Positions 1 to 64,000 of a DNA stretch of 64,000 bases are shown here, piece by piece. Below the pieces are notes generated by a model that searched no databases, was not told where the DNA came from, and saw nothing but the letters and a program-made list of their open reading frames with translations. Every line of letters starts with the position of its first letter. The stretch's first letter is position 1. Position numbers and translations under genes: made by a program. Source of the DNA: Opitutales bacterium (GTDB lineage: Bacteria; Verrucomicrobiota; Verrucomicrobiia; Opitutales; JABSRG01); the NCBI GenBank assembly GCA_028280845.1, contig JANQKZ010000019.1:62001-126000 (forward strand). The letters are read 5' to 3'.

Positions 1-603
1 ACTCTCCCGGTCTTGGGGGTGAATCCGCTCATACAGCCGTCGAAAAGAGGGCTGAATGGTTCCCAATTCTATACTCAGCAGGGAATTCATCTGAGCCGAC
101 CACCAGGGAGCGCTACCGGGAATGAGCGGCCATTCAAAGATTCCGTCATGAGAGGCCTCGCTCGCCATTTTAAGCCGCTCCTCGCTCGTTTTCAGGGCAG
201 ACTCCGCTTCCTTGAGGCGGACCTCCGTTTTCAGTTCATCAATCACCCGCTGAAGAGAAGGAACGATTATATCCCGAAGTTCGGGCAGTTTGAAAAAGAA
301 ATCCCTGGCCCCCCATTTCATAGCATCCAAAACCATATCGCCCCCTACTTTCGGGTCTGCCACAACAACAAAATGCGGTCGAATACCGGTTTTCCGAAGC
401 CGGGGTAACACGCCCAGATCAAAACAACTGCGGTCAAAGATGTAGAGTATGAATAAGGATAACGGGTGCGAACGAAACCGATGGACCAGCTCTTCCTCAG
501 TGGACACCCCCCGTAAAGGGTACCCCATACCCTCTACGATCGTGTTCAACTCCTGGCAAAGCGGTTCGTCGCAAACCCCCATGATAATTTCTAACTCGTC
601 CAT
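1..603 (-). CDS. Receiver-like / PAS sensory protein, C-terminus beyond the left edge
   Basis: An open frame runs from an ATG at 603 down through base 1 without a stop, so the protein is truncated by the window. Residues 1-120 have the length and hydrophobic pattern of a response-regulator receiver. The Lys of the last strand is present (FFFK, K105), but the usual phospho-accepting Asp aligns with Tyr54 (FILYIF) and the first acidic pair is reduced to C11-D12. Residues 120-150 look like a helical linker (LKEAESALKTSEERLKMASEA). A PAS-like segment starts near 150 (SHDGIFEW, later YERIHPQD). Such proteins usually continue into a histidine kinase or GGDEF domain, which cannot be seen here. A TAA lies 18 bases upstream in frame, and a TTG is the only alternative start. 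The receiver fold is inferred by pattern, not by alignment. Confidence 0.72.
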   Translation of the reverse strand, partial: MDELEIIMGVCDEPLCQELNTIVEGMGYPLRGVSTEEELVHRFRSHPLSLFILYIFDRSCFDLGVLPRLRKTGIRPHFVVVADPKVGGDMVLDAMKWGARDFFFKLPELRDIIVPSLQRVIDELKTEVRLKEAESALKTSEERLKMASEASHDGIFEWPLIPGSAPWWSAQMNSLLSIELGTIQPSFRRLYERIHPQDRES

Positions 604-1004
604 GGGTATTCTCAATCCTGGTTATTCTAGCTGAATACCGCGGCGTTTGACTACGAGAAAATGGGAAGAGACACCAATAAAAGCTCGATGAAGTGCCGAG
701 TGCCGTGGCATCAAGAGCCCAAACCTGTTTTTCGGAGAAAGCCATCGGCTCATACTATGAAAACGGGAACTCAAAATCAAAAAAACAGAGGGCCACCGCC
801 AACCCAACCGGTATCCCGAAAGGGTCCGGTTCCAGCCTTGGGAGAAGCAACCTCCTCATGCTCATCGATACCCTCGGCCTGGTATAGAAAGATACTAAGG
901 GATTCCAATGTTGCTATGGGAAAGACCAAGCGTATAGGTGGATCGCCTTTCAAAAGGAAAAGACGATTCTTCGATCAAATTCAGTATAGAAGGATCACAA
1001 GAGG
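604..1004. other. Intergenic, no supported gene
   Basis: About 400 bases between the start of the receiver/PAS gene and the 3' end of the S26-like gene. Open frames exist on both strands (for example plus 661-1017 and minus 622-807), but none has a credible start, a domain-like composition or a family resemblance I recognise. It presumably holds the promoter of the leftward receiver/PAS gene, though no clear -35/-10 pair stands out. Confidence 0.5.
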
Positions 1005-1541
1005 CTACTCCGGGTAGACGACTTGCGCCTCCTCAAAACTATAGAAAGTAGCAAAGACAACCCCTATAAAATTTCCCTCGGTAACCAGGTCCGGGTCTGC
1101 CCTCGGGTTATTGATCCCTTTAACCATCCACCCGCGATGGGTTTTCTGCAACAGTTTGTGAACCACCTGCTCGCCCTGCCTATTTTGGTAGACCACATCC
1201 ATGCCCCGCGCCAAGGACTCATATGGCACCTGTTGAAGCACGACCACGGTTCCCTCACTGAGCACGGGTTCCATCGAGTTTCCGGTAATCTCACCAATAA
1301 GTAGATTTCCCTGCCGGCTCGAAATGACTCGAGCTGCCTTCATCACAGTAGAAGAATCCGTTACCCCCAATACCCCTGACGTGCTCGAGGCCTCCTCGAC
1401 GACTTCAACTTCATAACATCCCGAATGGATGATAGCCAGGATCAGGAAGCCGGGGATCCATAAAACCAATAACACGCTTCGGCAGGTGGAAGGAGTGGCT
1501 GATAAACGCAAAGAAAGCATGGCTGGCGCTAGTTGAATCAA
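1005..1541 (-). CDS. S26 (SipW-like) signal-peptidase-family protein
   Basis: A 178-residue protein with an N-terminal hydrophobic segment (residues 22-40), then a compact peptidase S26-like domain. The catalytic serine box is GNSMEP (Ser89). The second box is VVHKLL (His128 with Lys129), followed by VKGINNPRADPD, which matches the TKGDNN-type box of SipW/archaeal-type signal peptidases that use Ser-His rather than Ser-Lys. It is probably anchored or exported, with its domain outside the cytoplasm. IIHSGC at 37-42 resembles a lipobox but has His at -3, so lipidation is doubtful. An ATG at residue 8 is an alternative start. It is divergent from a paralog at 1795. The substrate is unknown: it could be a dedicated signal peptidase or an inactive relative. 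Confidence 0.7.
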   Translation of the reverse strand: MIQLAPAMLSLRLSATPSTCRSVLLVLWIPGFLILAIIHSGCYEVEVVEEASSTSGVLGVTDSSTVMKAARVISSRQGNLLIGEITGNSMEPVLSEGTVVVLQQVPYESLARGMDVVYQNRQGEQVVHKLLQKTHRGWMVKGINNPRADPDLVTEGNFIGVVFATFYSFEEAQVVYPE

Positions 1542-1794
1542 GGTTCATAGATTCCTTTGAGTTCCGTGTCGGCCTAAAAGTGATTGGAAATGAACTCCCT
1601 GAAAATACTGTCTGGCCGAGAGCGCTCTGGTTAAGGGGCCTCCAAGGCACACTCATAATAATAGATGATGTCATATTAAAGAAATCAATAACCCTCTCTC
1701 ATTATTGGTTTTAGTCCCTTCTCCAGGGTTTAATGATGAAATACCAGCAGCCGCGATGATATCTTAAGTTGCTGAAAACCATTAGGATAAGGGA

Positions 1795-2286
1795 ATGGGG
1801 AAACTTTCCTTACTCGCTCTTTTTACAATCCTTGTTTCTTCAACACTATCTGCGGGAAACTGGACACCCCATTCCCCTGCGACTGCAGGGTTTGTTCTGC
1901 TGCAAGCGGAAAACATTCAAAAACAAAACCCGGACTGGAGTATCTTTCGGGTTAAAGGTAACTCGATGAATCCATTTTTCGGAGAGCAATCCATTATTAT
2001 GGTCCGCCCACTTGAATTTAGTGAAGTCAGGAAAAACATGATTATCCTGTTTAAGGATTCAGAAGGAGATCTGGTCATCCACAAAGTAATGGAAGTGAAC
2101 GCCGAAGGGATAGTAACTAAAGGCTCGAACAACCTGAAAAAGGATCCGCGGATGGTAACGACAGATAACCTGATCGGTGGTTTGGTCGCAACTTTTCATA
2201 TGAATGAGAAAATCGAGGACACGATTTACTTGGCCGCCACCGGGCAGCCCCTTCCTACCGCTTATGCAAAGCGGGGTCTGAGATAA
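1795..2286 (+). CDS. S26 (SipW-like) peptidase-family protein, exported
   Basis: A 163-residue paralog of the divergent gene at 1005-1541. It starts with a clear signal peptide (LSLLALFTILVSSTLSA). The mature domain carries GNSMNP (Ser57), VIHKVM (His96, Lys97) and TKGSNNLKKDP, in the same order and spacing as its neighbour. A purine-rich stretch (AGGATAAGGGA) precedes the ATG. Unlike ordinary leader peptidases there is no obvious membrane anchor after the signal peptide, so the domain may be free in the periplasm. The Pro-to-Asn change next to the serine (SMNP rather than SMEP) is shared by some S24/S26 relatives. Function is inferred only at family level. Two divergent, diverged copies suggest either separate substrates or a catalytic/regulatory pair. 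Confidence 0.7.
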   Translation: MGKLSLLALFTILVSSTLSAGNWTPHSPATAGFVLLQAENIQKQNPDWSIFRVKGNSMNPFFGEQSIIMVRPLEFSEVRKNMIILFKDSEGDLVIHKVMEVNAEGIVTKGSNNLKKDPRMVTTDNLIGGLVATFHMNEKIEDTIYLAATGQPLPTAYAKRGLR

Positions 2287-2600
2287 TCCCTTCCACATGC
2301 AAAAACCTGTCAGGAATGGGTGATTGACTGGTAGAAATCTGGTTCTCAGCGGTGTCAGTCGCGAGGGAGAGGAGTGTCCACACATCCGTGCAGGTTTCGT
2401 CGCGATTGAGATCCGGAAACTTACGGGTAGCGCAATTGCTCCGTTCTACTTCAACGACCGGGGGAGTATGAAAATTTTCCGGACACCAGCCCGGGAACAA
2501 GCCTTGGATATCCTGTCGTAGAGCTTGCCAGACAGTTACAGATTGCTTCCGAGGATTGATCTCAGCATCTTGGTAATATTCAAACAAGCCCACGTGAAAG
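2287..2600. other. Intergenic spacer, possible decayed coding sequence
   Basis: 314 bases between the S26-like gene and the esterase. A minus-strand open frame (2255-2623) crosses it and overlaps both neighbours. It has no recognisable motif and I do not call it. No clear terminator or promoter is visible. Confidence 0.4.
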
Positions 2601-3569
2601 ATGAAGTTACTCCCACGCTCCACAAGATCGGTAATCCAGCTGCGGTTTTATATTGCGTCTTTAGGTCTCATTTTTGCAGTTAGCGCTTCATTGATTGCCA
2701 GTGACGAAGCCACGGCTGAGGCAATCGCACAAGCCCGAGCCAATTCCCCGACCGGAGAGGCAGAGATGACTTCGGTTAAACCGACGCGCGATCCAGCTAC
2801 CTGGATCTGGAATGTGCCGGATCCCATGCCTCATGTGCAGCATGGTGTGGTCTATAGCCAGTCCATGGAACGGGAAGTCGGCTACAATATATTTCTACCA
2901 CGTGGCTACGATGAAAACCCCGAGGCGCGTTACCCCGTAGTCTATTTTCTGCACGGTGTTCGCGGAACTGAAAAAACGGCCGCCAATATGGTCCATTTGG
3001 TCATGCATGAACTGGAAGCCGGTCACATTGATCCGGTCATCTGGGTATATGTCAATGGGGGACAATTTAGTGCCTACATCGACTGGGAAGACAGCTATGT
3101 GAGAACCGAAACGTATATTATCGAGGAACTGATCCCCGCCATTGACAGACGCTACCGCACGGTTGCAGACCGCAGGGGCCGTGCCATTTGCGGCTGGTCT
3201 ATGGGAGGGGCCGGCTCCACCCGCCTGGCAATGAAGTACCCCGATTTGTTCTGTGCCGTCTCATCCCTGGCCGGGGCTTTCAGGGTGATGGAAGAAGTGA
3301 ATCCCGATGACAGCGCCTTCTCTTGGGCATCAGAGCATGCAGATACCATCCGAGACGGCGTCGGGCTGACCTTTTACTGCGGTGAAGAAGATTTCCTGTA
3401 TGAGCATAACCTAGCGCTGATGGAACACCTGGACAGTCTTAAGATTCCATATACTTTCCACAAGGTTCCGGATATCGGTCACGACTTAAGACAATTACAA
3501 CTACTGATCGGGCATGATTTTATACGCTCCCTGGCTCGGTATTATCATCCGGCATCGGAAAACCCCTGA
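2601..3569 (+). CDS. Secreted CE1-like esterase (esterase D fold)
   Basis: A 322-residue alpha/beta hydrolase of the putative-esterase (PF00756, CE1/Fes) family. An N-terminal hydrophobic stretch (FYIASLGLIFAVSASLIAS) indicates export. The sequence shows the strand-loop YPVVYFLHG, the nucleophile elbow GWSMGG (Ser200), a candidate acid at GEEDFLYE (Asp264) and the catalytic His in DIGHD (His294). Family members remove acetyl or feruloyl groups from plant or algal polysaccharides, or hydrolyse similar esters. The surrounding carbohydrate genes fit a polysaccharide deacetylase/feruloyl esterase role, but the acyl group cannot be read from sequence. It is convergent with the Gfo/Idh/MocA gene, whose 3' end lies 20 bases away. 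Confidence 0.85.
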   Translation: MKLLPRSTRSVIQLRFYIASLGLIFAVSASLIASDEATAEAIAQARANSPTGEAEMTSVKPTRDPATWIWNVPDPMPHVQHGVVYSQSMEREVGYNIFLPRGYDENPEARYPVVYFLHGVRGTEKTAANMVHLVMHELEAGHIDPVIWVYVNGGQFSAYIDWEDSYVRTETYIIEELIPAIDRRYRTVADRRGRAICGWSMGGAGSTRLAMKYPDLFCAVSSLAGAFRVMEEVNPDDSAFSWASEHADTIRDGVGLTFYCGEEDFLYEHNLALMEHLDSLKIPYTFHKVPDIGHDLRQLQLLIGHDFIRSLARYYHPASENP

Positions 3570-3589
3570 GAGAGGGAATGCTTCTGAAA

Positions 3590-4885
3590 TCAGGCCCGCT
3601 TCCAGTCTTCCCTGAGTTTGCGTGAGGTGTGTTGATTCGCCTCGGGATCATCTGAGAACTCCTCCTTGACCGGATCCCACTTCAAGGGCCGCTCCAGGTC
3701 CATCGCAATGAGTCCCATGTGCAGGGTTGTGCTCAACTGATGAAGGGTGTTCGCCGTGTAGGTGGGTTCGTCGCCAGAGCGTATACAATCGATGAAGTTC
3801 TGGTGTTCCCCAACCGGCCGCTGCCAGTGTTTGGATGTATGTTGCTCGTATTTCTGTCGAAGGATCATGGGGTCGCTTGCTCCAAAAGGCCCATTCCAGC
3901 CATCGACCGATACCCATCCTTTGGCCCCTAAGAGCTTCACCGTAGCCTTTTGTCCAAGCCACTCCGCCCCTTCCGAATTCTTTACCGACATCGTTACCCC
4001 ATTGGCATACCGGTAGTGCACTTCATACACCGCCGGGATGTCCGTCTCCGAGTTGGGAGGAACGGGCTGCCCCCACGCTTTCACTTCTACGGCCGTGCCG
4101 TGGGGATCGTTGACCGCCAGCTGGGCCGTATCCACCAGGTGGGCACCCCAGTCCGTCAATACTCCCGTGGAGTAATCTCGAATGTACCGCCAGTTCAGCC
4201 ATCCGGTCCGGCTGGGAGTATAGGGGTGGTAGGGTGCAGGCCCCAGCCACATTTCCCAATTCAATCCTTCGGGAACCGGCGCCGGATCTTCCGCTGGATT
4301 GATCGTGCCAGGAGGCAAGATGACATCGACATGATACAGGTCCCCGATGGCCCCATTTCGCAACCATTCGATCAACATGTGATACTTGATCATGGATCGG
4401 TCCTCCAGCCCGGTCTGAAAGGTCTTTCCACTTTTCGCCACAGCTTTCACCAGCTCCCTGCCCTCCCCAATGCGATAGGTCGGTTTCTCACAAAAGACAT
4501 GCTTTCCCGCAGCCAACCCCATCAACGACATCGGGACGTGCCAGTGGTCTGGTGTCGAAATCACGACAGCATCCAGACTGTCATCCGCCATGATTTCGCG
4601 AAAGTCATCCACCATCCGACAATCTTCATTGCCGTAAGCCGCGTTGGTAATCCGCGCAGCCTCCTCCATCCGGTCCCGAAACGCATCGCAGACAACCAGG
4701 GCCTTGCAGCCCTCCACTTCCAGGAAGTGTTTCAGGTTGTAATTCGTCCCGTGGCCGCCAGTCCCGATAAAACCAAGATTCAAGGTATTCGAAGGAGCCG
4801 ACCTCCCCAATAAGGAAGAGGGAACCACCATCGGAGCCACCCCGGCCGCCAACATAGACTGAATAAAAGTGCGTCGTGTTTTCAT
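3590..4885 (-). CDS. Gfo/Idh/MocA oxidoreductase with Tat signal
   Basis: A 431-residue NAD(P)-dependent sugar oxidoreductase. The N-terminus has a twin-arginine export signal (KTRRTFIQS followed by a short hydrophobic stretch), so the folded, cofactor-loaded enzyme is probably secreted. The Rossmann segment is LGFIGTGGHG. HVFCEKP is the family signature whose Lys sits near the nicotinamide, and DWGAHLVDTAQL is the usual active-site His helix. This subfamily is highly expanded in Planctomycetes and Verrucomicrobiota and acts on sugars, inositols or glycosides, sometimes by NAD-assisted glycosidase chemistry. A dispersed repeat lies 16 bases upstream of its start. Upstream on the same strand are a broken GxxExxY gene, DUF1080 and another Gfo gene, consistent with sugar oxidation plus 3-keto-glycoside cleavage. 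The substrate is unknown. Confidence 0.88.
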   Translation of the reverse strand: MKTRRTFIQSMLAAGVAPMVVPSSLLGRSAPSNTLNLGFIGTGGHGTNYNLKHFLEVEGCKALVVCDAFRDRMEEAARITNAAYGNEDCRMVDDFREIMADDSLDAVVISTPDHWHVPMSLMGLAAGKHVFCEKPTYRIGEGRELVKAVAKSGKTFQTGLEDRSMIKYHMLIEWLRNGAIGDLYHVDVILPPGTINPAEDPAPVPEGLNWEMWLGPAPYHPYTPSRTGWLNWRYIRDYSTGVLTDWGAHLVDTAQLAVNDPHGTAVEVKAWGQPVPPNSETDIPAVYEVHYRYANGVTMSVKNSEGAEWLGQKATVKLLGAKGWVSVDGWNGPFGASDPMILRQKYEQHTSKHWQRPVGEHQNFIDCIRSGDEPTYTANTLHQLSTTLHMGLIAMDLERPLKWDPVKEEFSDDPEANQHTSRKLREDWKRA

Positions 4886-4900
4886 AACTATTTTCTATTT

Positions 4901-4937
4901 GAGTCTCCCGCAAAGACGCGGAGGCGCTACGCTTAGG
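4901..4937. repeat. Dispersed GC-rich leader repeat, copy 1
   Basis: Contains CTCCCGCAAAGACGCGGAG, a member of the family resembling TCTCTGCGTCTTTGCG plus CCTCTGCGGGAGA. It lies just upstream of the start of the Gfo/Idh/MocA gene at 4885 and downstream of the broken GxxExxY gene, inverted relative to copy 2. Confidence 0.65.
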
Positions 4938-4965
4938 CTACCCGTTGATTTACCTTTGTGGAAAT

Positions 4966-5227
4966 TCAATGCTTCATTAAATCTGCACCAAAGTTGAGGA
5001 GGAAGCCAAGCTTCATGCCGGTCAGTTGAAGGTAGGTGATATAGTGCCTGTGGTGAATGTTATTTAACGTCTCCACAGACTTTAGTTCAAGAATCACCTT
5101 ATTCTCTACGATGAGGCCCGCGCGAAAAACCTCATCAGAGGAAATACTCCAGGAGGCCAGGCCCCGAGTCTTGATGGATCTTGATAGCCGCGCCGACGAC
5201 CAGGCTTCCTATTTCATTCTCATTCAA
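4966..5227 (-). pseudogene. Broken GxxExxY family gene
   Basis: On the minus strand a TTG at 5227 is preceded by GGAGG at about 7 bases. It opens a frame reading NENEIGSLVVGAAIKIHQ then DSGPGLLE, the N-terminal half of GxxExxY proteins. The frame then hits TGA just after LLEYFL. The family C-terminal half continues in another frame: EVFRAGLIVENKVILELK, NIHHRHYITYLQLTGMKLG and LLNFGADLMKH, ending at TGA 4966-4968. The usual middle third (about 25-30 residues from LLESVY to the DEGFRAD region) is missing, so an internal deletion with frameshift has inactivated it. Copies of the same dispersed repeat flank it on both sides in opposite orientation. Intact relatives of about 125 residues have no firmly established function. 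Confidence 0.75.
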
Positions 5228-5252
5228 TGATAATCCTCCAAAACAGCCTTGC

Positions 5253-5283
5253 TTCTCTGCGTCTTCGCGCCTCTGCGGGAGAA
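5253..5283. repeat. Dispersed GC-rich leader repeat, copy 2
   Basis: Contains TTCTCTGCGTCTTCGCGCC and CTCTGCGGGAGAA. It sits between the 3' end of the DUF1080 gene and the start of the broken GxxExxY gene, in the opposite orientation to copy 1. Confidence 0.65.
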
Positions 5284-5287
5284 CAAA

Positions 5288-6061
5288 TCAAAGCCGTCGA
5301 ACCCAAATATTCCGGAACGCCACCTCCGCCCCATGGCCTTGAATCTTCAACGGCAACTCAGATCGATGGGGATGGTAGGGTAAGATATCCCGATGTGTGG
5401 TCGGCCCCCGAACCACCTGATTGTGATGCACCAACACCCCATTGTGGAAGAGGGTCACTTTTGCCGGGCTGACTAAAACATCCCCCTCGAACACCGGCGC
5501 CGTCCAGATGATATCAAAAGACTGCCATTCCCCGGGCTTCCGGCAGGCATTGAACAGCGGGGGCGTCTCTCCATAAACCGAGGCACATTGTCCATCCGGG
5601 TAGAGTTGGACTCGATGCATGGGGTGAGAGTCGAAAATCTGAATCTCGTACAGGCTCATGAGATACACCCCACTATTTCCCCGGTTGCCGATTGCTTCGG
5701 ACCGCTTATCGGGAATCAGGAATTCAACATGGATATGGGCATCTCCAAAAACCGGCTTGGATACGATATCCCCCTTCCCTGCGACCATCAGGCCATCCTG
5801 AATCGACCACCCATTGGTTTCCCACGCTTCCAGGCTGGTTCCATCGAATAAAACGACCGCATCCGCCGGTGGGGGGGTCAGCATGGGATCAGCCTCCACA
5901 TGTCGAGGAAGTGGCCGATTCGAATCATGTTTCTGGAAGACCGTCCACGGAAGGGTTTCCGTATCATCATAGCCCAACACCCCCTTCTCATTTTCTTTCC
6001 ATTCGGCGGAATGGAGGAAGGGGGTAGTCAGGAGGAAAGCAACTAATGCATATGATTTCAT
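5288..6061 (-). CDS. DUF1080 (3-keto-disaccharide hydrolase family) secreted protein
   Basis: A 257-residue secreted protein. I start it at the ATG at 6061 because that gives a clean signal peptide (MKSYALVAFLLTTPFLHSA); the open frame extends upstream but without a signal. The mature part has the DUF1080/3-keto-disaccharide hydrolase pattern: VVLFDGTSLEAWE near residue 65, then GNSGVYLMSLYEIQIFDS in the middle, and PLKIQGHGAEVAFRNIWVR at the end. The fold is a LamG-like jelly roll; family members hydrolyse 3-keto-glycosides produced by Gfo/Idh/MocA oxidases. Its position between two Gfo genes on the same strand supports a paired oxidise-then-cleave route. The substrate is unknown. Confidence 0.86.
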   Translation of the reverse strand: MKSYALVAFLLTTPFLHSAEWKENEKGVLGYDDTETLPWTVFQKHDSNRPLPRHVEADPMLTPPPADAVVLFDGTSLEAWETNGWSIQDGLMVAGKGDIVSKPVFGDAHIHVEFLIPDKRSEAIGNRGNSGVYLMSLYEIQIFDSHPMHRVQLYPDGQCASVYGETPPLFNACRKPGEWQSFDIIWTAPVFEGDVLVSPAKVTLFHNGVLVHHNQVVRGPTTHRDILPYHPHRSELPLKIQGHGAEVAFRNIWVRRL

Positions 6062-6084
6062 TGGGATATGGATTGAAGAATAGG

Positions 6085-6115
6085 TTTCTCTAAATCTCCA
6101 CGCCTCCGTGAGAGA
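6085..6115. repeat. Dispersed GC-rich leader repeat, copy 3 (diverged)
   Basis: TTTCTCTAAATCTCCACGCC followed by TCCGTGAGAGA is a diverged copy of the same family. It lies in the 58-base gap between the Gfo/Idh/MocA gene (ends 6120) and the DUF1080 start (6061). Confidence 0.55.
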
Positions 6116-6119
6116 ACGC

Positions 6120-7226
6120 TTACTTCGATATTTTTGTGACCTCCCCCGGCTTGACCGGCACCCCGGAATCCGCGCTGCCAATAGCGGCAAAACAAATTTC
6201 GAGGCTCCTTAAGTTATTTTCGGCAGAATGGCACGGCTCCCGTTGATCCTCGATAGCCAGGAGGAATTCTCCCAGAGTGCCCACAAACCCTCCGGGAAAC
6301 CATGATCCTTCCAAATCGATGGTCGCTCGCCCCTTCGCATTGAAATATTGGATCTGATTGATCCGGCACAACTCCCCAGATCCCACAATCGTTCCTTCGG
6401 ACCCGACAATCGCAAATCGCTCCTCCGGGCCTTGTTTGGCATGGGCGCTAAACGCCAGTGTCCCCAATCCGCCTTCAAATCCAATCGACACATTGGCCAG
6501 TGCGGGAGGGACGATCTCCTGGTTGTTCGCCTCAACCACCCGGGCAAAGACATCGTTCACCGGCCTTCCCGAAAAGATCTGGGTCGTGATATCAATCCAA
6601 TGAATGGCGAAGTCGTACAAGACGAGATGGTGGATTTGCTCAAAAGGGGTCCCTTTCGTCCATGTATGGTCCCACTGCATAGACCAATCCAGGGATTGAA
6701 TTTCGCCGAGGAGGCCCTGCTTGGCAGCCAGGATAGACCAGCCCACATAAGGAGCCCAGCGCCCATTCTGGTTCACCGCCAGGACACGCCCCTTGGCTTT
6801 GGCCAGGGCCGCCAGCCGAGCCCCCACTTCCAAATCCAGCACGTAGGGTTTCTGCGACAGGATATGTTTGTCCGCCTCCAGTCCTTTTTCAATCAGACCC
6901 ACACGCACCTCCGGGTGCACTGCCAGATCCAGCGCATCGACATCCCCGCGGTCAAGCAGGGAATCCGGATCATCGGTCACCTCGGCCTCCGGGAAAAACT
7001 CGTCCCGACGCGCCTTGGCCTTATCCAGATCCAGGTCGGATAAAACGGTGTACGTCACCCCCAGCTCCTTCGCCGCAGTCAGGTGATAGGAACTGATCCC
7101 TCCACAACCAATCAACCCCATTCGGGTCTTGGGACGGGCGGGGGCCTCAGGTCGATAAGCAAGGTCCGGGGCAGGGATTTCGGCAAGCGTTCCCGCCTTC
7201 AGAGCAACATCATCATCTTTGGACAT
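6120..7226 (-). CDS. Gfo/Idh/MocA oxidoreductase, apparently cytoplasmic
   Basis: A 368-residue NAD(P)-binding oxidoreductase without a signal peptide. The Rossmann start RMGLIGCGGISSYH appears at about residue 36, after a 35-residue Pro/Ala-rich lead (LAEIPAPDLAYRPEAPARPK) that is longer than usual. The signature is HILSQKPY, so the common EKP is QKP while the Lys is retained. The active-site helix reads HHLVLYDFAIHWIDI. It heads a reverse-strand group with DUF1080 and the Tat-type Gfo gene. A dispersed repeat sits directly upstream of its start. A role in oxidising a sugar derivative imported or released by neighbouring enzymes is inferred. Confidence 0.86.
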   Translation of the reverse strand: MSKDDDVALKAGTLAEIPAPDLAYRPEAPARPKTRMGLIGCGGISSYHLTAAKELGVTYTVLSDLDLDKAKARRDEFFPEAEVTDDPDSLLDRGDVDALDLAVHPEVRVGLIEKGLEADKHILSQKPYVLDLEVGARLAALAKAKGRVLAVNQNGRWAPYVGWSILAAKQGLLGEIQSLDWSMQWDHTWTKGTPFEQIHHLVLYDFAIHWIDITTQIFSGRPVNDVFARVVEANNQEIVPPALANVSIGFEGGLGTLAFSAHAKQGPEERFAIVGSEGTIVGSGELCRINQIQYFNAKGRATIDLEGSWFPGGFVGTLGEFLLAIEDQREPCHSAENNLRSLEICFAAIGSADSGVPVKPGEVTKISK

Positions 7227-7232
7227 ATTTGT

Positions 7233-7262
7233 GATTCTCTCGCCAAGGCGTAAAGACGCAAA
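7233..7262. repeat. Dispersed GC-rich leader repeat, copy 4
   Basis: GATTCTCTCGCCAAGGCGTA and AAGACGCAAAG, a further copy of the repeat, 7 bases upstream of the start of the Gfo/Idh/MocA gene at 7226. Confidence 0.6.
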
Positions 7263-7394
7263 GTTAATTCACTGGATGTCCATTTCCTTTAGTTCCCCCA
7301 ACGGCTTGATACCCCAGCAGGCCCACATGGATAAAGAATCTATTCAGATGTCGACTTGGATTTCACACCTGCGTCCGCTAGAAAAAGATTCTAA

Positions 7395-8837
7395 ATGAAA
7401 CGAGGATTTCGACCACTAATTGCTTACCTTTGCGCAGCTGCGGGCTCTACTCTCCATGGCCAAACTGATTCCGCGGGAGCCATCGATTTGCGGGACGCCG
7501 TGTCCTACACCAACGACATCCGGCCTGTGGTGAAAAATTTCTGCCTCACCTGCCATGCCGGAGCGGAGCCGGAAGCCGAGCTGCTGCTCACCAGTTATGC
7601 ATTGGTGCGGGAAGAGACCGAGCTCGGAGAACTCCTCCAGCGCATCAATGACGCCCACGAACCCATGCCGGAGGATGGGTTGATGCCGCTTCAGATGCGC
7701 CGATTGTTTCAGCAGTGGGCGGATGGCGACTTTGTGAACATTGGAGCCGAGCGACCGGCTCCCGTGCGGGAATATGATAACTTCGAGCCCGCAGAGATCG
7801 TGCCTTTGAATGTAAACCAGGAAGGCTTTGACCTGCTGGAGAAACTCCAGGGCCACTGGATCGGTCCCATGCGTCTGATGGGGCGGCGCTATGATTGGAT
7901 GACCTTCGACTATCGGGCCATCGCCCCATCCCATGTGCATGGAATCTTTGAAGGGGGAACCATTGGAAACCTGTTCACCTCCTTCTTTGTTACCGACTTC
8001 CAGGGCCAACCCACCATCATGGCGCGCAACGGTGGCCTCCTGAACGGCATCTATCGGACGAGTTACTTTGTACTCACCCGTGTAAAACGGGACTGGCGCA
8101 AGACCACCTACGAGTTGGTCGATGCCCGAGGAGGAAAAGACGTCATGTCGATGACCTTGGAATTTGCCGGAGATCGCATGACTTTCACCGCCTACACCAG
8201 CCGGATGGGACTCCGGGAACCGACCCTTCATATGCGCTTCGAGGGAACACGCAATCGCTCCGAGCTGGCCGAACAAGCCGCCAATGCTGTCGGCTTTCCC
8301 AGGTTGGTCCAGGATTTTCCCATGCCGGATCCGTTCCCTGTACCTACGTGGATTGAAGAATTCCCCTGGACCTCCGCCACCTACTTGGCCGAATCGGATT
8401 CCGTAGACGATCCTATCGAAGCCTTGGGCGAAGCAGCCAAAGACCCACGCCGCATCGATCAAATGCCCTATCTCGGGCAGCTCACCGTTCCCATTCGGCG
8501 CAGTGTGGATGCCCAAGGTCACGAGCTTCAGCTCTACCTATCCCTTAAACCCATCGTCGATCATCGGGGCCAGTTCCTTTCTGAATACGGCTACCCTAAA
8601 GAAGAGGGCTTGGATTCGATTGTGTCCTTCCCCCGACTACATGGAAAAGCTGATAAGTTCACCTTTACCTATCTCCATCCCGGGCGTTATTTCCTCACCA
8701 TCTTTGCGGATGTGGATGGCGACGGTATCCCCTCTGCCGGGGACATCACCCACCCGGCTATGGAAGTAGAAATCACCCCTGAAACCCACCACCGCCTTCC
8801 TGCCGTAAGCGTCGCTGTGATCAATTGGGAGTTGTGA
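7395..8837 (+). CDS. Planctomycete-type cytochrome c domain protein, secreted
   Basis: A 480-residue exported protein with a signal peptide ending near GSTLHG. Residues 35-115 resemble the planctomycete cytochrome c (PSCyt1) domain: VVKNFCLTCHAG has a single haem site (Cys50, Cys53, His54). MPEDGLMPLQM could supply the distal Met region. The remaining 350 residues form a beta-rich domain without a family I recognise; near the C-terminus DVDGDGIPSAGD is a calcium-binding DxDxDG loop. It may be a periplasmic redox partner for sugar oxidoreductases. It is divergent from the Gfo/DUF1080 group and followed 142 bases later by an FG-GAP protein that is also DxDxDG-rich. Co-transcription of the two is plausible. 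Confidence 0.72.
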   Translation: MKRGFRPLIAYLCAAAGSTLHGQTDSAGAIDLRDAVSYTNDIRPVVKNFCLTCHAGAEPEAELLLTSYALVREETELGELLQRINDAHEPMPEDGLMPLQMRRLFQQWADGDFVNIGAERPAPVREYDNFEPAEIVPLNVNQEGFDLLEKLQGHWIGPMRLMGRRYDWMTFDYRAIAPSHVHGIFEGGTIGNLFTSFFVTDFQGQPTIMARNGGLLNGIYRTSYFVLTRVKRDWRKTTYELVDARGGKDVMSMTLEFAGDRMTFTAYTSRMGLREPTLHMRFEGTRNRSELAEQAANAVGFPRLVQDFPMPDPFPVPTWIEEFPWTSATYLAESDSVDDPIEALGEAAKDPRRIDQMPYLGQLTVPIRRSVDAQGHELQLYLSLKPIVDHRGQFLSEYGYPKEEGLDSIVSFPRLHGKADKFTFTYLHPGRYFLTIFADVDGDGIPSAGDITHPAMEVEITPETHHRLPAVSVAVINWEL

Positions 8838-8979
8838 TAGCAAGCTATGCTAGAGGCAAAATTTAAACGCTGAAGTCGCTTCCGGGAGGCCATTTTTGTT
8901 GCTTGGACCCGGGACCCACATACGATCCATCTCAATCACACCACGGCTGACGCCACTAAAATGCAACTTCCTATCCGTC

Positions 8980-10173
8980 ATGATTTCAAACGGCACGCTC
9001 CTGCTTCGCTTTTCCGCTCTTATCGTCTTCCTCACGCTCACCGCCTCGAGCTTTGCGACCCTCCCCTACAAGGACATAAGTGACTCCGCCTTGCCTCCCG
9101 GAGTGACCGATCGGCGCTCGATGGACGTGGAGATGGCCGATTTCGATCAGGATGGAGATCTGGATATCATCGTGGCCATGGAGTTCTCCAAAAACCTGCT
9201 GCTCATCAATCAAGGGGACGGCACCTTTTCCGACGGCAGCGACCATCTACCCGGACCCGTCCACGATTCGGAGGATATCGCCATCAGCGATTTCGACGGC
9301 GATGGGGATCTGGACGCGATAATCGTATCGGAAGACGATCGCATCGACCTCTACTACCTCAACGATGGAACCGGCAAGTTCTCCACTGCGCCCCTGCCAC
9401 CCGCAGAGATCACCAATGGTGTCGCTAGTGGCGACATTGATGGGGATGGCGACACGGATATCATAACCGGCAACGCCGGGTCCAACTTTGCTTGGTTAAA
9501 CGATCAGGGCAACTTCGCCATCAAAACGGGAGCCATTCCTTCAAAAGACTGGGTATCGCAGGATGTGCAATTGGGAGATCTCGATGGTGACGGCGACCTG
9601 GATTTGGTAGAGGCGAATGAGGGCAAGAATCGGGTTCTGCTCAACGATGGCCAGGGCAAGTTCACCGTCGTCGAGAAGGCCTTCGGCGGGATCACTCCCC
9701 GCGAATCCCGCCAGGCTGCCCTTGGCGATGTAGATGGCGACGGCGATCTCGATGTGGCCTTTGGCAATGGCTCGCTGGGCTACTATCGTCGCCAGGCGGA
9801 AGCCGGCAATGACATTGGCTTCGCCAACCGCTTGTTCCTCAACGATGGAAATGCTTCCTTCACACTGAGCCATGGTCTGCCCGACGAGGAACTGCAAAGT
9901 GTGCACATCGACCTGATCGACCTGGATCATGATGGTGACCTGGACATCTTAACTCCCCATGTGGAAAGTTTTCGCGAACCTGGCCAGGGACGGGTGCGGG
10001 CCTACCTCAACGATGGTTCGGGCGGATTCACCGACCAAACCGCAGCCATTTTCCCGGATTCCTTCCGGGGTAACGGTTGGGATACGGCCGTCGGAGACGT
10101 CAACGGCGACGGCAAACCCGATATCTATCTGGCCAACCGCTGGGGGGAAGACCGACTCCTGATCGGCAACTGA
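8980..10173 (+). CDS. Secreted FG-GAP/VCBS repeat protein
   Basis: A 397-residue exported protein made of a seven-blade-like series of calcium-binding repeats. I count seven Asp-rich loops: DFDQDGDLD, DFDGDGDLD, DIDGDGDTD, DLDGDGDLD, DVDGDGDLD, DLDHDGDLD and DVNGDGKPD. Each is followed by an LxLNDG-type strand, the pattern of FG-GAP/VCBS beta-propellers. I start at ATG 8980 because it gives a signal peptide (RFSALIVFLTLTASSFA); the frame is open 84 bases further upstream but that extension lacks signal character. There is no catalytic motif. Such propellers typically bind ligands or partner proteins at the cell surface. The role here is unknown. Confidence 0.82.
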   Translation: MISNGTLLLRFSALIVFLTLTASSFATLPYKDISDSALPPGVTDRRSMDVEMADFDQDGDLDIIVAMEFSKNLLLINQGDGTFSDGSDHLPGPVHDSEDIAISDFDGDGDLDAIIVSEDDRIDLYYLNDGTGKFSTAPLPPAEITNGVASGDIDGDGDTDIITGNAGSNFAWLNDQGNFAIKTGAIPSKDWVSQDVQLGDLDGDGDLDLVEANEGKNRVLLNDGQGKFTVVEKAFGGITPRESRQAALGDVDGDGDLDVAFGNGSLGYYRRQAEAGNDIGFANRLFLNDGNASFTLSHGLPDEELQSVHIDLIDLDHDGDLDILTPHVESFREPGQGRVRAYLNDGSGGFTDQTAAIFPDSFRGNGWDTAVGDVNGDGKPDIYLANRWGEDRLLIGN

Positions 10174-10718
10174 GCCGACCAGGGTTTGCGGGGCTATGGC
10201 CGACACCTGCGCCTGCCCTCCATATCTCCAGAAGAGTGACGCAGGGCTACTGCTGCTATCCTGGCTCCCAGCAATGCAACAGCGAAAACCGAGAACACCC
10301 TTTACGACACAGAGAATAAAGTGGAGAAAGAGACATCGTGTTTTTAAACTGGAGCTGCGGTGCCGGCACCGCGGATTGACCCTTGATTCAAATAAACCCA
10401 CTGAATAACCGTCCAAAATAAATAATTTTAAACCCACCAACATTCCTTGCGGGGTGAGGCCATCGATAAGCTCAGGCGAGCAGCACGCCGTCTCCAAATA
10501 ATGGAATTCTCCCCGGCCTCTGTGTCCTCTGTAGTGAACGTTCCCCTGCCGCACTCTAAATGGTATCCAGATTCCAAATACCGCCCTCACCTCGGGCTCA
10601 CTCACTAGGCGGATTTTCCCTCAATGGGCCTGCATAATTTAACTCCCAACGCCGCGGCTAAAGCCATCAAAAAGCAAATTCCTTTCCGTTGAGAGGGGAA
10701 TGCCAACCACAAACAGAC
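10174..10718. other. Repeat-rich intergenic region
   Basis: 545 bases between the FG-GAP gene and the GH9 gene. No gene is supported. It contains GACACAGAGAATAAAGTGGA near 10310 and CCTCTGTGTCCTCTGTAGTG near 10518, which look like opposite-orientation pieces of a CACAGAGGACACAGAG-type intergenic repeat. A GC-rich hairpin-prone stretch (GGTGCCGGCACCGC near 10360) and copy 1 of the GCGGCTAA-type repeat at its right end are also present. GAGAGGGGAATG near 10691 could be a ribosome-binding region for the GH9 gene. Confidence 0.5.
10643..10690. repeat. GCGGCTAA-type intergenic repeat, copy 1
   Basis: Contains CGCCGCGGCTAAAGCC and AAAGCAAATTCCT. Related copies are at 13183-13226 and 15008-15052. 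It lies directly upstream of the GH9 gene. Confidence 0.55.
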
Positions 10719-12440
10719 ATGTCCCAAAATTTTCTTCGATTCTTCCTGGTAGCTTGGATCCTGATCGGACTCACCCATACCCTTTCCGCAGAGGTTTGGC
10801 TTCGCTATAACTTTGCTGGCTATTACCCGGACCAGCGCAAAGTCATCGTTGTGATGTCAGACCAGGATATTCGCGGCGAGACGTGGGCAGTTAAAGACGA
10901 GGGGCGACAAACGGTTTACCTCGAAGGGATCGTGGATAAATCTATCGTCGGGAAAGGGGTCCACACCCCAAAACCCTACAATTTCACAATCGATATCAGT
11001 CAAATAGATGAGGAAGGCGCTTACCTTCTGGAATGCGCAGGGGCGGTTGCGAAAATCCTGGTCGATTCCGATCCTTACAAGGAATTGAGGGCGTTTCCCT
11101 TGGAACATCTTCGCAACATGCGTTCCGGTTCCAATGCGATTCCCCTACGACCTTTATCTCACCCGGGCGATGCGCAGACGCCGCTTTTCATTCCGGATGG
11201 AGATCCCGCAAATGGAAAATGGAAACCGGACCCGCAGGGGCGGAAGGTAGATGTTCTGGGCGGATGGTATGATGCCGGAGACTACATCAAGTTTTCGCTC
11301 AATGCGGCCTCAACGACCTATTTCCTGCTGGCCTCCTACATGGCTGCCCCGGAGCTCTGGGAAAGTCAGAAGGGGAACACGAGCCTGCCGCGAATCCTGG
11401 AAGAGGCTAAACACGGGTTGGACTACCTGATGAAACTTCATCCCACGGATGATATTTTTATTATCCAGGTAGCCAATCAGGAAGACCACTGGCAGGGCTG
11501 GCGGCTTCCACAGGATGATAAACTCGATGGAACTCGCCCCGCTAAGAGCGCCCTGAGTCGCGTTCATATGTCGCTTGCCTCTGCCGCCCTCGCCCTGGGA
11601 GCTCTGGCTTTTGAAACGGTAGACCGGCCGACCCTTGCCGGGGAGTATTTAGCAGAGGCAGAACGGATTTATGCCCGCATGCAAAAGTCGGATACCGTGC
11701 TGACGGCCTTTGAAAGGGGAAACACGAATGACTTTTACCTGGATCCGAATGAGGAGGATCAACAGGTGCTTGCCGCATTCAACCTGTATCGCGCAACAGG
11801 AAAGCATAGTTACCTGGAAGCGGCTCAGAAAATCATAGTCCCTGATGATCAGGATGCTGCCTGGAATAGCTTTCACTGGCTGGCCAATGCTTACCTTGCC
11901 GAATACCAGGAAGGCGCAAAGGATCGTCTATTCTCTGAAACGGCGCGCTATGTGAACTATGCCCGACACGAGGCCCAACCCTGGGGAATCCCGCGTTCAT
12001 ACGTCTGGGCCAGCCTGCACCGATTCATGGATGCTGCCAATGCCTGCCGGTTTGCCAGCCTCAATTTTGGCCCCGATGCGCAGCGGGATCAGCTTTTCTT
12101 CGATGTTCTGGATTACACCTTTGGCAGAAACAACTGGGGCGTGCCTTTCCTTTTTACCCGCGATCTTCCCCATCCTCTGCAGAATCTTTACAGCCAGATG
12201 CCCTATTTGATGGGGTTTTACCCGACCGGAGCGATTTCCGAAGGTCCGGGAAACAGGGCAACGGTCGAGGCCATGAGTCAGTTCTGGGACCCTCCAGAAG
12301 AAACCCCGCTGGATATTTTTGATACGAATCAGGCGGTTTTTCAGGACTACGAAAAAAACTTTGTCTGCCAGGAGGCCACTATTGTCGGTCAGGCCGCTGC
12401 GGTTCTCCTGATGACCTTGGCGTCGGTCGAACCCCAGTAA
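10719..12440 (+). CDS. GH9 family endoglucanase-like hydrolase
   Basis: A 573-residue secreted enzyme (start at ATG 10719 after a TTG-initiated extension, chosen for the signal peptide RFFLVAWILIGLTHTLSA). Residues 25-120 form the Ig-like CelD_N domain often N-terminal in GH9. The (alpha/alpha)6 barrel follows. VLGGWYDAGDYIKF carries the two family Asp residues (Asp185, Asp188), and the C-terminal FVCQEATIVGQ aligns with the usual NEVAIDYNA, giving Glu552 as the likely general acid. GH9 members are mainly inverting endo-beta-1,4-glucanases, but divergent members attack xyloglucan, glucomannan or glycans with glucosamine. No CBM or dockerin is present. It stands alone between repeat-rich spacers, followed by a degenerate mobile element. 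Confidence 0.88.
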   Translation: MSQNFLRFFLVAWILIGLTHTLSAEVWLRYNFAGYYPDQRKVIVVMSDQDIRGETWAVKDEGRQTVYLEGIVDKSIVGKGVHTPKPYNFTIDISQIDEEGAYLLECAGAVAKILVDSDPYKELRAFPLEHLRNMRSGSNAIPLRPLSHPGDAQTPLFIPDGDPANGKWKPDPQGRKVDVLGGWYDAGDYIKFSLNAASTTYFLLASYMAAPELWESQKGNTSLPRILEEAKHGLDYLMKLHPTDDIFIIQVANQEDHWQGWRLPQDDKLDGTRPAKSALSRVHMSLASAALALGALAFETVDRPTLAGEYLAEAERIYARMQKSDTVLTAFERGNTNDFYLDPNEEDQQVLAAFNLYRATGKHSYLEAAQKIIVPDDQDAAWNSFHWLANAYLAEYQEGAKDRLFSETARYVNYARHEAQPWGIPRSYVWASLHRFMDAANACRFASLNFGPDAQRDQLFFDVLDYTFGRNNWGVPFLFTRDLPHPLQNLYSQMPYLMGFYPTGAISEGPGNRATVEAMSQFWDPPEETPLDIFDTNQAVFQDYEKNFVCQEATIVGQAAAVLLMTLASVEPQ

Positions 12441-12461
12441 AATCCTCCACCCTTTCCACCC

Positions 12462-12845
12462 TGAGGAGCGTCTGGAAATTCCCACTTTGCTGGTTCGAAA
12501 CGGAATGGCCTTTATCCTCCGTCGCCCCGTCGGGGCTATGGAGGGCTCGGAGCACGTGTCATCCATAACTCGCCAGGCAAGCGGCGGATGGTGGCACCAA
12601 AACGGGAAATGGGAGGGCTGCATGGGATGCAGCCGGGATCAGCCAAGCAATACTGGCGGGATACCATCCCGCCCTCCCTGAAATACCTACGCTCGGCTGG
12701 CCATCTGGAATTAGGCTTCCAGAATCTGGAAGGTAAAACCCAATGAGCCCTATCTCTGAAATCTACGCTCAACTTCGGGCGAGTCACCTTGTTCTGTATA
12801 AAATTCAGCTCTGCCAGTTTTGCGGTGATTCCCAGATACTCCCCA
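12462..12845. mobile_element. Degenerate MITE-like element, second copy
   Basis: The ends match the intact element at 17609-17877: left GTCTGGAAATTCCCACTTTG then CTGGTTCGAA, and right CTTCGGGCGAGTCACCTTGT then CTGCCAGTTTTGCGGTGATT and CCCAGATACT. The terminal repeats are no longer perfect, and the middle is longer and different, including a CGCCCCGTCGGGGC hairpin and a GGATGGTGGCACC stretch. It encodes no protein. I read it as an older, rearranged member of the same family. Confidence 0.6.
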
Positions 12846-12873
12846 GAGCCTTTTAAACCATAATTTTCGCGAT

Positions 12874-12890
12874 GCCGGACACTGTCCGGC
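12874..12890. other. Perfect GC-rich hairpin
   Basis: GCCGGACACTGTCCGGC has a 7-bp perfect stem and a 3-base loop. There is no T run, so it is not a typical intrinsic terminator. It lies between the degenerate MITE and the symporter gene fragment, possibly as part of a repeat unit. Confidence 0.5.
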
Positions 12891-12970
12891 TCACCCCTCA
12901 CCGTTCCCATTGCTGATTCGCCGATACACCAAAGTCACCAGACACGAAAAGAGGACAACCGAGAGAGCAT
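12891..12970 (-). pseudogene. 3' fragment of a bile-acid/sodium symporter-family gene
   Basis: Read on the minus strand this segment encodes ALSVVLFSCLVTLVYRR then ISNGNGEG and a TGA. That is nearly identical to the last 25 residues of the intact transporter at 15080-15949 (ALSIVIFSCLVTLVYRR then ISNGNGEG). DNA similarity spans about 80 bases and stops abruptly upstream. It is a detached C-terminal copy, evidence of local duplication or recombination across the GH28 gene. Confidence 0.75.
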
Positions 12971-13376
12971 GTCCCCTGGGCACATGGCCATGAGCCAGTC
13001 TTCTGAACAGACTGAGGCAGAGACTCCTTTGCGCTTGCTCAACAAGGGTTCTGCAATTTCAGGTCGAAAGGATCCGCAATCCAGTCAGGGAACCCTTTCT
13101 CGTTGACCAGGCTTGGGACCATTTTACCCTCTATCCTAAACCACGCCGTTTTTGTTCTATGATTTTGCACCCTCCCCATAACCCCCACCTCTGCGGCTAA
13201 CGCCTCTGAAAGCAAATTCCTATTAGTACGCGCTGAACAGAACTTCCTCGTACCATGGGGAGCGTGAGTTGAGAGGCACATGGTTCTCGCAAAAAGTACC
13301 GGACGATTTTCCGTCACTCATGGCAATTCTGGCTGTCGAAGTCGTTTGTGAAATCGAATAGTAGGAGGATCGATAG
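12971..13376. other. Intergenic region with no intact gene
   Basis: About 400 bases before the GH28 gene. It holds a copy of the GCGGCTAA-type repeat (13183-13226). A minus-strand open frame at 13039-13317 has no recognisable features. The GH28 gene is preceded by AGGAGG at 13363-13368, a good ribosome-binding site. Confidence 0.45.
13183..13226. repeat. GCGGCTAA-type intergenic repeat, copy 2
   Basis: CCACCTCTGCGGCTAACGCC then TCTGAAAGCAAATTCCTATT, closely matching copy 3 at 15008-15052 (CACCTCTACGGTTGACGCCT then CTGAAAGTAAATTCCTATC). Confidence 0.65.
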
Positions 13377-14819
13377 ATGAACATGTTATACAAGACACTC
13401 ACCTGCCTGGGATTACTCTTCGTTACCCTTCAGGCACAAGCCGGTTTTAAACTCTATGACTACCCGGAAGACGCGCCCAGATCGCCTTACTACCGCGTCT
13501 TCATCAATGGGGAAGAGGCGCATGTCTACTCTAATCCTATTGGCTCCATGGTGATCTTTGAGATGGATGAGTCGGTAACAGTGGAGATCGAGTGCATGAA
13601 TACGGTCAAATACGCCATCGCGCGACCTCTCTCAGCTGATGTTACGGCTCAAGTGGCCAACAACCGCGTAACACTGGAGCTGGATGAGCCAGCACAACTA
13701 AGTGTGGAGATGAACGGCTTACTCCGTTATAAACTCTTTATCTTTGCCCACTCACCGAAAGAGAAACCCCGCAATGGGCGCAATGTGCAGGTCTTTGAAG
13801 CCGGCAAAACGCATGAGCCGGGGCTAGTCTGGCTGGAGAGTGGCGACCATGTCTACATCGAGGGTGGGGCGGTTGTGAAGGGACTCTTTATCATCGAAGA
13901 TGCGGAGGACGTCACCATCGAGGGCCCGGGCATCATTGAGGCCTCCGTGCGGCAGGAAATAGACTTTCCGGAAGGCTATCGCGCACGAGTCATCCAGATC
14001 AATGACAGCCGCAACGTCACCCTGAAGGATTTTCTTATCTCCGATGCCCGTACCTGGCAAGTGGTGCCCAACCGCAGCGAGGATATCACCATCGACGGAA
14101 TCAAGATCATCAGTGACGACGGGGGCGATGACGGCATCGACGTGCTGCGCAGCTCCAATGTGGTCATCCGTAACTGTTTTATCCACACGAAGGACGATTG
14201 CATTGCTATCAAGTCCCATTCGGCAGATGAACAACTGCGCGGAACGAACAACGTGCTGATAGAGGACTGCATCTTCTGGAATACGATCTGGGGCAATGGC
14301 TTTGAGATTGGGTTCGAGCTGCGAGCGGAAAAGATTCACGACATTACATTGCGTAACTGTGACTTCATCCACGTGGAAAAAGGCGCTGTGTTGAGTATAC
14401 ACAATGCAGACTGGGCCGTGGTCGAAAACGTGCTGTTCGAGAATATCCGCATCGAAGATGCACGGCAGAAGCTGTTTGATTATGCCATCTTCTGGACATG
14501 GTTCAGCCAGGATGCCCCGCGGCAGAGCCAATACGAGCAACGCTACCAGCAGGGTGGACTATGGGACAATATCATGACCTTCCAGCCCGGCGAGAAGGAA
14601 CTCTATGCACGCAACCGCGGCTATATCCGCAACATCGTGGCCCGGAAAATCCACATTGTTGATGGTGGGCTGCCGTTCTCCATTGTCAGCGGCTTCGACG
14701 AGAGCTACCTAGTGGAGGACATCCTCTTTGAGGATATTTATCTCTATGACCACAAGCTCGACACAAAAGAAGCCCTCAAGCTAGTCGAGGAATACAGCCG
14801 CAACGTCGAAGTGCGGTAG
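13377..14819 (+). CDS. GH28-type right-handed beta-helix hydrolase (polygalacturonase-like)
   Basis: A 480-residue secreted protein (signal peptide ending at LQAQA, AGGAGG ribosome-binding site upstream). After a beta-sandwich-like N-terminal domain (residues 22-130), a parallel beta-helix begins near VYIEGGAVVKGLFI. Its turns carry GPGIIEA, RVIQINDSRNVTL and NRSEDITIDGIKI. The active-site region is DDGGDDGIDV followed by HTKDDCIAIKS, equivalent to the NTDG and DD motifs of GH28. GH28 enzymes hydrolyse galacturonans or rhamnogalacturonans by inversion. The divergent NTDG segment means the substrate may differ. It stands alone between repeat-laden spacers. Confidence 0.82.
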   Translation: MNMLYKTLTCLGLLFVTLQAQAGFKLYDYPEDAPRSPYYRVFINGEEAHVYSNPIGSMVIFEMDESVTVEIECMNTVKYAIARPLSADVTAQVANNRVTLELDEPAQLSVEMNGLLRYKLFIFAHSPKEKPRNGRNVQVFEAGKTHEPGLVWLESGDHVYIEGGAVVKGLFIIEDAEDVTIEGPGIIEASVRQEIDFPEGYRARVIQINDSRNVTLKDFLISDARTWQVVPNRSEDITIDGIKIISDDGGDDGIDVLRSSNVVIRNCFIHTKDDCIAIKSHSADEQLRGTNNVLIEDCIFWNTIWGNGFEIGFELRAEKIHDITLRNCDFIHVEKGAVLSIHNADWAVVENVLFENIRIEDARQKLFDYAIFWTWFSQDAPRQSQYEQRYQQGGLWDNIMTFQPGEKELYARNRGYIRNIVARKIHIVDGGLPFSIVSGFDESYLVEDILFEDIYLYDHKLDTKEALKLVEEYSRNVEVR

Positions 14820-14850
14820 TTATGATTTACCGTTGGGGTGAGGTTCGTGC

Positions 14851-14997
14851 TCATGCACGATTCCGGTCATTTTCAGGAGTGGCAGAGTAATACAGGAAAT
14901 CCGGCTCCACTTCATCATAAACAATAGCAACTGTGCCATGCGGTGATACGGAAATATAGTTCGGGTGCAGGATGCGATATTCCTTCCCATCAGCCAT
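14851..14997 (-). pseudogene. Truncated small conserved protein
   Basis: A minus-strand frame reads MADGKEYRILHPNYISVS, PHGTVAIVYDEVEPDFL and then YYSATPENDRNRA before TGA. It resembles small (about 70-residue) Verrucomicrobiota/Planctomycetes proteins of the type DGR.Y.I.HPDYI.VSP.G, usually preceded by about 20 residues (FVPFxIRM). Here an in-frame TGA lies only four codons before the Met, next to the repeat copy at 15008, so the N-terminus is lost. It could still be translated as a 48-residue peptide. Family resemblance is from memory. Confidence 0.45.
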
Positions 14998-15007
14998 ACG
15001 ATATAAA

Positions 15008-15052
15008 CCTCACCTCTACGGTTGACGCCTCTGAAAGTAAATTCCTATCAGT
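15008..15052. repeat. GCGGCTAA-type intergenic repeat, copy 3
   Basis: CCTCACCTCTACGGTTGACG then CCTCTGAAAGTAAATTCCTA. It abuts the truncated small gene on one side and lies 28 bases from the transporter stop codon on the other. Confidence 0.65.
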
Positions 15053-15079
15053 CTTTCAGGGATGCTGGCGACCAACTAT

Positions 15080-15949
15080 TCACCCCTCCCCGTTCCCATT
15101 GCTGATTCGCCGATACACCAAAGTCACCAGACACGAAAAGATTACAATGGAGAGGGCATAAATCAGGGGCAGGGTCATCATCTCCGCATGATTCGCTTCC
15201 GGGAAACTAACCAGGATAATACCCATGGTGATGGGGGTGTTCTGGATTCCGGTTTCCAGGGAAACCGTCCGCGCGGTTTTAGGTGAAAGGCCCGTCATCC
15301 GGCTGCCCCAATACCCGATAATGAACCCGCCGAAAGAGATCAGGGTGACGGACGCGTAAATGGCTCCACTGGTCGAGGCAAAGAGGTTCAATTCACGAAT
15401 TGTGAAACTGATGATGAGGAACACGATGATCAGGATACCAAACACACTGCCGAGCTTCTCCAACCTACGGGCAGCTGACTCACTCCTCTGCCGAATTCCC
15501 ATTCCAATCCCAACGGGAATCAGCACGATCACGATACTGGCGATAATTTTAGCCAAGGGAACCTCGATGGGGGTATCCAATGAAGTGACGTATATGCCGA
15601 CCAGCAGCGGCATCATGACGATAGCGGCCAGCGAGGAAGCCACGGTCATACTGATGCTGAGGGAGAGATCGCCCCGCGAGAAATGCGTGAACAGGTTGGA
15701 GGTGGTCCCACCTGGCGTAGCGCCCACCATGATCAGCGAAATGGCGACCAGATCCGGAAGCCCCAGGGCTCGCGCGATCAGGAAGGCCAACAGGGGCATG
15801 ACGCCGAATTGAGACACCATCCCAATCAAGATCCCTTTGGGTCGTTTCAGGGCTCTCCCGAAATCCGACGGGCTCAGCGTAGCCCCCATCCCCAGCATCA
15901 GCACAAAAATCATGATCGCCAGTCCGGCCTGTTCCATCGAAGAAAGCAT
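15080..15949 (-). CDS. Bile acid:sodium symporter (SBF) family transporter
   Basis: A 289-residue integral membrane protein with about eight to ten hydrophobic helices. It has the family landmarks GATPGGTTSN (crossover region, residues 76-85) and ETGIQNTPITMG (residues 231-242), which form the substrate/sodium site in SBF/ASBT-like carriers. Bacterial members import organic anions such as bile acids, pantoate or other small acids with Na+. The substrate here is unknown. It has no operon partner: it is divergent from the sulfatase at 16103, 153 bases away. A 25-residue copy of its C-terminus lies at 12891-12970. Confidence 0.87.
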   Translation of the reverse strand: MLSSMEQAGLAIMIFVLMLGMGATLSPSDFGRALKRPKGILIGMVSQFGVMPLLAFLIARALGLPDLVAISLIMVGATPGGTTSNLFTHFSRGDLSLSISMTVASSLAAIVMMPLLVGIYVTSLDTPIEVPLAKIIASIVIVLIPVGIGMGIRQRSESAARRLEKLGSVFGILIIVFLIISFTIRELNLFASTSGAIYASVTLISFGGFIIGYWGSRMTGLSPKTARTVSLETGIQNTPITMGIILVSFPEANHAEMMTLPLIYALSIVIFSCLVTLVYRRISNGNGEG

Positions 15950-16102
15950 AGCTTCCCGGAAAGCCTGAACTGGGGGAAAACCGCAAGCCGAAAAATCGAA
16001 CAGGCTCCTAAAACAGGGTCAGTGGACATTGAGGATCGTGAAAATTGAAAATTGAAAAACGGAAAGAGAAGGACGTAGAACAATCTTAGTACCACCCGGC
16101 TC

Positions 16103-17539
16103 ATGAAGAAATTCCTTCCTGTTATCCTCCTCCACACCTTCCTCTTTGCGGAATCAATCGCCAGTCCGAATATCCTGATCCTGTACATCGATGACCTGGG
16201 CTGGAGAGACACCGGCTTCATGGGGAGCGATTTCTATGAGACCCCCCATTTGGATATGCTGGCGGGGGAAGGGATGGTGTTCACCAACGCCTATTCCGCT
16301 TCGGCCAATTGTGCCCCGGCGAGGGCCTCGCTTCTATCCGGACAGTATACACCCCGACATAAGGTCTACAACGTAGGAACCAATCCTCGGGGCAAGGCGG
16401 AATTCCGACGACTGGAGCACATTCCCGGGACCGATGTCCTCGACCCTGATATTATAACCTGGGCGGAGTGTTTTCAGCGGGCGGGCTATGCCACGGCTCA
16501 CGTCGGAAAGTGGCACCTGAGTGAGGATTCCCGGCCCTACGGTTTCGATATCAATGTAGGCGGATCTCACGCTGGCTCACCCCCAAATGGATACTATCCG
16601 CCCCACCCCGGTGTTTCCGGCCTTGGGGAATTCGCGGACGATGAGTACCTAACCGATACCTTGACGGATCGGACGATAGCGTTCATTGAAGCGCACCAGG
16701 ATGAACCGTGGTTGATCTATCTGAGCCATTTCGCCGTCCATACCCCCTTGCACGCGAAACGGGAGCTTATCTCAAAGTATGAAGAGAAACCGAAAGGCAG
16801 CCTGCACGATCACGTAGCCATGGCGACCATGGTGGAGGCCTTGGACCAGGGGGTCGGGCGCATTCGACAAAAGCTGGAAGAGCTGAATCTGCTGAAAAAC
16901 ACGATCATCATCTTTTTTTCCGACAATGGAGGCTACGGGCCGGCCACCGATATGTCTCCTCTTTATGGATACAAAGGAAATTATTATGAAGGGGGAATTC
17001 GGGTGCCCTTTTTTGTGAGATGGGATGGAGTCGTTGAGGGAGCCAGGATTTCGGAGGAACCCATTATCGGGGTGGACCTGTATCCGACCCTGTGCGAGAT
17101 GGCGGGTATCCCCCTACCCCAGGATCAACCTTTAGATGGGGTGAGTCTGGTTCCTTATCTGAAGGGAGAAACTCCAGAACTGGAGAACCGGTCCCTGTTC
17201 TGGCACTTCCCCGCCTATCTTCAGGCATATTCGGTTTTTGATGAGCAACCCGATCCCCTGTTCAGGAGCCGCCCTTGCAGTGTCGTCCGAAGGGGAAAGT
17301 GGAAACTCCATTACTTCTTTGAGGACCAGCGGGTCGAACTCTACGATCTGGAGAACGACCTCGGCGAACAAGAGAACCTGGCCTCAACTTACCCTCAAAT
17401 GGTTGGACAACTGATGGATGAACTGAAGTCCTGGTGGGGCTCGACTGGAGCGGATCTTCCGCTTGGATTAAACCCCGAATACGACCCCGATCTGGAGTCC
17501 ACCGCGATTTCCAAAAAACTTGCACCTTTGAAACCTTAA
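16103..17539 (+). CDS. Secreted type I sulfatase
   Basis: A 478-residue exported sulfatase (signal peptide ending near SIAS). It has the metal site at ILYIDDLGW (Asp30-Asp31), the formylglycine motif C-A-P-A-R at Cys70 followed by ASLLSG, the VGKWHL Lys/His segment, and FFSDNGGYG for the second metal ligand pair. The C-terminal half ends with the usual ELYDLENDLGEQENLA. The Cys-type motif needs a formylglycine-generating or radical-SAM maturase, which is not in this window. It probably desulfates oligosaccharides released by the hydrolases downstream. The gene opens the 16-31.7 kb polysaccharide locus. A GAAAATTGAAAATTGAAAAA run lies about 60 bases upstream of its start. Confidence 0.9.
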   Translation: MKKFLPVILLHTFLFAESIASPNILILYIDDLGWRDTGFMGSDFYETPHLDMLAGEGMVFTNAYSASANCAPARASLLSGQYTPRHKVYNVGTNPRGKAEFRRLEHIPGTDVLDPDIITWAECFQRAGYATAHVGKWHLSEDSRPYGFDINVGGSHAGSPPNGYYPPHPGVSGLGEFADDEYLTDTLTDRTIAFIEAHQDEPWLIYLSHFAVHTPLHAKRELISKYEEKPKGSLHDHVAMATMVEALDQGVGRIRQKLEELNLLKNTIIIFFSDNGGYGPATDMSPLYGYKGNYYEGGIRVPFFVRWDGVVEGARISEEPIIGVDLYPTLCEMAGIPLPQDQPLDGVSLVPYLKGETPELENRSLFWHFPAYLQAYSVFDEQPDPLFRSRPCSVVRRGKWKLHYFFEDQRVELYDLENDLGEQENLASTYPQMVGQLMDELKSWWGSTGADLPLGLNPEYDPDLESTAISKKLAPLKP

Positions 17540-17608
17540 AGGAAGGTCTGAAACAAGGAGTGCCGATTCCCAACGGAAGGATATTTGCCTCACGGTGGAG
17601 ACTGGCAC

Positions 17609-17877
17609 TAGGCAGTGTCTGGAAATTCCCGCTTTGCTGGTTCGAAGCAGAAAGGAGACTTCGCAAGGCAGAAAAAGGGGATCTGACTCGAGAGTCTGAC
17701 CCCTTTTTCGAACGCCGCGAGCCTCCTTTCTGAACGAATCCCAGAGGGACAGGCTGAATTGTGTCCTGAACCGCGTTGATCGCCCTAGTAGGGCTTCAGC
17801 CCTGCTTCGGGCGAGTCGCCTTGTTCAGGACATAATTCCGTTCTGCCAGCTTTGCGGTAATTTCCAGACACTGCCTA
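17609..17877. mobile_element. MITE-like element with perfect 19-bp terminal inverted repeats
   Basis: TAGGCAGTGTCTGGAAATT at 17609-17627 is repeated exactly in inverse at 17859-17877. The 269-bp element encodes no protein and is packed with nested inverted repeats: AGAAAGGAG/CTCCTTTCT (17649 and 17723), AAAAAGGGG/CCCCTTTTT (17672 and 17700) and GTCCTGAAC/GTTCAGGAC (17763 and 17823). The TA at each end could be a TA target duplication, as in IS630/Tc1 or some IS5-type elements. It lies between convergent sulfatase and lacI genes; the AAAAAGGGG hairpin could act as a bidirectional terminator. The right end supplies the TAG stop codon of the LacI gene. No related transposase is in the window. 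Confidence 0.8.
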
Positions 17878-18849
17878 AACCACCGAGTCGCGTTCCAGGA
17901 GTTGGACCGGGAGAACGACCTTGTTCTCAGGAACCTGCTCCCCTTCCGTTAAAGCAATAATCATCTCAACCGCTTTCGCAGCCATTTCCTGGAGAGGAAC
18001 TAATATTGAGGTTAGCGGAGGGTTCATGTGTTCATTGACCCCGATATTTTCTCCACCGATAATGGAAATGTCGTCGGGGATTTTCAGGCCCATGACATAT
18101 TGGATGATGTGCATGGCCCGTATGGCTTCCAAGGAGGTGCCGGGAACAAAAATGGAATCCGCCCCGCTTCGAACCACTTTGGTCACTGCGGAATAGATGT
18201 TTGCCCCTTGTCCAATGGTACCGAAATAGGATTCATTGATTTCCAGGCCTGCTTCACGAATACCATCTGAGTACCCCTGCTTTCTTGCCAGCGCCGGGGG
18301 GTGGACACCCGCCACAAATCCCAATTTAGTCTTCCCTTTTTGTACCAGGTATTGCGCGGCGATCTTTCCCGAGGTGTAGTGGTCTGAGCAAACCGCATAT
18401 TCCCCTTCCTTGTGAGAAAAATTATCGATATAGACGGTGGGGATCCGGTTTTCATACTGATGCAGCATTTCCAGGATATCCCGGTCATATTGCACCGCTA
18501 TGATCCCATCCAAAAAGTACCCTTCCAGTTGCTCGATCGGGTTTTCCGGGACAAACACCCCAATATTGCGTTGGGATAAGGCCACGGAAAGATGAAGCGT
18601 CAGAATGGCGGAATACCCCCTCAGCGAATAGACAAAACGAGGGTCCGTGATAATCGCTATCTGCTTTGACCTCACCGAAGCTTGCGGTTTGAGGCCAAGT
18701 TCCTGGGCGGCATTCAGCACTTTTTGACGCGTCGAGGCTTTGACCCTGTCCTTGTTGTTCAGCACCCGACTAACCGTCCCGGGAGATACCTCTGCCAGTT
18801 TGGCCAGATCATAGATAGTGGGCCTTCCTTTGGTCGTCTTACTTTCCAT
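17875..18849 (-). CDS. LacI-family transcriptional regulator
   Basis: A 324-residue repressor. The N-terminal helix-turn-helix reads IYDLAKLAEVSPGTVSRVLN, then the hinge helix region VKASTRQKVLNAAQELGLKP. The rest is a periplasmic-binding-type effector domain (IAVQYDRD, VCSDHYTSGKIAAQYL, GGENIGVNEHMNPPLTSI). It ends LLERDSVV, about normal length. Its TAG stop is formed by the first three bases of the adjacent MITE terminal repeat. It is divergent from the TonB receptor at 19161, and the 311-base AT-rich spacer contains two palindromes that are candidate operators. It probably represses the receptor, sulfatase and glycosidase locus until a sugar inducer binds. Confidence 0.9.
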   Translation of the reverse strand: MESKTTKGRPTIYDLAKLAEVSPGTVSRVLNNKDRVKASTRQKVLNAAQELGLKPQASVRSKQIAIITDPRFVYSLRGYSAILTLHLSVALSQRNIGVFVPENPIEQLEGYFLDGIIAVQYDRDILEMLHQYENRIPTVYIDNFSHKEGEYAVCSDHYTSGKIAAQYLVQKGKTKLGFVAGVHPPALARKQGYSDGIREAGLEINESYFGTIGQGANIYSAVTKVVRSGADSIFVPGTSLEAIRAMHIIQYVMGLKIPDDISIIGGENIGVNEHMNPPLTSILVPLQEMAAKAVEMIIALTEGEQVPENKVVLPVQLLERDSVV

Positions 18850-18906
18850 GCTTATGCCTTCTTTTAAAAATATACATATGAAACTTTGTAAAACAATTTA
18901 ACAAAA

Positions 18907-18926
18907 TTGATTCAAATTTGACTCAA
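18907..18926. promoter_or_regulatory. Candidate operator palindrome, LacI-proximal
   Basis: TTGATTCAAATTTGACTCAA is a 20-bp inverted repeat with only one mismatched pair. It lies 58 bases upstream of the lacI start. It could serve autoregulation of lacI. Confidence 0.5.
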
Positions 18927-19010
18927 TTCCGCGTCGGAAAGGGGAAATTTCGCTTCTTTTATCCGGATAAAATATCAAATGTATTTACAAAAAATAAAAT
19001 TGTTTGACAA

Positions 19011-19022
19011 AAAATCGATTTT
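19011..19022. promoter_or_regulatory. Candidate LacI operator with central CG
   Basis: AAAATCGATTTT is a perfect 12-bp palindrome with the central CG typical of LacI-family sites. It begins one base after a TTGACA hexamer, so binding would occlude the promoter for the TonB receptor. Confidence 0.5.
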
Positions 19023-19160
19023 ATCAATTTTTTAAATAAAATCATATTCTAGTCCTTACCCCTACCCATCCATCACTTTAAATGATGCCGAAGCCTGATC
19101 GGACCCGATGGCAAGAGACAGAATTCCCCCGAGCAATAATTCCTTAACCTGTTACCTAGA

Positions 19161-22100
19161 ATGAAACGCAACCAAATCAACCCATCCCCCATCTGGATCT
19201 GGGCAAGGGTAGCCACAGCTTCCCTTTTTATCCTGCCACTTCCCCTTCAAGCTCAAGAGGAGGAAGAAGAAACGGAAATTCAAGAACTCTCCCCGTTTGA
19301 AGTCACCTCTGATGCAGATTTCGGGTATGTGGCAGACAGTACGATGGCGGGCAGTCGCCTGAACTCCAAGCTGGGAGATGTTCCAGCAGTCATCAACGTG
19401 TTTACTCAGGAGTTTATTGATGACGTAGCCGCGAATGACCTCATGGAATTGGTTCTCTATGATTCAAACGTCCAGGAGCACAATTTTGAAGACCAGGGGG
19501 CGGTAAACTCGGGGACCTTCAACTCTTCAGATCCGAATCAACGAAACAATTTCCGCTCCCGGGGATTAGACAGTGTCTTCTCTCGGGATTTCTATAACTG
19601 GTATGCCCCTCAGGATAACTACAACGTATCCCGGGTGGATTTCTCCAAAGGCCCCAACGGGGTGCTTTTTGGAGTAGGGGCGACGGGTGGCATCCTGAAT
19701 TCGACAACTGACCGGGCCAACGTGCGAAACACTTTTGGGCGCTTGGATGCGCAGGTGGGTTCCTTCAATTTATACCGCGCGGGATTTGACTGGAACCAGG
19801 TCATCCTCGAGGACCAACTGGCTCTCCGCCTGAATATTCTGGGCCATACTCAGGATGGGCACCGTTACCACACCTTTCGGGACAAAGAGCGGTTTACCCT
19901 GTCAGGCACATTCAAACCCTTCAAGACCACAACGCTTCGGGCCTTTTTTGAGGGCGGAACGGAGAAGCGCTCAAACCAGCGGCCCTTTGGAGTCCAGGAC
20001 AATGTGTCTGAATGGGTGGCGGCAGGCCGTCCTGAAGTAGCGTATAATAATGGTCGGGCAGTGGCCCAGGGCACCAACGGAATTGGAACCCGCAATGGTA
20101 ACGCCCGCCTGGCATTCTACGATGACGGCCTTTACAACTGGGCCCGCAGCGGGACATCCACGGCATTCAACGATTTGAGAAATGCCGATCCCTTCAGGGC
20201 CAATTATGTAGGGCGACGTTTCTACGATGATCAGGCCCTTTTTGGCGAATTGTCCACCTCCAATAAAATCGCAGCGGGTGGGCCGGATACCTGGGTCGAT
20301 ACGGATTTCCGGAATTTCTCTATCCAGTGGGAACAGCGAATTCTCAACAACATCCAGATGGAACTGTCCTACTTCAATGACAAAATCGAGAACTACGGGC
20401 AAAACCCTGGAGGCAACAACCTGGACGGGGACGTCAATCCTCTGATCAGCGACGGCACCGGAAATCGTCCCTTTAACAACCCACTCGGCCCCAACCCGAA
20501 TGTGGGGAATGTCTTCATCGAAAATGTCTGGCGCACGGATCAAGTGGATAAGAACAAGGATGCCTTTCGTGCTTTACTGGCCATGGACCTGGATTTGGAT
20601 CGGTTATTTGGAGTGGATTGGATGGAACACTTGGGAACCCACCGCATTGCCGGAATGTACGAAATCCAGGAGGAGCACATCGTCCGTGAGAACACCTTTG
20701 AGGTTATGGGGTTTGCTGCCCGTGACGCCGGCCTGATCCAGGGGCTGAACCGGACCAATGCCGAAAACGGACGAAACCGGATCTTTCGGCGGAATTACGT
20801 CACCTTCGGGGACTGGGAGAGCTTCCACACGGGCCGCTTCCCCACGGACCACTCGGTCTTTATCCCCCAGATCGGAGAAACTGCCACCACCACCTTCGTC
20901 CCGACCGGACGGAATGCGATTAGCGACGACTACCTGGACAGCGACGCCTATATGTTTGCGGTGCAAAGTTTCTTCCTGAGGAATAGACTGGTGACCACCT
21001 TTGGTTATCGGTCCGACAACTTGACCATTGATCAAGCCACCAGCGTACGGGACAACCCAAATGAAACGGGGGGCCCGGCCGATATTGATGGGGATGGCGA
21101 ACAATATGAATGGGTGTTGCTTCGAGATCAACGAAACATCACCGAAGCCAGCGGCATCACCCGTACCATGGGGGGCGTCTTTCATCTCACGGATATGTTC
21201 AGCGTCTTCTACAATCGCTCGAGCGGTATCCGTCCCGCGGCCGTAAATAACCAGGTGGCTCCGGATGGGCTGATTGCACCACCGGTGGAAGGAAAGACCC
21301 AGGACTATGGTATTGGTTTCCAATTCCTCGATGGTCGGATTTCCGGTCGACTGGTCCGTTACGATACGGACCAAAAGAACCGTTTCTTCTTTCAAACTGC
21401 CGGCATCCATACGATGAGTAACAATGTGCTCGAGATTTTGGAGCGCACGGTAGATTCGAACGGGAATCCGCTCGTTTCGGCTTCCGATATCGACGAACAT
21501 ACCCCCGCCTTTAACGGGGCCTTGGGAGACGCTGAAAGCGAGGGCTATGAGTTTCGCCTGATCGGAGACGCGACCAAAAACCTACGGGTAGCGTTTAACT
21601 ATTCGTATACGGACCGCAAAATATCCAACGTCTTAAATGATCTGGAATCCTATCTTGAAGACGAAGTCGATTTCTTCAATGCAAGACTCGCTATTGTGGG
21701 ATCGGATATCAACAGCACCGCAACCCCGGACGGTCAAAGCCTCCTGAGCGAATCCCGAAATCCCCCCGAAACCATCGCCGAAGAAGTGGGCCGGGTGAAC
21801 TCGGCCATCATCCGCCAGCGCGCCATACGGGAATTTGGATTCGGGGAAAACCCCCATAAGTTTTCTTCTACTTTGACCTACCGGTTTACCGATGGAACCC
21901 TCAAAGGATTCACTGCGGGAACCACGCTACGTTATCATACGGCCACTCAGATGGAAACCCTCATCGATTATGATGACCGCAACAACAACTTCAGGATCGA
22001 TAACGGGGAGCCTAACCTGGATGCTGATGGAAACCTCGTGCAACTGGGGACGATTACAGGAGAATCCAAGTTCTTCCTCGATCTCATGGCGCGTTATTCC

Positions 22101-22277
22101 TTTAGGCCTGCTTTCCTGGGGGGAGACATTCGCACCGACCTCCAGTTGAATGTATTCAACGCCCTGGATGATGATGATGTGTCACCTCAGCGGTTGACCG
22201 ATTCGTTAATGGCGGTGCGTCAATACACCTACACCCAACCCCGGAGCTTTCGATTGACCCTTCGGGTGCATTTCTAG
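19161..22277 (+). CDS. TonB-dependent outer-membrane receptor
   Basis: A 1038-residue receptor with a signal peptide (SLFILPLPLQAQ), an acidic stretch (EEEEETEIQELSPFEV), a plug domain of about 180 residues and a 22-strand-type barrel that ends in an aromatic strand, SFRLTLRVHF, with terminal Phe. The plug starts ADSTMAGSRLNSKLGDVP and includes FSKGPNGVLFGVGATGGILN. There is no STN or carboxypeptidase-like N-terminal domain. The LSPFEV plus AGSRLN N-terminus is the form common in Opitutae. No SusD homologue is adjacent. It most likely imports oligosaccharides produced by the neighbouring sulfatases and glycosidases, under LacI control. The ligand is unknown. Confidence 0.92.
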   Translation: MKRNQINPSPIWIWARVATASLFILPLPLQAQEEEEETEIQELSPFEVTSDADFGYVADSTMAGSRLNSKLGDVPAVINVFTQEFIDDVAANDLMELVLYDSNVQEHNFEDQGAVNSGTFNSSDPNQRNNFRSRGLDSVFSRDFYNWYAPQDNYNVSRVDFSKGPNGVLFGVGATGGILNSTTDRANVRNTFGRLDAQVGSFNLYRAGFDWNQVILEDQLALRLNILGHTQDGHRYHTFRDKERFTLSGTFKPFKTTTLRAFFEGGTEKRSNQRPFGVQDNVSEWVAAGRPEVAYNNGRAVAQGTNGIGTRNGNARLAFYDDGLYNWARSGTSTAFNDLRNADPFRANYVGRRFYDDQALFGELSTSNKIAAGGPDTWVDTDFRNFSIQWEQRILNNIQMELSYFNDKIENYGQNPGGNNLDGDVNPLISDGTGNRPFNNPLGPNPNVGNVFIENVWRTDQVDKNKDAFRALLAMDLDLDRLFGVDWMEHLGTHRIAGMYEIQEEHIVRENTFEVMGFAARDAGLIQGLNRTNAENGRNRIFRRNYVTFGDWESFHTGRFPTDHSVFIPQIGETATTTFVPTGRNAISDDYLDSDAYMFAVQSFFLRNRLVTTFGYRSDNLTIDQATSVRDNPNETGGPADIDGDGEQYEWVLLRDQRNITEASGITRTMGGVFHLTDMFSVFYNRSSGIRPAAVNNQVAPDGLIAPPVEGKTQDYGIGFQFLDGRISGRLVRYDTDQKNRFFFQTAGIHTMSNNVLEILERTVDSNGNPLVSASDIDEHTPAFNGALGDAESEGYEFRLIGDATKNLRVAFNYSYTDRKISNVLNDLESYLEDEVDFFNARLAIVGSDINSTATPDGQSLLSESRNPPETIAEEVGRVNSAIIRQRAIREFGFGENPHKFSSTLTYRFTDGTLKGFTAGTTLRYHTATQMETLIDYDDRNNNFRIDNGEPNLDADGNLVQLGTITGESKFFLDLMARYSFRPAFLGGDIRTDLQLNVFNALDDDDVSPQRLTDSLMAVRQYTYTQPRSFRLTLRVHF

Positions 22278-22319
22278 AACTAATTGTCAAATCGTTAGGA
22301 GTAATTCCCGGGTTCCCCA

Positions 22320-22342
22320 TGGGGCGGATTGATACCGCCCCA
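22320..22342. other. Perfect 8-bp stem hairpin downstream of the receptor
   Basis: TGGGGCGG, loop ATTGATA, CCGCCCCA. A second smaller hairpin (CCACC/GGTGG) follows at 22348-22364. No T run follows, so it may stabilise mRNA or be a repeat remnant rather than a classic terminator. Confidence 0.5.
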
Positions 22343-22445
22343 GGGACCCACCATCTGTCGGTGGTGTAACTCCTCCGCTATGGCCAAACCCCAGGAAAAT
22401 TATCTAGAATCAGCCACTTAATCTAGACGAACAAACGCTTATTCA

Positions 22446-27883
<5,438 letters not shown>

Positions 27884-27888
27884 CTAAG

Positions 27889-29466
27889 GTGATACGCTCC
27901 TGTATCCATCAAGTCTGGCGGGTCGGTGCGCTCATTGGGATCCTCGGTGGGGCGCAAGCGAGGTTTGCCGGTGAACTGACATCAGACAGGCATCACTATG
28001 AAATCTTCATTGATACGGCAACAAACCATCAGACCATGGAAGGGTTTGGCGCTTCGGACGCCTGGTTGTGCGATGCCATCGGTAAATACTGGCCTGAGGC
28101 AGAGAAGAAGCGCCTCACAGAGTTACTCTTCAGTCGCGACTTCGATGATGGAGGTAAGCCCAAAGGTATTGGTCTCTCCATTTGGCGCTTTAACATTGGG
28201 GCGGGGAGTGCAGAGCAAGGCGCTTCAAGCGGGATCCGCAACTCCTACCGCAGGGTGGAAGGATTTCTGAACGACGACGGTTCCTACGATTGGAGCAAGC
28301 AGCTCGGGCAACAATGGTTCTTGCAGGAGGCTAAAACCTTCGGTGTCGAAACCACGATCGCGTTCATCAATAGCCCACCGGTGCAACTGACGCGAAATGG
28401 CATCGCGCACGGTAGTGGCGGCTTCCACACGAATCTTAAACAGGATAGCTATGATGACTTCGCCCGTTTCATCGTCAAGGTGCTGGCAAACTTTCAAAAA
28501 GAGGGCCTTGCGTTTGACTACATTTCCCCGGTCAATGAACCTCAATACCAGTGGTCATCAAGCAAACAGGAGGGAAGCCCCTACACCAATCAAGAGATCT
28601 ACCGACTCGTGGGACATCTGGATGCGGAACTGACTCGGGCTGGTCTGGCAGCGCGTATCTACCTTCCTGAGTGCGCGGACTATCGCAACGCAGTGGACTA
28701 CAAAGGGCGCGTTGAACACAGCTACCAGATCAGGGAATTCTTTGATTCGGAGAGTGCGCTTTATCTCGGTGACTTCTCAACCGTAGCGCCCGTCTTCGCC
28801 GCCCACAGTTATTGGACAACTTACACCAATGAGATGATCTATGACCTCAGGTCACGTATCCAAAATCTAACGACACACTACGGCATACGCTTTCATCAAT
28901 CCGAATACAGTCTGATTGGATTGAATCAGGTGGAGGATGACAAGCCTGGGAGCGAACTCGAGATTGGGCTCTTCATTGGTAAGATCATCCATGCGGACCT
29001 AACCGTGGCCAACGCGGCCAGTTGGTCTTTCTGGACCGCCGTGTCGGCAAACGACCGCCACCTCAATCGCTATCTCCTGGTTAGCCCAAACTTCCGCGAT
29101 ACCACGAAAATTCATCTCGGCGGGGATCCGCAATGGAGTAAGTCTCTGGCCGCCCTGGGACACTACAGTCTGTTTGTTCGTCCCGGCTTCAAAAGGATGG
29201 ATCTACAAGGGGCGGACCTTGTTTCCGGACTCCTGGCTTCAGCCTATGCCTCTCCTCGTGGAGAAAAAGCCGTCATCGTGTTAACGAATCTGAAAGACCA
29301 CTCCGTTTCAACGGCTTTAAGCCTGAATGGAGCACAAGTTTCTGGAGACGTCCGGGCCTACTTAACCGATGAGGAACACAATTTGAAACCGCTTACAGAG
29401 ATTGAACTCCCAACCATTGAACTCCCACCCCAGTCTATGCTGACAATCATTTTCGGGTTGGGTTGA
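27889..29466 (+). CDS. GH30 family glycosidase
   Basis: A 525-residue secreted enzyme starting at GTG 27889, 5 bases after the GH2 stop, so probably translationally coupled. After the signal region it shows the GH30 opening TMEGFGASDAWL, SIWRFNIGAGS, the acid/base YISPVNEPQ (Glu217) and the nucleophile FHQSEYSL (Glu339), followed by the side beta-domain (KAVIVLTNLKDHSV, ending ELPPQSMLTIIF). GH30 subfamilies include endo-beta-1,6-galactanases, glucuronoxylanases, beta-glucosidases and beta-xylosidases. The linkage with a GH2 beta-galactosidase makes a beta-1,6-galactan or arabinogalactan target plausible, but this is inference. Confidence 0.85.
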   Translation: MIRSCIHQVWRVGALIGILGGAQARFAGELTSDRHHYEIFIDTATNHQTMEGFGASDAWLCDAIGKYWPEAEKKRLTELLFSRDFDDGGKPKGIGLSIWRFNIGAGSAEQGASSGIRNSYRRVEGFLNDDGSYDWSKQLGQQWFLQEAKTFGVETTIAFINSPPVQLTRNGIAHGSGGFHTNLKQDSYDDFARFIVKVLANFQKEGLAFDYISPVNEPQYQWSSSKQEGSPYTNQEIYRLVGHLDAELTRAGLAARIYLPECADYRNAVDYKGRVEHSYQIREFFDSESALYLGDFSTVAPVFAAHSYWTTYTNEMIYDLRSRIQNLTTHYGIRFHQSEYSLIGLNQVEDDKPGSELEIGLFIGKIIHADLTVANAASWSFWTAVSANDRHLNRYLLVSPNFRDTTKIHLGGDPQWSKSLAALGHYSLFVRPGFKRMDLQGADLVSGLLASAYASPRGEKAVIVLTNLKDHSVSTALSLNGAQVSGDVRAYLTDEEHNLKPLTEIELPTIELPPQSMLTIIFGLG

Positions 29467-29570
29467 AAACCGATAGGACCCCGGGACCTCCGCCCTGAAG
29501 GCCGCTGCCAAAACAAGAGCCTTCACGGAGTGAGCACCCCGCAAACCGACAGCATCCTCTATCATTCTCC

Positions 29571-31691
29571 ATGAAACGAACACTTCTTCTCACGCTTCAA
29601 GGCATCGCCCTGATCCTCTCGGCTTCCCCTGGCCATGCCCAATCCATCGGCACAGTCCCGAAACCCCTTTTCTCCGATCCCTACTACCACGGCTCCTGTG
29701 ACCCGGAAGCGGTATGGAACGAGAAAGCCGGCGAGTGGTATGTCTACTACACTGCCCGCAGAGCCGAGCGACAAAAGAGCACCTATGTCGGCACCCCGAT
29801 CGGCGCGCTCAGCTCGCCCGACCTGATTCACTGGACCTTCCAAGGCTACTGCAGCTTCGATGGAATCCCAGGCAAACCCGACATGCCGGTGACTTACTGG
29901 GCGCCCGGCATAATTGTCGATGGTGACAGCCTGCACATGTTCGTCACCTACAAGGATAACGCCAAGCCGCCATGGGGCGGCAAAGGCGTCATCCGGCACT
30001 ACACCGCACCCCTGACCGATCCGGTGAACGGTTGGAAGCTCGCGGACACGCCCGAGTTCAACCAGCCGGACCCCATTGACGCCTCGCTAATCAAGATCGG
30101 GGACGAATTCCGGGCCTACTACCGCGTCGGCCAGGGTGGCGGAATTCAATGGGCCACCAGTCCAGACCTCAGGACCTGGAATAACCGCGGCCAATGTCCG
30201 GGCGACGTCAACGCCAAGGACCGGGGATTTGGCTATCAAGAGGCCCCCTACGTCTTCGAGTTTGGTGGTGCCTACTGGATGCTCACCGATCCGCATGATG
30301 GACTGGCAGTCTTCCGCTCAGACGATGGCGTGACCTGGTCGCAGAAACCCCGCATTCTTCTCGAACCCGGCACAGGACCACAGGACCATACCCGTGCCCG
30401 TCACCCTTCCGTGATTGTGAAGAACGGCCGTGCCTTCATTTTCTATCACGTCGAGCCCAACCGCCCCTACCCAACACCTCCCGCCGAGCAACGAACGGTG
30501 CATCAGAAAAAGTCTTTCCTCCAGATCGCCGAGCTCAAGATCAAGGGCGACACCCTGACCTGCGAGCGCGACACCAGGCTGAAGCTTCCCTCCATCCTCC
30601 CGCAACGATGGTCGAAAGCGAAGGTCAATGCCTGGTATGATGAGACCCCGTGGCCGGTCGGTGCGAACTTCATCCCGTCCAGCGCCATCAACCAGCTGGA
30701 GATGTGGCAGGCGGATACGTTTGATCCTGAGACCATCGATCGCGAACTCGGATGGGCCGCCTCCATCGGGATGAACAGCATGCGTGTCTTCCTACATGAC
30801 ATTGCCTGGCAACAGGATCCCGAGGGTTTCCTCGATCGTGTCGATCAGTACCTCGAGATTTCTCACAAGCACGGCATTGGCACCATGTTAGTGATCTTCG
30901 ATGGTGTCTGGAATCCATACCCGAAAGCAGGCAAACAACCGGAACCCAGACCGCGGGTTCACAATTCTGGATGGATTCAATCACCGGGACGGGACATCCT
31001 CGATGACCCCGCCGCGCAGGATGCACTCAAGTCTTACGTCCAGGCTGTAGTGACGCGCTTCAAGAACGACGAACGCGTCCAGATCTGGGACCTCTTCAAC
31101 GAACCGGACAATGCCAACGGAGGCAATTTCGGTGGCGGTAGCAAGGAGCCCGATCTCAAGCCATCCTTGAAGAAGCAGCGCGCCTACGAGTTGCTGTGGA
31201 AGACCTTTGCATGGATTCGCGAGATCCAGCCAAGCCAACCACTGACCGTGGGTGTCTGGGGTGGACCGAACTGGCTGGATCGGCCCGATTATATCGAACA
31301 GCTATCGCTGGACCAATCGGATACTATTTCCTTCCACACCTACAGCGGCCCCAAGGAGACCCGCCGCATGGTCGAAGGATTGGCGAAGCGCGGTCGCCCT
31401 ATCCTTTGTACCGAATACATGGCTCGCGGTAACAACTCCACGTTCCAGGGCATCCTCCCCATCTTCCACGAGCATCGTGTTGGCGCATACAACTGGGGAT
31501 TGGTCGATGGAAAGTCGCAGACCATCTATCCGTGGAACTCGTGGAAGAAAAAATACATCGCTGAACCAGAACCCTGGTTCCACGACGTTTTCCGCCGCGA
31601 CGGGAGGCCTTACAGCACCGATGAAATCAGCCTGATCCGCAAACTGACTGCAAGCCCACAAGCAAGCCCTGATTTCTCTCAGCAGGATTGA
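29571..31691 (+). CDS. Two-domain glycosidase: GH43-like propeller fused to GH5-like barrel
   Basis: A 706-residue secreted protein joining two catalytic-type domains. Residues 30-340 are a five-bladed propeller of the GH43/GH32-like type: SCDPEAVWNEKAGEWYVYY (base Asp), DPIDASLIKIGDEFRAYYR, and YQEAPYVFEFGGAYWML (acid Glu in QEAP). Residues 355-690 form a TIM-barrel GH5-like domain: WPVGANFIPSSAINQLEMW, NSMRVFLHDIAW, DLFNEPDN (acid/base Glu511) and ILCTEYMAR (nucleophile Glu615). The linker is short (KLPSILPQRWSKAKVNAW). Both domains retain their key acids, so the protein may remove side chains and cut backbone in one chain. It ends the GH2-GH30 series on this strand. The specificity is unknown. 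Confidence 0.84.
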   Translation: MKRTLLLTLQGIALILSASPGHAQSIGTVPKPLFSDPYYHGSCDPEAVWNEKAGEWYVYYTARRAERQKSTYVGTPIGALSSPDLIHWTFQGYCSFDGIPGKPDMPVTYWAPGIIVDGDSLHMFVTYKDNAKPPWGGKGVIRHYTAPLTDPVNGWKLADTPEFNQPDPIDASLIKIGDEFRAYYRVGQGGGIQWATSPDLRTWNNRGQCPGDVNAKDRGFGYQEAPYVFEFGGAYWMLTDPHDGLAVFRSDDGVTWSQKPRILLEPGTGPQDHTRARHPSVIVKNGRAFIFYHVEPNRPYPTPPAEQRTVHQKKSFLQIAELKIKGDTLTCERDTRLKLPSILPQRWSKAKVNAWYDETPWPVGANFIPSSAINQLEMWQADTFDPETIDRELGWAASIGMNSMRVFLHDIAWQQDPEGFLDRVDQYLEISHKHGIGTMLVIFDGVWNPYPKAGKQPEPRPRVHNSGWIQSPGRDILDDPAAQDALKSYVQAVVTRFKNDERVQIWDLFNEPDNANGGNFGGGSKEPDLKPSLKKQRAYELLWKTFAWIREIQPSQPLTVGVWGGPNWLDRPDYIEQLSLDQSDTISFHTYSGPKETRRMVEGLAKRGRPILCTEYMARGNNSTFQGILPIFHEHRVGAYNWGLVDGKSQTIYPWNSWKKKYIAEPEPWFHDVFRRDGRPYSTDEISLIRKLTASPQASPDFSQQD

Positions 31692-31855
31692 TCCCAAGGC
31701 ATGGAACGCTCACCCCGGTCAATGCCGACAATTGTTTACGGAATAATGCCATTCGAGCCATAAAGGGCTTTATCCGCTACCTTGTTATTTTCCTGCGGAT
31801 TTCACGCTCCCATACCACAGGTATCCGCCTCATAGATCTGCTCGAGAATCAAAAA

Positions 31856-32932
31856 TCACTCCACCAGCTTAACCGTCTTCTTCCGCTTCGCACTGAGCAC
31901 GGCGGAGTCCACGATCTGCTGGCCGATGCGGGCCACTTTAGGATCGAGCGGTCCGGTAATCTTTTCACCAGTTTCCAGGCAGTGCAGGAAGTAGTTCACC
32001 GGGTTGTCATAAGGCTTTTTCAATGCCGGCACCTTGACCTGTTTTCCTTCAGGATGTTGTTCCGTCTGCATCCGGATCGTATCGCCATAATCGTAGCTGG
32101 CAATGGTCCCCTTGGTCCCTTTCAAGACAAACCCGCACATCGGCTGAGGTTGGTGAATCCACGGATCAGTAAAAGTGCCCCAGCGGGTTTCAAACTTGGA
32201 TAACCCACTCGCATAACGGGCGATGGTCACAGAGTGTTCATCCACCTCCAGCCCTTTGGGCTCATCCACCATGGTGCAAACCTCCAACGGCTTTTTGCCC
32301 TGATGGAACCAGGTGCCCAGGGTCACCCCATAGCCCAGATAATCCAGGAGCGACCCGCCCCCATGCTTCTGCTTATACCACCAGCTGTTCGCTTTACGGG
32401 CAGCCGTCGGGGTCGTCTCCACCTTGTCCGCCGTGTGATACAGCGGGCCCCGATTGCCGTCGTAGTAATGGACTTCCTGCAACTTCCCGATTTCCCCGGC
32501 CACCACCAGGGCATGTGCTTTCACATGGCTGGCCACCCAGCGCAACGGCCAATTGATGACCATCTTCTTCCGCGTGCCCTTCATCGCCGCAATCATACGA
32601 TCCGCATCTTTCAAAGACGCCGCAAAGGGTTTCTCCACGAAAACGTGAACCTTGTATTTTGCGACCCGTTCCACCCAGATGGCGTGTTCCCCAGTCGGCG
32701 GACAGAGGATCACCACATCCGGCTCCGCCTCTTCCATGCATCGCTTCCAATCCGTGAACACCCGTTCCTCCGGGATATCAAAGTGCTCAATCGACCGCTC
32801 CATCTCCTCCCGGTCGTCATGGCACACCCCCACGATTTCAGCGCGCGGATGCTCATGCACCAACCGCAACAGGTCTCCCATATGCATGTGGGAAAAATTG
32901 ATTCCAGCGATTCTCCAGGTTTTCTTTTTCAT
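31856..32932 (-). CDS. Gfo/Idh/MocA oxidoreductase, last gene of the large reverse operon
   Basis: A 358-residue cytoplasmic oxidoreductase, started at ATG 32932 (MKKKTWRIAG) instead of the ATG 30 bases upstream. The Rossmann segment is RIAGINFSHMHMGD, which lacks the usual GxGxxG glycines. HVFVEKPF holds the signature Lys. GGSLLDYLGYGVTLG is the catalytic helix region. The atypical NFSHMH loop suggests altered cofactor binding. It follows the four-helix-bundle and phosphotriesterase-family genes, so it may be co-transcribed with the SIS/ROK operon, though the repeats between them weaken that link. A dispersed repeat sits just upstream of its start. Confidence 0.83.
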   Translation of the reverse strand: MKKKTWRIAGINFSHMHMGDLLRLVHEHPRAEIVGVCHDDREEMERSIEHFDIPEERVFTDWKRCMEEAEPDVVILCPPTGEHAIWVERVAKYKVHVFVEKPFAASLKDADRMIAAMKGTRKKMVINWPLRWVASHVKAHALVVAGEIGKLQEVHYYDGNRGPLYHTADKVETTPTAARKANSWWYKQKHGGGSLLDYLGYGVTLGTWFHQGKKPLEVCTMVDEPKGLEVDEHSVTIARYASGLSKFETRWGTFTDPWIHQPQPMCGFVLKGTKGTIASYDYGDTIRMQTEQHPEGKQVKVPALKKPYDNPVNYFLHCLETGEKITGPLDPKVARIGQQIVDSAVLSAKRKKTVKLVE

Positions 32933-32934
32933 GA

Positions 32935-32970
32935 TATTTCTCACTGAGGTACGGAGGCGCAAAGTCTCAG
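32935..32970. repeat. Dispersed GC-rich leader repeat, copy 5
   Basis: TTTCTCACTGAGGTACGGAG and GCGCAAAGTCTCAG, another copy of the family seen at 4901, 5253, 6085 and 7233. It lies directly in front of a Gfo/Idh/MocA start codon, as do copies 1 and 4. Confidence 0.6.
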
Positions 32971-33009
32971 TCTAATGTTCCATTGATTTAGGTTAAAGGT
33001 GACAGATAA

Positions 33010-33050
33010 AATCCAATCCATTTCCAAATCGAAATCCTAATCCAAATCGG
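33010..33050. repeat. Heptad-like AAATCC repeat, downstream of the four-helix-bundle gene
   Basis: ATCCAATCCATTTCCAAATC then GAAATCCTAATCCAAATCGG. It overlaps the last codons of the four-helix-bundle gene (residues ...NTDLD). A similar run flanks the other side of that gene at 33440-33472. Confidence 0.6.
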
Positions 33051-33432
33051 TATTTCCATAAAAAGACTCCTCTTCATTGGCTTCAAATCCTCGCCCACCC
33101 AGTTTGCTCAATATTTTTGCCATCCTATCTAAGTTTACTTTTTGAGAGCGACTTTCCTCTTCGCTTAATGCCTTGCATACGACGAGAACGTCTTGGAGCG
33201 CTGCACATTCGAAAACCGACCCTCGAGCGATTTCAAAAAATCGACGACGATCCGCCTGCGACGATTTACCATTTCCTTCAGCAATATTTAAAGGAACGGA
33301 CTGGCTAGCTCTCAACCACTGGTCACGAGCATGGCGAAGGGATCCAGATAGTAATTCAGACTTCAGGAAAACCCACCTTACGTATCCCAAAGCAAGTTGA
33401 TAAACGTCTAATTTTTCATGACCAAGGGACAT
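33037..33432 (-). CDS. Four-helix bundle protein (S23/IVP family)
   Basis: A 131-residue protein of the 23S rRNA-intervening-sequence/four-helix bundle family. It has the signature EKLDVYQLALGYVRWV, then WLRASQSVPLNIAEGNGKSS, RRRFFEIARGSVFECAALQD and a C-terminal helix. These small alpha-helical proteins are common in Verrucomicrobiota and Bacteroidetes, often near repeats; no firm biochemical function is known (one relative, Avd, assists diversity-generating retroelements, but no reverse transcriptase is present here). It is flanked on both sides by AAATCC-type heptad repeats; its C-terminal NTDLD is encoded by one. It interrupts the operon between the phosphotriesterase-family and Gfo genes, so it looks like a mobile small-gene insertion. 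Confidence 0.85.
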   Translation of the reverse strand: MSLGHEKLDVYQLALGYVRWVFLKSELLSGSLRHARDQWLRASQSVPLNIAEGNGKSSQADRRRFFEIARGSVFECAALQDVLVVCKALSEEESRSQKVNLDRMAKILSKLGGRGFEANEEESFYGNTDLD

Positions 33433-33439
33433 TTTGTTT

Positions 33440-33472
33440 TCGATTTGGACTTCGATTATGATTTGGATTTGG
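33440..33472. repeat. Heptad-like AAATCC repeat, upstream of the four-helix-bundle gene
   Basis: On the plus strand CGATTTGGACTTCGATTATG then ATTTGGATTTGG. On the minus strand it encodes the last residues of the upstream phosphotriesterase-family protein (SLSKSKS) and then forms the leader of the four-helix-bundle gene. Confidence 0.6.
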
Positions 33473-34394
33473 AGAGAGAGGATTTAAAAGCATAAGCCTT
33501 CCGCGGGGTAGAAACAAAGATCCTATCCAGATCCTCCTGCCGCAGGCCAGCCTCGATCAACTGTGGCGCGAACCGATCCACCAGGAATGTCAGTCCCGGT
33601 GCCCCCCCATAGCTCTTCCAATACGAATTTCGGGCAGCGTCCATACCCAACATGAGTTGGTCGGGATACTCCGGGAACAACCGGACCATCAAGTCCAGGG
33701 TCGGATTCCCCTCGGTCTTCCACCGGAAAGCACTGTCATATTCCAAGTTGACTCCCGTGCTCAGGACCTCGCGGTGATACCCTACATCCGGCTTCCGGTC
33801 TAGATGCGAAAGGGTCACCTTCGACAAGTCTACCCCGTAGGAGAGGAAGCGCTCCACTTGCTCGAGCCCCAGGGCTCCCTGCTCCGTATGCGTCAATATT
33901 GGCACTCCCGTCTCCACATGAGCCTGGCCGGCCCCCTCGATGACGCGTTCCTCCCGCAGATAGATCTTGTCTTCCGTCGCCACCTTGATCAGGCCGGCCC
34001 GGAGGGAAGAGCCTTCCAGGCCCGTTTCAATTTCATCCACGAATAGTCGAGCAAACTGATTCGTGCTCCAGTCATGACTCCAGTGATTCGACGGGTAATA
34101 CTGCGCAAGATGTACTCCGGTTGGAACGACGATGTGGATGCCGGCTGCCTTGGATAACTTTGCCTGTAACTGGGCATTCCGCCCGCAGCCCCCCGGCATG
34201 GAATCGATCACTGCATCCACCCCTGCTGCCTTTAAATCCCGCAGCTCGGCCAACAGCTTTTCCCGGTCATTGAGCAGAAAGTCCGGATAGCGATCCGTGG
34301 CATACGAAGTATCGATTACAATATGCTCATGGGCGTAGCAGACACCCAAATCCTGTGGAGGAATATCCCCCAATATCGTCCGAACCTGACTCAT
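33456..34394 (-). CDS. Phosphotriesterase-family metal-dependent hydrolase/lactonase
   Basis: A 312-residue amidohydrolase-superfamily protein of the phosphotriesterase (Php/PTE) family. All expected metal ligands are visible: His22 and His24 in AHEHI, a carboxylated-Lys candidate Lys137 in GLIKVAT, His169 in LTHTEQG, His197 in LSHLDR and Asp252 in MLGMDAAR. Characterised bacterial relatives are lactonases or sugar-phosphate lactonases as well as organophosphate hydrolases. Its ATG overlaps the stop of the MBL-fold gene (ATGA), showing translational coupling. Together with the UlaG-like neighbour it suggests two lactone-opening steps. Its C-terminal tail SLSKSKS is encoded by a heptad repeat and looks like a recent extension. 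Confidence 0.88.
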   Translation of the reverse strand: MSQVRTILGDIPPQDLGVCYAHEHIVIDTSYATDRYPDFLLNDREKLLAELRDLKAAGVDAVIDSMPGGCGRNAQLQAKLSKAAGIHIVVPTGVHLAQYYPSNHWSHDWSTNQFARLFVDEIETGLEGSSLRAGLIKVATEDKIYLREERVIEGAGQAHVETGVPILTHTEQGALGLEQVERFLSYGVDLSKVTLSHLDRKPDVGYHREVLSTGVNLEYDSAFRWKTEGNPTLDLMVRLFPEYPDQLMLGMDAARNSYWKSYGGAPGLTFLVDRFAPQLIEAGLRQEDLDRIFVSTPRKAYAFKSSLSKSKS

Positions 34395-35230
34395 GGTTTG
34401 GATTCCAGAGATAGCCGCTCCCCCGCCCGCATCCTCCGAAAGGCCTGGCCAAGCTCCTTACAGGTCGCTTCAAAGCGGTCCGGACTCGCCGTGTTAAAGG
34501 TAAACATTTCGTAGTGACACGGGATGACCAGTCCAGCCCCGATGCTCTTGGCCAACTGCGCGGCTTCCTCTCCATTCAGGTTACCCGCCACCCGCCGCTC
34601 CGGAGCCCGACCATTAATTGGGAGAAAGGCGACATCGATTTCGAAAGGAGCCAGGACATCCATCAGTCCATCAAACAACAGCGTATCTCCGCTGTGATAA
34701 ACCGTCCAGGGTCCAATCTTCGCCACAAACCCCTGAAAAGCCGGGGTGCGCTCCTCATGGGCCGCCGGAATGGCCGTGAACTGAATCTCAACCACGTCCC
34801 TAGGAATTCCTTCAGCCAGGCCAATCATCTCCTCCCGGTATCCCCCCAACCGGTCTGCTGCGAAATCCACATTGGCTTCGGGCAACACAAGACGAAGCCC
34901 CGGGTTACTCCCGAACAGGGCGAGTAAGGTCTCCCCGTCCAAGTGATCCGTGTGATTGTGGCTTGAGGTCACCACATCGATTTCCATCAGGGCACCGGGC
35001 TGCACCACCTGCTCCGTCATACGGATATGCGGCTTATCCGTCTCCACATACTTTCGGGTCAGCGAGTCCGATAAATACGGGTCAAAGAGTAAACGAGTAT
35101 CCTGCCACTGGAGGAGGAAACCACTTTGGCCAAGCCACCAGATATGCAGCTGATCCGTCAGGGCACGGGCCATCTCCAGATCGCGGAGAAAGGTTTCTTC
35201 TTTCTGAATGGGTTGAATCATCTTTGACAT
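34391..35230 (-). CDS. MBL-fold metal-dependent hydrolase (UlaG-like lactonase)
   Basis: A 279-residue metallo-beta-lactamase-fold protein resembling the UlaG/L-ascorbate-6-phosphate lactonase group (COG2220). The metal motif HNHTDHLD (His91, His93, Asp95, His96) follows EIDVVTSS. A later HSGDT supplies the bridging Asp, and VIPCHYEMF is the last His ligand. WWLGQSGFLLQW near the start is a typical first strand pair. It lies 18 bases after the MetE-like gene and overlaps the phosphotriesterase-family gene by 4 bases. I infer hydrolysis of a sugar lactone, perhaps phosphorylated. Relatives also include other amide/phosphoester hydrolases. Confidence 0.86.
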   Translation of the reverse strand: MSKMIQPIQKEETFLRDLEMARALTDQLHIWWLGQSGFLLQWQDTRLLFDPYLSDSLTRKYVETDKPHIRMTEQVVQPGALMEIDVVTSSHNHTDHLDGETLLALFGSNPGLRLVLPEANVDFAADRLGGYREEMIGLAEGIPRDVVEIQFTAIPAAHEERTPAFQGFVAKIGPWTVYHSGDTLLFDGLMDVLAPFEIDVAFLPINGRAPERRVAGNLNGEEAAQLAKSIGAGLVIPCHYEMFTFNTASPDRFEATCKELGQAFRRMRAGERLSLESKP

Positions 35231-35248
35231 GGTTTGCCGGGGCTCCGC

Positions 35249-36277
35249 TCATAACTCTCCACGCACCATTCGCGTCCCAGCCACCATATGGTTCAGCTTC
35301 TGCCTCGCCGCCCATCGGGCTGTCTGGCTCAATCCACAATCGGGCGCAAACACGAGGCGGTCTGCCGGTGCGTGTTCCATGCAGAGCCGGACCCGATCCG
35401 CAATCAGCTCAGGGCTCTCAATAAAATAGCTCTTCACATCCACAATCCCGACCGCCACATCCATGCGCTCCGCAATCTGGGCAATCAACTCGATCTCGGC
35501 AAACTCACGGTTGGCCATTTCCACATGCATTTCATCCGCATGGAAATCGAGGAAATCGGGGAACATCGGTGCGATCTGCCGATACCCCACGGCGTGCCCT
35601 TTAAAATTCCCAAAACACAAATGGGTGCACACCCGAACCTTTCCCGCGATTGGCTCTACCGTGCGGTTAAAAATATCCACAAAGCGCTGCGTATCTCCCT
35701 TATACGCATAGCAACTCATTGAGGGTTCATCCACACAGATCTCCTCGCACCCAGCATCCCGCAAAAGCTCCAACTCCTTTCGAATGAAGGGTAACAAGGC
35801 CTCGGTAATCGCCCACCGGTCCGGATACTGCGCGTTCGGCAGTAGCCGGCCGCTCATGGTGTAGGGCCCAGGGACACTCATTTTCAGGGCTACCCCCTCT
35901 GGGGCGAGCCGTTTTAACCGCTCAAATTCTTCTACCGCCCCGAGCCCCCGTGGGGCGCGAATCTCTGCTGTGATCTCATGCTTTCCTCGCTGGTCATGAG
36001 CGGGTGGCCCGAACTTCCGCGGGGACTCCGACTCTAGATCGATCCCTTCCAAGTAGCCGTAGAAGGATAAATTAAAATCAAAGCGAGTCTGCTCACCATC
36101 AGTGATCACATCCAGCCCGGCCGTCACCTGGTCATGGATGGCTGTGACCACGGCATCGTCTTGCATTTCAGCAATATCCGCGGACCCAAACGCATCCAAA
36201 TGCTCACGGGCATGTTCCAGCCACCCGGGAAACGGGTAACTACCAATTACAGAGGTTCTAAGGGGTAACGATTTCAT
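35249..36277 (-). CDS. Stand-alone MetE C-terminal-domain-like protein
   Basis: A 342-residue protein (start ATG 36277; an ATG five codons upstream is possible) that matches only the catalytic C-terminal barrel of cobalamin-independent methionine synthase. It has RTSVIGSYPFPGWL at the start, then DGEQTRFDF. The four zinc ligands appear intact: His219 and Cys221 in CTHLCFG, Glu253 in HVEMAN, and Cys314 in APDCGL. It lacks the N-terminal barrel that binds methylfolate in MetE. Stand-alone homologues include methyltransferases that use other methyl donors and the epoxyalkane:coenzyme M transferases. Its place inside a sugar-type operon is unexplained: thiol alkylation, demethylation or C-S bond chemistry are possibilities. 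Confidence 0.85.
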   Translation of the reverse strand: MKSLPLRTSVIGSYPFPGWLEHAREHLDAFGSADIAEMQDDAVVTAIHDQVTAGLDVITDGEQTRFDFNLSFYGYLEGIDLESESPRKFGPPAHDQRGKHEITAEIRAPRGLGAVEEFERLKRLAPEGVALKMSVPGPYTMSGRLLPNAQYPDRWAITEALLPFIRKELELLRDAGCEEICVDEPSMSCYAYKGDTQRFVDIFNRTVEPIAGKVRVCTHLCFGNFKGHAVGYRQIAPMFPDFLDFHADEMHVEMANREFAEIELIAQIAERMDVAVGIVDVKSYFIESPELIADRVRLCMEHAPADRLVFAPDCGLSQTARWAARQKLNHMVAGTRMVRGEL

Positions 36278-36361
36278 AAAACTAAATTCCAAAATTCAGA
36301 GGCAAAAGGGACAACGCTCCCTAAAAAAATCTTACTCCTACTCTCAATCTTCATCTCCATC

Positions 36362-37759
36362 TCACCTTACCTCCCCACGATTCTTCCTCCAATCCTCAGC
36401 CCCCGTATGAGCCGGTGCGTCCGGCACCTCCAGCACCGCACCCAGCTGGCGAAGCCTATTCTGCAAATCCGGCACATCGATTTCCGTCGCCCCGCAGCCC
36501 TGTTTCAGGGAGAGCGCTGCCGCAATCCCCACGACTTGCCCCATCGACATGGTTTGGCCCATTGAACGGCAAGAGGCATGGGCGTCATGGGTTGCGCTAA
36601 AGCAACGTCCAGCTACCCACACGATTTCCTCATTTTCAGGGACCAGGCAGCGGTAGGGAACGTCATAAGCATCTCCCCCAGGGACGTAGGCCCACGCGGT
36701 TTCAGCTTGGCCCTGAACTCCCTCTCGATGGTCCTCAATCGGCGCTCCACACAAGAGGACACAATCCTCAAAACGTGCCACCGATAAACAGTCATCCCGG
36801 GTTAATCGATACGCTCCGTTCACCCGGCGGGTTTCTCGTACACCGATCTGGTGCGAGAGTCCGATGATGTTGCTCCGTTCAAAGCCGGGAACCGCTACCC
36901 GTAAAAAATCCTCATAAAGAAATGCCTGGCGACGCCCCTCCCGTTCCGCCCCTGTCATCTGCTCCGGATCCAGGGGATCCATACCCGCCACCCGGACGGC
37001 AACCGTAGAAATACACCCTTCCGCATTCATTCGGTGAATACTTCCGGCCTTTCGCGGGAGGGGAAATTGCCCGGTTTCGACCGCCATGGCCATTTTTTCT
37101 TTCAACATCTGCTTGCCCCCGGCCCGCTCATAGGTATCGAGATCGACATTCGACATGCGGAAGGTGGTGGTCAGGGTTTGGGCGGGTTCCAGCTCTCCCG
37201 CCTTTTCGTAGGCGATACCGGCCAGATGGCAGAAATCCGCATCCCCCGAGGTATCGATGAAGCGCTTCGCCCGGATCTTGAAGAACCCTGCTTTGCCCCA
37301 GAAAATTGCCGCTTCCGGATTCCCGGAATCGGAGCACTCCACCTCCACCAGTATGCTATGCAGGAGGACACGCACTCCATGCTCTTGCGTCAATCCATCC
37401 CAAACCCATTTCAAGCGCTCCGGGTTGTAATTCACCCCTGTTCCGGCCCCGTAGGTATTCGGGCGCAAAAACACTGCTCCCACCGCATCCAATCGGTCCA
37501 CCACCAGATCGGGTAAGCCGCCCACTACCTTCCGGGGGTGGTCTCCCGGTGTAAAGAAGCCATAAAATGTATCCAGCATTTGGGTACTCGTTCCACCCAG
37601 AAAACCATAACGCTCCACCAGCATGACCCGATCGACTCCCGCACGTCGGGCCGCCAGGGCGGCGCACAGGCCCGCAGACCCTGCACCAACGACCAGGACA
37701 TCCACCTTGGCCAGGATGGGAATCTGTTTCGTCATCAACATGGAGGCACGGAGCTTCAT
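36362..37759 (-). CDS. FAD-dependent oxidoreductase (FAD_oxidored family)
   Basis: A 465-residue flavoprotein of the PF12831 type. VDVLVVGAGSAGLCAALAARR (residues 19-39) is the dinucleotide-binding fold, VERYGFLGGTSTQ the flavin loop, and RAKRFIDTSGDADFCHLAG the second nucleotide-contacting segment. The C-terminal part has WVAGRCFSATHDAHASCRSMG and MGQVVGIAAALS, typical of the family. Members oxidise varied small molecules; exact substrates are mostly unknown. Its start overlaps the stop of the upstream SIS gene (ATGA). An 84-base gap separates it from the MetE-like gene. It is presumably one oxidation step of the operon pathway. Confidence 0.87.
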   Translation of the reverse strand: MKLRASMLMTKQIPILAKVDVLVVGAGSAGLCAALAARRAGVDRVMLVERYGFLGGTSTQMLDTFYGFFTPGDHPRKVVGGLPDLVVDRLDAVGAVFLRPNTYGAGTGVNYNPERLKWVWDGLTQEHGVRVLLHSILVEVECSDSGNPEAAIFWGKAGFFKIRAKRFIDTSGDADFCHLAGIAYEKAGELEPAQTLTTTFRMSNVDLDTYERAGGKQMLKEKMAMAVETGQFPLPRKAGSIHRMNAEGCISTVAVRVAGMDPLDPEQMTGAEREGRRQAFLYEDFLRVAVPGFERSNIIGLSHQIGVRETRRVNGAYRLTRDDCLSVARFEDCVLLCGAPIEDHREGVQGQAETAWAYVPGGDAYDVPYRCLVPENEEIVWVAGRCFSATHDAHASCRSMGQTMSMGQVVGIAAALSLKQGCGATEIDVPDLQNRLRQLGAVLEVPDAPAHTGAEDWRKNRGEVR

Positions 37760-38550
37760 ACCACAGGCTCGGTTGACCCCACCTTCTCGTATAGCTTGGC
37801 CAATCGGTGGGCATGCTCATCATAGGCCGATTCAAACAGCTCCACCGCTCGTTCCGCCCCACAAATCGCACCCGCAGTCAACACCTTCGGCGGAGCCCCC
37901 GCTGCCGTTAAGCGCTGGGCCACCTCCGCTTTTATCGCATTCACGATCATGCACCCCCCCACCGTGGAACCCGGAGCCACCGGCGTATCCAGACCATCCA
38001 CCTGCACCATGGCATCACCGACAGGAACCCCTGTATCGAGGACATAGTCTGAGAAATCACTGAGCTTCTTCCCCCGCGGGTCTTTGCTCGTACTCGCATC
38101 CGAATGCTCCTGGCTGATCAGGCCAACGACCATGACTCCCCGGCTTTGGAACACTTCCGCCATTTCAATAGGCACCCGATTGCACCCACTGGAAGAAATC
38201 ACCAGGGCGCAGTCCGCTGCCGACAGATCAAAGTTTCTCAGGATGCGCTCCGCCAGTCCCGGAACATTCTCCAGGAACATCGCCTGTCGCTGCCCATTGG
38301 CCCCCACGACCAGATTGTGAAAGCTGAGCGACAGCTCTACGATCGGATTAAACCCCGGAAAAGAACCATAGCGGGGCCACATTTCTTCAACCATAATCCG
38401 GCTGTGGCCACTCCCAAAAACATGAACCATCCTTCCCCGAAGAATAGTCTGTGCATACAGGTCAGCTACCTCTCGTATTACAGGAGTTTGGGCCGCAACC
38501 GTTTCCGTTAAGTTTCTCACTTTTTCGATGTATTGTTCTGATGGATACAT
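37756..38550 (-). CDS. SIS-domain phosphosugar-binding protein, copy B
   Basis: A 264-residue protein of the uncharacterised phosphosugar-binding SIS group (COG4821-like). The sugar-phosphate loops are VHVFGSGHSRIM (about residues 42-53) and ALVISSSGCNRVPIEMA. A DGLDTPVAPGSTVGGCMIVN segment is shared with its paralog at 39453. SIS domains isomerise or deaminate phosphosugars or sense them. It lies three bases after the ROK gene and overlaps the FAD-oxidoreductase start by 4 bases. Having two different SIS proteins around one kinase suggests two phosphosugar steps or a heteromeric enzyme. Confidence 0.86.
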   Translation of the reverse strand: MYPSEQYIEKVRNLTETVAAQTPVIREVADLYAQTILRGRMVHVFGSGHSRIMVEEMWPRYGSFPGFNPIVELSLSFHNLVVGANGQRQAMFLENVPGLAERILRNFDLSAADCALVISSSGCNRVPIEMAEVFQSRGVMVVGLISQEHSDASTSKDPRGKKLSDFSDYVLDTGVPVGDAMVQVDGLDTPVAPGSTVGGCMIVNAIKAEVAQRLTAAGAPPKVLTAGAICGAERAVELFESAYDEHAHRLAKLYEKVGSTEPVV

Positions 38551-38553
38551 ATC

Positions 38554-39456
38554 TTAGTCCAAGTAGTTGGTGAAAGCCAGGGAAGCCATACCCATGGCCC
38601 CCGCCCATTCCCCCAGGCTGGAAATGACGATCGGCACCTGGTGCCCACCGGGACGCCACTCGACCTCGTCCATGATCTCCCTTAACGGAATGAGCAGGAA
38701 GTCGCCCGCCTGCGGGATCCCACCCGCCAGAACCACCACTTCAGGATCAAACATGTTGATATAGGACGCGATGGCACATCCTAAAGCCCGGATCGATGCC
38801 AGCCAGGTGCGGGTCGCCTCCGGGCTGCCGGCCACATAAGCGTCCACCAGGGCCTGGGTGGAGGCAAACTGTCCACCGGACCGCTCCTCCACGGTATAAT
38901 TCCCAAACAGGACTTCGATGGCACCAGGCATCCCCACGATACTGGGAGTCCCTTCCGGATCCATACACATATGCCCCAGGTGCCCGGCACGCCCTATTTT
39001 GCCGGTGAGGAGTTGACCTCCTGACAATATACCTCCCCCTACTCCGGTTCCCAGGGTGAGCAGCACAACATCCATCTTTCCCCTGGCCGCGCCGACCCAA
39101 GCCTCTCCGAGCAAAGCCGCGTGGGCATCGTTGAGCACCCGTAGCGGCACATCCGTCTGTAGAGCAGCTTTCCAACGAAACCCTTCCAATCCATGGAGCT
39201 TGCCCGGTAAATACGAAATGCAGGATCCATCCGGCGCCGCCAGGCCCGGGGCGGCTATTCCGATAGAATCCGGATCGGCGGTCTGTTCCTCCTGGATCAT
39301 CGCAACCAATTTCCGGAGGTGACCCGCCCAGTCCTCCACCGAATCCACTCCATCGAGGGTAGCCTGGGTATGGCGGGATAGCTCTTGTCCATCCGGATCT
39401 GCGGCGATGACCTTGATCGCCGTCCCCCCGAGGTCGATGCCAATACTATAGCTCAT
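38554..39456 (-). CDS. ROK-family sugar kinase lacking the zinc motif
   Basis: A 300-residue ROK protein. The true start is the ATG at 39456 (MSYSIGIDLGG), which overlaps the upstream SIS stop by 4 bases; the longer open frame above it is out of place with that gene. IGIDLGGTAIK is the ATP phosphate-binding loop, VLNDAHAALLGE contains the catalytic Asp, and LLTLGTGVGGGILS is the second phosphate segment. The ROK zinc motif (GxCxCGxxGCxE) is replaced by DPEGTPSIVGMPGAIE, and GHLGHM keeps the His. Sugar kinases without the Cys cluster exist, so it may still be active. No DNA-binding domain is present. It probably phosphorylates the pathway sugar. Confidence 0.85.
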   Translation of the reverse strand: MSYSIGIDLGGTAIKVIAADPDGQELSRHTQATLDGVDSVEDWAGHLRKLVAMIQEEQTADPDSIGIAAPGLAAPDGSCISYLPGKLHGLEGFRWKAALQTDVPLRVLNDAHAALLGEAWVGAARGKMDVVLLTLGTGVGGGILSGGQLLTGKIGRAGHLGHMCMDPEGTPSIVGMPGAIEVLFGNYTVEERSGGQFASTQALVDAYVAGSPEATRTWLASIRALGCAIASYINMFDPEVVVLAGGIPQAGDFLLIPLREIMDEVEWRPGGHQVPIVISSLGEWAGAMGMASLAFTNYLD

Positions 39457-40235
39457 GCGTAGAGGTGGGCGAGGCTCTTGCGGTAAGCTTCGTAAAACAG
39501 GTCGAGTTGTTCTTCCGCCGCATCGGCAGTGGCATTCCCTACAAAATGGTGGCTGGGAAGCATGACGGGCTGATGGCCCCGGGAGAGCAATTTCTCCGCC
39601 GTGGCACAGCGAACCATATTCATGATCATGGCCCCGGTCACCGTGGAGCTTGGACCTGTCCTCCAATCCAGACCTTCCAGCTCGACGACGCAGTCCCCCG
39701 TCGGGCAATGATTATCCAGGACCACATCCGCAACATCCATGAGTTTCTTCCCCGAGGGGTGGGTCGATTTCGACTGACTGCCGTGCTGGACCGAGCACAT
39801 CGCGACCAGGGACATTCCCCGTTCCTTGACCCCTAACGCCATTTCCACGGTGAGCGTACGGATCCCACTTGTCGAAATCAGCATGAACGCGTCGTGCGGG
39901 CCGAATTGAAAACTTTTCAACAGCTCCTCCCCGTAGCCCTCTATTTTTTCCAGATAGAGCGGCCCCCGAAGCCCGTTCATCCCCACCGTGGCGCAGTGGT
40001 TGGAGACGGCCGTCTCGGCCCAGGCAAAAAACCCGACAAAGCACCCCTGTCTGGGAGTCATCTCTTCACACATCATCCGCGAATGCCCATTGCCAAATAA
40101 AAAGACGATCCCACCCTTGGAAATGCTATCGGCGAAGATCTCCGCGGCAGCATCTATGTTACCCATCTGGGTTTCGCGGATTTGCTCCAGCAACTCCGTG
40201 GTTCGGTCGTAAAATTGTTCTGCGCCAATATTCAT
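39453..40235 (-). CDS. SIS-domain phosphosugar-binding protein, copy A
   Basis: A 260-residue paralog of the SIS protein at 37756. It has IVFLFGNGHSRMMCEEM and FMLISTSGIRTLTVEMALG as the phosphosugar loops, and EGLDWRTGPSSTVTGAMIMN as the shared C-terminal element. It overlaps the SDR stop by 4 bases at its start and the ROK start by 4 bases at its end. It may act with copy B as a heteromer or serve a different phosphosugar. The family is largely uncharacterised; relatives include N-acetylmuramic-acid-6-phosphate etherases and sugar isomerases. Confidence 0.86.
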   Translation of the reverse strand: MNIGAEQFYDRTTELLEQIRETQMGNIDAAAEIFADSISKGGIVFLFGNGHSRMMCEEMTPRQGCFVGFFAWAETAVSNHCATVGMNGLRGPLYLEKIEGYGEELLKSFQFGPHDAFMLISTSGIRTLTVEMALGVKERGMSLVAMCSVQHGSQSKSTHPSGKKLMDVADVVLDNHCPTGDCVVELEGLDWRTGPSSTVTGAMIMNMVRCATAEKLLSRGHQPVMLPSHHFVGNATADAAEEQLDLFYEAYRKSLAHLYA

Positions 40236-41032
40236 AATCCAGTAGGGGTTTGGCCTTCACTGACGGTCCACCCCCCGTCAACAAAGAGGGTTTGCCCGGT
40301 GGTAAAGCGAGATTCATCAGACATAAAGTAGAGCGCAGCCCCATCGAAATCCACAGGAGATCCGATTCTTCCTCCATCCAGGGGTTGCTTGGTTTTGATA
40401 AATTCAAGGATCGTCTCATCTCCGGCCGCTCGCTGCGCCATCGGCGTCTCGACCAGACCCGGTGCCAAGGTATTGATCCGGATGTCATATGAAGCATAAT
40501 AGGCCGCTATGGACCGGGTGAACCCATACACGGCAGACTTTGCCGCAGCATACACGTGAGTGGAAAAGAATTGTGGAGACGGAAAGTGTCCGAGGGTGGA
40601 TGCCATATTCAGAATGCTTCCTCCTTGTTCGGCCTTCATCAGGGCTTGGACGGCTGCACGGTTTGATAATATCATACTGCTCAGATTTAAAGATAGGGTC
40701 GCCTCGATCCCCTCATCAGTTACCTCATGCAAGGGACCATCTCCCATTTTGCGTCCACTGCCACCAGCCACATGGTACAAGCCTTCAAAACCACCAAAAG
40801 CATCCTGGCATAGGGCGATCGCCTGCTCAGCTGTTTTCCCCTCTCGTGCATCCCCAACGAGGGCCCGGCTGACTTCCCGCCCCAAGGTCGCCTCTGCTTT
40901 ACTGGAGTTTGCTTCGTTCCGGCCCACTAAAATCACCCGGGCTCCTTCTCCCACAAAGCACTCCGCCGCGGAATACCCCAAACCGGTTGTGCCCCCCACA
41001 ATGACAATGCGTTTTCCCTTTAATCGAGCCAT
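40232..41032 (-). CDS. SDR-family dehydrogenase, first gene of the reverse operon
   Basis: A 266-residue short-chain dehydrogenase. RIVIVGGTTGLGYSAAECF is the NAD(P) loop, HVAGGSG replaces the NNAG segment, and the catalytic Ser and YxxxK are in ILNMASTLGHF and YAAAKSAVYGF. The C-terminus FTTGQTLFVDGGWT is typical of SDRs that oxidise or reduce sugars, polyols or acyl groups. It begins the operon; its stop overlaps the next SIS start by 4 bases. The 141-base gap to the SDR gene at 41174 contains no obvious promoter consensus but must hold the operon start if there is one. Confidence 0.87.
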   Translation of the reverse strand: MARLKGKRIVIVGGTTGLGYSAAECFVGEGARVILVGRNEANSSKAEATLGREVSRALVGDAREGKTAEQAIALCQDAFGGFEGLYHVAGGSGRKMGDGPLHEVTDEGIEATLSLNLSSMILSNRAAVQALMKAEQGGSILNMASTLGHFPSPQFFSTHVYAAAKSAVYGFTRSIAAYYASYDIRINTLAPGLVETPMAQRAAGDETILEFIKTKQPLDGGRIGSPVDFDGAALYFMSDESRFTTGQTLFVDGGWTVSEGQTPTGL

Positions 41033-41173
41033 ACCCTACGCTTCCATGCGCTTGAGCCAGCTACAACGCTATTGACTCGGATTTCTTTAAAAGTGATATG
41101 AAAATTAGATGAAACCTGAAAGCTCGTCTAAATCGGTAGAGAACGAGGGCGGCTAGGCTATGCCTAAGTGACT

Positions 41174-41974
41174 TTAGCTGGCGTTGGGGGGTGGTTTGTG
41201 GTGCATCCCTTTCATGATTTGCCCCATCATGCGAACCCTGGCAAATCGAGGGAGGGTCATCAGCGAGGTGCTGAGAAACTTGGAAAACACCCCGGGACGA
41301 TCAGTCTTCGTGCTTCCCAGGTAGCGAACCGTAGAGCGGGCCACGGTTTCCGGCAACTCCGCCTTGGCCATCTTCATATCTGCGATTTCAGCAAATCCCG
41401 AATGAGTCGGGCCCGGCGCGGAGATGAGCACATCGATCCCCATAGGACTGAGCTCTTTCTGCAGCGCTTCGCCAAAACTCTGGATGTAGGCTTTCGTGGC
41501 TGCATAATTTGCCGCATGGGGTACTCCCTGAAAGGCAACAATCGAGCTGTAAAGGACGATTGCGCCGCTTCCACGTCGTCGAAAATGGTTGGCGTAGAAA
41601 TGGCATTGCTGCATCACACTGATAACATTGAGGGTCACCATATCCGTCTCAATTGAGATATCCGAGTCGATGAAGTGCCCCGACGTCCCGAAACCTGCCG
41701 CAGTAACTAGAAGGCCGACATCGAATTTTCGGGAAAATCGGAATAAAGCCTGCCTGCCTGCCTCGCTGATCAAATCGCAGGCACAAGTCTCCACCTGAAT
41801 CCCATAGTTGGATTGCAGAGATTCGGAATCCTTGGCCAGACACGCTTTCCGCCGAGCCGCCAGGATCAGGCTGAACCCTTCATCTGCCAGCGCGATGGCG
41901 GTGGCCTGTCCGATCCCACTTGAAGCTCCGGTGACCACAGCCCAGGGACCATACTTTTTCAAACGTGTTTTCAT
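41174..41974 (-). CDS. SDR-family oxidoreductase
   Basis: A 266-residue short-chain dehydrogenase started at ATG 41974 (MKTRLKKYGPWAVV), 10 bases after the DUF2141 stop. Motifs are VVTGASSGIGQATAIAL, LVTAAGFGTSGHF, SSIVAF and YAATKAYIQSF; the C-terminus is basic (MMGQIMKGMHHKP). It belongs to the acyl/ketoreductase-like SDR group rather than the sugar type. It is the last gene of a small reverse operon with DUF2141 and an ABM-like protein, under likely HxlR control. The substrate is unknown; redox-stress-linked HxlR control may point to aldehyde or quinone reduction. Confidence 0.84.
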   Translation of the reverse strand: MKTRLKKYGPWAVVTGASSGIGQATAIALADEGFSLILAARRKACLAKDSESLQSNYGIQVETCACDLISEAGRQALFRFSRKFDVGLLVTAAGFGTSGHFIDSDISIETDMVTLNVISVMQQCHFYANHFRRRGSGAIVLYSSIVAFQGVPHAANYAATKAYIQSFGEALQKELSPMGIDVLISAPGPTHSGFAEIADMKMAKAELPETVARSTVRYLGSTKTDRPGVFSKFLSTSLMTLPRFARVRMMGQIMKGMHHKPPPNAS

Positions 41975-41984
41975 GTCGGGATCC

Positions 41985-42425
41985 TCAGTCAATTTTAATT
42001 TCAATTGTTAAATCGCCTTCCACCTGCACAGCAGCCTCATCAAAACGAGGAGCGCGCAACCGGGGCCTGACATTTTGCGACACGCCCCAAGCTTCCTTGG
42101 GGATCCCCAGGAAGTTGGTGTCGGTCTTCTGGTTTCCATTCAAATCGTGAGATACCGCCACCGCGTATTGCCCAACTTCCAGATTTTCGAAGATAAAGAT
42201 GACCCCATTGATATCTGCCTGTTTCCATTGCGCAGGGACCTGCTCACTTTTTCCCATGGGGAACTCCTCCCCTTCAAGAAAGACGCTGCAGCCGATTTCG
42301 CCTGCTGCTGTGTCGATTCCCGTGATTTTTACCGTGAGCGTGTGGGCCGAAAGAGCTGCTTGGCCCGTGAGTAGCAGGCTGATCCATGCAGCCGAGAGGT
42401 TCTTTATTAACTGGGATAAGTGCAT
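41985..42425 (-). CDS. DUF2141 secreted protein
   Basis: A 146-residue exported protein with a signal peptide (LSAAWISLLLTGQAALSA). The mature part has the DUF2141 layout: LTVKITGIDTAAGEIGCSVF, a Gly/Glu-rich loop, FIFENLEVGQYAVAVSHDLNGNQKTDTNFLGIPKEAWG and a final beta-hairpin. The DLNGNQKTDTN loop resembles a calcium site. The family is small, Ig-like and of unknown function, found in Bacteroidetes, Proteobacteria and Verrucomicrobiota. It lies between the ABM-like gene and the SDR gene, and all three are read leftward. Confidence 0.82.
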   Translation of the reverse strand: MHLSQLIKNLSAAWISLLLTGQAALSAHTLTVKITGIDTAAGEIGCSVFLEGEEFPMGKSEQVPAQWKQADINGVIFIFENLEVGQYAVAVSHDLNGNQKTDTNFLGIPKEAWGVSQNVRPRLRAPRFDEAAVQVEGDLTIEIKID

Positions 42426-42476
42426 GAGTTGTGTTCCTGTTCGTGGTTGAGTGAGTGGTTGAGAAATAGAATTGGA

Positions 42477-42998
42477 CTATGGTCCAGCGGGCGGACCATA
42501 CTGGTCAACGGATGCCGGAGCCTCTCGAAGCAGCTCCAGGGCTCGATCCCAGGACAACGGTATCTCGGAAACCGGGATTTCCACCCTGTTGAATTCCGCG
42601 CTGAATAAGGCCGACCTCCCCGCTTGCATTGCTTCCCGGTGGACTCTACTCTGGACGAACGCATCCATCGCTCCCTCGCTTTCCCAGACCGTTAAGGTCC
42701 AGCCTCTGCGGCCAAACAACTCGCGCCTTATGGAATATCCAAGGAAGCCCGGTCGGTTCGTCAGATCAGCGACCACCAGCCCGGTGTGCTTCCAGAATGC
42801 ATCTTCAAGGGCTCGGTCCGCTTTTAACTCAACCGAGGTCAGGCCGACAATCACCGTGCCCGAACCGAGACGCTCCGCTACGCCGCAAGGGTCGTCCTTC
42901 AACGGGCCTCGAAAGGGTGTCGCCAGGGTATACCCGCTGAGCAACACCAATCCAGCGATCATCCCCATCCCGCCAAGTAATATGAATCCCATCGCCAT
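42477..42998 (-). CDS. Membrane-anchored ABM-like protein
   Basis: A 173-residue protein started at ATG 42998 (MAMGFILLGGMGM), which provides one hydrophobic helix; a longer upstream frame has no signal. The soluble part resembles the antibiotic-biosynthesis monooxygenase (ABM) dimeric alpha-beta barrel: VGLTSVELKADRALEDAFWK, RPGFLGYSIRREL and GWTLTVWESEGAMDAFVQS followed by HREAM. It lacks a heme or metal motif, so it could be a small monooxygenase, a detoxifying enzyme or a lipid/aldehyde-binding protein. It starts the HxlR-linked operon; its start codon lies three bases from the operator palindrome. Confidence 0.7.
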   Translation of the reverse strand: MAMGFILLGGMGMIAGLVLLSGYTLATPFRGPLKDDPCGVAERLGSGTVIVGLTSVELKADRALEDAFWKHTGLVVADLTNRPGFLGYSIRRELFGRRGWTLTVWESEGAMDAFVQSRVHREAMQAGRSALFSAEFNRVEIPVSEIPLSWDRALELLREAPASVDQYGPPAGP

Positions 42999-43001
42999 TT
43001 T

Positions 43002-43043
43002 CACTTGCGAAAAACAAGTGTTATAATACTTGCAAAACGCAAG
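43002..43043. promoter_or_regulatory. Divergent HxlR control region with two inverted repeats
   Basis: Two adjacent inverted repeats: CACTTG-7-CAAGTG at 43002-43020 and CTTGC-5-GCAAG at 43029-43043. TATAAT at 43022-43027 lies between them, fitting a -10 box for the rightward hxlR gene. Both repeats share a CTTG/CAAG half-site. Their position between an hxlR gene and a divergent operon, overlapping the leaders of both, strongly suggests the regulator's own operators. Confidence 0.72.
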
Positions 43044-43066
43044 CTTGTTTGTGAAAAATAATTCCT

Positions 43067-43444
43067 GTGACCACACCCAAGCCCAAAAAAGCGAAAGGTC
43101 GGCGGTCTCCCTGCCCGGTTTCCTGCACCATGGATTTGATCGGAGACAAGTGGACGATGTTGATCATCCGTGACCTTTATCTGGGAAAGACCCTGTTCCT
43201 CGAATTCCAGCAATCACCGGAAGGGATCGCGTCCAATATATTGGCGGCCCGGCTGAATCGCCTGACTGAGGAGGGCCTGGTGGAGCGCTTCCCCTCTCCG
43301 CGCAAGGCGGGAACAGACGCCTACCGTCTGAGCAAGAAAGGAATGACCTTATTACCCGTCCTGGAAGCGATTGCAAATTGGGGAGAAGCCAATCTGGAAG
43401 GTACCTTTTTTGGCATGGGCCGGGAACCCACTCCGGAGGCCTAG
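43067..43444 (+). CDS. HxlR-family transcriptional regulator
   Basis: A 125-residue winged-helix regulator starting at GTG 43067. It shows the family pattern CPVSCTMDLIGDKWTMLIIRDLYLG, FQQSPEGIASNILAARLNRL and LVERFPSPRKAGTDAYRLSKKG. Two N-terminal Cys residues (CPVSC) may be redox- or aldehyde-sensing, as in HypR/HxlR-type proteins, although the redox mechanism is not proven here. It is divergent from the ABM-DUF2141-SDR operon, and two inverted repeats lie between them. Autoregulation and control of that operon are likely. Confidence 0.86.
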   Translation: MTTPKPKKAKGRRSPCPVSCTMDLIGDKWTMLIIRDLYLGKTLFLEFQQSPEGIASNILAARLNRLTEEGLVERFPSPRKAGTDAYRLSKKGMTLLPVLEAIANWGEANLEGTFFGMGREPTPEA

Positions 43445-43546
43445 CTTTATCGGAACGATTTTGGTCTGAAGCACTCCATCCACTGAATTAACGTACAGTC
43501 ACAGACCCTTTTGGGGATTCAGTAAGGTGGATTCACTGGCAAGGCC

Positions 43547-45025
43547 ATGAAACCGCATTCTATCCTTGTTGCTCTGTGCATCCTCCCCCTTCATCAAGGG
43601 ACATCTGCCCCCGAAGCCACGGTGCCGCTGGAGCATCTTCCAGCCACCGTCGATTTCTCCAGGACCTTTCAAACATGGGACGGGTTTGGATTTAATTATG
43701 TAGAATCCTGTCAGCACCGGGATTACCCGGTGAACCCACAAGACTACGGAGGCTTCAGTCTGCTGAACGAGAGGCAGAAGGAGGAGATCATCGACCTGGT
43801 TTTTGCTGAAGACGGCCTGGATGTGGACATCGTCAAAATGTTTCTCGATCCATGGCACCAGGAAGAGCCCGGAGGGGCATTCGATCACGAATCCTCCACC
43901 GCCAATATGCTTGAGTTTGTCGAGGGCGGCGTGGCCAAGAAGGCGCCACGAGGTGAGGAACTGGAAGTGATTTCAACCCTTTATGGCCCGCCTGCCTGGG
44001 CCACCCGGCAACAGTTTATCGGGGGCCGTGACCTGGACCACTCCATGTTCGAGCCCCTGGCAGATTATATGGTCGCCTGGGCAGCCTTCCTCCAGGGCCG
44101 CGGTATCCCAATTAAACACCTTTCCATTCACAACGAAGGCGAAGATTTTTACCGATGGGATTTCAACGACGGCACCCAGCGATTACCGGGATTTGATTAT
44201 AATGCCTATTGGCGACCGGATGAGGTAAATGACTTTGTTCTTCTTCTAAATCATCGACTCAAACAACAGGGGCTGGGCCACATCGGGGTAACGAACGGAG
44301 AACCATCCAACTGGACCCGCTTCTACAATTGGGGCTACGCGTGGCCTCTCTATGAGAATGAGGAGGCTCTCAATGCCTTGAGTATCCTGACAACCCACGG
44401 ATTCATTAACGGAGATTTCAACCGGCTCAGCTACTCGCAGGTGAACTCGAAAACCACGGACCTCCTTCGAAGTAAGCGCCCGGATCTGCATGCCTGGGTG
44501 ACTTCATTCAGCTGGGGTGAGATGGATACTCGCTTCGTCAAAATGATGTACGAGCATATCTACGTCGCAGGGGTTAATGCCTTGATCCCATGGGCCGGCA
44601 TCCAGGTCCCCTCTCGATGGATAAATGGGGATCCCAACCCCGGAACGGCAATCTTGGTCGGCGAGGACGGGTCTTATGAGGTGACGACCGGGTATTATAT
44701 CTACAAGCAAATGACACAGGCCGGCCGACGCGGAATGGCCATCGCTCACACGATGACAGCCAATCCGGTTTCCCGGCTGATCGCCTTCGCTGGTAATGAA
44801 ACGGGCCACCCGGATGCCTTTGTCCTGGAATCGAACATCTTTATCTGGAAACTTCCCTTCCGGATCGAGGTCAAGGGGTCTGAATATTCCCACTTTAAAG
44901 CTTACCGCACCCTCGTGGATGGCAGTGAGAAATTTAAAGCAATCGGCATCTTCAAAGTCGAGAATGGTGGAATCGTTTACGACGCCCCCCGGGGAAGTGT
45001 GACCACCTTTATTGGGATACAGTAG
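43547..45025 (+). CDS. GH30 family glycosidase
   Basis: A 492-residue secreted enzyme, sequence-divergent from the GH30 protein at 27889. The signal peptide ends near GTSAP. It opens with FQTWDGFGFNYVES, followed by STLYGPPAWATRQQF and the acid/base LSIHNEGEDFY (Glu197); the nucleophile is likely in VTSFSWGEMDT (Glu325). The C-terminal beta domain (FIWKLPFRIEVKG, YDAPRGSVTTFIG) matches GH30 side domains. It may belong to a beta-1,6-galactanase- or xylanase-like subfamily. It stands alone between the HxlR gene and DUF2784, with no obvious operon partner. Confidence 0.82.
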   Translation: MKPHSILVALCILPLHQGTSAPEATVPLEHLPATVDFSRTFQTWDGFGFNYVESCQHRDYPVNPQDYGGFSLLNERQKEEIIDLVFAEDGLDVDIVKMFLDPWHQEEPGGAFDHESSTANMLEFVEGGVAKKAPRGEELEVISTLYGPPAWATRQQFIGGRDLDHSMFEPLADYMVAWAAFLQGRGIPIKHLSIHNEGEDFYRWDFNDGTQRLPGFDYNAYWRPDEVNDFVLLLNHRLKQQGLGHIGVTNGEPSNWTRFYNWGYAWPLYENEEALNALSILTTHGFINGDFNRLSYSQVNSKTTDLLRSKRPDLHAWVTSFSWGEMDTRFVKMMYEHIYVAGVNALIPWAGIQVPSRWINGDPNPGTAILVGEDGSYEVTTGYYIYKQMTQAGRRGMAIAHTMTANPVSRLIAFAGNETGHPDAFVLESNIFIWKLPFRIEVKGSEYSHFKAYRTLVDGSEKFKAIGIFKVENGGIVYDAPRGSVTTFIGIQ

Positions 45026-45064
45026 TTAAGATTAACCCTAAATTTGAATGCATAACAAAGCCCC

Positions 45065-45487
45065 TCATCTTTGTTTTTTCGGCCGGACCGGAGGGACCCA
45101 TATCCAGCTGGCAACCACGAGGAGACCGAAGAGGGTGTATGCAGCGATAAATACCCACCAGGGAGCATCGTAGTAGAGGAGTTCACCAAGCCAGTGGGCC
45201 ATGAAACTGCCTGCGTAAGGAGTGTCCCCTGCACGCGCCCTCAATTCCATTTCCCAAATCGTCAGTGGGCAGAGCTTCCCCAGCCAGGTCTGGAGGACTA
45301 CGAAACCAATGCCACCGAGATGGGCCAGACGGAACCAGAAATTACGAACCCACCGCCATTTGCAGGCTTTCCCGATCAGGGTGAGTACCAGGCCGCCAAT
45401 GACAAAGCTGACAAATAAGGCATGGATGGCCAACAAACCATCTGCACCCAGTCGATACCAATCCGTGGAGTCCACAAGCAATAACAT
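45065..45487 (-). CDS. DUF2784 membrane protein
   Basis: A 140-residue membrane protein with four hydrophobic helices. I start it at ATG 45487 because DUF2784 proteins begin with a helix of the form RLLADLVVLLHLAFV (here GADGLLAIHALFVSFVIGG); the open frame reaches 45574. The hallmark is RLAHLGGIGFVVLQTWLGKL followed by CPLTIWEMELRARAG, then YYDAPWWVFIAAYTLFG. Its function is unknown. It ends with a charged tail VRPKKQR. It is convergent with the GH30 gene, so not part of its operon. Confidence 0.86.
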   Translation of the reverse strand: MLLLVDSTDWYRLGADGLLAIHALFVSFVIGGLVLTLIGKACKWRWVRNFWFRLAHLGGIGFVVLQTWLGKLCPLTIWEMELRARAGDTPYAGSFMAHWLGELLYYDAPWWVFIAAYTLFGLLVVASWIWVPPVRPKKQR

Positions 45488-45603
45488 ATAAGGGATGCTA
45501 TCCAAAGCCAAGACCGACTTGAGGATGGTCGCAAGGGCTCGCGACCCATAGATGTAATCACTGGGAGGTTGCAATTTACCCCCGCTGCCCTCGATATTCC
45601 CTT

Positions 45604-46758
45604 ATGCTCTATTCCCCTGCTCTACCCTGGCCCGCCTGGTCATCCCTACTGCGCGTTGGTGGACTGGTTCTGACTGCCCTGCTATGCTCCACCGGGACTT
45701 CCATGGCGAAAACGCCGCCTCCCGGCTCTCCTGATGTGGAAACGGGTCCAAGGGATTCCCTCCGGGTTTACTGGGGTGGACATAGCCTCATGGAGTCGAC
45801 CGGAGGTCAACCGGGCGGCCCTCGCCTGCTGGAGCGGCTGGGCGATTTTGCCGCCGCCCGCGGCAAGGCTTACACCTTCTTCGACCACACCCTGTTTGGA
45901 TCTCCCATGGCGCTCCTTTGGCGGGGAAAACCGTATAGCTACGATCGCCACGAACCCCAAATGGTCGAGCGGCGTAAAGAGCTCGAGAACCACGCAGATC
46001 AATACGACGTCCTGGTCCTGACCGAAGGTGTCCCGGTTGGCGGAAGCGCTACTCGGGAATATAGCGCCCACTACCTCCGACTGTTCTACTGCACCTTGCT
46101 GCGTGGCAACCCCAACGGACGGGTCTATCTTTACGAGAGCTGGGTACACTACCAGGCAAGCAACCAGGCATCCTGGGCCGAAACAACGCTGCCCTCGGTC
46201 TGGCGCTGGGAAGAGAAACTGGAAGCCGATCGTGCCATCTGGAACCAGATCGCCGACGATGCCTTTGCCGGCACCGGGGCCGCCCCTCAATCGATGAGTG
46301 ATTCCACCGAATTGGATAAGGAGCTACTGGATTCCTGTAAACCGGTCCACCCGGTCTTCATCATACCGGTAGCCACGGTCATGCGCGCGGTCTCGGCACG
46401 ACTCAAACAGCCTCACGATTGGATCTACCAAGGGGCCCCACTGGAAATGCACCAATTCTTCCTCAACCCCTATACGGAATGGCCTGAGGACTGGCCCTTG
46501 TCGCAGCCGATCAGTAAAGAGGAGACCTTTGCTACCTTGGAGGCCTTGCCCCTGCGTTTCCCTGACCGTGACTGGGATGACATCCATCCCAGTACGCTCG
46601 GGATATACCTGACCACCTTGACCAGCTACGCCACGCTTTACCGCGAATCTCCGGTAGGATTGCCGGCAACCCCAGGGATGCCCCAGGAAACGGCCGAGGC
46701 GCTGCAAGCTCTGATTTGGGAGGTCGTTCGCAAGGATCCCCGTTCCGGCGTGAGGTGA
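45604..46758 (+). CDS. SGNH-hydrolase-like secreted protein
   Basis: A 384-residue exported protein (signal region to about residue 35). RVYWGGHSLMEST at about residue 54 resembles the nucleophile block of atypical SGNH/GDSL hydrolases (GHSL in place of GDSL). A late DDIHPSTLGIYLTTL contains the Asp-x-x-His dyad typical of the fourth SGNH block (DxIHPs). DVLVLTEGVPVGG could be the Gly/Asn block region. Such enzymes remove acyl groups from polysaccharides. It is followed 24 bases later by a GntR/LacI regulator and then a sulfatase. The family assignment is by motif only. Confidence 0.62.
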   Translation: MLYSPALPWPAWSSLLRVGGLVLTALLCSTGTSMAKTPPPGSPDVETGPRDSLRVYWGGHSLMESTGGQPGGPRLLERLGDFAAARGKAYTFFDHTLFGSPMALLWRGKPYSYDRHEPQMVERRKELENHADQYDVLVLTEGVPVGGSATREYSAHYLRLFYCTLLRGNPNGRVYLYESWVHYQASNQASWAETTLPSVWRWEEKLEADRAIWNQIADDAFAGTGAAPQSMSDSTELDKELLDSCKPVHPVFIIPVATVMRAVSARLKQPHDWIYQGAPLEMHQFFLNPYTEWPEDWPLSQPISKEETFATLEALPLRFPDRDWDDIHPSTLGIYLTTLTSYATLYRESPVGLPATPGMPQETAEALQALIWEVVRKDPRSGVR

Positions 46759-46782
46759 TGTCGCAAGTGCGGATTTAAAGCA

Positions 46783-47775
46783 ATGGCCCGCCCGCTTAGC
46801 CCCAAACGACAAAAAATTAAGCAGGATGTCTTATCCCGGCTGGAGGAAGGTTACCTCCGCCCGGGCGATCGGTTCTATTCCAATCGGTCTTTAGCCCAAC
46901 ACTTCGGGATTAGTTACCAGACCGCACATCGCCTGATCAGTGAACTCGAAGCGGAAGGATACCTTCAACGGGAGGCCGGATCCGGCACCTATGTTGCGGG
47001 CGCTTCCCAAGTGCCCCATACGGTGGAGTTCTTTTTCAACGAGCGGTCCAGGAATCCAGGGTCCTTTGGCGCAAATCTCAAACAGCGGCTGGAACACTTC
47101 TTTCAGCTCAAGGGGATCCCTCACCAGGTTCAGTGGTCGAGAGCGAGTTCACGCTTAACCCCCTTAACCTACCCTATCCTGTGGGAAAGCAGCAGCCTCT
47201 TGGGTCGACTCCTGAAAACTGCGGGATTCGGGATGTTGATCAGTCAACATCCACCATCCGGACTGGAAAACCCGTTTATCGATTCGGTAGAAGTCGATGA
47301 CTTCGCGGGAGGGGTCCTGGCCGGACAGGTCCTTCGCAAGCGGTGGAAGTGTAGGCAGCCCATGATTTTTGCCGGCCCCAAATACGACTCCAGGAGTGAT
47401 TCCAGGATCGGGGGATTCCAGCAGGTATTCCCAGGCTCTCCAATCATTCATTCAAAGGAATGGCACTATGAATCAGCCCTGAAGGTCGTGGAAAAGATCC
47501 TTCGAACCCGGCAAGATGGCATCTTTTGTGCCAATGATCGCCTCGCCCAGGCGGTGCAAATGACCTACCGGGCCAAGGGAAAACCGCTCCCGGTTTTGAT
47601 GGGGTTTGATGATGCCCCGGTAGCCTCAGAAATCGGATTGAGTACCATCGGTATCCCCTGGGACGACTTCGTCCATGCGGTAGCCGAACAGGCCAGGAAA
47701 CGCCTGGATGGCGATAACCGGACCGCCCGCCGGGTGGTGCTGGCCCCTCGGGTGATCATTCGCAATTCCCGGTAG
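46783..47775 (+). CDS. GntR-type HTH regulator with LacI-like sensor domain
   Basis: A 330-residue regulator. The N-terminal winged helix reads IKQDVLSRLEEGYLRPGDRF, SLAQHFGISYQTAHRLISEL and LQREAGSGTYVAG, which is the GntR pattern. From residue 80 on, a periplasmic-binding-protein/LacI-type sensor follows (MLISQHP, IDSVEVDDFAGGVLAGQVL, GIFCANDRLAQAVQM, LMGFDDAPVASEIGLSTIGIPW). The hybrid is like AraR-type sugar regulators. Its position between the SGNH-like and sulfatase genes suggests control of this small gene group by a sugar ligand. Confidence 0.86.
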   Translation: MARPLSPKRQKIKQDVLSRLEEGYLRPGDRFYSNRSLAQHFGISYQTAHRLISELEAEGYLQREAGSGTYVAGASQVPHTVEFFFNERSRNPGSFGANLKQRLEHFFQLKGIPHQVQWSRASSRLTPLTYPILWESSSLLGRLLKTAGFGMLISQHPPSGLENPFIDSVEVDDFAGGVLAGQVLRKRWKCRQPMIFAGPKYDSRSDSRIGGFQQVFPGSPIIHSKEWHYESALKVVEKILRTRQDGIFCANDRLAQAVQMTYRAKGKPLPVLMGFDDAPVASEIGLSTIGIPWDDFVHAVAEQARKRLDGDNRTARRVVLAPRVIIRNSR

Positions 47776-47917
47776 GGCATGGATCCGGGGAATTGCGGGT
47801 GAGCCTCGACTTCCCTTCAACGTATGGTCAATCTGGATTGTCATTTGGATTCCAGAGGAGCTGGCTTAAGTATAACCGCGAAGATCCCTGAAATCGATAT
47901 GCCTTACCCCTTTACCG

Positions 47918-49324
47918 ATGGTTTCAACCAAGATCCACCCCCTGACCCTCTGCCTGCTCGTTTCGACCCTCGCCCCGGTTCACACCGCTCTGGGTGTTCA
48001 ACCCAAGGTTGAAGAACGCCCAAACCTGATTTTCATCCTCACCGATGACCAGCGCTGGGATACCCTCGGGTTTGCCGGAAACGAGATCATTCAAACCCCC
48101 CATATGGATCAACTGGCAGAGGATGGATTCTATTTTGAGAACAGTTTTGTCACGACCCCCATCTGTGCGACCAGTCGGGCCAGTCTTGTCACCGGACTCT
48201 ACGAACGCACCCATGGATTCACCTTCGGGACCCCTCCCCTTCAGGGTCAATTCGTCGATCTTTCCTATCCCAAGCTGTTGAAAGCAGCCGGATACTACAC
48301 CGGGTTCATCGGCAAATTTGGCATGAGCTTCGAGGATGATGCAGATCAGGACCTCTTTGATGTCTACGACCGCCCCGGAGAGCAATTTTGGGCCACCACC
48401 TACTACCGGTTGACCAGGGACCACACCGGGCATCGCCACCTGACGCGCGAAATCGGTGACAAAGGAATTCGCTTCCTCAACAACCGCCCCACCGATCAGC
48501 CCTTCTGCCTCTCCCTCAGTTTTCACGCCCCTCATGCAGAGGACATCGATCCCCGGCAGTTCATCTACCCGGTCGAGTTGGAATCCCTCTACAAAGACGA
48601 TACGATACCCCCGGCTCCGCTTTCGGATCCACACTTTTACCGGGAACAGCCCGAATGGGTAAGAGTCGGCTTGAATAAAATCCGGTGGCACTGGCGCTTC
48701 AGCTCTCCTGAACAATATCAGGAAATGGTCAAGGGCTACTATCGGATGATTACCGGAATCGACATTCAAATCGGTCGAATTCGCGATCGGCTACGCGAGC
48801 TCGGAATAGACCAAAACACCATCATCATTTTCATGGGAGACAACGGATACTTCCTGAATGAGCGTCTCCTGGCTGGGAAATGGCTCATGTATGAGAATAG
48901 CCTCCGGGTCCCCCTCATTGTCTATGATCCACGAGAAGACGCCCCCGTCCCACAGCGTCTGGATCATCTCGCGCTCAATATTGATATCGCCCCCACATTG
49001 CTTCAATACGCAGGAATCCCGATCCCTGACTCCGTCCAGGGAAAGCCACTCCAGCATGCTATCCGGGGAAGAGATGACTGGAGAACGGCATTCCTTTGCG
49101 AGCATCTATTTGAAAACCCCAGGATTCCTAAAAGCGAAGGCGTCCGGACAGAACAGTTTAAGTATTTTCGTTATATTGATCACCCCGAACACGAAGAACT
49201 CTACGATCTCCATACTGACCCACTCGAAGTTCACAATCTGGTCGAGAATCCACAGTATGCCAAAGTGCTTCAGGAGCTTTCGCAGCAATGCGATGATTTG
49301 ATTGAGCAGAGCCTGATGCCCTGA
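47918..49324 (+). CDS. Secreted sulfatase with C-A-T-S-R active-site motif
   Basis: A 468-residue exported sulfatase. FILTDDQRWDTLG (Asp43-Asp44) starts the metal site; GFIGKFGMSFEDD replaces GKWHLG; FMGDNGYFL gives the second metal pair. The formylglycine site reads C-A-T-S-R at Cys83 followed by ASLVTG; the usual Pro is Thr, a variant that occurs in some sulfatase subfamilies and is still convertible in principle. The C-terminus has ELYDLHTDPLEVHNL. It belongs to a different subfamily from the sulfatases at 16103 and 22446. Its own regulator (GntR/LacI hybrid) lies upstream and an AraC regulator lies convergent downstream. Confidence 0.87.
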   Translation: MVSTKIHPLTLCLLVSTLAPVHTALGVQPKVEERPNLIFILTDDQRWDTLGFAGNEIIQTPHMDQLAEDGFYFENSFVTTPICATSRASLVTGLYERTHGFTFGTPPLQGQFVDLSYPKLLKAAGYYTGFIGKFGMSFEDDADQDLFDVYDRPGEQFWATTYYRLTRDHTGHRHLTREIGDKGIRFLNNRPTDQPFCLSLSFHAPHAEDIDPRQFIYPVELESLYKDDTIPPAPLSDPHFYREQPEWVRVGLNKIRWHWRFSSPEQYQEMVKGYYRMITGIDIQIGRIRDRLRELGIDQNTIIIFMGDNGYFLNERLLAGKWLMYENSLRVPLIVYDPREDAPVPQRLDHLALNIDIAPTLLQYAGIPIPDSVQGKPLQHAIRGRDDWRTAFLCEHLFENPRIPKSEGVRTEQFKYFRYIDHPEHEELYDLHTDPLEVHNLVENPQYAKVLQELSQQCDDLIEQSLMP

Positions 49325-49341
49325 ACCTCAGCTCTCAGGGT

Positions 49342-50388
49342 TTACTTCGCTTTAGCCGATGCCTTCCTGCGCTTCCCCTTTTTAGTCGGCTTGGATTCCT
49401 CGGAAGGTGAACCATGGGAAAAGTCCTCACGGTCAAAATAGGTCGTTTTCGGGTCATCTTCTGCCCCACGTCGCCTCGCCTCCAGGCGAGCGCGAAATTC
49501 TTGAGGGGACTCCCCCTTGCGATTTTTAAACACCCGGGCAAAGTAGGCAGGATCGGAAAATCCACTCGCATACGCGATTTCCGAAACATATAAGGCGGAA
49601 TTCTCCAGGGCCATGGCTGCCCCATCAATTCGGATACGCTGAATGTAATGAACCAGTTTCTCCTTGGTTTCTTTGTGAAACAGATGCGAGAGGTAATCAG
49701 GAGAGCATCCCAGTTTTCCTGCAATTCGCGACACATTTAACTCTGGATCGGCAAATTGTTCGCGAACCAACCACTTGGCTTCGAAGACCTTCCCCAAGTC
49801 CGCATTGAGATCTCCTGAACCCGTCAGGAGCAAATTCTTAAACATGCCAAAGAGTGCCTGGATCAACCCGCTCATGATCTGGTCCCTGGCCGGACTTGGA
49901 GCATGAAAACTCCGGATAAGCGATTGGGATAGTGTCACATAAGTTTCCAAGTCCGGAGCATCAAAAAACTCCATAACATCGATATCCGGTTTCCCCTCTT
50001 GGACCTCTTTCGCAAAGTGGAAACTCAGTGTATGGCTATACAATCCGATGACCAGATTGCGGAAGGGTTCCTTGCCCGCCTTGACCTGCTCCCCATGGGG
50101 GAGGCCCGCAGGAATTATACAAAACTCTCCCTCCAGTAAATCGATCGCTTCCTTGGGAAAACTGAAGTGCGTCTCCCCTGCCAACTGGAAGAAAAACTCC
50201 GGTTTATAGTGAAAATGGGTCCCTTTGTTCTTCTGCATGAGACCGGTCTCACGCGGGATTTTCAAGGACAGGCGCTTCCGTTCCGAGTCTTCAATGAATC
50301 GATCGAGCACTTCCAGCATCATCCGTCGATTATTCTCGGATTCGCTGATAGTTTTGTCTGGGGAAGAAATGGGGGATGCTTCCGGCAT
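49342..50388 (-). CDS. AraC-family regulator with cupin sensor and basic tail
   Basis: A 348-residue regulator. Residues 50-170 form a cupin-like sensor (THFHYKPEFFFQLAGETHF, FCIIPAGLPHGE). Residues 205-300 hold the two helix-turn-helix units (LNVSRIAGKLGCSPDYLSHL and VSEIAYASGFSDPAYFARVF followed by KGESPQEFR). The last 45 residues are a low-complexity, Lys/Arg/Ser-rich extension (SEESKPTKKGKRRKASAKAK), longer than usual for the family and possibly a non-specific DNA-binding arm. It is divergent from the LolA-like/RND operon at 50641. It may control that operon or the convergent sulfatase; a small inverted repeat lies in between. Confidence 0.87.
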   Translation of the reverse strand: MPEASPISSPDKTISESENNRRMMLEVLDRFIEDSERKRLSLKIPRETGLMQKNKGTHFHYKPEFFFQLAGETHFSFPKEAIDLLEGEFCIIPAGLPHGEQVKAGKEPFRNLVIGLYSHTLSFHFAKEVQEGKPDIDVMEFFDAPDLETYVTLSQSLIRSFHAPSPARDQIMSGLIQALFGMFKNLLLTGSGDLNADLGKVFEAKWLVREQFADPELNVSRIAGKLGCSPDYLSHLFHKETKEKLVHYIQRIRIDGAAMALENSALYVSEIAYASGFSDPAYFARVFKNRKGESPQEFRARLEARRRGAEDDPKTTYFDREDFSHGSPSEESKPTKKGKRRKASAKAK

Positions 50389-50445
50389 AAACCGTACTTA
50401 ACGATTATATGATCGGTCTATTTGCTAATTTGTAAACGGATAGGG

Positions 50446-50462
50446 GTATTTGTGTAAAATAC
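50446..50462. promoter_or_regulatory. Small inverted repeat upstream of AraC and LolA-like genes
   Basis: GTATTT, 5 bases, AAATAC, a perfect 6-bp inverted repeat in the 252-base AT-rich region between the divergent araC-type and LolA-like genes. It is a possible regulator site but short enough to be chance. Confidence 0.3.
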
Positions 50463-50640
50463 CACAGAGCTTATCATTTTCAAGCAACCGGGTTGTCTAG
50501 AAAAAAAATAACTCGGGGTTCCCGTCCTGACAAAATCAATAAATTGATATCCCATTGACCCAAGGGCCCTTACAGGTTTTACTAGGCATTATCCGGAATT
50601 ACTGCTTCTTCCTTACAACCCTAACCTTTCCCTGCCCAAT

Positions 50641-51504
50641 ATGCTTCGCTCGGTCTTCCATTCCCTTCCCTGTAGTTTAGCCCTGTTATTCGGCGTCGCC
50701 CTGTCCTCCCGGGCCGAGGATACCACCCTGCTCTCCGGATGGGAGATTATTGACCGCTATATGGTATCCCAAGAGGTCCTTTCCGAGATGGCTTACCTGA
50801 AAATGACCATGGTTGAAGCAGATGGTAGCTTTGAAGAGAACCACCTTATGGTCGCCTTTCGGTATAACGAGGATGCCAGTTCAAACTATCTGCTACGTAT
50901 GCTTAGCCCCGAGGCTGTCCGGAATATTAGCCTTTTAGCCAAGCAGCTGGTCAATGGCGGATCCAATCAATATTTATACCTTCCCACCGTGGGCACGGCA
51001 AAACCTCTCACGGGAAAGGCCAAATCTCAGCCCTTCCTCGGCTCCGATTTCAGCATTGCTGACCTCCAGAAAGAGGTGCCCGCTATCCATGACTACGAGC
51101 GGCAACCCGATAAATTTGTCCAGGGCAAACACTGTTTTGTAGTCCGCGCGGTTGAAAAAGAAGCGGCCAACCGGGCCTACAAATATCGAGACCTCTATAT
51201 CGACAAACAATCCTATGATCTGATACGGGCCGATTATTTTGATATGAAGGACCGCCTGACCAAGGTCCTGTTCATGTTCGATTATCAATCCCCTATGGTA
51301 AAGGGGACCACAAAACGTCCGCAGCGCGCCGTAATGGAAAACCGGTTACGCAACACCACTACCGTCTTCACCGTCCTGGAAAGCCGGATCGATCAGGCCA
51401 TCGAAGCGGATATCTTCACTCCAATCACCATTGAAAATTGGACCGATGAGGAAATCGAAGAATTTATCTTCAGTTACGGACTTACGCTCGAAACCGAAGG
51501 GTAA
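50641..51504 (+). CDS. LolA-like outer-membrane lipoprotein-sorting protein
   Basis: A 287-residue periplasmic protein with a signal peptide (SLALLFGVALSSRA). The mature part resembles the LolA-like family (PF17131, outer membrane lipoprotein-sorting): GWEIIDRYMVSQEVLSEMAY, YLLRMLSPEAVRNISLLAK, QYLYLPTVGTAKPLTGKAKS, QPFLGSDFSIADLQ, and YRDLYIDKQSYDLIRADYFD. This family sits next to RND/MMPL transporters and is thought to carry lipids or lipoproteins to or from them. The RND gene follows after 38 bases. Confidence 0.86.
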   Translation: MLRSVFHSLPCSLALLFGVALSSRAEDTTLLSGWEIIDRYMVSQEVLSEMAYLKMTMVEADGSFEENHLMVAFRYNEDASSNYLLRMLSPEAVRNISLLAKQLVNGGSNQYLYLPTVGTAKPLTGKAKSQPFLGSDFSIADLQKEVPAIHDYERQPDKFVQGKHCFVVRAVEKEAANRAYKYRDLYIDKQSYDLIRADYFDMKDRLTKVLFMFDYQSPMVKGTTKRPQRAVMENRLRNTTTVFTVLESRIDQAIEADIFTPITIENWTDEEIEEFIFSYGLTLETEG

Positions 51505-51542
51505 TTGCCCCTCCCTCCAAGACTGCACAGGTGCCATAATTG

Positions 51543-54290
51543 ATGCAAGTTGCTCTGATTGAGTTTGGGTTTCGGCGGAGCCTTTGGATCCTGATCCCAA
51601 CTGCTCTTTTGACCTTCTTCGCATGCCTGGCCCTCCGAAACCTCGAATTTGATGTCAGTAGCCAGTCCCTGACTCCACCCAGCCATCCTGATAAGTTAGC
51701 CCATGAACGGGTCCGGATGGAATTCGGATCGGATATGATGGCACAGGTATATGCTGAGGATACTCAACTCTTCTCCCGCGAACATCTCCTCACCCTCCGC
51801 TCAATTAATGATGCGCTAGCCGAACTGCCCTTCGCTCAACGGGTCGACAGCTTGTTTACTCTCCCCGATATTCGAGACGAGGATGGGTTCCTGGAGATTT
51901 CCCCCCTCCTCGACGAGATCCCTGATGATCAGCAAGCCATCGATCTCAAACTCCAGGCCGGTCTCCAGAACGAACTGCTGGAACGATCTGTTCTATCCCC
52001 GGATGGTACGGCGACGGTCTTAAACATCTACCTCGATCCGGAGGTCATCAATTCCCGACCAATCCGGGAAATCTATGAAGCGATCGAATCGCTCCTGGAA
52101 CCCCACAAGTCCGAATTCGACCAATTGTTCCAGCTGGGAAAGCCAGCCCTGAATACCTGGCTTCTTTCTGCCCTGGGAAGAGATCAGCGACACATTCTTC
52201 CAGCTGCCCTCGCTCTCCTTTTTATCATTTTGTCCTTCAATCAGCGGAGTTTCCTCGCGGGAGGCATTCCGATTTTGAATGGGTTCATTGCGGGCGCGAT
52301 GACTTTCGGTATCATGAGCTTCTACGGGATTCCCGTCAATCTGCTCAACTACATCCTCCCTGCCCTGATTCTTGTGGTCGGTGCCACAGAGGATATGCAC
52401 ATCCTCCATGAATTCCGGACCCAGATCAGAAAAGGGGAGCCCGCCGAGACCACGATTCGAAATACCGCCAAGTCGATCTGGTTGGCTTTGCTCCTCACCG
52501 CGGTCACTACCATCCTGGGGTTTGCCGCCACCTCACTGAGCAGCCTGCCCATCCTGCAAGACTTTGGAATTGTGGCCATGATTGGCATGGGGATCCGGTT
52601 TATGGTGTCGGTCCTGGTCCTCCCCGCCTTGCTCCGGGTCCTTTACCGGTTCATGAATACCGGGGAAGAAAGCAATCTGGTTTCCCCCACAGAGAGCGAA
52701 CGCATCAGCCGGTTCATTCTCGATAAATGTGTGCCCCATGGCATGCGGGTAGTCGGGCTCCTCATCATTGTAGCCTTGGCCTCCATCCTCTTTTTCAAGG
52801 ATATTCGCATCAGCAATGATCTGGTCTCCTTCCTCAACAAAGACGCAGAAATATACAACCAGATGGATCGGAGCGCCGAAAAACTAGCCGGCTCCAAAGT
52901 CCTGTTCCTCACCCTGTACGATCGGGAAGATTCGTTTTACGAACCCATTAATCTGAACCGGTTAGCTGCCATCACGGACTATCTTCGTACCATTCCTGAG
53001 TTTGATTCTGTCACCTCCTTTGCCAATATCGTAGCACGGATTAACCAACAGCTCCGCGGTGGCGAACCGGAAGACTACAAGATTCCGGATTCCGCGACAG
53101 CCGTCCGGCAGATGCTCTTTCTCGCCGAACTGGAGGACTTTTCTTCCTACATCTCCAAAGACATGGGCCGGGCCAACATCGTTATCCGGTGCAATGTCCA
53201 CGACAGTAGTCGATTGAATGAGCTGGTCGAGGAGATCGATGAGGAAATCGCCAGCGGTCGGTTCGGCCCCCAATTCTTCACAATCACCGGCGAAGCCATG
53301 CTCGTTGCCTCAGCCGTCGATGCGATTATCCAGGCCCAGGTGCTCTCCTTGGGTGGCATGTCGGCTATCCTCTTTATTATTATCGCCGGCCTCTTTCTTT
53401 CATTGCGATGTGGAGCCCTCACCCTGCTGTCTAACTTGTTTCCCATCACTTTGATCTTTGGTATCATGGGCGCATTCGGAATCCCGCTCAATGTCGGAAC
53501 CTGCATGGTGGCCGCCATCACCTTGGGAATTGCGATCGATGACACAGTACACCTCCTGGTTCATTTTAACCGGGAGCTGAAAACAACCAAGAAAGAATAC
53601 GTCGCCATCAAAAATGCGCTCCAGCATGTGATGAACCCCATCATGTCAACTACCCTGGCGCTCAGCACCGGCTTTCTTGTTTTGACCTTTACCAGCTTTG
53701 AGCCGGTTCGCCAGTTTGGCCTTTTGAGCGCTGGTGTGCTTATGGTGGCCCTTGTGACCGACTTTGTGGTAACTCCTGTCCTGTTTGCCAACACGCGCCT
53801 GGTCACCCTTTGGGATATTCTTGGCTTATCCTTGAGGCGGAAATTGTTGCAGGAATCTCCGCTTTTCCAGGGCTTTACTTCATGGCAGGCCAAAAAACTG
53901 ATCCTCGCTTCCAATATCGAGGAGTTTCCCGAAGGTGCGCGGGTTATCCGTGAGGGGGATGAAGCTGATAAAATGTACCTGGTGCTGGAAGGAGAACTCG
54001 ATGTCACCCTGGGTGAGGACAAGGACAGGGTAAAGATTGCTTCGATGGGGGTCGGTGAAGTCATCGGGGAAGTGGCCGTGGTCGCCCGGGAAAAACGCAG
54101 CGCCGATGTGTTCGCGGTGACCACGACGAAGTTGCTCTCCCTCGATACGCTTTCACTCGAACGACTTCAACGCTTCTCCCCCTACCTCTCCTCCAGGCTG
54201 TTTCTCAACCTGGCCAATATTATTGGCAAACGCCTCATCGTCCGCACCAAAGAGACCACGACTCCATTTCCTGTTCGCGGTCAACATTGA
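51543..54290 (+). CDS. RND/MMPL-family exporter with C-terminal cyclic-nucleotide-binding domain
   Basis: A 915-residue inner-membrane protein (ATG 51543, with a TTG immediately before it). It has two MMPL-like halves: an N-terminal helix, a periplasmic domain (residues 40-215), a five-helix SSD-like bundle (LALLFIILSFNQRSFLAGG, LPALILVVGATEDMHILHEF), a second periplasmic domain and a second helix set (VAAITLGIAIDDTVHLLVHF). After about residue 760 (RRKLLQESPLFQGF), a cNMP-binding domain follows: IEEFPEGARVIREGDEADKM, YLVLEGELDV, GEVIGEVAVVAREKRSADVF, with Glu843 and Arg852 at the phosphate-binding cassette positions. RND exporters of this group move lipids or hopanoids. The cytoplasmic cNMP domain suggests nucleotide-gated export. 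Confidence 0.88.
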   Translation: MQVALIEFGFRRSLWILIPTALLTFFACLALRNLEFDVSSQSLTPPSHPDKLAHERVRMEFGSDMMAQVYAEDTQLFSREHLLTLRSINDALAELPFAQRVDSLFTLPDIRDEDGFLEISPLLDEIPDDQQAIDLKLQAGLQNELLERSVLSPDGTATVLNIYLDPEVINSRPIREIYEAIESLLEPHKSEFDQLFQLGKPALNTWLLSALGRDQRHILPAALALLFIILSFNQRSFLAGGIPILNGFIAGAMTFGIMSFYGIPVNLLNYILPALILVVGATEDMHILHEFRTQIRKGEPAETTIRNTAKSIWLALLLTAVTTILGFAATSLSSLPILQDFGIVAMIGMGIRFMVSVLVLPALLRVLYRFMNTGEESNLVSPTESERISRFILDKCVPHGMRVVGLLIIVALASILFFKDIRISNDLVSFLNKDAEIYNQMDRSAEKLAGSKVLFLTLYDREDSFYEPINLNRLAAITDYLRTIPEFDSVTSFANIVARINQQLRGGEPEDYKIPDSATAVRQMLFLAELEDFSSYISKDMGRANIVIRCNVHDSSRLNELVEEIDEEIASGRFGPQFFTITGEAMLVASAVDAIIQAQVLSLGGMSAILFIIIAGLFLSLRCGALTLLSNLFPITLIFGIMGAFGIPLNVGTCMVAAITLGIAIDDTVHLLVHFNRELKTTKKEYVAIKNALQHVMNPIMSTTLALSTGFLVLTFTSFEPVRQFGLLSAGVLMVALVTDFVVTPVLFANTRLVTLWDILGLSLRRKLLQESPLFQGFTSWQAKKLILASNIEEFPEGARVIREGDEADKMYLVLEGELDVTLGEDKDRVKIASMGVGEVIGEVAVVAREKRSADVFAVTTTKLLSLDTLSLERLQRFSPYLSSRLFLNLANIIGKRLIVRTKETTTPFPVRGQH

Positions 54291-54342
54291 CTGGAACTCA
54301 GTGGCTATCTTTAAGTCTCCTTTCTATGAAAAAAGAGGAGTC

Positions 54343-54813
54343 ATGAAAAAGCACGCCATTGTCCTAATTATTTGCAGTTTAATTGGTCTCACCTCCGGGT
54401 GCCAAACCACACAACCCGTGGAATCCGCCGGCACGGAGCAGACCTTTGTTCCCTTTGGGACAGATTTTAGTTCTGAGGTCAGAGACATCCGATTGATCCC
54501 TGAAATGGACGCCTCCGCCTTGCTTCAGGCCCTGGGGGAGCCCGACGATCGTAAGCTCTTTCCCAATGAGGATCCGCCCTCCCTCATCTGGATTTATGAA
54601 GATTTTTTGTTTCAAACCCAGGATGAAGTCATGGTCGATGTGGTGGTAACCGTCATTCCTGCTGCCGGGGGTGGCCAGACCGCTCGTATTGAGGAACCTG
54701 TCTTCGAAACACAGACACTCGATACGTTTAGGGTCACGGAACTCCTTATTCAGGAGGACAAGCTCATCAGCTGGCGCCAACAGCAAATCAGCCGGCAGCG
54801 CATTACGAACTGA
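54343..54813 (+). CDS. Small lipoprotein downstream of the RND exporter
   Basis: A 156-residue lipoprotein: MKKHAIVLIICSLIGLTSGC has a clear lipobox (TSGC, Cys at 20), and GAGGAG lies 4 bases before the ATG. The longer frame upstream overlaps the RND gene and is not used. The mature part (QTTQPVESAG..., EDFLFQTQDEVMVDVVVTVIP) has a small beta-rich look and no known motif; a SmpA/OmlA-like lipoprotein is possible. It lies 52 bases after the RND stop and probably completes the export unit as a partner on the inner or outer membrane. Confidence 0.72.
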   Translation: MKKHAIVLIICSLIGLTSGCQTTQPVESAGTEQTFVPFGTDFSSEVRDIRLIPEMDASALLQALGEPDDRKLFPNEDPPSLIWIYEDFLFQTQDEVMVDVVVTVIPAAGGGQTARIEEPVFETQTLDTFRVTELLIQEDKLISWRQQQISRQRITN

Positions 54814-54913
54814 AGCCTGCGGTTCTCCGAAAATCCATTCCTGAGGGCATATAAGCCTACGTCCGCCTTAGCACATCCCCCGCCTTCGATTGCTTGTCAG
54901 GGACAATCGAACC

Positions 54914-57900
54914 CTAGTGAACCGGGACCTCGACCACAAAGTCCTCAAAAAGCCCATAATCGAGGACCCGGTAAGCCTCCCCGGGAGGAAACTCAGATGG
55001 CCCAATCATCCAGGTCCACGGCGTGACGAATCCTTTTTCCGTATCCCGATGGAAGGGTCCAAATAGATTCCTCAGGGTTCCAACGACTTCCACGCTGATT
55101 TCATGAGCCCCGGGCTCCAAGGGACGTTCCAGCATAAATTCGTGCGGCTTCCAACCGATCCTGCCCATCAGCTGGCCATCGACCAGCACCCGGGCGACAG
55201 CTCCATACCAATCCGGGAGACGAACCCGGATCGGGCTGGTCTCGGCTAAATCGATAGTCTTAGTATATCGAACAGTGTCGAAATCAAAAGAGCGGCCCTG
55301 GCTAGCCCAGCTCCCCAGTCCCAGTTCTCCCGGCGGCGCAAGCTGAAAGCCTGGCTCCATTGGCTGGAGGGAGAAATCTCCCATGAGGTATATCGGTTCA
55401 ATCTCTGCATGGATATGCATGGGCGTGATCCTGAGAGTGACAGTGTTGCGGCCCGGAACAAGGTAAGGTCCGACCTCAAACACATCAAAATCATCATCCA
55501 GGAAACCGCCCTCAGCCGCGCCACTCAGTCGATTTCCATTGATCGACAGGTCATACAAATGGGCCCATTCAATAGCGACTTTCAATGAGGTGGGCAAAAA
55601 TCCATCTTTGAATTCAAAGGGGTAACTCACTTGAAAACCAGAATCCGCGGCAAACTGATCCTGCATATTCAATACATTGGTTCGATACTGCACGGCGACC
55701 GACCACGGATTAAACCCAAAGCGACCATATCGGCTGAGTCCATTCAACTCATAGGCTCGGCTTGAAGCCGTGGAAAAGTATATATCGGACCACGCTTCAT
55801 CCCCTATTTGAAGATCCACAAAATCCAGCACGTGAACATTGGGCCCCATGGATTCGACACGCGTTTCGCCTTTAACTTCCATCCATTGCGTGGGTGGCGT
55901 GCGTGAAGGGTGAAGATGGTCACCTGCCTCATAGGGAATCAGACAGAGGAAGCTACCTCCCGGCTCAAGCTCATGAGACACCTGCACCATCTCACCTTGA
56001 GTATCATAGGGCCATGGTTCGATCATTCCTGTCTCGCAATTCAACCCATAGACGGAGGCGCCCCTGGCTTGAAACTCTACCCTTGCCGGTGCTTCCGCAC
56101 TGAAATTCGCCCAAAAGATTAACTGTCCATCATTCAACTCCCGCCGCATATGATGAACCCGGCCTCCAAAGGATAAGGGATCAACCGGCCAGAACTGAGG
56201 ATCAGTCAGTTCTGGAAGGTTCAACGTCTCCGCGCGTAATCCGTTATTGAAAGTGGTCAATGCATTAACCTGGCTGGCGTACTCTCGAAAGAGCTGATCC
56301 AGTTCAGGCGAGGCTGCCCCCTCAATTAAAGTCGGGGCAACTCCGCACAAAATGACCCGTCCTCCACCCTGTAGATAGGACCGTAGCTGCTCAAAGGTGG
56401 ATCGGCTCATCGTTTCAAAGTGAGCCGGGAAAATGACTTGGTCATAACTTCGCTCTCCGACGATCCACCTCCCCCCTTCGGCTCGACCATGGTCTTCCAG
56501 GATCCGTTCGGATCCCAAGTCATACCCCAATTGGAGCCGCTCCATCAGGTCCAATAAATGACGAAAAGTCCTCTCCAGGCCGTCCAGATGGGCTGAGGGT
56601 TTACCCGGCACGGTATACATCCAGGCCGTTGTAGTGGGTTCCAGAATCAAAGTGGTGTTGACCTGCTCTCCCCGGGTGAGGGCAAAGGAAAGCCGGTGGT
56701 AGTAACGGGCCACTTTCCCATAGTCTTCCCAGTAGGGTGCATGGACCGAGAAGGACAAGGGGAAATCCCCCTTTCGCCTGCCCTTGATCGTCTGAAAAGA
56801 CAAATGCTGGTTGAGGAAATTGACGCCGAGGGCGAATTGCCAATCGTTGAGGCGTTTCATATCCGCAAAGTCGAGATCCCATCCACTGCCACCGTGGGTT
56901 TCTGACAGGGCGCGTTCCCGCCCCAGCTGATTGCATACACTCGCCAGTTCTTTGATCGCGCGGACATTGCCAAACTGGTCGGGCCGGCGGTCCTCGTTGT
57001 TAAAAAGCATATCGATCCCTGGCACCTGGTGGTAGGCATACATAGCCATATTATCTCCGCCATGCGTCGGATCGGGCCAGCCGTGCTCCCAGTAGTGCCC
57101 TGTCCATTTTAACCCCTTTTCCTGAGTATAGGCATACCAGGGTTCGGACCACCGCTCGATAAACAAATCCAGCAATACCTTGTAGTAGTGATAGCGGACC
57201 TGCCTCCAATTGCCAACCTCCTCCACCAGGCTGAATACATGGGGCTTTAAATCATACCCCCAACGATTCTCAAAATCCTCCCACAGGCTTGGGGTAAACC
57301 GCAAACTGTCTCTCGCCGGATAGGCCCGGATATTGGGTTCATCGGTAAATACGCCGGGGATCGAAGCGCCCAGATCACCCCCGAACCGCCGCTCCATCTC
57401 CGCCATTGTAACTTCGATGAAAGTCTCGGTGACACCAGGCAATATAAGATCCACATAACGACTCCCCCCATACCAGCCGTTCGTTGTCTCCCGCAGGTAG
57501 GTCACACCATACCGAACCGGAGTCGTTTCCGACACCTCTCCACTGCTTACGCGACTTACATCATTTCGTTCCACAACGAAATCATAATCATGGCCGCCTT
57601 CCATCTCCCCCGATATGCGTTCCACCCGGAATGCTGTTGGATGCGCTACTGATTCCGGCATCACTGCGGCCACATGCCCCCCGCCAAATCCGCTGGGAAA
57701 GGAATTCTCGTCGTAGATCCAGAGCACCATGTCACGCGCCTTCGCTTCCTGTAGAGCGAATGCCCAAAGATCAAACCATTCCTTGGACAGATATTCGGTA
57801 ATCAACCCTGGACGCGGATGTATAAATGCACCGTGAATCCCCTGCTCCTTGAAGGCCTCAAGGTCCCGAACAATCTTGGACTCCGTCACCACGCCGTTCC

Positions 57901-58048
57901 AGACCCACAAAGGCATGGAACTGTAACCCCGAGGAGGAGCACCAAACCCTGCCTTCAAGGTGGAGACATCATCCTTTGCGACCGAGGGGAAAACCGCGAA
58001 TCCCCCACACATCAACCCGATAAGGAAAAGGTATGCCCAGGCGCGCAT
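54914..58048 (-). CDS. GH106-like alpha-L-rhamnosidase-family protein
   Basis: A 1044-residue secreted protein. After the signal peptide, LKAGFGAPPRGYSSMPLWVW starts the GH106-type catalytic barrel with GIHGAFIHPRPGL, VLWIYDENSFPSGF, GVFTDEPN and SETHGGSGWDL, the last two carrying acidic catalytic candidates. The C-terminal half has beta-sandwich and CBM67-like domains (DWYGAVARVLVDGQLMGRIG, PLEPGAHEISVEVVG). GH106 enzymes release L-rhamnose from pectin and related glycans. The fold-level call is by motif and layout; a related uncharacterised barrel family is the alternative. It lies 12 bases after the DUF1080 gene, so the two are co-transcribed. Confidence 0.8.
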   Translation of the reverse strand: MRAWAYLFLIGLMCGGFAVFPSVAKDDVSTLKAGFGAPPRGYSSMPLWVWNGVVTESKIVRDLEAFKEQGIHGAFIHPRPGLITEYLSKEWFDLWAFALQEAKARDMVLWIYDENSFPSGFGGGHVAAVMPESVAHPTAFRVERISGEMEGGHDYDFVVERNDVSRVSSGEVSETTPVRYGVTYLRETTNGWYGGSRYVDLILPGVTETFIEVTMAEMERRFGGDLGASIPGVFTDEPNIRAYPARDSLRFTPSLWEDFENRWGYDLKPHVFSLVEEVGNWRQVRYHYYKVLLDLFIERWSEPWYAYTQEKGLKWTGHYWEHGWPDPTHGGDNMAMYAYHQVPGIDMLFNNEDRRPDQFGNVRAIKELASVCNQLGRERALSETHGGSGWDLDFADMKRLNDWQFALGVNFLNQHLSFQTIKGRRKGDFPLSFSVHAPYWEDYGKVARYYHRLSFALTRGEQVNTTLILEPTTTAWMYTVPGKPSAHLDGLERTFRHLLDLMERLQLGYDLGSERILEDHGRAEGGRWIVGERSYDQVIFPAHFETMSRSTFEQLRSYLQGGGRVILCGVAPTLIEGAASPELDQLFREYASQVNALTTFNNGLRAETLNLPELTDPQFWPVDPLSFGGRVHHMRRELNDGQLIFWANFSAEAPARVEFQARGASVYGLNCETGMIEPWPYDTQGEMVQVSHELEPGGSFLCLIPYEAGDHLHPSRTPPTQWMEVKGETRVESMGPNVHVLDFVDLQIGDEAWSDIYFSTASSRAYELNGLSRYGRFGFNPWSVAVQYRTNVLNMQDQFAADSGFQVSYPFEFKDGFLPTSLKVAIEWAHLYDLSINGNRLSGAAEGGFLDDDFDVFEVGPYLVPGRNTVTLRITPMHIHAEIEPIYLMGDFSLQPMEPGFQLAPPGELGLGSWASQGRSFDFDTVRYTKTIDLAETSPIRVRLPDWYGAVARVLVDGQLMGRIGWKPHEFMLERPLEPGAHEISVEVVGTLRNLFGPFHRDTEKGFVTPWTWMIGPSEFPPGEAYRVLDYGLFEDFVVEVPVH

Positions 58049-58060
58049 CGCGGTTCCCTC

Positions 58061-58789
58061 CTATCGCTTAGCCGGATTCCATTCACTCCAGGAAACATCC
58101 CGGGCCGGACGTATCCGAACCTTGCGGAACTCAATATCTGCCTTTTCCGCCTGCAGGCAGATAGCCCCCGAAGCAGCGGAAGGCAAAAATCCCTCATTGA
58201 CCAATTTGCCATTCACATAAACCAGCAGGCGCTCCCTGGCCGAAACGATGCGCATATGGTTCCACTCGCCGGCTGGCTTTTCCGCGCCCTCCATTAAGGC
58301 TTTCCGCATGCGCCAATGCCACTCCTTCATCTCCGCTTCCGGATCCTCCGGATTGGCCGTCAACGTTTGCTTCGGATCATAGACCTGTACCGTTTCCCCG
58401 ATGAAGATAAAATCCCCTGCATCCTGGTTCATCAGCTGCACTTCCAGGCTGCGCGGCCAGATCCCCATGAACCGTGGCGTACTGCAAAACAACAGGACCC
58501 CGCAATTTCCCGGCTTGCCCGGCCAGCGCCACTCCAATTCCAATTCAAATTCCTCAAAGGAATCTTTCGTCCGTATAACCCCGGTCGGGGTTTGCTTGCC
58601 CGCGCCGTCTGTGCGCAACACCCCACTGGTCAAACTCCAGATCTCCCTGGGGTCGGAGTAATCCCTCACATCGAAAATCCAGGCCTTGAGGGAATCCTCA
58701 GCCAGCAGATCGATCCAGCCCTCAGGATGGGCTGCAGGGGCATAAATAAAGGACAGGAGGAGGAGCAGGGGTAATTTACGCATGCCCAC
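58061..58789 (-). CDS. DUF1080 secreted protein
   Basis: A 242-residue exported DUF1080 (3-keto-disaccharide hydrolase family) protein. The signal peptide is KLPLLLLLSFIYAPAAHPEG; ATG 58783 is an alternative start. Motifs are WIDLLAEDSLKAWIFD, a jelly-roll core ELELEWRWPGKPGNCGVLLF, RSLEVQLMNQDAGDFIF and the terminal AICLQAEKADIEFRKVRIRP. A variation from the neighbour at 5288 is the shorter N-terminal part. It is co-directional with and upstream of the GH106-like gene, suggesting cleavage of an oxidised glycoside or binding of the product. Confidence 0.85.
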   Translation of the reverse strand: MGMRKLPLLLLLSFIYAPAAHPEGWIDLLAEDSLKAWIFDVRDYSDPREIWSLTSGVLRTDGAGKQTPTGVIRTKDSFEEFELELEWRWPGKPGNCGVLLFCSTPRFMGIWPRSLEVQLMNQDAGDFIFIGETVQVYDPKQTLTANPEDPEAEMKEWHWRMRKALMEGAEKPAGEWNHMRIVSARERLLVYVNGKLVNEGFLPSAASGAICLQAEKADIEFRKVRIRPARDVSWSEWNPAKR

Positions 58790-58794
58790 CCTTA

Positions 58795-58826
58795 TAAATT
58801 CTAAATCCTAAATCCTAAATCCTAAA
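58795..58826. repeat. Tandem TAAATCC heptads
   Basis: TAAATTC, then three TAAATCC units, then TAAAC, about four and a half 7-base units, upstream of the DUF1080 gene. It resembles the AAATCC heptads flanking the four-helix-bundle gene at 33 kb. Confidence 0.7.
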
Positions 58827-58937
58827 CCACTGAAAAAACCTAAACGTTAAATGACCTGTTGAGGATCCCTCTTTGTATCAGCCCCATGCGGATAATTTCC
58901 CGATACCAAAGCCTCCTGCGTACCCATGAGGTCCTCG

Positions 58938-58984
58938 ATTAGTTATCAATTGGGCGAGAAGCTCATAAACCAATTAACTATCAG
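58938..58984. other. Imperfect inverted repeat in the DUF1080/DUF1593 spacer
   Basis: TAGTTATCAATTGG and CCAATTAACTA form an imperfect inverted repeat around an 18-base loop, between the divergent DUF1080 and DUF1593 genes. It could be a regulator site; no regulator gene is near. Confidence 0.35.
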
Positions 58985-59063
58985 TCAACCTGCAACTCGG
59001 CAGTATCACACACGATCACATCCGGATTGAATCCGCCAGGGAGTCGCTCTAGTCTCACGAGTC

Positions 59064-60527
59064 ATGCGTTGCCGGTCCCTGTTTCTCCTCCTTCCGCTGA
59101 TCATCACCCCGTTGATCCACGCAGACACCCTTCCACCCTATCGGGTTGTTATCCTCACCGATATGACCCACGACGATGGAAACTCATTCATCCGCTACTT
59201 ATACTACGGGCACCTATTTGAGACTGAGGCCATTATTGTCACCAACCAACTGCCGGACTTTCGCTTCGATGACGCCGGGCCATGGAAAAAGATCGACCAG
59301 ATACTGGATGCTTACGAAACGGAGTATCCGCAGTTGATTCGCCACCAACCTGAGCTCCCCTCACCCGCCGCCTATCGGGACGTCACTTATCACGGACATG
59401 GAGCCATTCCGATCATCTGGCTGACGAATGAAGGTTCATTTGACTCTACCATTGCGGGTCGCCACGTCACGACCGAATGGGGTTCCATTGACTTCGATGA
59501 CTGGATTGGCGAAGGGCTCAACCCCAATGGCCAGCCTAAGGACTCCCCGGGAAGCGAACACCTCCTCAAAGTCTTCGCCAAAGAGGACGATCGGCCTATT
59601 TTTGTCCAGAGCTGGGGTGGACCTATTACCTTTATTCAAGCGCTCTATCGATACCAGCAATCGCACTCCCCTGAGCAAGTGACGCAGCTCATGGAAAAAC
59701 TGCACTTCTACTGCATCCTGTTTCAGGATATCACCTTTGATTTCCTGATCGACCTCGACCAGGCAACCGAACTGCTCTGTGGCAATTTTGGAACAGTTCA
59801 GTCCACTTATGATAAACAGCTTCGCCTGCAACCCAACCAGCTCCTCTATGACGGGGGGCATTTCTGGACTTTCGTATGGAGTAGGGATCCGAACTGGGTG
59901 AAACCCATTACTGAAGCCGACGTCAATGGTCACGGTCCGCTTTCAGATCTTTATGACCACGGCGGCGAAGGAGATTCTCCCGCTTTTTTCTACCTCATCA
60001 GCGCCGACCTCGGTCTGAATGATCCCCTGGAACCCACCCACGGGAGTTGGGGGGGGCGGTTTATCCCTATGGAATCTCCCTTTCCTGAAGGTTACTACAT
60101 GACCTGCGGGGTGGATCCGGTCGCGCTCAATCGCTGGCTGCCTGTAATCCACTCAAGCTTCATGAATCGACTACGCTTCTCCACAACCGCACCTGGCTTC
60201 GTGAATCGCGAACCGCTTCCCAGGCTGAAAGGCTTTCCGGATCGCCAGATCATCCGCCTCAGCGTCGAGCCTGGACAACGACTGACCCTGGACGCGAGTG
60301 GAAGCGTGGATCCGGATGGAGACCAGATGTTCTTCAGGTGGTTTCACTACGACGCGGCGGATTCCTACCCGCGCCCGGTCAAAATTCCAGATCCGGACCG
60401 TTCCGTCCAAACGATTGAGGTTCCCGACGATATCGGAGACCATACGATCCATCTCATCCTCGAACTCTCTGATGATGGAGATCTCCCCCTGACCCAATAT
60501 CGACGGGTTATTCTCTCAGCCGATTGA
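59064..60527 (+). CDS. DUF1593 (nucleoside-hydrolase-like) secreted protein
   Basis: A 487-residue exported protein. After the signal peptide (LFLLLPLIITPLIHA), the DUF1593 core reads PYRVVILTDMTHDDGNSFIR, with an Asp-rich DMTHDDG metal site similar to nucleoside hydrolases. Further segments are IFVQSWGGPITFIQALYRYQ and WSRDPNWV; the last 80 residues are a PKD/Ig-like domain (LTLDASGSVDPDGDQMFFRW, IGDHTIHLILELSDDGDLP). Family members are often near polysaccharide loci and are annotated as nucleoside-hydrolase-like or cellulose-binding. The enzymatic substrate is unknown. The next gene follows after 110 bases, with an overlapping open frame. Confidence 0.84.
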   Translation: MRCRSLFLLLPLIITPLIHADTLPPYRVVILTDMTHDDGNSFIRYLYYGHLFETEAIIVTNQLPDFRFDDAGPWKKIDQILDAYETEYPQLIRHQPELPSPAAYRDVTYHGHGAIPIIWLTNEGSFDSTIAGRHVTTEWGSIDFDDWIGEGLNPNGQPKDSPGSEHLLKVFAKEDDRPIFVQSWGGPITFIQALYRYQQSHSPEQVTQLMEKLHFYCILFQDITFDFLIDLDQATELLCGNFGTVQSTYDKQLRLQPNQLLYDGGHFWTFVWSRDPNWVKPITEADVNGHGPLSDLYDHGGEGDSPAFFYLISADLGLNDPLEPTHGSWGGRFIPMESPFPEGYYMTCGVDPVALNRWLPVIHSSFMNRLRFSTTAPGFVNREPLPRLKGFPDRQIIRLSVEPGQRLTLDASGSVDPDGDQMFFRWFHYDAADSYPRPVKIPDPDRSVQTIEVPDDIGDHTIHLILELSDDGDLPLTQYRRVILSAD

Positions 60528-60637
60528 GCCCTCGCGGTAGAATAACCAAAAAGAACAAGGAGCGCCGTAAATCCGAAACCTTTGGTCTACTTCGTGGAAT
60601 TTCGCTATTTTCTGCCCCCCCCGATCTCCCTATCCTC

Positions 60638-61900
60638 ATGAAAACACTACCATACGCGGTGACCCTTTTTCCAGTGCTCATCTTGTCAGGCTGCAGCGAC
60701 CACCCCCCCGCTTCCGAAGAATCGATCCATATCGAACGAGAAACTTACCGCGATCAATTTATCGGCTTCTGGTTGGGCAGTTGCATTGCCAATTGGACAG
60801 GTCTGACAACTGAAGCCCACCGCCGGACCAAGCCTTACTACACGGATGAAGACTGGCAGACCACTAAAGGATGGACCATCGATGGCAAGGAATACTCATT
60901 TTATATCGATTTTGTTCTCGATCAGGACCCCTGGGGTGCCGACGACGACACCGATATAGAATACATCTTTCAACATGCCATGGACACCTATGCCACCACC
61001 CGCCTGAGTGGCGCCCAGATACGCGACCAATGGCTGGAGCATATCCGCAGTGAGGAAGAGAATTACCTCTGGGTGTCCAATGAAACCGCCTTCCATCTCA
61101 TGAGGGATCAAGGCATGACTCCTCCCGAGACCTCCCTTCCGGCCAATAACCCCAATTGGGAGATGATTGACGCTCAGCTCGTCACTGAAATTTTCGGCCT
61201 CTACGCGCCGGGACATCCTGACCTTGCCCTGACAATTTCTGAAATGCCCGTACGGACCATGGCGTATTCGCATTCTCAATACGCAGCTCAGTTTTACATT
61301 GTCATGCATGCCCTGGCGAGCCGGGTGGATCCGCAATTATCATACAAAGAGCAGGTGTTCTGGCTCGCTGCCCAAGCGCGCGGTTACATTCCCGACTCAT
61401 CCTATATCGCAGGCATGTATGATTGGGTGCTGGAGCAATATCACGCCACCCCCGACAAAAATGACTGGGAAACCGTACGCGACGCCTTTCATGATCGCTA
61501 TATTGAAGGCGGAGCCGATGGTTATTCCTACGCCGACTTCTTCGATTCGGGCAGCAACTTCGGCCTCAGCATGGTCAGCCTCTTCTTTGGCGAGGGGAAC
61601 TTTAAGCGCACCATCCAGATCGGCACCCTCGCCGGACAGGATTCTGACAATCCAACCGCCACCTGGGGCGGGCTGCTCGGATTTCTATACGGCTATGAAG
61701 GCCTGCAAACCCATTTTGAGAAGCGTGACTTTTCCAACGACTACCATATTCACCGCACTAGGATCGGTTTTGGGGATGGCATGGACACCTTTGACAGTAT
61801 GGCCGAAACCGCCCTTCGTATCACTGAGCGCGTTATCCGCGAAGAAATGAACGGCACCGTTTCAGAGCAGCGCTGGGTCATCCCGGTTCCTCAGCGGTAG
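60638..61900 (+). CDS. ADP-ribosylglycohydrolase-fold lipoprotein
   Basis: A 420-residue protein started at ATG 60638, which gives a lipoprotein signal (TLPYAVTLFPVLILSGC, Cys at 19); the upstream extension overlapping DUF1593 lacks a signal. The mature part has the ADP-ribosylglycohydrolase layout: FIGFWLGSCIANWTG, DPWGADDDTDIEY (metal Asp cluster) and GQDSDNPTATWGGLLGFLYG (second Asp pair). This fold normally works in the cytoplasm on ADP-ribose; lipidated, exported members are common in Planctomycetes and Verrucomicrobiota, and are likely repurposed for glycosides. Placement next to DUF1593, GH106 and DUF1080 supports a saccharide role. Confidence 0.84.
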   Translation: MKTLPYAVTLFPVLILSGCSDHPPASEESIHIERETYRDQFIGFWLGSCIANWTGLTTEAHRRTKPYYTDEDWQTTKGWTIDGKEYSFYIDFVLDQDPWGADDDTDIEYIFQHAMDTYATTRLSGAQIRDQWLEHIRSEEENYLWVSNETAFHLMRDQGMTPPETSLPANNPNWEMIDAQLVTEIFGLYAPGHPDLALTISEMPVRTMAYSHSQYAAQFYIVMHALASRVDPQLSYKEQVFWLAAQARGYIPDSSYIAGMYDWVLEQYHATPDKNDWETVRDAFHDRYIEGGADGYSYADFFDSGSNFGLSMVSLFFGEGNFKRTIQIGTLAGQDSDNPTATWGGLLGFLYGYEGLQTHFEKRDFSNDYHIHRTRIGFGDGMDTFDSMAETALRITERVIREEMNGTVSEQRWVIPVPQR

Positions 61901-62309
61901 ATACGCCGGACCCTGAAATCTCTTTTCCGTAACGCTGCCAATAAAGCTTAAACCGGATAGGATTTTCTTTTCCTAACCTGATCTGTGGTGCGCGAATTCA
62001 TGCACTTCCAGGCAATAGGTATTTACGCTCTACCCCCCTGTCGCTCCCTGAGCTCCATTGCTTCGAAGTGGCCGCCACCACGGCTCTCGCCGCGGTATCA
62101 AGGGTGAAACGGATGACGCCTCGACGAGTGCAGAGAGACAACACGGCCAATTTCCTATCGACATCCGCAACGAACAGTCCCGGCTGGCGCTGAAAGACTG
62201 CGAATCGCTTCCCTCTTGAGATTTGGGGTTGACAAGAGAACATATGTATAGAACATTTGTTCTATACATTTGAGCTAAACCTGAATTTTAAATCGAAAAG
62301 AGATCTTAT
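61901..62309. other. Intergenic region ahead of tetR
   Basis: 409 bases. A minus-strand open frame (61998-62243) has no recognisable features. The right part contains a TTGACA hexamer (62229-62234) and the TetR palindrome. I see no gene. Confidence 0.45.
62244..62269. promoter_or_regulatory. TetR operator, 26-bp near-perfect palindrome
   Basis: ATGTATAGAACA, central TT, TGTTCTATACAT: two perfect 12-base arms. It starts 10 bases after a TTGACA (-35-like) and ends 40 bases before the tetR ATG, so bound regulator would cover the -10 area. It is very likely the autoregulatory operator also controlling the efflux gene. Confidence 0.8.
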
Positions 62310-62933
62310 ATGGGAACCCAGAAAGATTCGGAGAAGACGAAGGCACGTCTTATTGAAGCGGCGGGGCAACTGTTCGCCGAGAAAGGACTTAAGGCGGTGA
62401 CGGTGCGCGATATCGCAGCGGAAGCGGGAACTCAGATCAGTGCCTTGAACTATCATTTTCGTTCGAAAGATGAGCTTTATAAGGAGGTGCTGGTGGCGGC
62501 ATGTATGAATGACCTGATCCGTGAAGAGGAGCAAACTGAGCTACGAAAACTGAAGCCGGCGAAGGCCTTGCGTCTGGTCATTGACGAAGTGGTGAAGCAA
62601 CTACGCACGGAGGACGCCGATAGCTGGCAGAACAAGTTACTGGCGCGAGAGTCGCGCGACCCAAGCCCGGCTTTTGCGGAGGCCAGTGAGGTTTATTATA
62701 AGCCACAAACGGATTTCATGGCGGAGTTGATCGGCGGCGTTGTGGGAAAGCCCGCCGACAATATGGAGGTGCGTCTGGCAGTTACTTCGATGTGGGCGAT
62801 ATTCGATACCTTTTTTGAATACAAGCATTTGGTCGAGACCACATCGCCGGGCCTCTCGGACTATCTGGCTGAAAAGGACCGATTTAACACATGGCTGTTT
62901 GAGCTGGTCGTTCATATGGCCGGTAAGAAGTAA
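62310..62933 (+). CDS. TetR/AcrR-family transcriptional regulator
   Basis: A 207-residue regulator. The N-terminal helix-turn-helix is TKARLIEAAGQLFAEKGLKA, TVRDIAAEAGTQISALNYHF, SKDELYKEVL. The C-terminal half is all-helical (residues 65-207) and resembles the CerR/DUF1956-type ligand domain. An outer-membrane factor gene starts 9 bases after its stop, so they are co-transcribed. A 26-bp palindrome upstream should be its operator. It probably derepresses an RND efflux system when a toxic compound binds. Confidence 0.9.
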   Translation: MGTQKDSEKTKARLIEAAGQLFAEKGLKAVTVRDIAAEAGTQISALNYHFRSKDELYKEVLVAACMNDLIREEEQTELRKLKPAKALRLVIDEVVKQLRTEDADSWQNKLLARESRDPSPAFAEASEVYYKPQTDFMAELIGGVVGKPADNMEVRLAVTSMWAIFDTFFEYKHLVETTSPGLSDYLAEKDRFNTWLFELVVHMAGKK

Positions 62934-62941
62934 AAACACCC

Positions 62942-64000
62942 ATGAAGGCGATTGTTTTGCTGGTCAGCGCTTGCCTGGCCACGGGTTGCACGACCCTCCA
63001 ACCGACGGAAAAGCAGGCATTGCCGGGAGGGATTCCGGAGGGCTGGGCATCGGAGGTAGTGACAACTGGGCTTCCCATCGCGTCAGGGTTCCTCGAATGG
63101 GCGGATGAGGAAACGCTGAATGAGCTGGTCCGCGAAGCGCTGGAGAACAATCCGGATCTTGGAGCAAGCGCCAAGCGCTTGGAGGCACAAGGATATTTGC
63201 TTGGCTTGACGCGCGCCCAGATGCTTCCACAAGCGCAGGCAAGCCTGAACTCCGGTCGCAACAACTTGGAAACAGGAGCGTACCAGCATCATCGCGGGAG
63301 TGCAGGGGTGAGTTGGGAGTTGGACCTTTGGGGCAAGTTGGCTGACGCGCATGTCGCTGCGCAGGAAGCGTTTATAGCGACAGAACAAGATTGGCAACAC
63401 TTACGTGACGCCTTGGCCGCCCGGGTGATTCAGACTTGGATCGAGCAGGTGGTCTTTCGTCGCGCGGTGACGATTGAAAGCGAACGGGTTGAGCTTTTGC
63501 AGAAGGTCGAGTTGCTTTTGACGGAGCGCTATCGCGATGGAACGGGAAATCTGGACGAGCTTTCCACGGCTCGTAGCCAAACAGAAATCGCAAAAGCAGA
63601 TTTGAGTCTGCAGCAGGCGGCGCTCAACGAATCCGTCCGCCGACTCGAGTTGCTGGTGGGGCGTTTTCCAGAGGGCAAATTGATGTCAGGCGCCGAACTT
63701 CCGCTTGTGCCGACAGCGGTTGCGAGCATTCCAGCGGATACTTTGGAGAACCGTCCGGATGTTCATGCGGCATTAGCACGGGTGGAATCTGCACGAGCAA
63801 CGATGCGATCGGCGAACAAGGAAGCGCTACCTTCGGTGAGGGTTTCCGGCGAGATATTTCACGAGAGTGCAATGCTGGGCGGTTTGGGTGGCGCGGGTAA
63901 TCAGTGGAGCGTCTTGGGATCGCTGTTTCAGCCCTTGTTTACCGGGGGAAGGATCCGAAGTGTAGCCAATGCTCGCGCATCCGAAGCGGATGCGGCCTTA
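62942..64000 (+). CDS. Outer-membrane efflux lipoprotein (NodT/OprM-like), cut by the right edge
   Basis: 353 residues are visible and the frame is open at base 64000. The N-terminus is a lipoprotein signal (VLLVSACLATGC, Cys at 17). The mature sequence has the outer-membrane efflux protein repeats: LNELVREALENNPDLGASAK, GVSWELDLWGKLADAHVAAQ, LTERYRDGTGNLDELSTARS and ENRPDVHAALARVESARATM, then GSLFQPLFTGGRIRSVANAR. This is the TolC/OprM-like factor of a tripartite RND efflux pump. The partner membrane-fusion and RND genes presumably follow beyond the window. Confidence 0.9.
   Translation, partial: MKAIVLLVSACLATGCTTLQPTEKQALPGGIPEGWASEVVTTGLPIASGFLEWADEETLNELVREALENNPDLGASAKRLEAQGYLLGLTRAQMLPQAQASLNSGRNNLETGAYQHHRGSAGVSWELDLWGKLADAHVAAQEAFIATEQDWQHLRDALAARVIQTWIEQVVFRRAVTIESERVELLQKVELLLTERYRDGTGNLDELSTARSQTEIAKADLSLQQAALNESVRRLELLVGRFPEGKLMSGAELPLVPTAVASIPADTLENRPDVHAALARVESARATMRSANKEALPSVRVSGEIFHESAMLGGLGGAGNQWSVLGSLFQPLFTGGRIRSVANARASEADAAL

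Follow-up and report, generated by a model that had tools for sequence, protein, structure and literature searches.

The nearest tested precedent for a cyclic-nucleotide-binding domain (CNBD) acting on a secondary transporter is the sperm Na+/H+ exchanger SLC9C1, whose activity is shifted by cAMP and whose cAMP control is abolished by mutation of the cassette Arg (PMC6052114). On the export side, the nearest tested relative among the descriptions compared is AmeABCD, in which the gene for an HAE3 pump accompanies those for an outer-membrane protein and a LolA-superfamily protein of the DUF1329 type; deleting AmeABCD lowers both tolerance of monoterpenes and efflux of dye (PMC6394551). The portion of a 2023 review considered here presents the post-translational control of RND pumps as known mainly from small accessory proteins, mentions bacterial MFS transporters fused to CNBDs, and names no RND-CNBD fusion (PMC10710835).

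Such a fusion is encoded in the window, the whole stretch of 64,000 nucleotides of Opitutales DNA analysed here, where an open reading frame with an ATG start and no internal stops specifies an RND/MMPL transporter followed by a C-terminal CNBD (Table 1). The protein resembles SLC9C1 in joining a secondary-active transporter to a CNBD but belongs to another transporter superfamily, SLC9C1 being eukaryotic, equipped with a voltage sensor and devoted to ions rather than hydrophobes. With MmpL4, MmpL5, MmpL3, HpnN and AmeD it shares the 12-TM RND fold and the putative proton-relay Asp residues, whereas a CNBD does not figure in the descriptions of these proteins that were compared; the AmeD unit, too, encodes a LolA-superfamily protein, along with an outer-membrane protein (PMC6394551). 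An appended CNBD is common to the window protein and the MFS fusions touched on in that portion of the review, which differ in their transporter superfamily (PMC10710835). MlotiK1 and SthK carry a C-terminal CNBD with the same cassette on a membrane protein and give good profile and structural matches, but are ion channels without proton-coupled export.

Table 1. Features of the fusion locus and its surroundings, in window coordinates.
Feature	Position	Strand	Basis or remark
Sulfatase	47918-49324	+	
AraC-type regulator	49342-50388	-	divergent
LolA_like periplasmic protein, 287 aa	50641..51504	+	PF17131 E 5.4e-34; DUF1329 E 6e-6; signal peptide by eye
RND/MMPL exporter with C-terminal cyclic-nucleotide-binding domain, 915 aa	51543..54290	+	ORF translation, Pfam
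RND part, residues 1-748, 12 TM helices	51543..53786	+	model secondary structure; MMPL, Sterol-sensing and Patched matches
Asp284, TM4, GATED-x-H, putative proton relay	52392..52394	+	D in 86/86 (first set), 109/133 (larger set)
Asp666, TM10, AIDDT-x-H, putative proton relay	53538..53540	+	D in 133/133
cNMP_binding domain, residues 793-875	53919..54167	+	PF00027 E 9.1e-17, 61.3 bits vs cut-off 27.5
Phosphate-binding cassette, G842-E843-V-A...R852-S-A854	54066..54104	+	Glu/Arg conservation; short helix 843-848
C-terminal helix, residues 880-904, likely lid/C-helix of the CNBD	54180..54254	+	model secondary structure
Small lipoprotein, lipobox LTSGC	54343..54813		downstream of transporter; no Pfam match
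GH106-type rhamnosidase	54914-58048	-	

The preliminary description of this DNA had read the gene as two MMPL halves followed by a C-terminal cNMP domain, an architecture that Pfam confirms: the MMPL profile (PF03176) matches in two stretches within the first 750 residues (E 1.7e-29, 103.3 bits against a cut-off of 20.5), where Sterol-sensing and Patched matches are also found, and the cNMP_binding profile takes up the C-terminal region. In the AlphaFold model of the whole protein (55-sequence alignment; mean pLDDT 89.7, pTM 0.83), 12 long helices in the RND arrangement and two periplasmic domains are joined by a short linker to the CNB domain, and the helix pattern places the periplasmic loops at about residues 34-199 and 421-583, after TM1 and TM7. 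The nearest Foldseek neighbours of this model are the mycobacterial MmpL4 and MmpL5 (E 2e-25, TM score 0.65 by query length), and identity to the solved HAE3/MMPL structures is about 15%. Profile, two-repeat 12-TM topology and acidic residues in TM4 and TM10 all place the protein in the MMPL/RND superfamily, and the two acidic residues, Asp284 and Asp666, are a putative proton relay by analogy with RND/MmpL transporters. As the best NCBIfam match, the HAE3 subfamily model TIGR00921, scores 199.5 bits and thus falls below its cut-off of 351.9, the transporter is termed HAE3-like only.

Modelled alone (76-sequence alignment), the CNB domain reaches a pLDDT of 92.8, and its best VIA-align matches are solved CRP-family receptors, several with cAMP bound (4ev0, a CRP-family protein of T. 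thermophilus, Z 20.2 and 2.3 A over 141 residues; 4a2u, Z 19.7; 3r6s, Z 19.3). When solved chains are ranked by sequence profile, most of the closest ones are regulatory domains of cGMP- and cAMP-dependent kinases, with SthK and CRP further down, and membership in PF00027 is supported by both the profile score and the CNB fold. The cassette sequence GEVAVVAREKRSA contains Glu843 and Arg852, which lie, as previously proposed, within GVGEVIGEVAVVAREKRSADVFA, and the model forms a short helix over residues 843-848 as in the P-helices of CNBDs; in the C-terminal helix, Asn889 is kept in 85/86 homologs. Across 133 distinct fused homologs, Arg occupies position 852 in 125 and Glu occupies position 843 in 109, with both residues present in 105. 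The close clade, made up of the window protein and its nearest sequences (17 in all), retains both throughout (17/17) at an overall identity of about 35-45%. The signature of ligand competence is thus present and conserved, and neither an absent pocket nor a consistent loss of the Arg, the two outcomes that had been named as arguing against a nucleotide-binding domain, was encountered. Such a signature is necessary but not sufficient, and some CNBDs bearing it bind no cyclic nucleotide. Loss of Glu or Arg affects 28 of the 133 homologs, roughly one in five across the wider family, so cyclic-nucleotide regulation is not universal in it.

The fusion is found in Verrucomicrobiota, Desulfobacterota and Gammaproteobacteria and more rarely in Planctomycetota, Deferribacterota and Spirochaetota, and a paralog in the same genome, 42% identical, is likewise fused and preceded by a LolA-like gene. 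Because the same arrangement recurs in 133 distinct homologs and in this paralog, a chance domain or an assembly chimera is ruled out. A scan of named genomes returned nothing with a single-protein query and 80 loci, nearly all full-length fusions, with an alignment-based one, the hosts being Verrucomicrobiota/Lentisphaerae, Desulfobacterota, Gammaproteobacteria, Candidatus Anammoxibacter, Calditerrivibrio and a Spirochaetales bacterium. The fusion occurs in a small minority of genomes in each of three surveys, which covered 388 genomes from the phylum of the window, 369 from the class to which locus L062 belongs (Gammaproteobacteria) and 395 from the phylum that includes L040 (Desulfospira). 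In a tree of the RND part, parsimony requires three changes between fused and unfused states; as the root and several supports are weak, we claim neither a single origin nor a definite number or direction of fusion events. Two side observations concern gene structure: in one genome (L022 and L028, G008:C55) the RND-CNBD gene is present as two open reading frames of 597 and 338 aa, reflecting a frameshift, a pseudogene or an assembly error, and in another (L237, G955:C55:30363-36774) two RND-CNBD genes stand in tandem.

Upstream, the LolA-like gene that had been noted beside the transporter is borne out by its PF17131 match; 38 bp separate its end from the transporter gene. Of the 118 fused loci with enough upstream DNA, 60 have a LolA-like gene immediately upstream, and such a gene is also found near 14 of about 42 unfused relatives, which makes it a trait of the transporter type rather than of the fusion. 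Of the proposed three-gene system, which counted the downstream lipoprotein as a member, only the LolA-like/RND half survives: when 52 genomes were searched, the window lipoprotein had only weak matches, in 5 other genomes, and the full fusion was found in none of these 5, so that we reject the lipoprotein as a conserved partner and take the conserved unit at the window to be the LolA-like gene and the RND-CNBD gene. Lipoprotein export, as put forward in the preliminary description, is also unlikely, because PF17131/DUF1329 proteins of the LolA superfamily encoded beside HAE3-type pumps have been tied to the export of hydrophobes, as in AmeABCD, and not to the Lol pathway (PMC6394551). Relative to AmeABCD, the window has the LolA-superfamily gene beside the RND gene, and an adjacent gene for a barrel-like outer-membrane partner was not found in it. 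A barrel-like gene does follow the transporter in 32/116 loci, mainly in Desulfobacterota, where it forms the third gene; it was not found next to the closest relatives of the window protein. Its products, of roughly 460-590 residues, match no Pfam or NCBIfam name above cut-off, and their signal peptides (by eye) and C-terminal Phe (20/22) lead us to regard them as probable outer-membrane barrels. In close Opitutales relatives and the paralog (L030, L109-L111), a gene for a small Lys/Ala-rich (KKAAKK) protein lies just downstream. The sulfatase and the rhamnosidase that flank the region suggest that the surroundings serve polysaccharide degradation, with no relation to the exporter.

The strongest evidence that the domain may read a cyclic mononucleotide is its linkage to cyclase genes. 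A class III nucleotide cyclase is encoded next to the transporter, or with the LolA-like gene alone in between, in nine loci whose fusions are complete (L040, L043, L062, L069, L079, L092, L191, L198 and L201), and the contig-truncated L102 makes a tenth; among the nine, the cyclases of L069 and L092 were called by a home-made profile and the other seven by Pfam. The cyclase reading frame overlaps the start of the transporter in 4/10 (L043, L062, L069 and L102), the LolA gene of L040 is preceded by a PAS-cyclase and those of L198 and L201 by AAA/TPR-type cyclases, a cyclase of this last type immediately precedes the transporter in L191, and L079 has a divergent Cache-HAMP-cyclase with a similar one in L092. 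As the linked cyclases are of several kinds, with MASE6-like membrane, PAS, Cache-HAMP or AAA/TPR domains, the linkage arose more than once. In three of the cyclase-linked genomes the class III cyclases number only two in all. Given about five cyclases in 4 Mb, chance alone would give about 0.8 loci with one within 2.5 kb; against this, at least five separate arrangements give a P of about 0.002, a rough figure that ignores the clustering of cyclases evident at L191. At that locus (G521:C50, about 50500-73300) five class III cyclase genes lie in about 23 kb around the fused gene, and the linkage there is weaker evidence because the genome is cyclase-rich and several cyclases cluster near the transporter. 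The sole cyclase match among the unfused set is L102, whose transporter gene is cut by the contig end, and none was found in the flanks of the other roughly 40 unfused HAE3-like loci, flanks that are mostly 1.5 kb and shorter than those of the fused loci. Glu and Arg are kept in all nine resolved cyclase-linked loci; 9/9 against 105/133 is not significant alone, and we do not claim that an intact cassette is tied to cyclase adjacency. In the window's own lineage an adjacent cyclase gene was not found; the window genome, 4.79 Mb in 62 contigs, contains eleven cNMP_binding matches in all and three class III cyclases.

An extra C-terminal domain of about 150 aa is present in 30/133 homologs (among them L039, L044, L057, L063-L065, L068, L075 and L248-L258) and matches Pfam GGDEF in the seven members scanned. 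The canonical GG[DE]EF motif occurs in 0/30, and the product-binding I-site RxxD is kept, by eye, in about 25. Degenerate GGDEF domains of this kind are usually read as non-catalytic and potentially c-di-GMP-binding, and the MMPL-CNBD-GGDEF transporters possibly read two second messengers.

These observations bear differently on what the appended domain might do. It could have the same gating role and yet sense another small ligand than cAMP, such as cGMP, cUMP/cCMP or c-di-GMP, a reading that we hold to be somewhat unlikely. The structural matches do include CNB folds with cUMP (8jsk) and the c-di-GMP-responsive CLP (3iwz), and the GGDEF-like domains added in thirty homologs, most with RxxD, would fit a c-di-GMP connection; the window genome, however, has no match to a GGDEF protein, which argues against c-di-GMP here. 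The cyclases themselves point both ways, that near L040 having non-adenylate-like residues at the positions that we presume to specify the base, while L138 of the window genome has the Lys/Asp pair that we presume to mark adenylate cyclases. Alternatively, the CNB fold may no longer sense a cyclic nucleotide and may have become a structural or protein-interaction module, for instance for oligomerisation or docking. The homologs without Glu or Arg speak for this, the cassette pattern being gone outright in L060, L077 and L048 and Val replacing the Glu in a Gammaproteobacterial subgroup (L039/L080), but such a module would leave the cyclase linkage unexplained, and both residues are invariant in the window clade despite its sequence divergence; we judge it unlikely.

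That the membrane part has given up export for receptor-like signalling, in the way that Patched was adapted, is very improbable. The Patched and Sterol-sensing matches are what such a reading would draw on, whereas the Asp of TM10 is invariant in all 133 fused homologs and that of TM4 is kept in 109, and both the LolA-like carriers and the barrel-like outer-membrane protein of Desulfobacterota point to envelope export.

We therefore favour a cyclic-nucleotide-regulated exporter of lipids or other hydrophobes as the probable identity of the window protein, in which ligand binding, the preference for cAMP over cGMP or another nucleotide, the direction of the effect and the substrate are all features that we infer. 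In this model the cytoplasmic C-terminal domain would bind the cyclic mononucleotide product, most likely cAMP, of a class III cyclase; the C-helix would close over the nucleotide, and its movement would be passed to TM12 and change the transport rate, as in the CNBD-bearing exchanger SLC9C1, with the hydrophobic substrate being handed to the LolA-like carrier. Cytoplasmic nucleotide control, as anticipated in the preliminary description, gains support from the retained signature, the cAMP-receptor-like fold and the recurrent adjacent cyclase genes, and the presence of such genes beside related pumps hints at direct switching of the pump by a second messenger. Both domains are familiar, while their combination and the cyclase linkage appear undescribed: no description of an MMPL/RND-CNBD fusion was found in open-access full texts, and the pairing of domains may already have entries in protein databases. 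We give even weight for and against a broader proposal, that the fused proteins form a so far undescribed family of RND lipid/hydrophobe exporters, spread over several phyla, whose activity is governed directly by cyclic mononucleotides. Some lineages would draw these from a dedicated cyclase encoded in the same operon, and others would integrate a further second messenger through the added degenerate GGDEF domain, possibly a c-di-GMP receptor. If true, the export of envelope lipids or hydrophobes would be directly under cAMP or cGMP, without a transcription step; with the second-messenger sensor covalently attached, a single Arg would provide a clean handle on RND pump gating, and the cyclase-transporter operons would offer a ready pairing for reconstitution.
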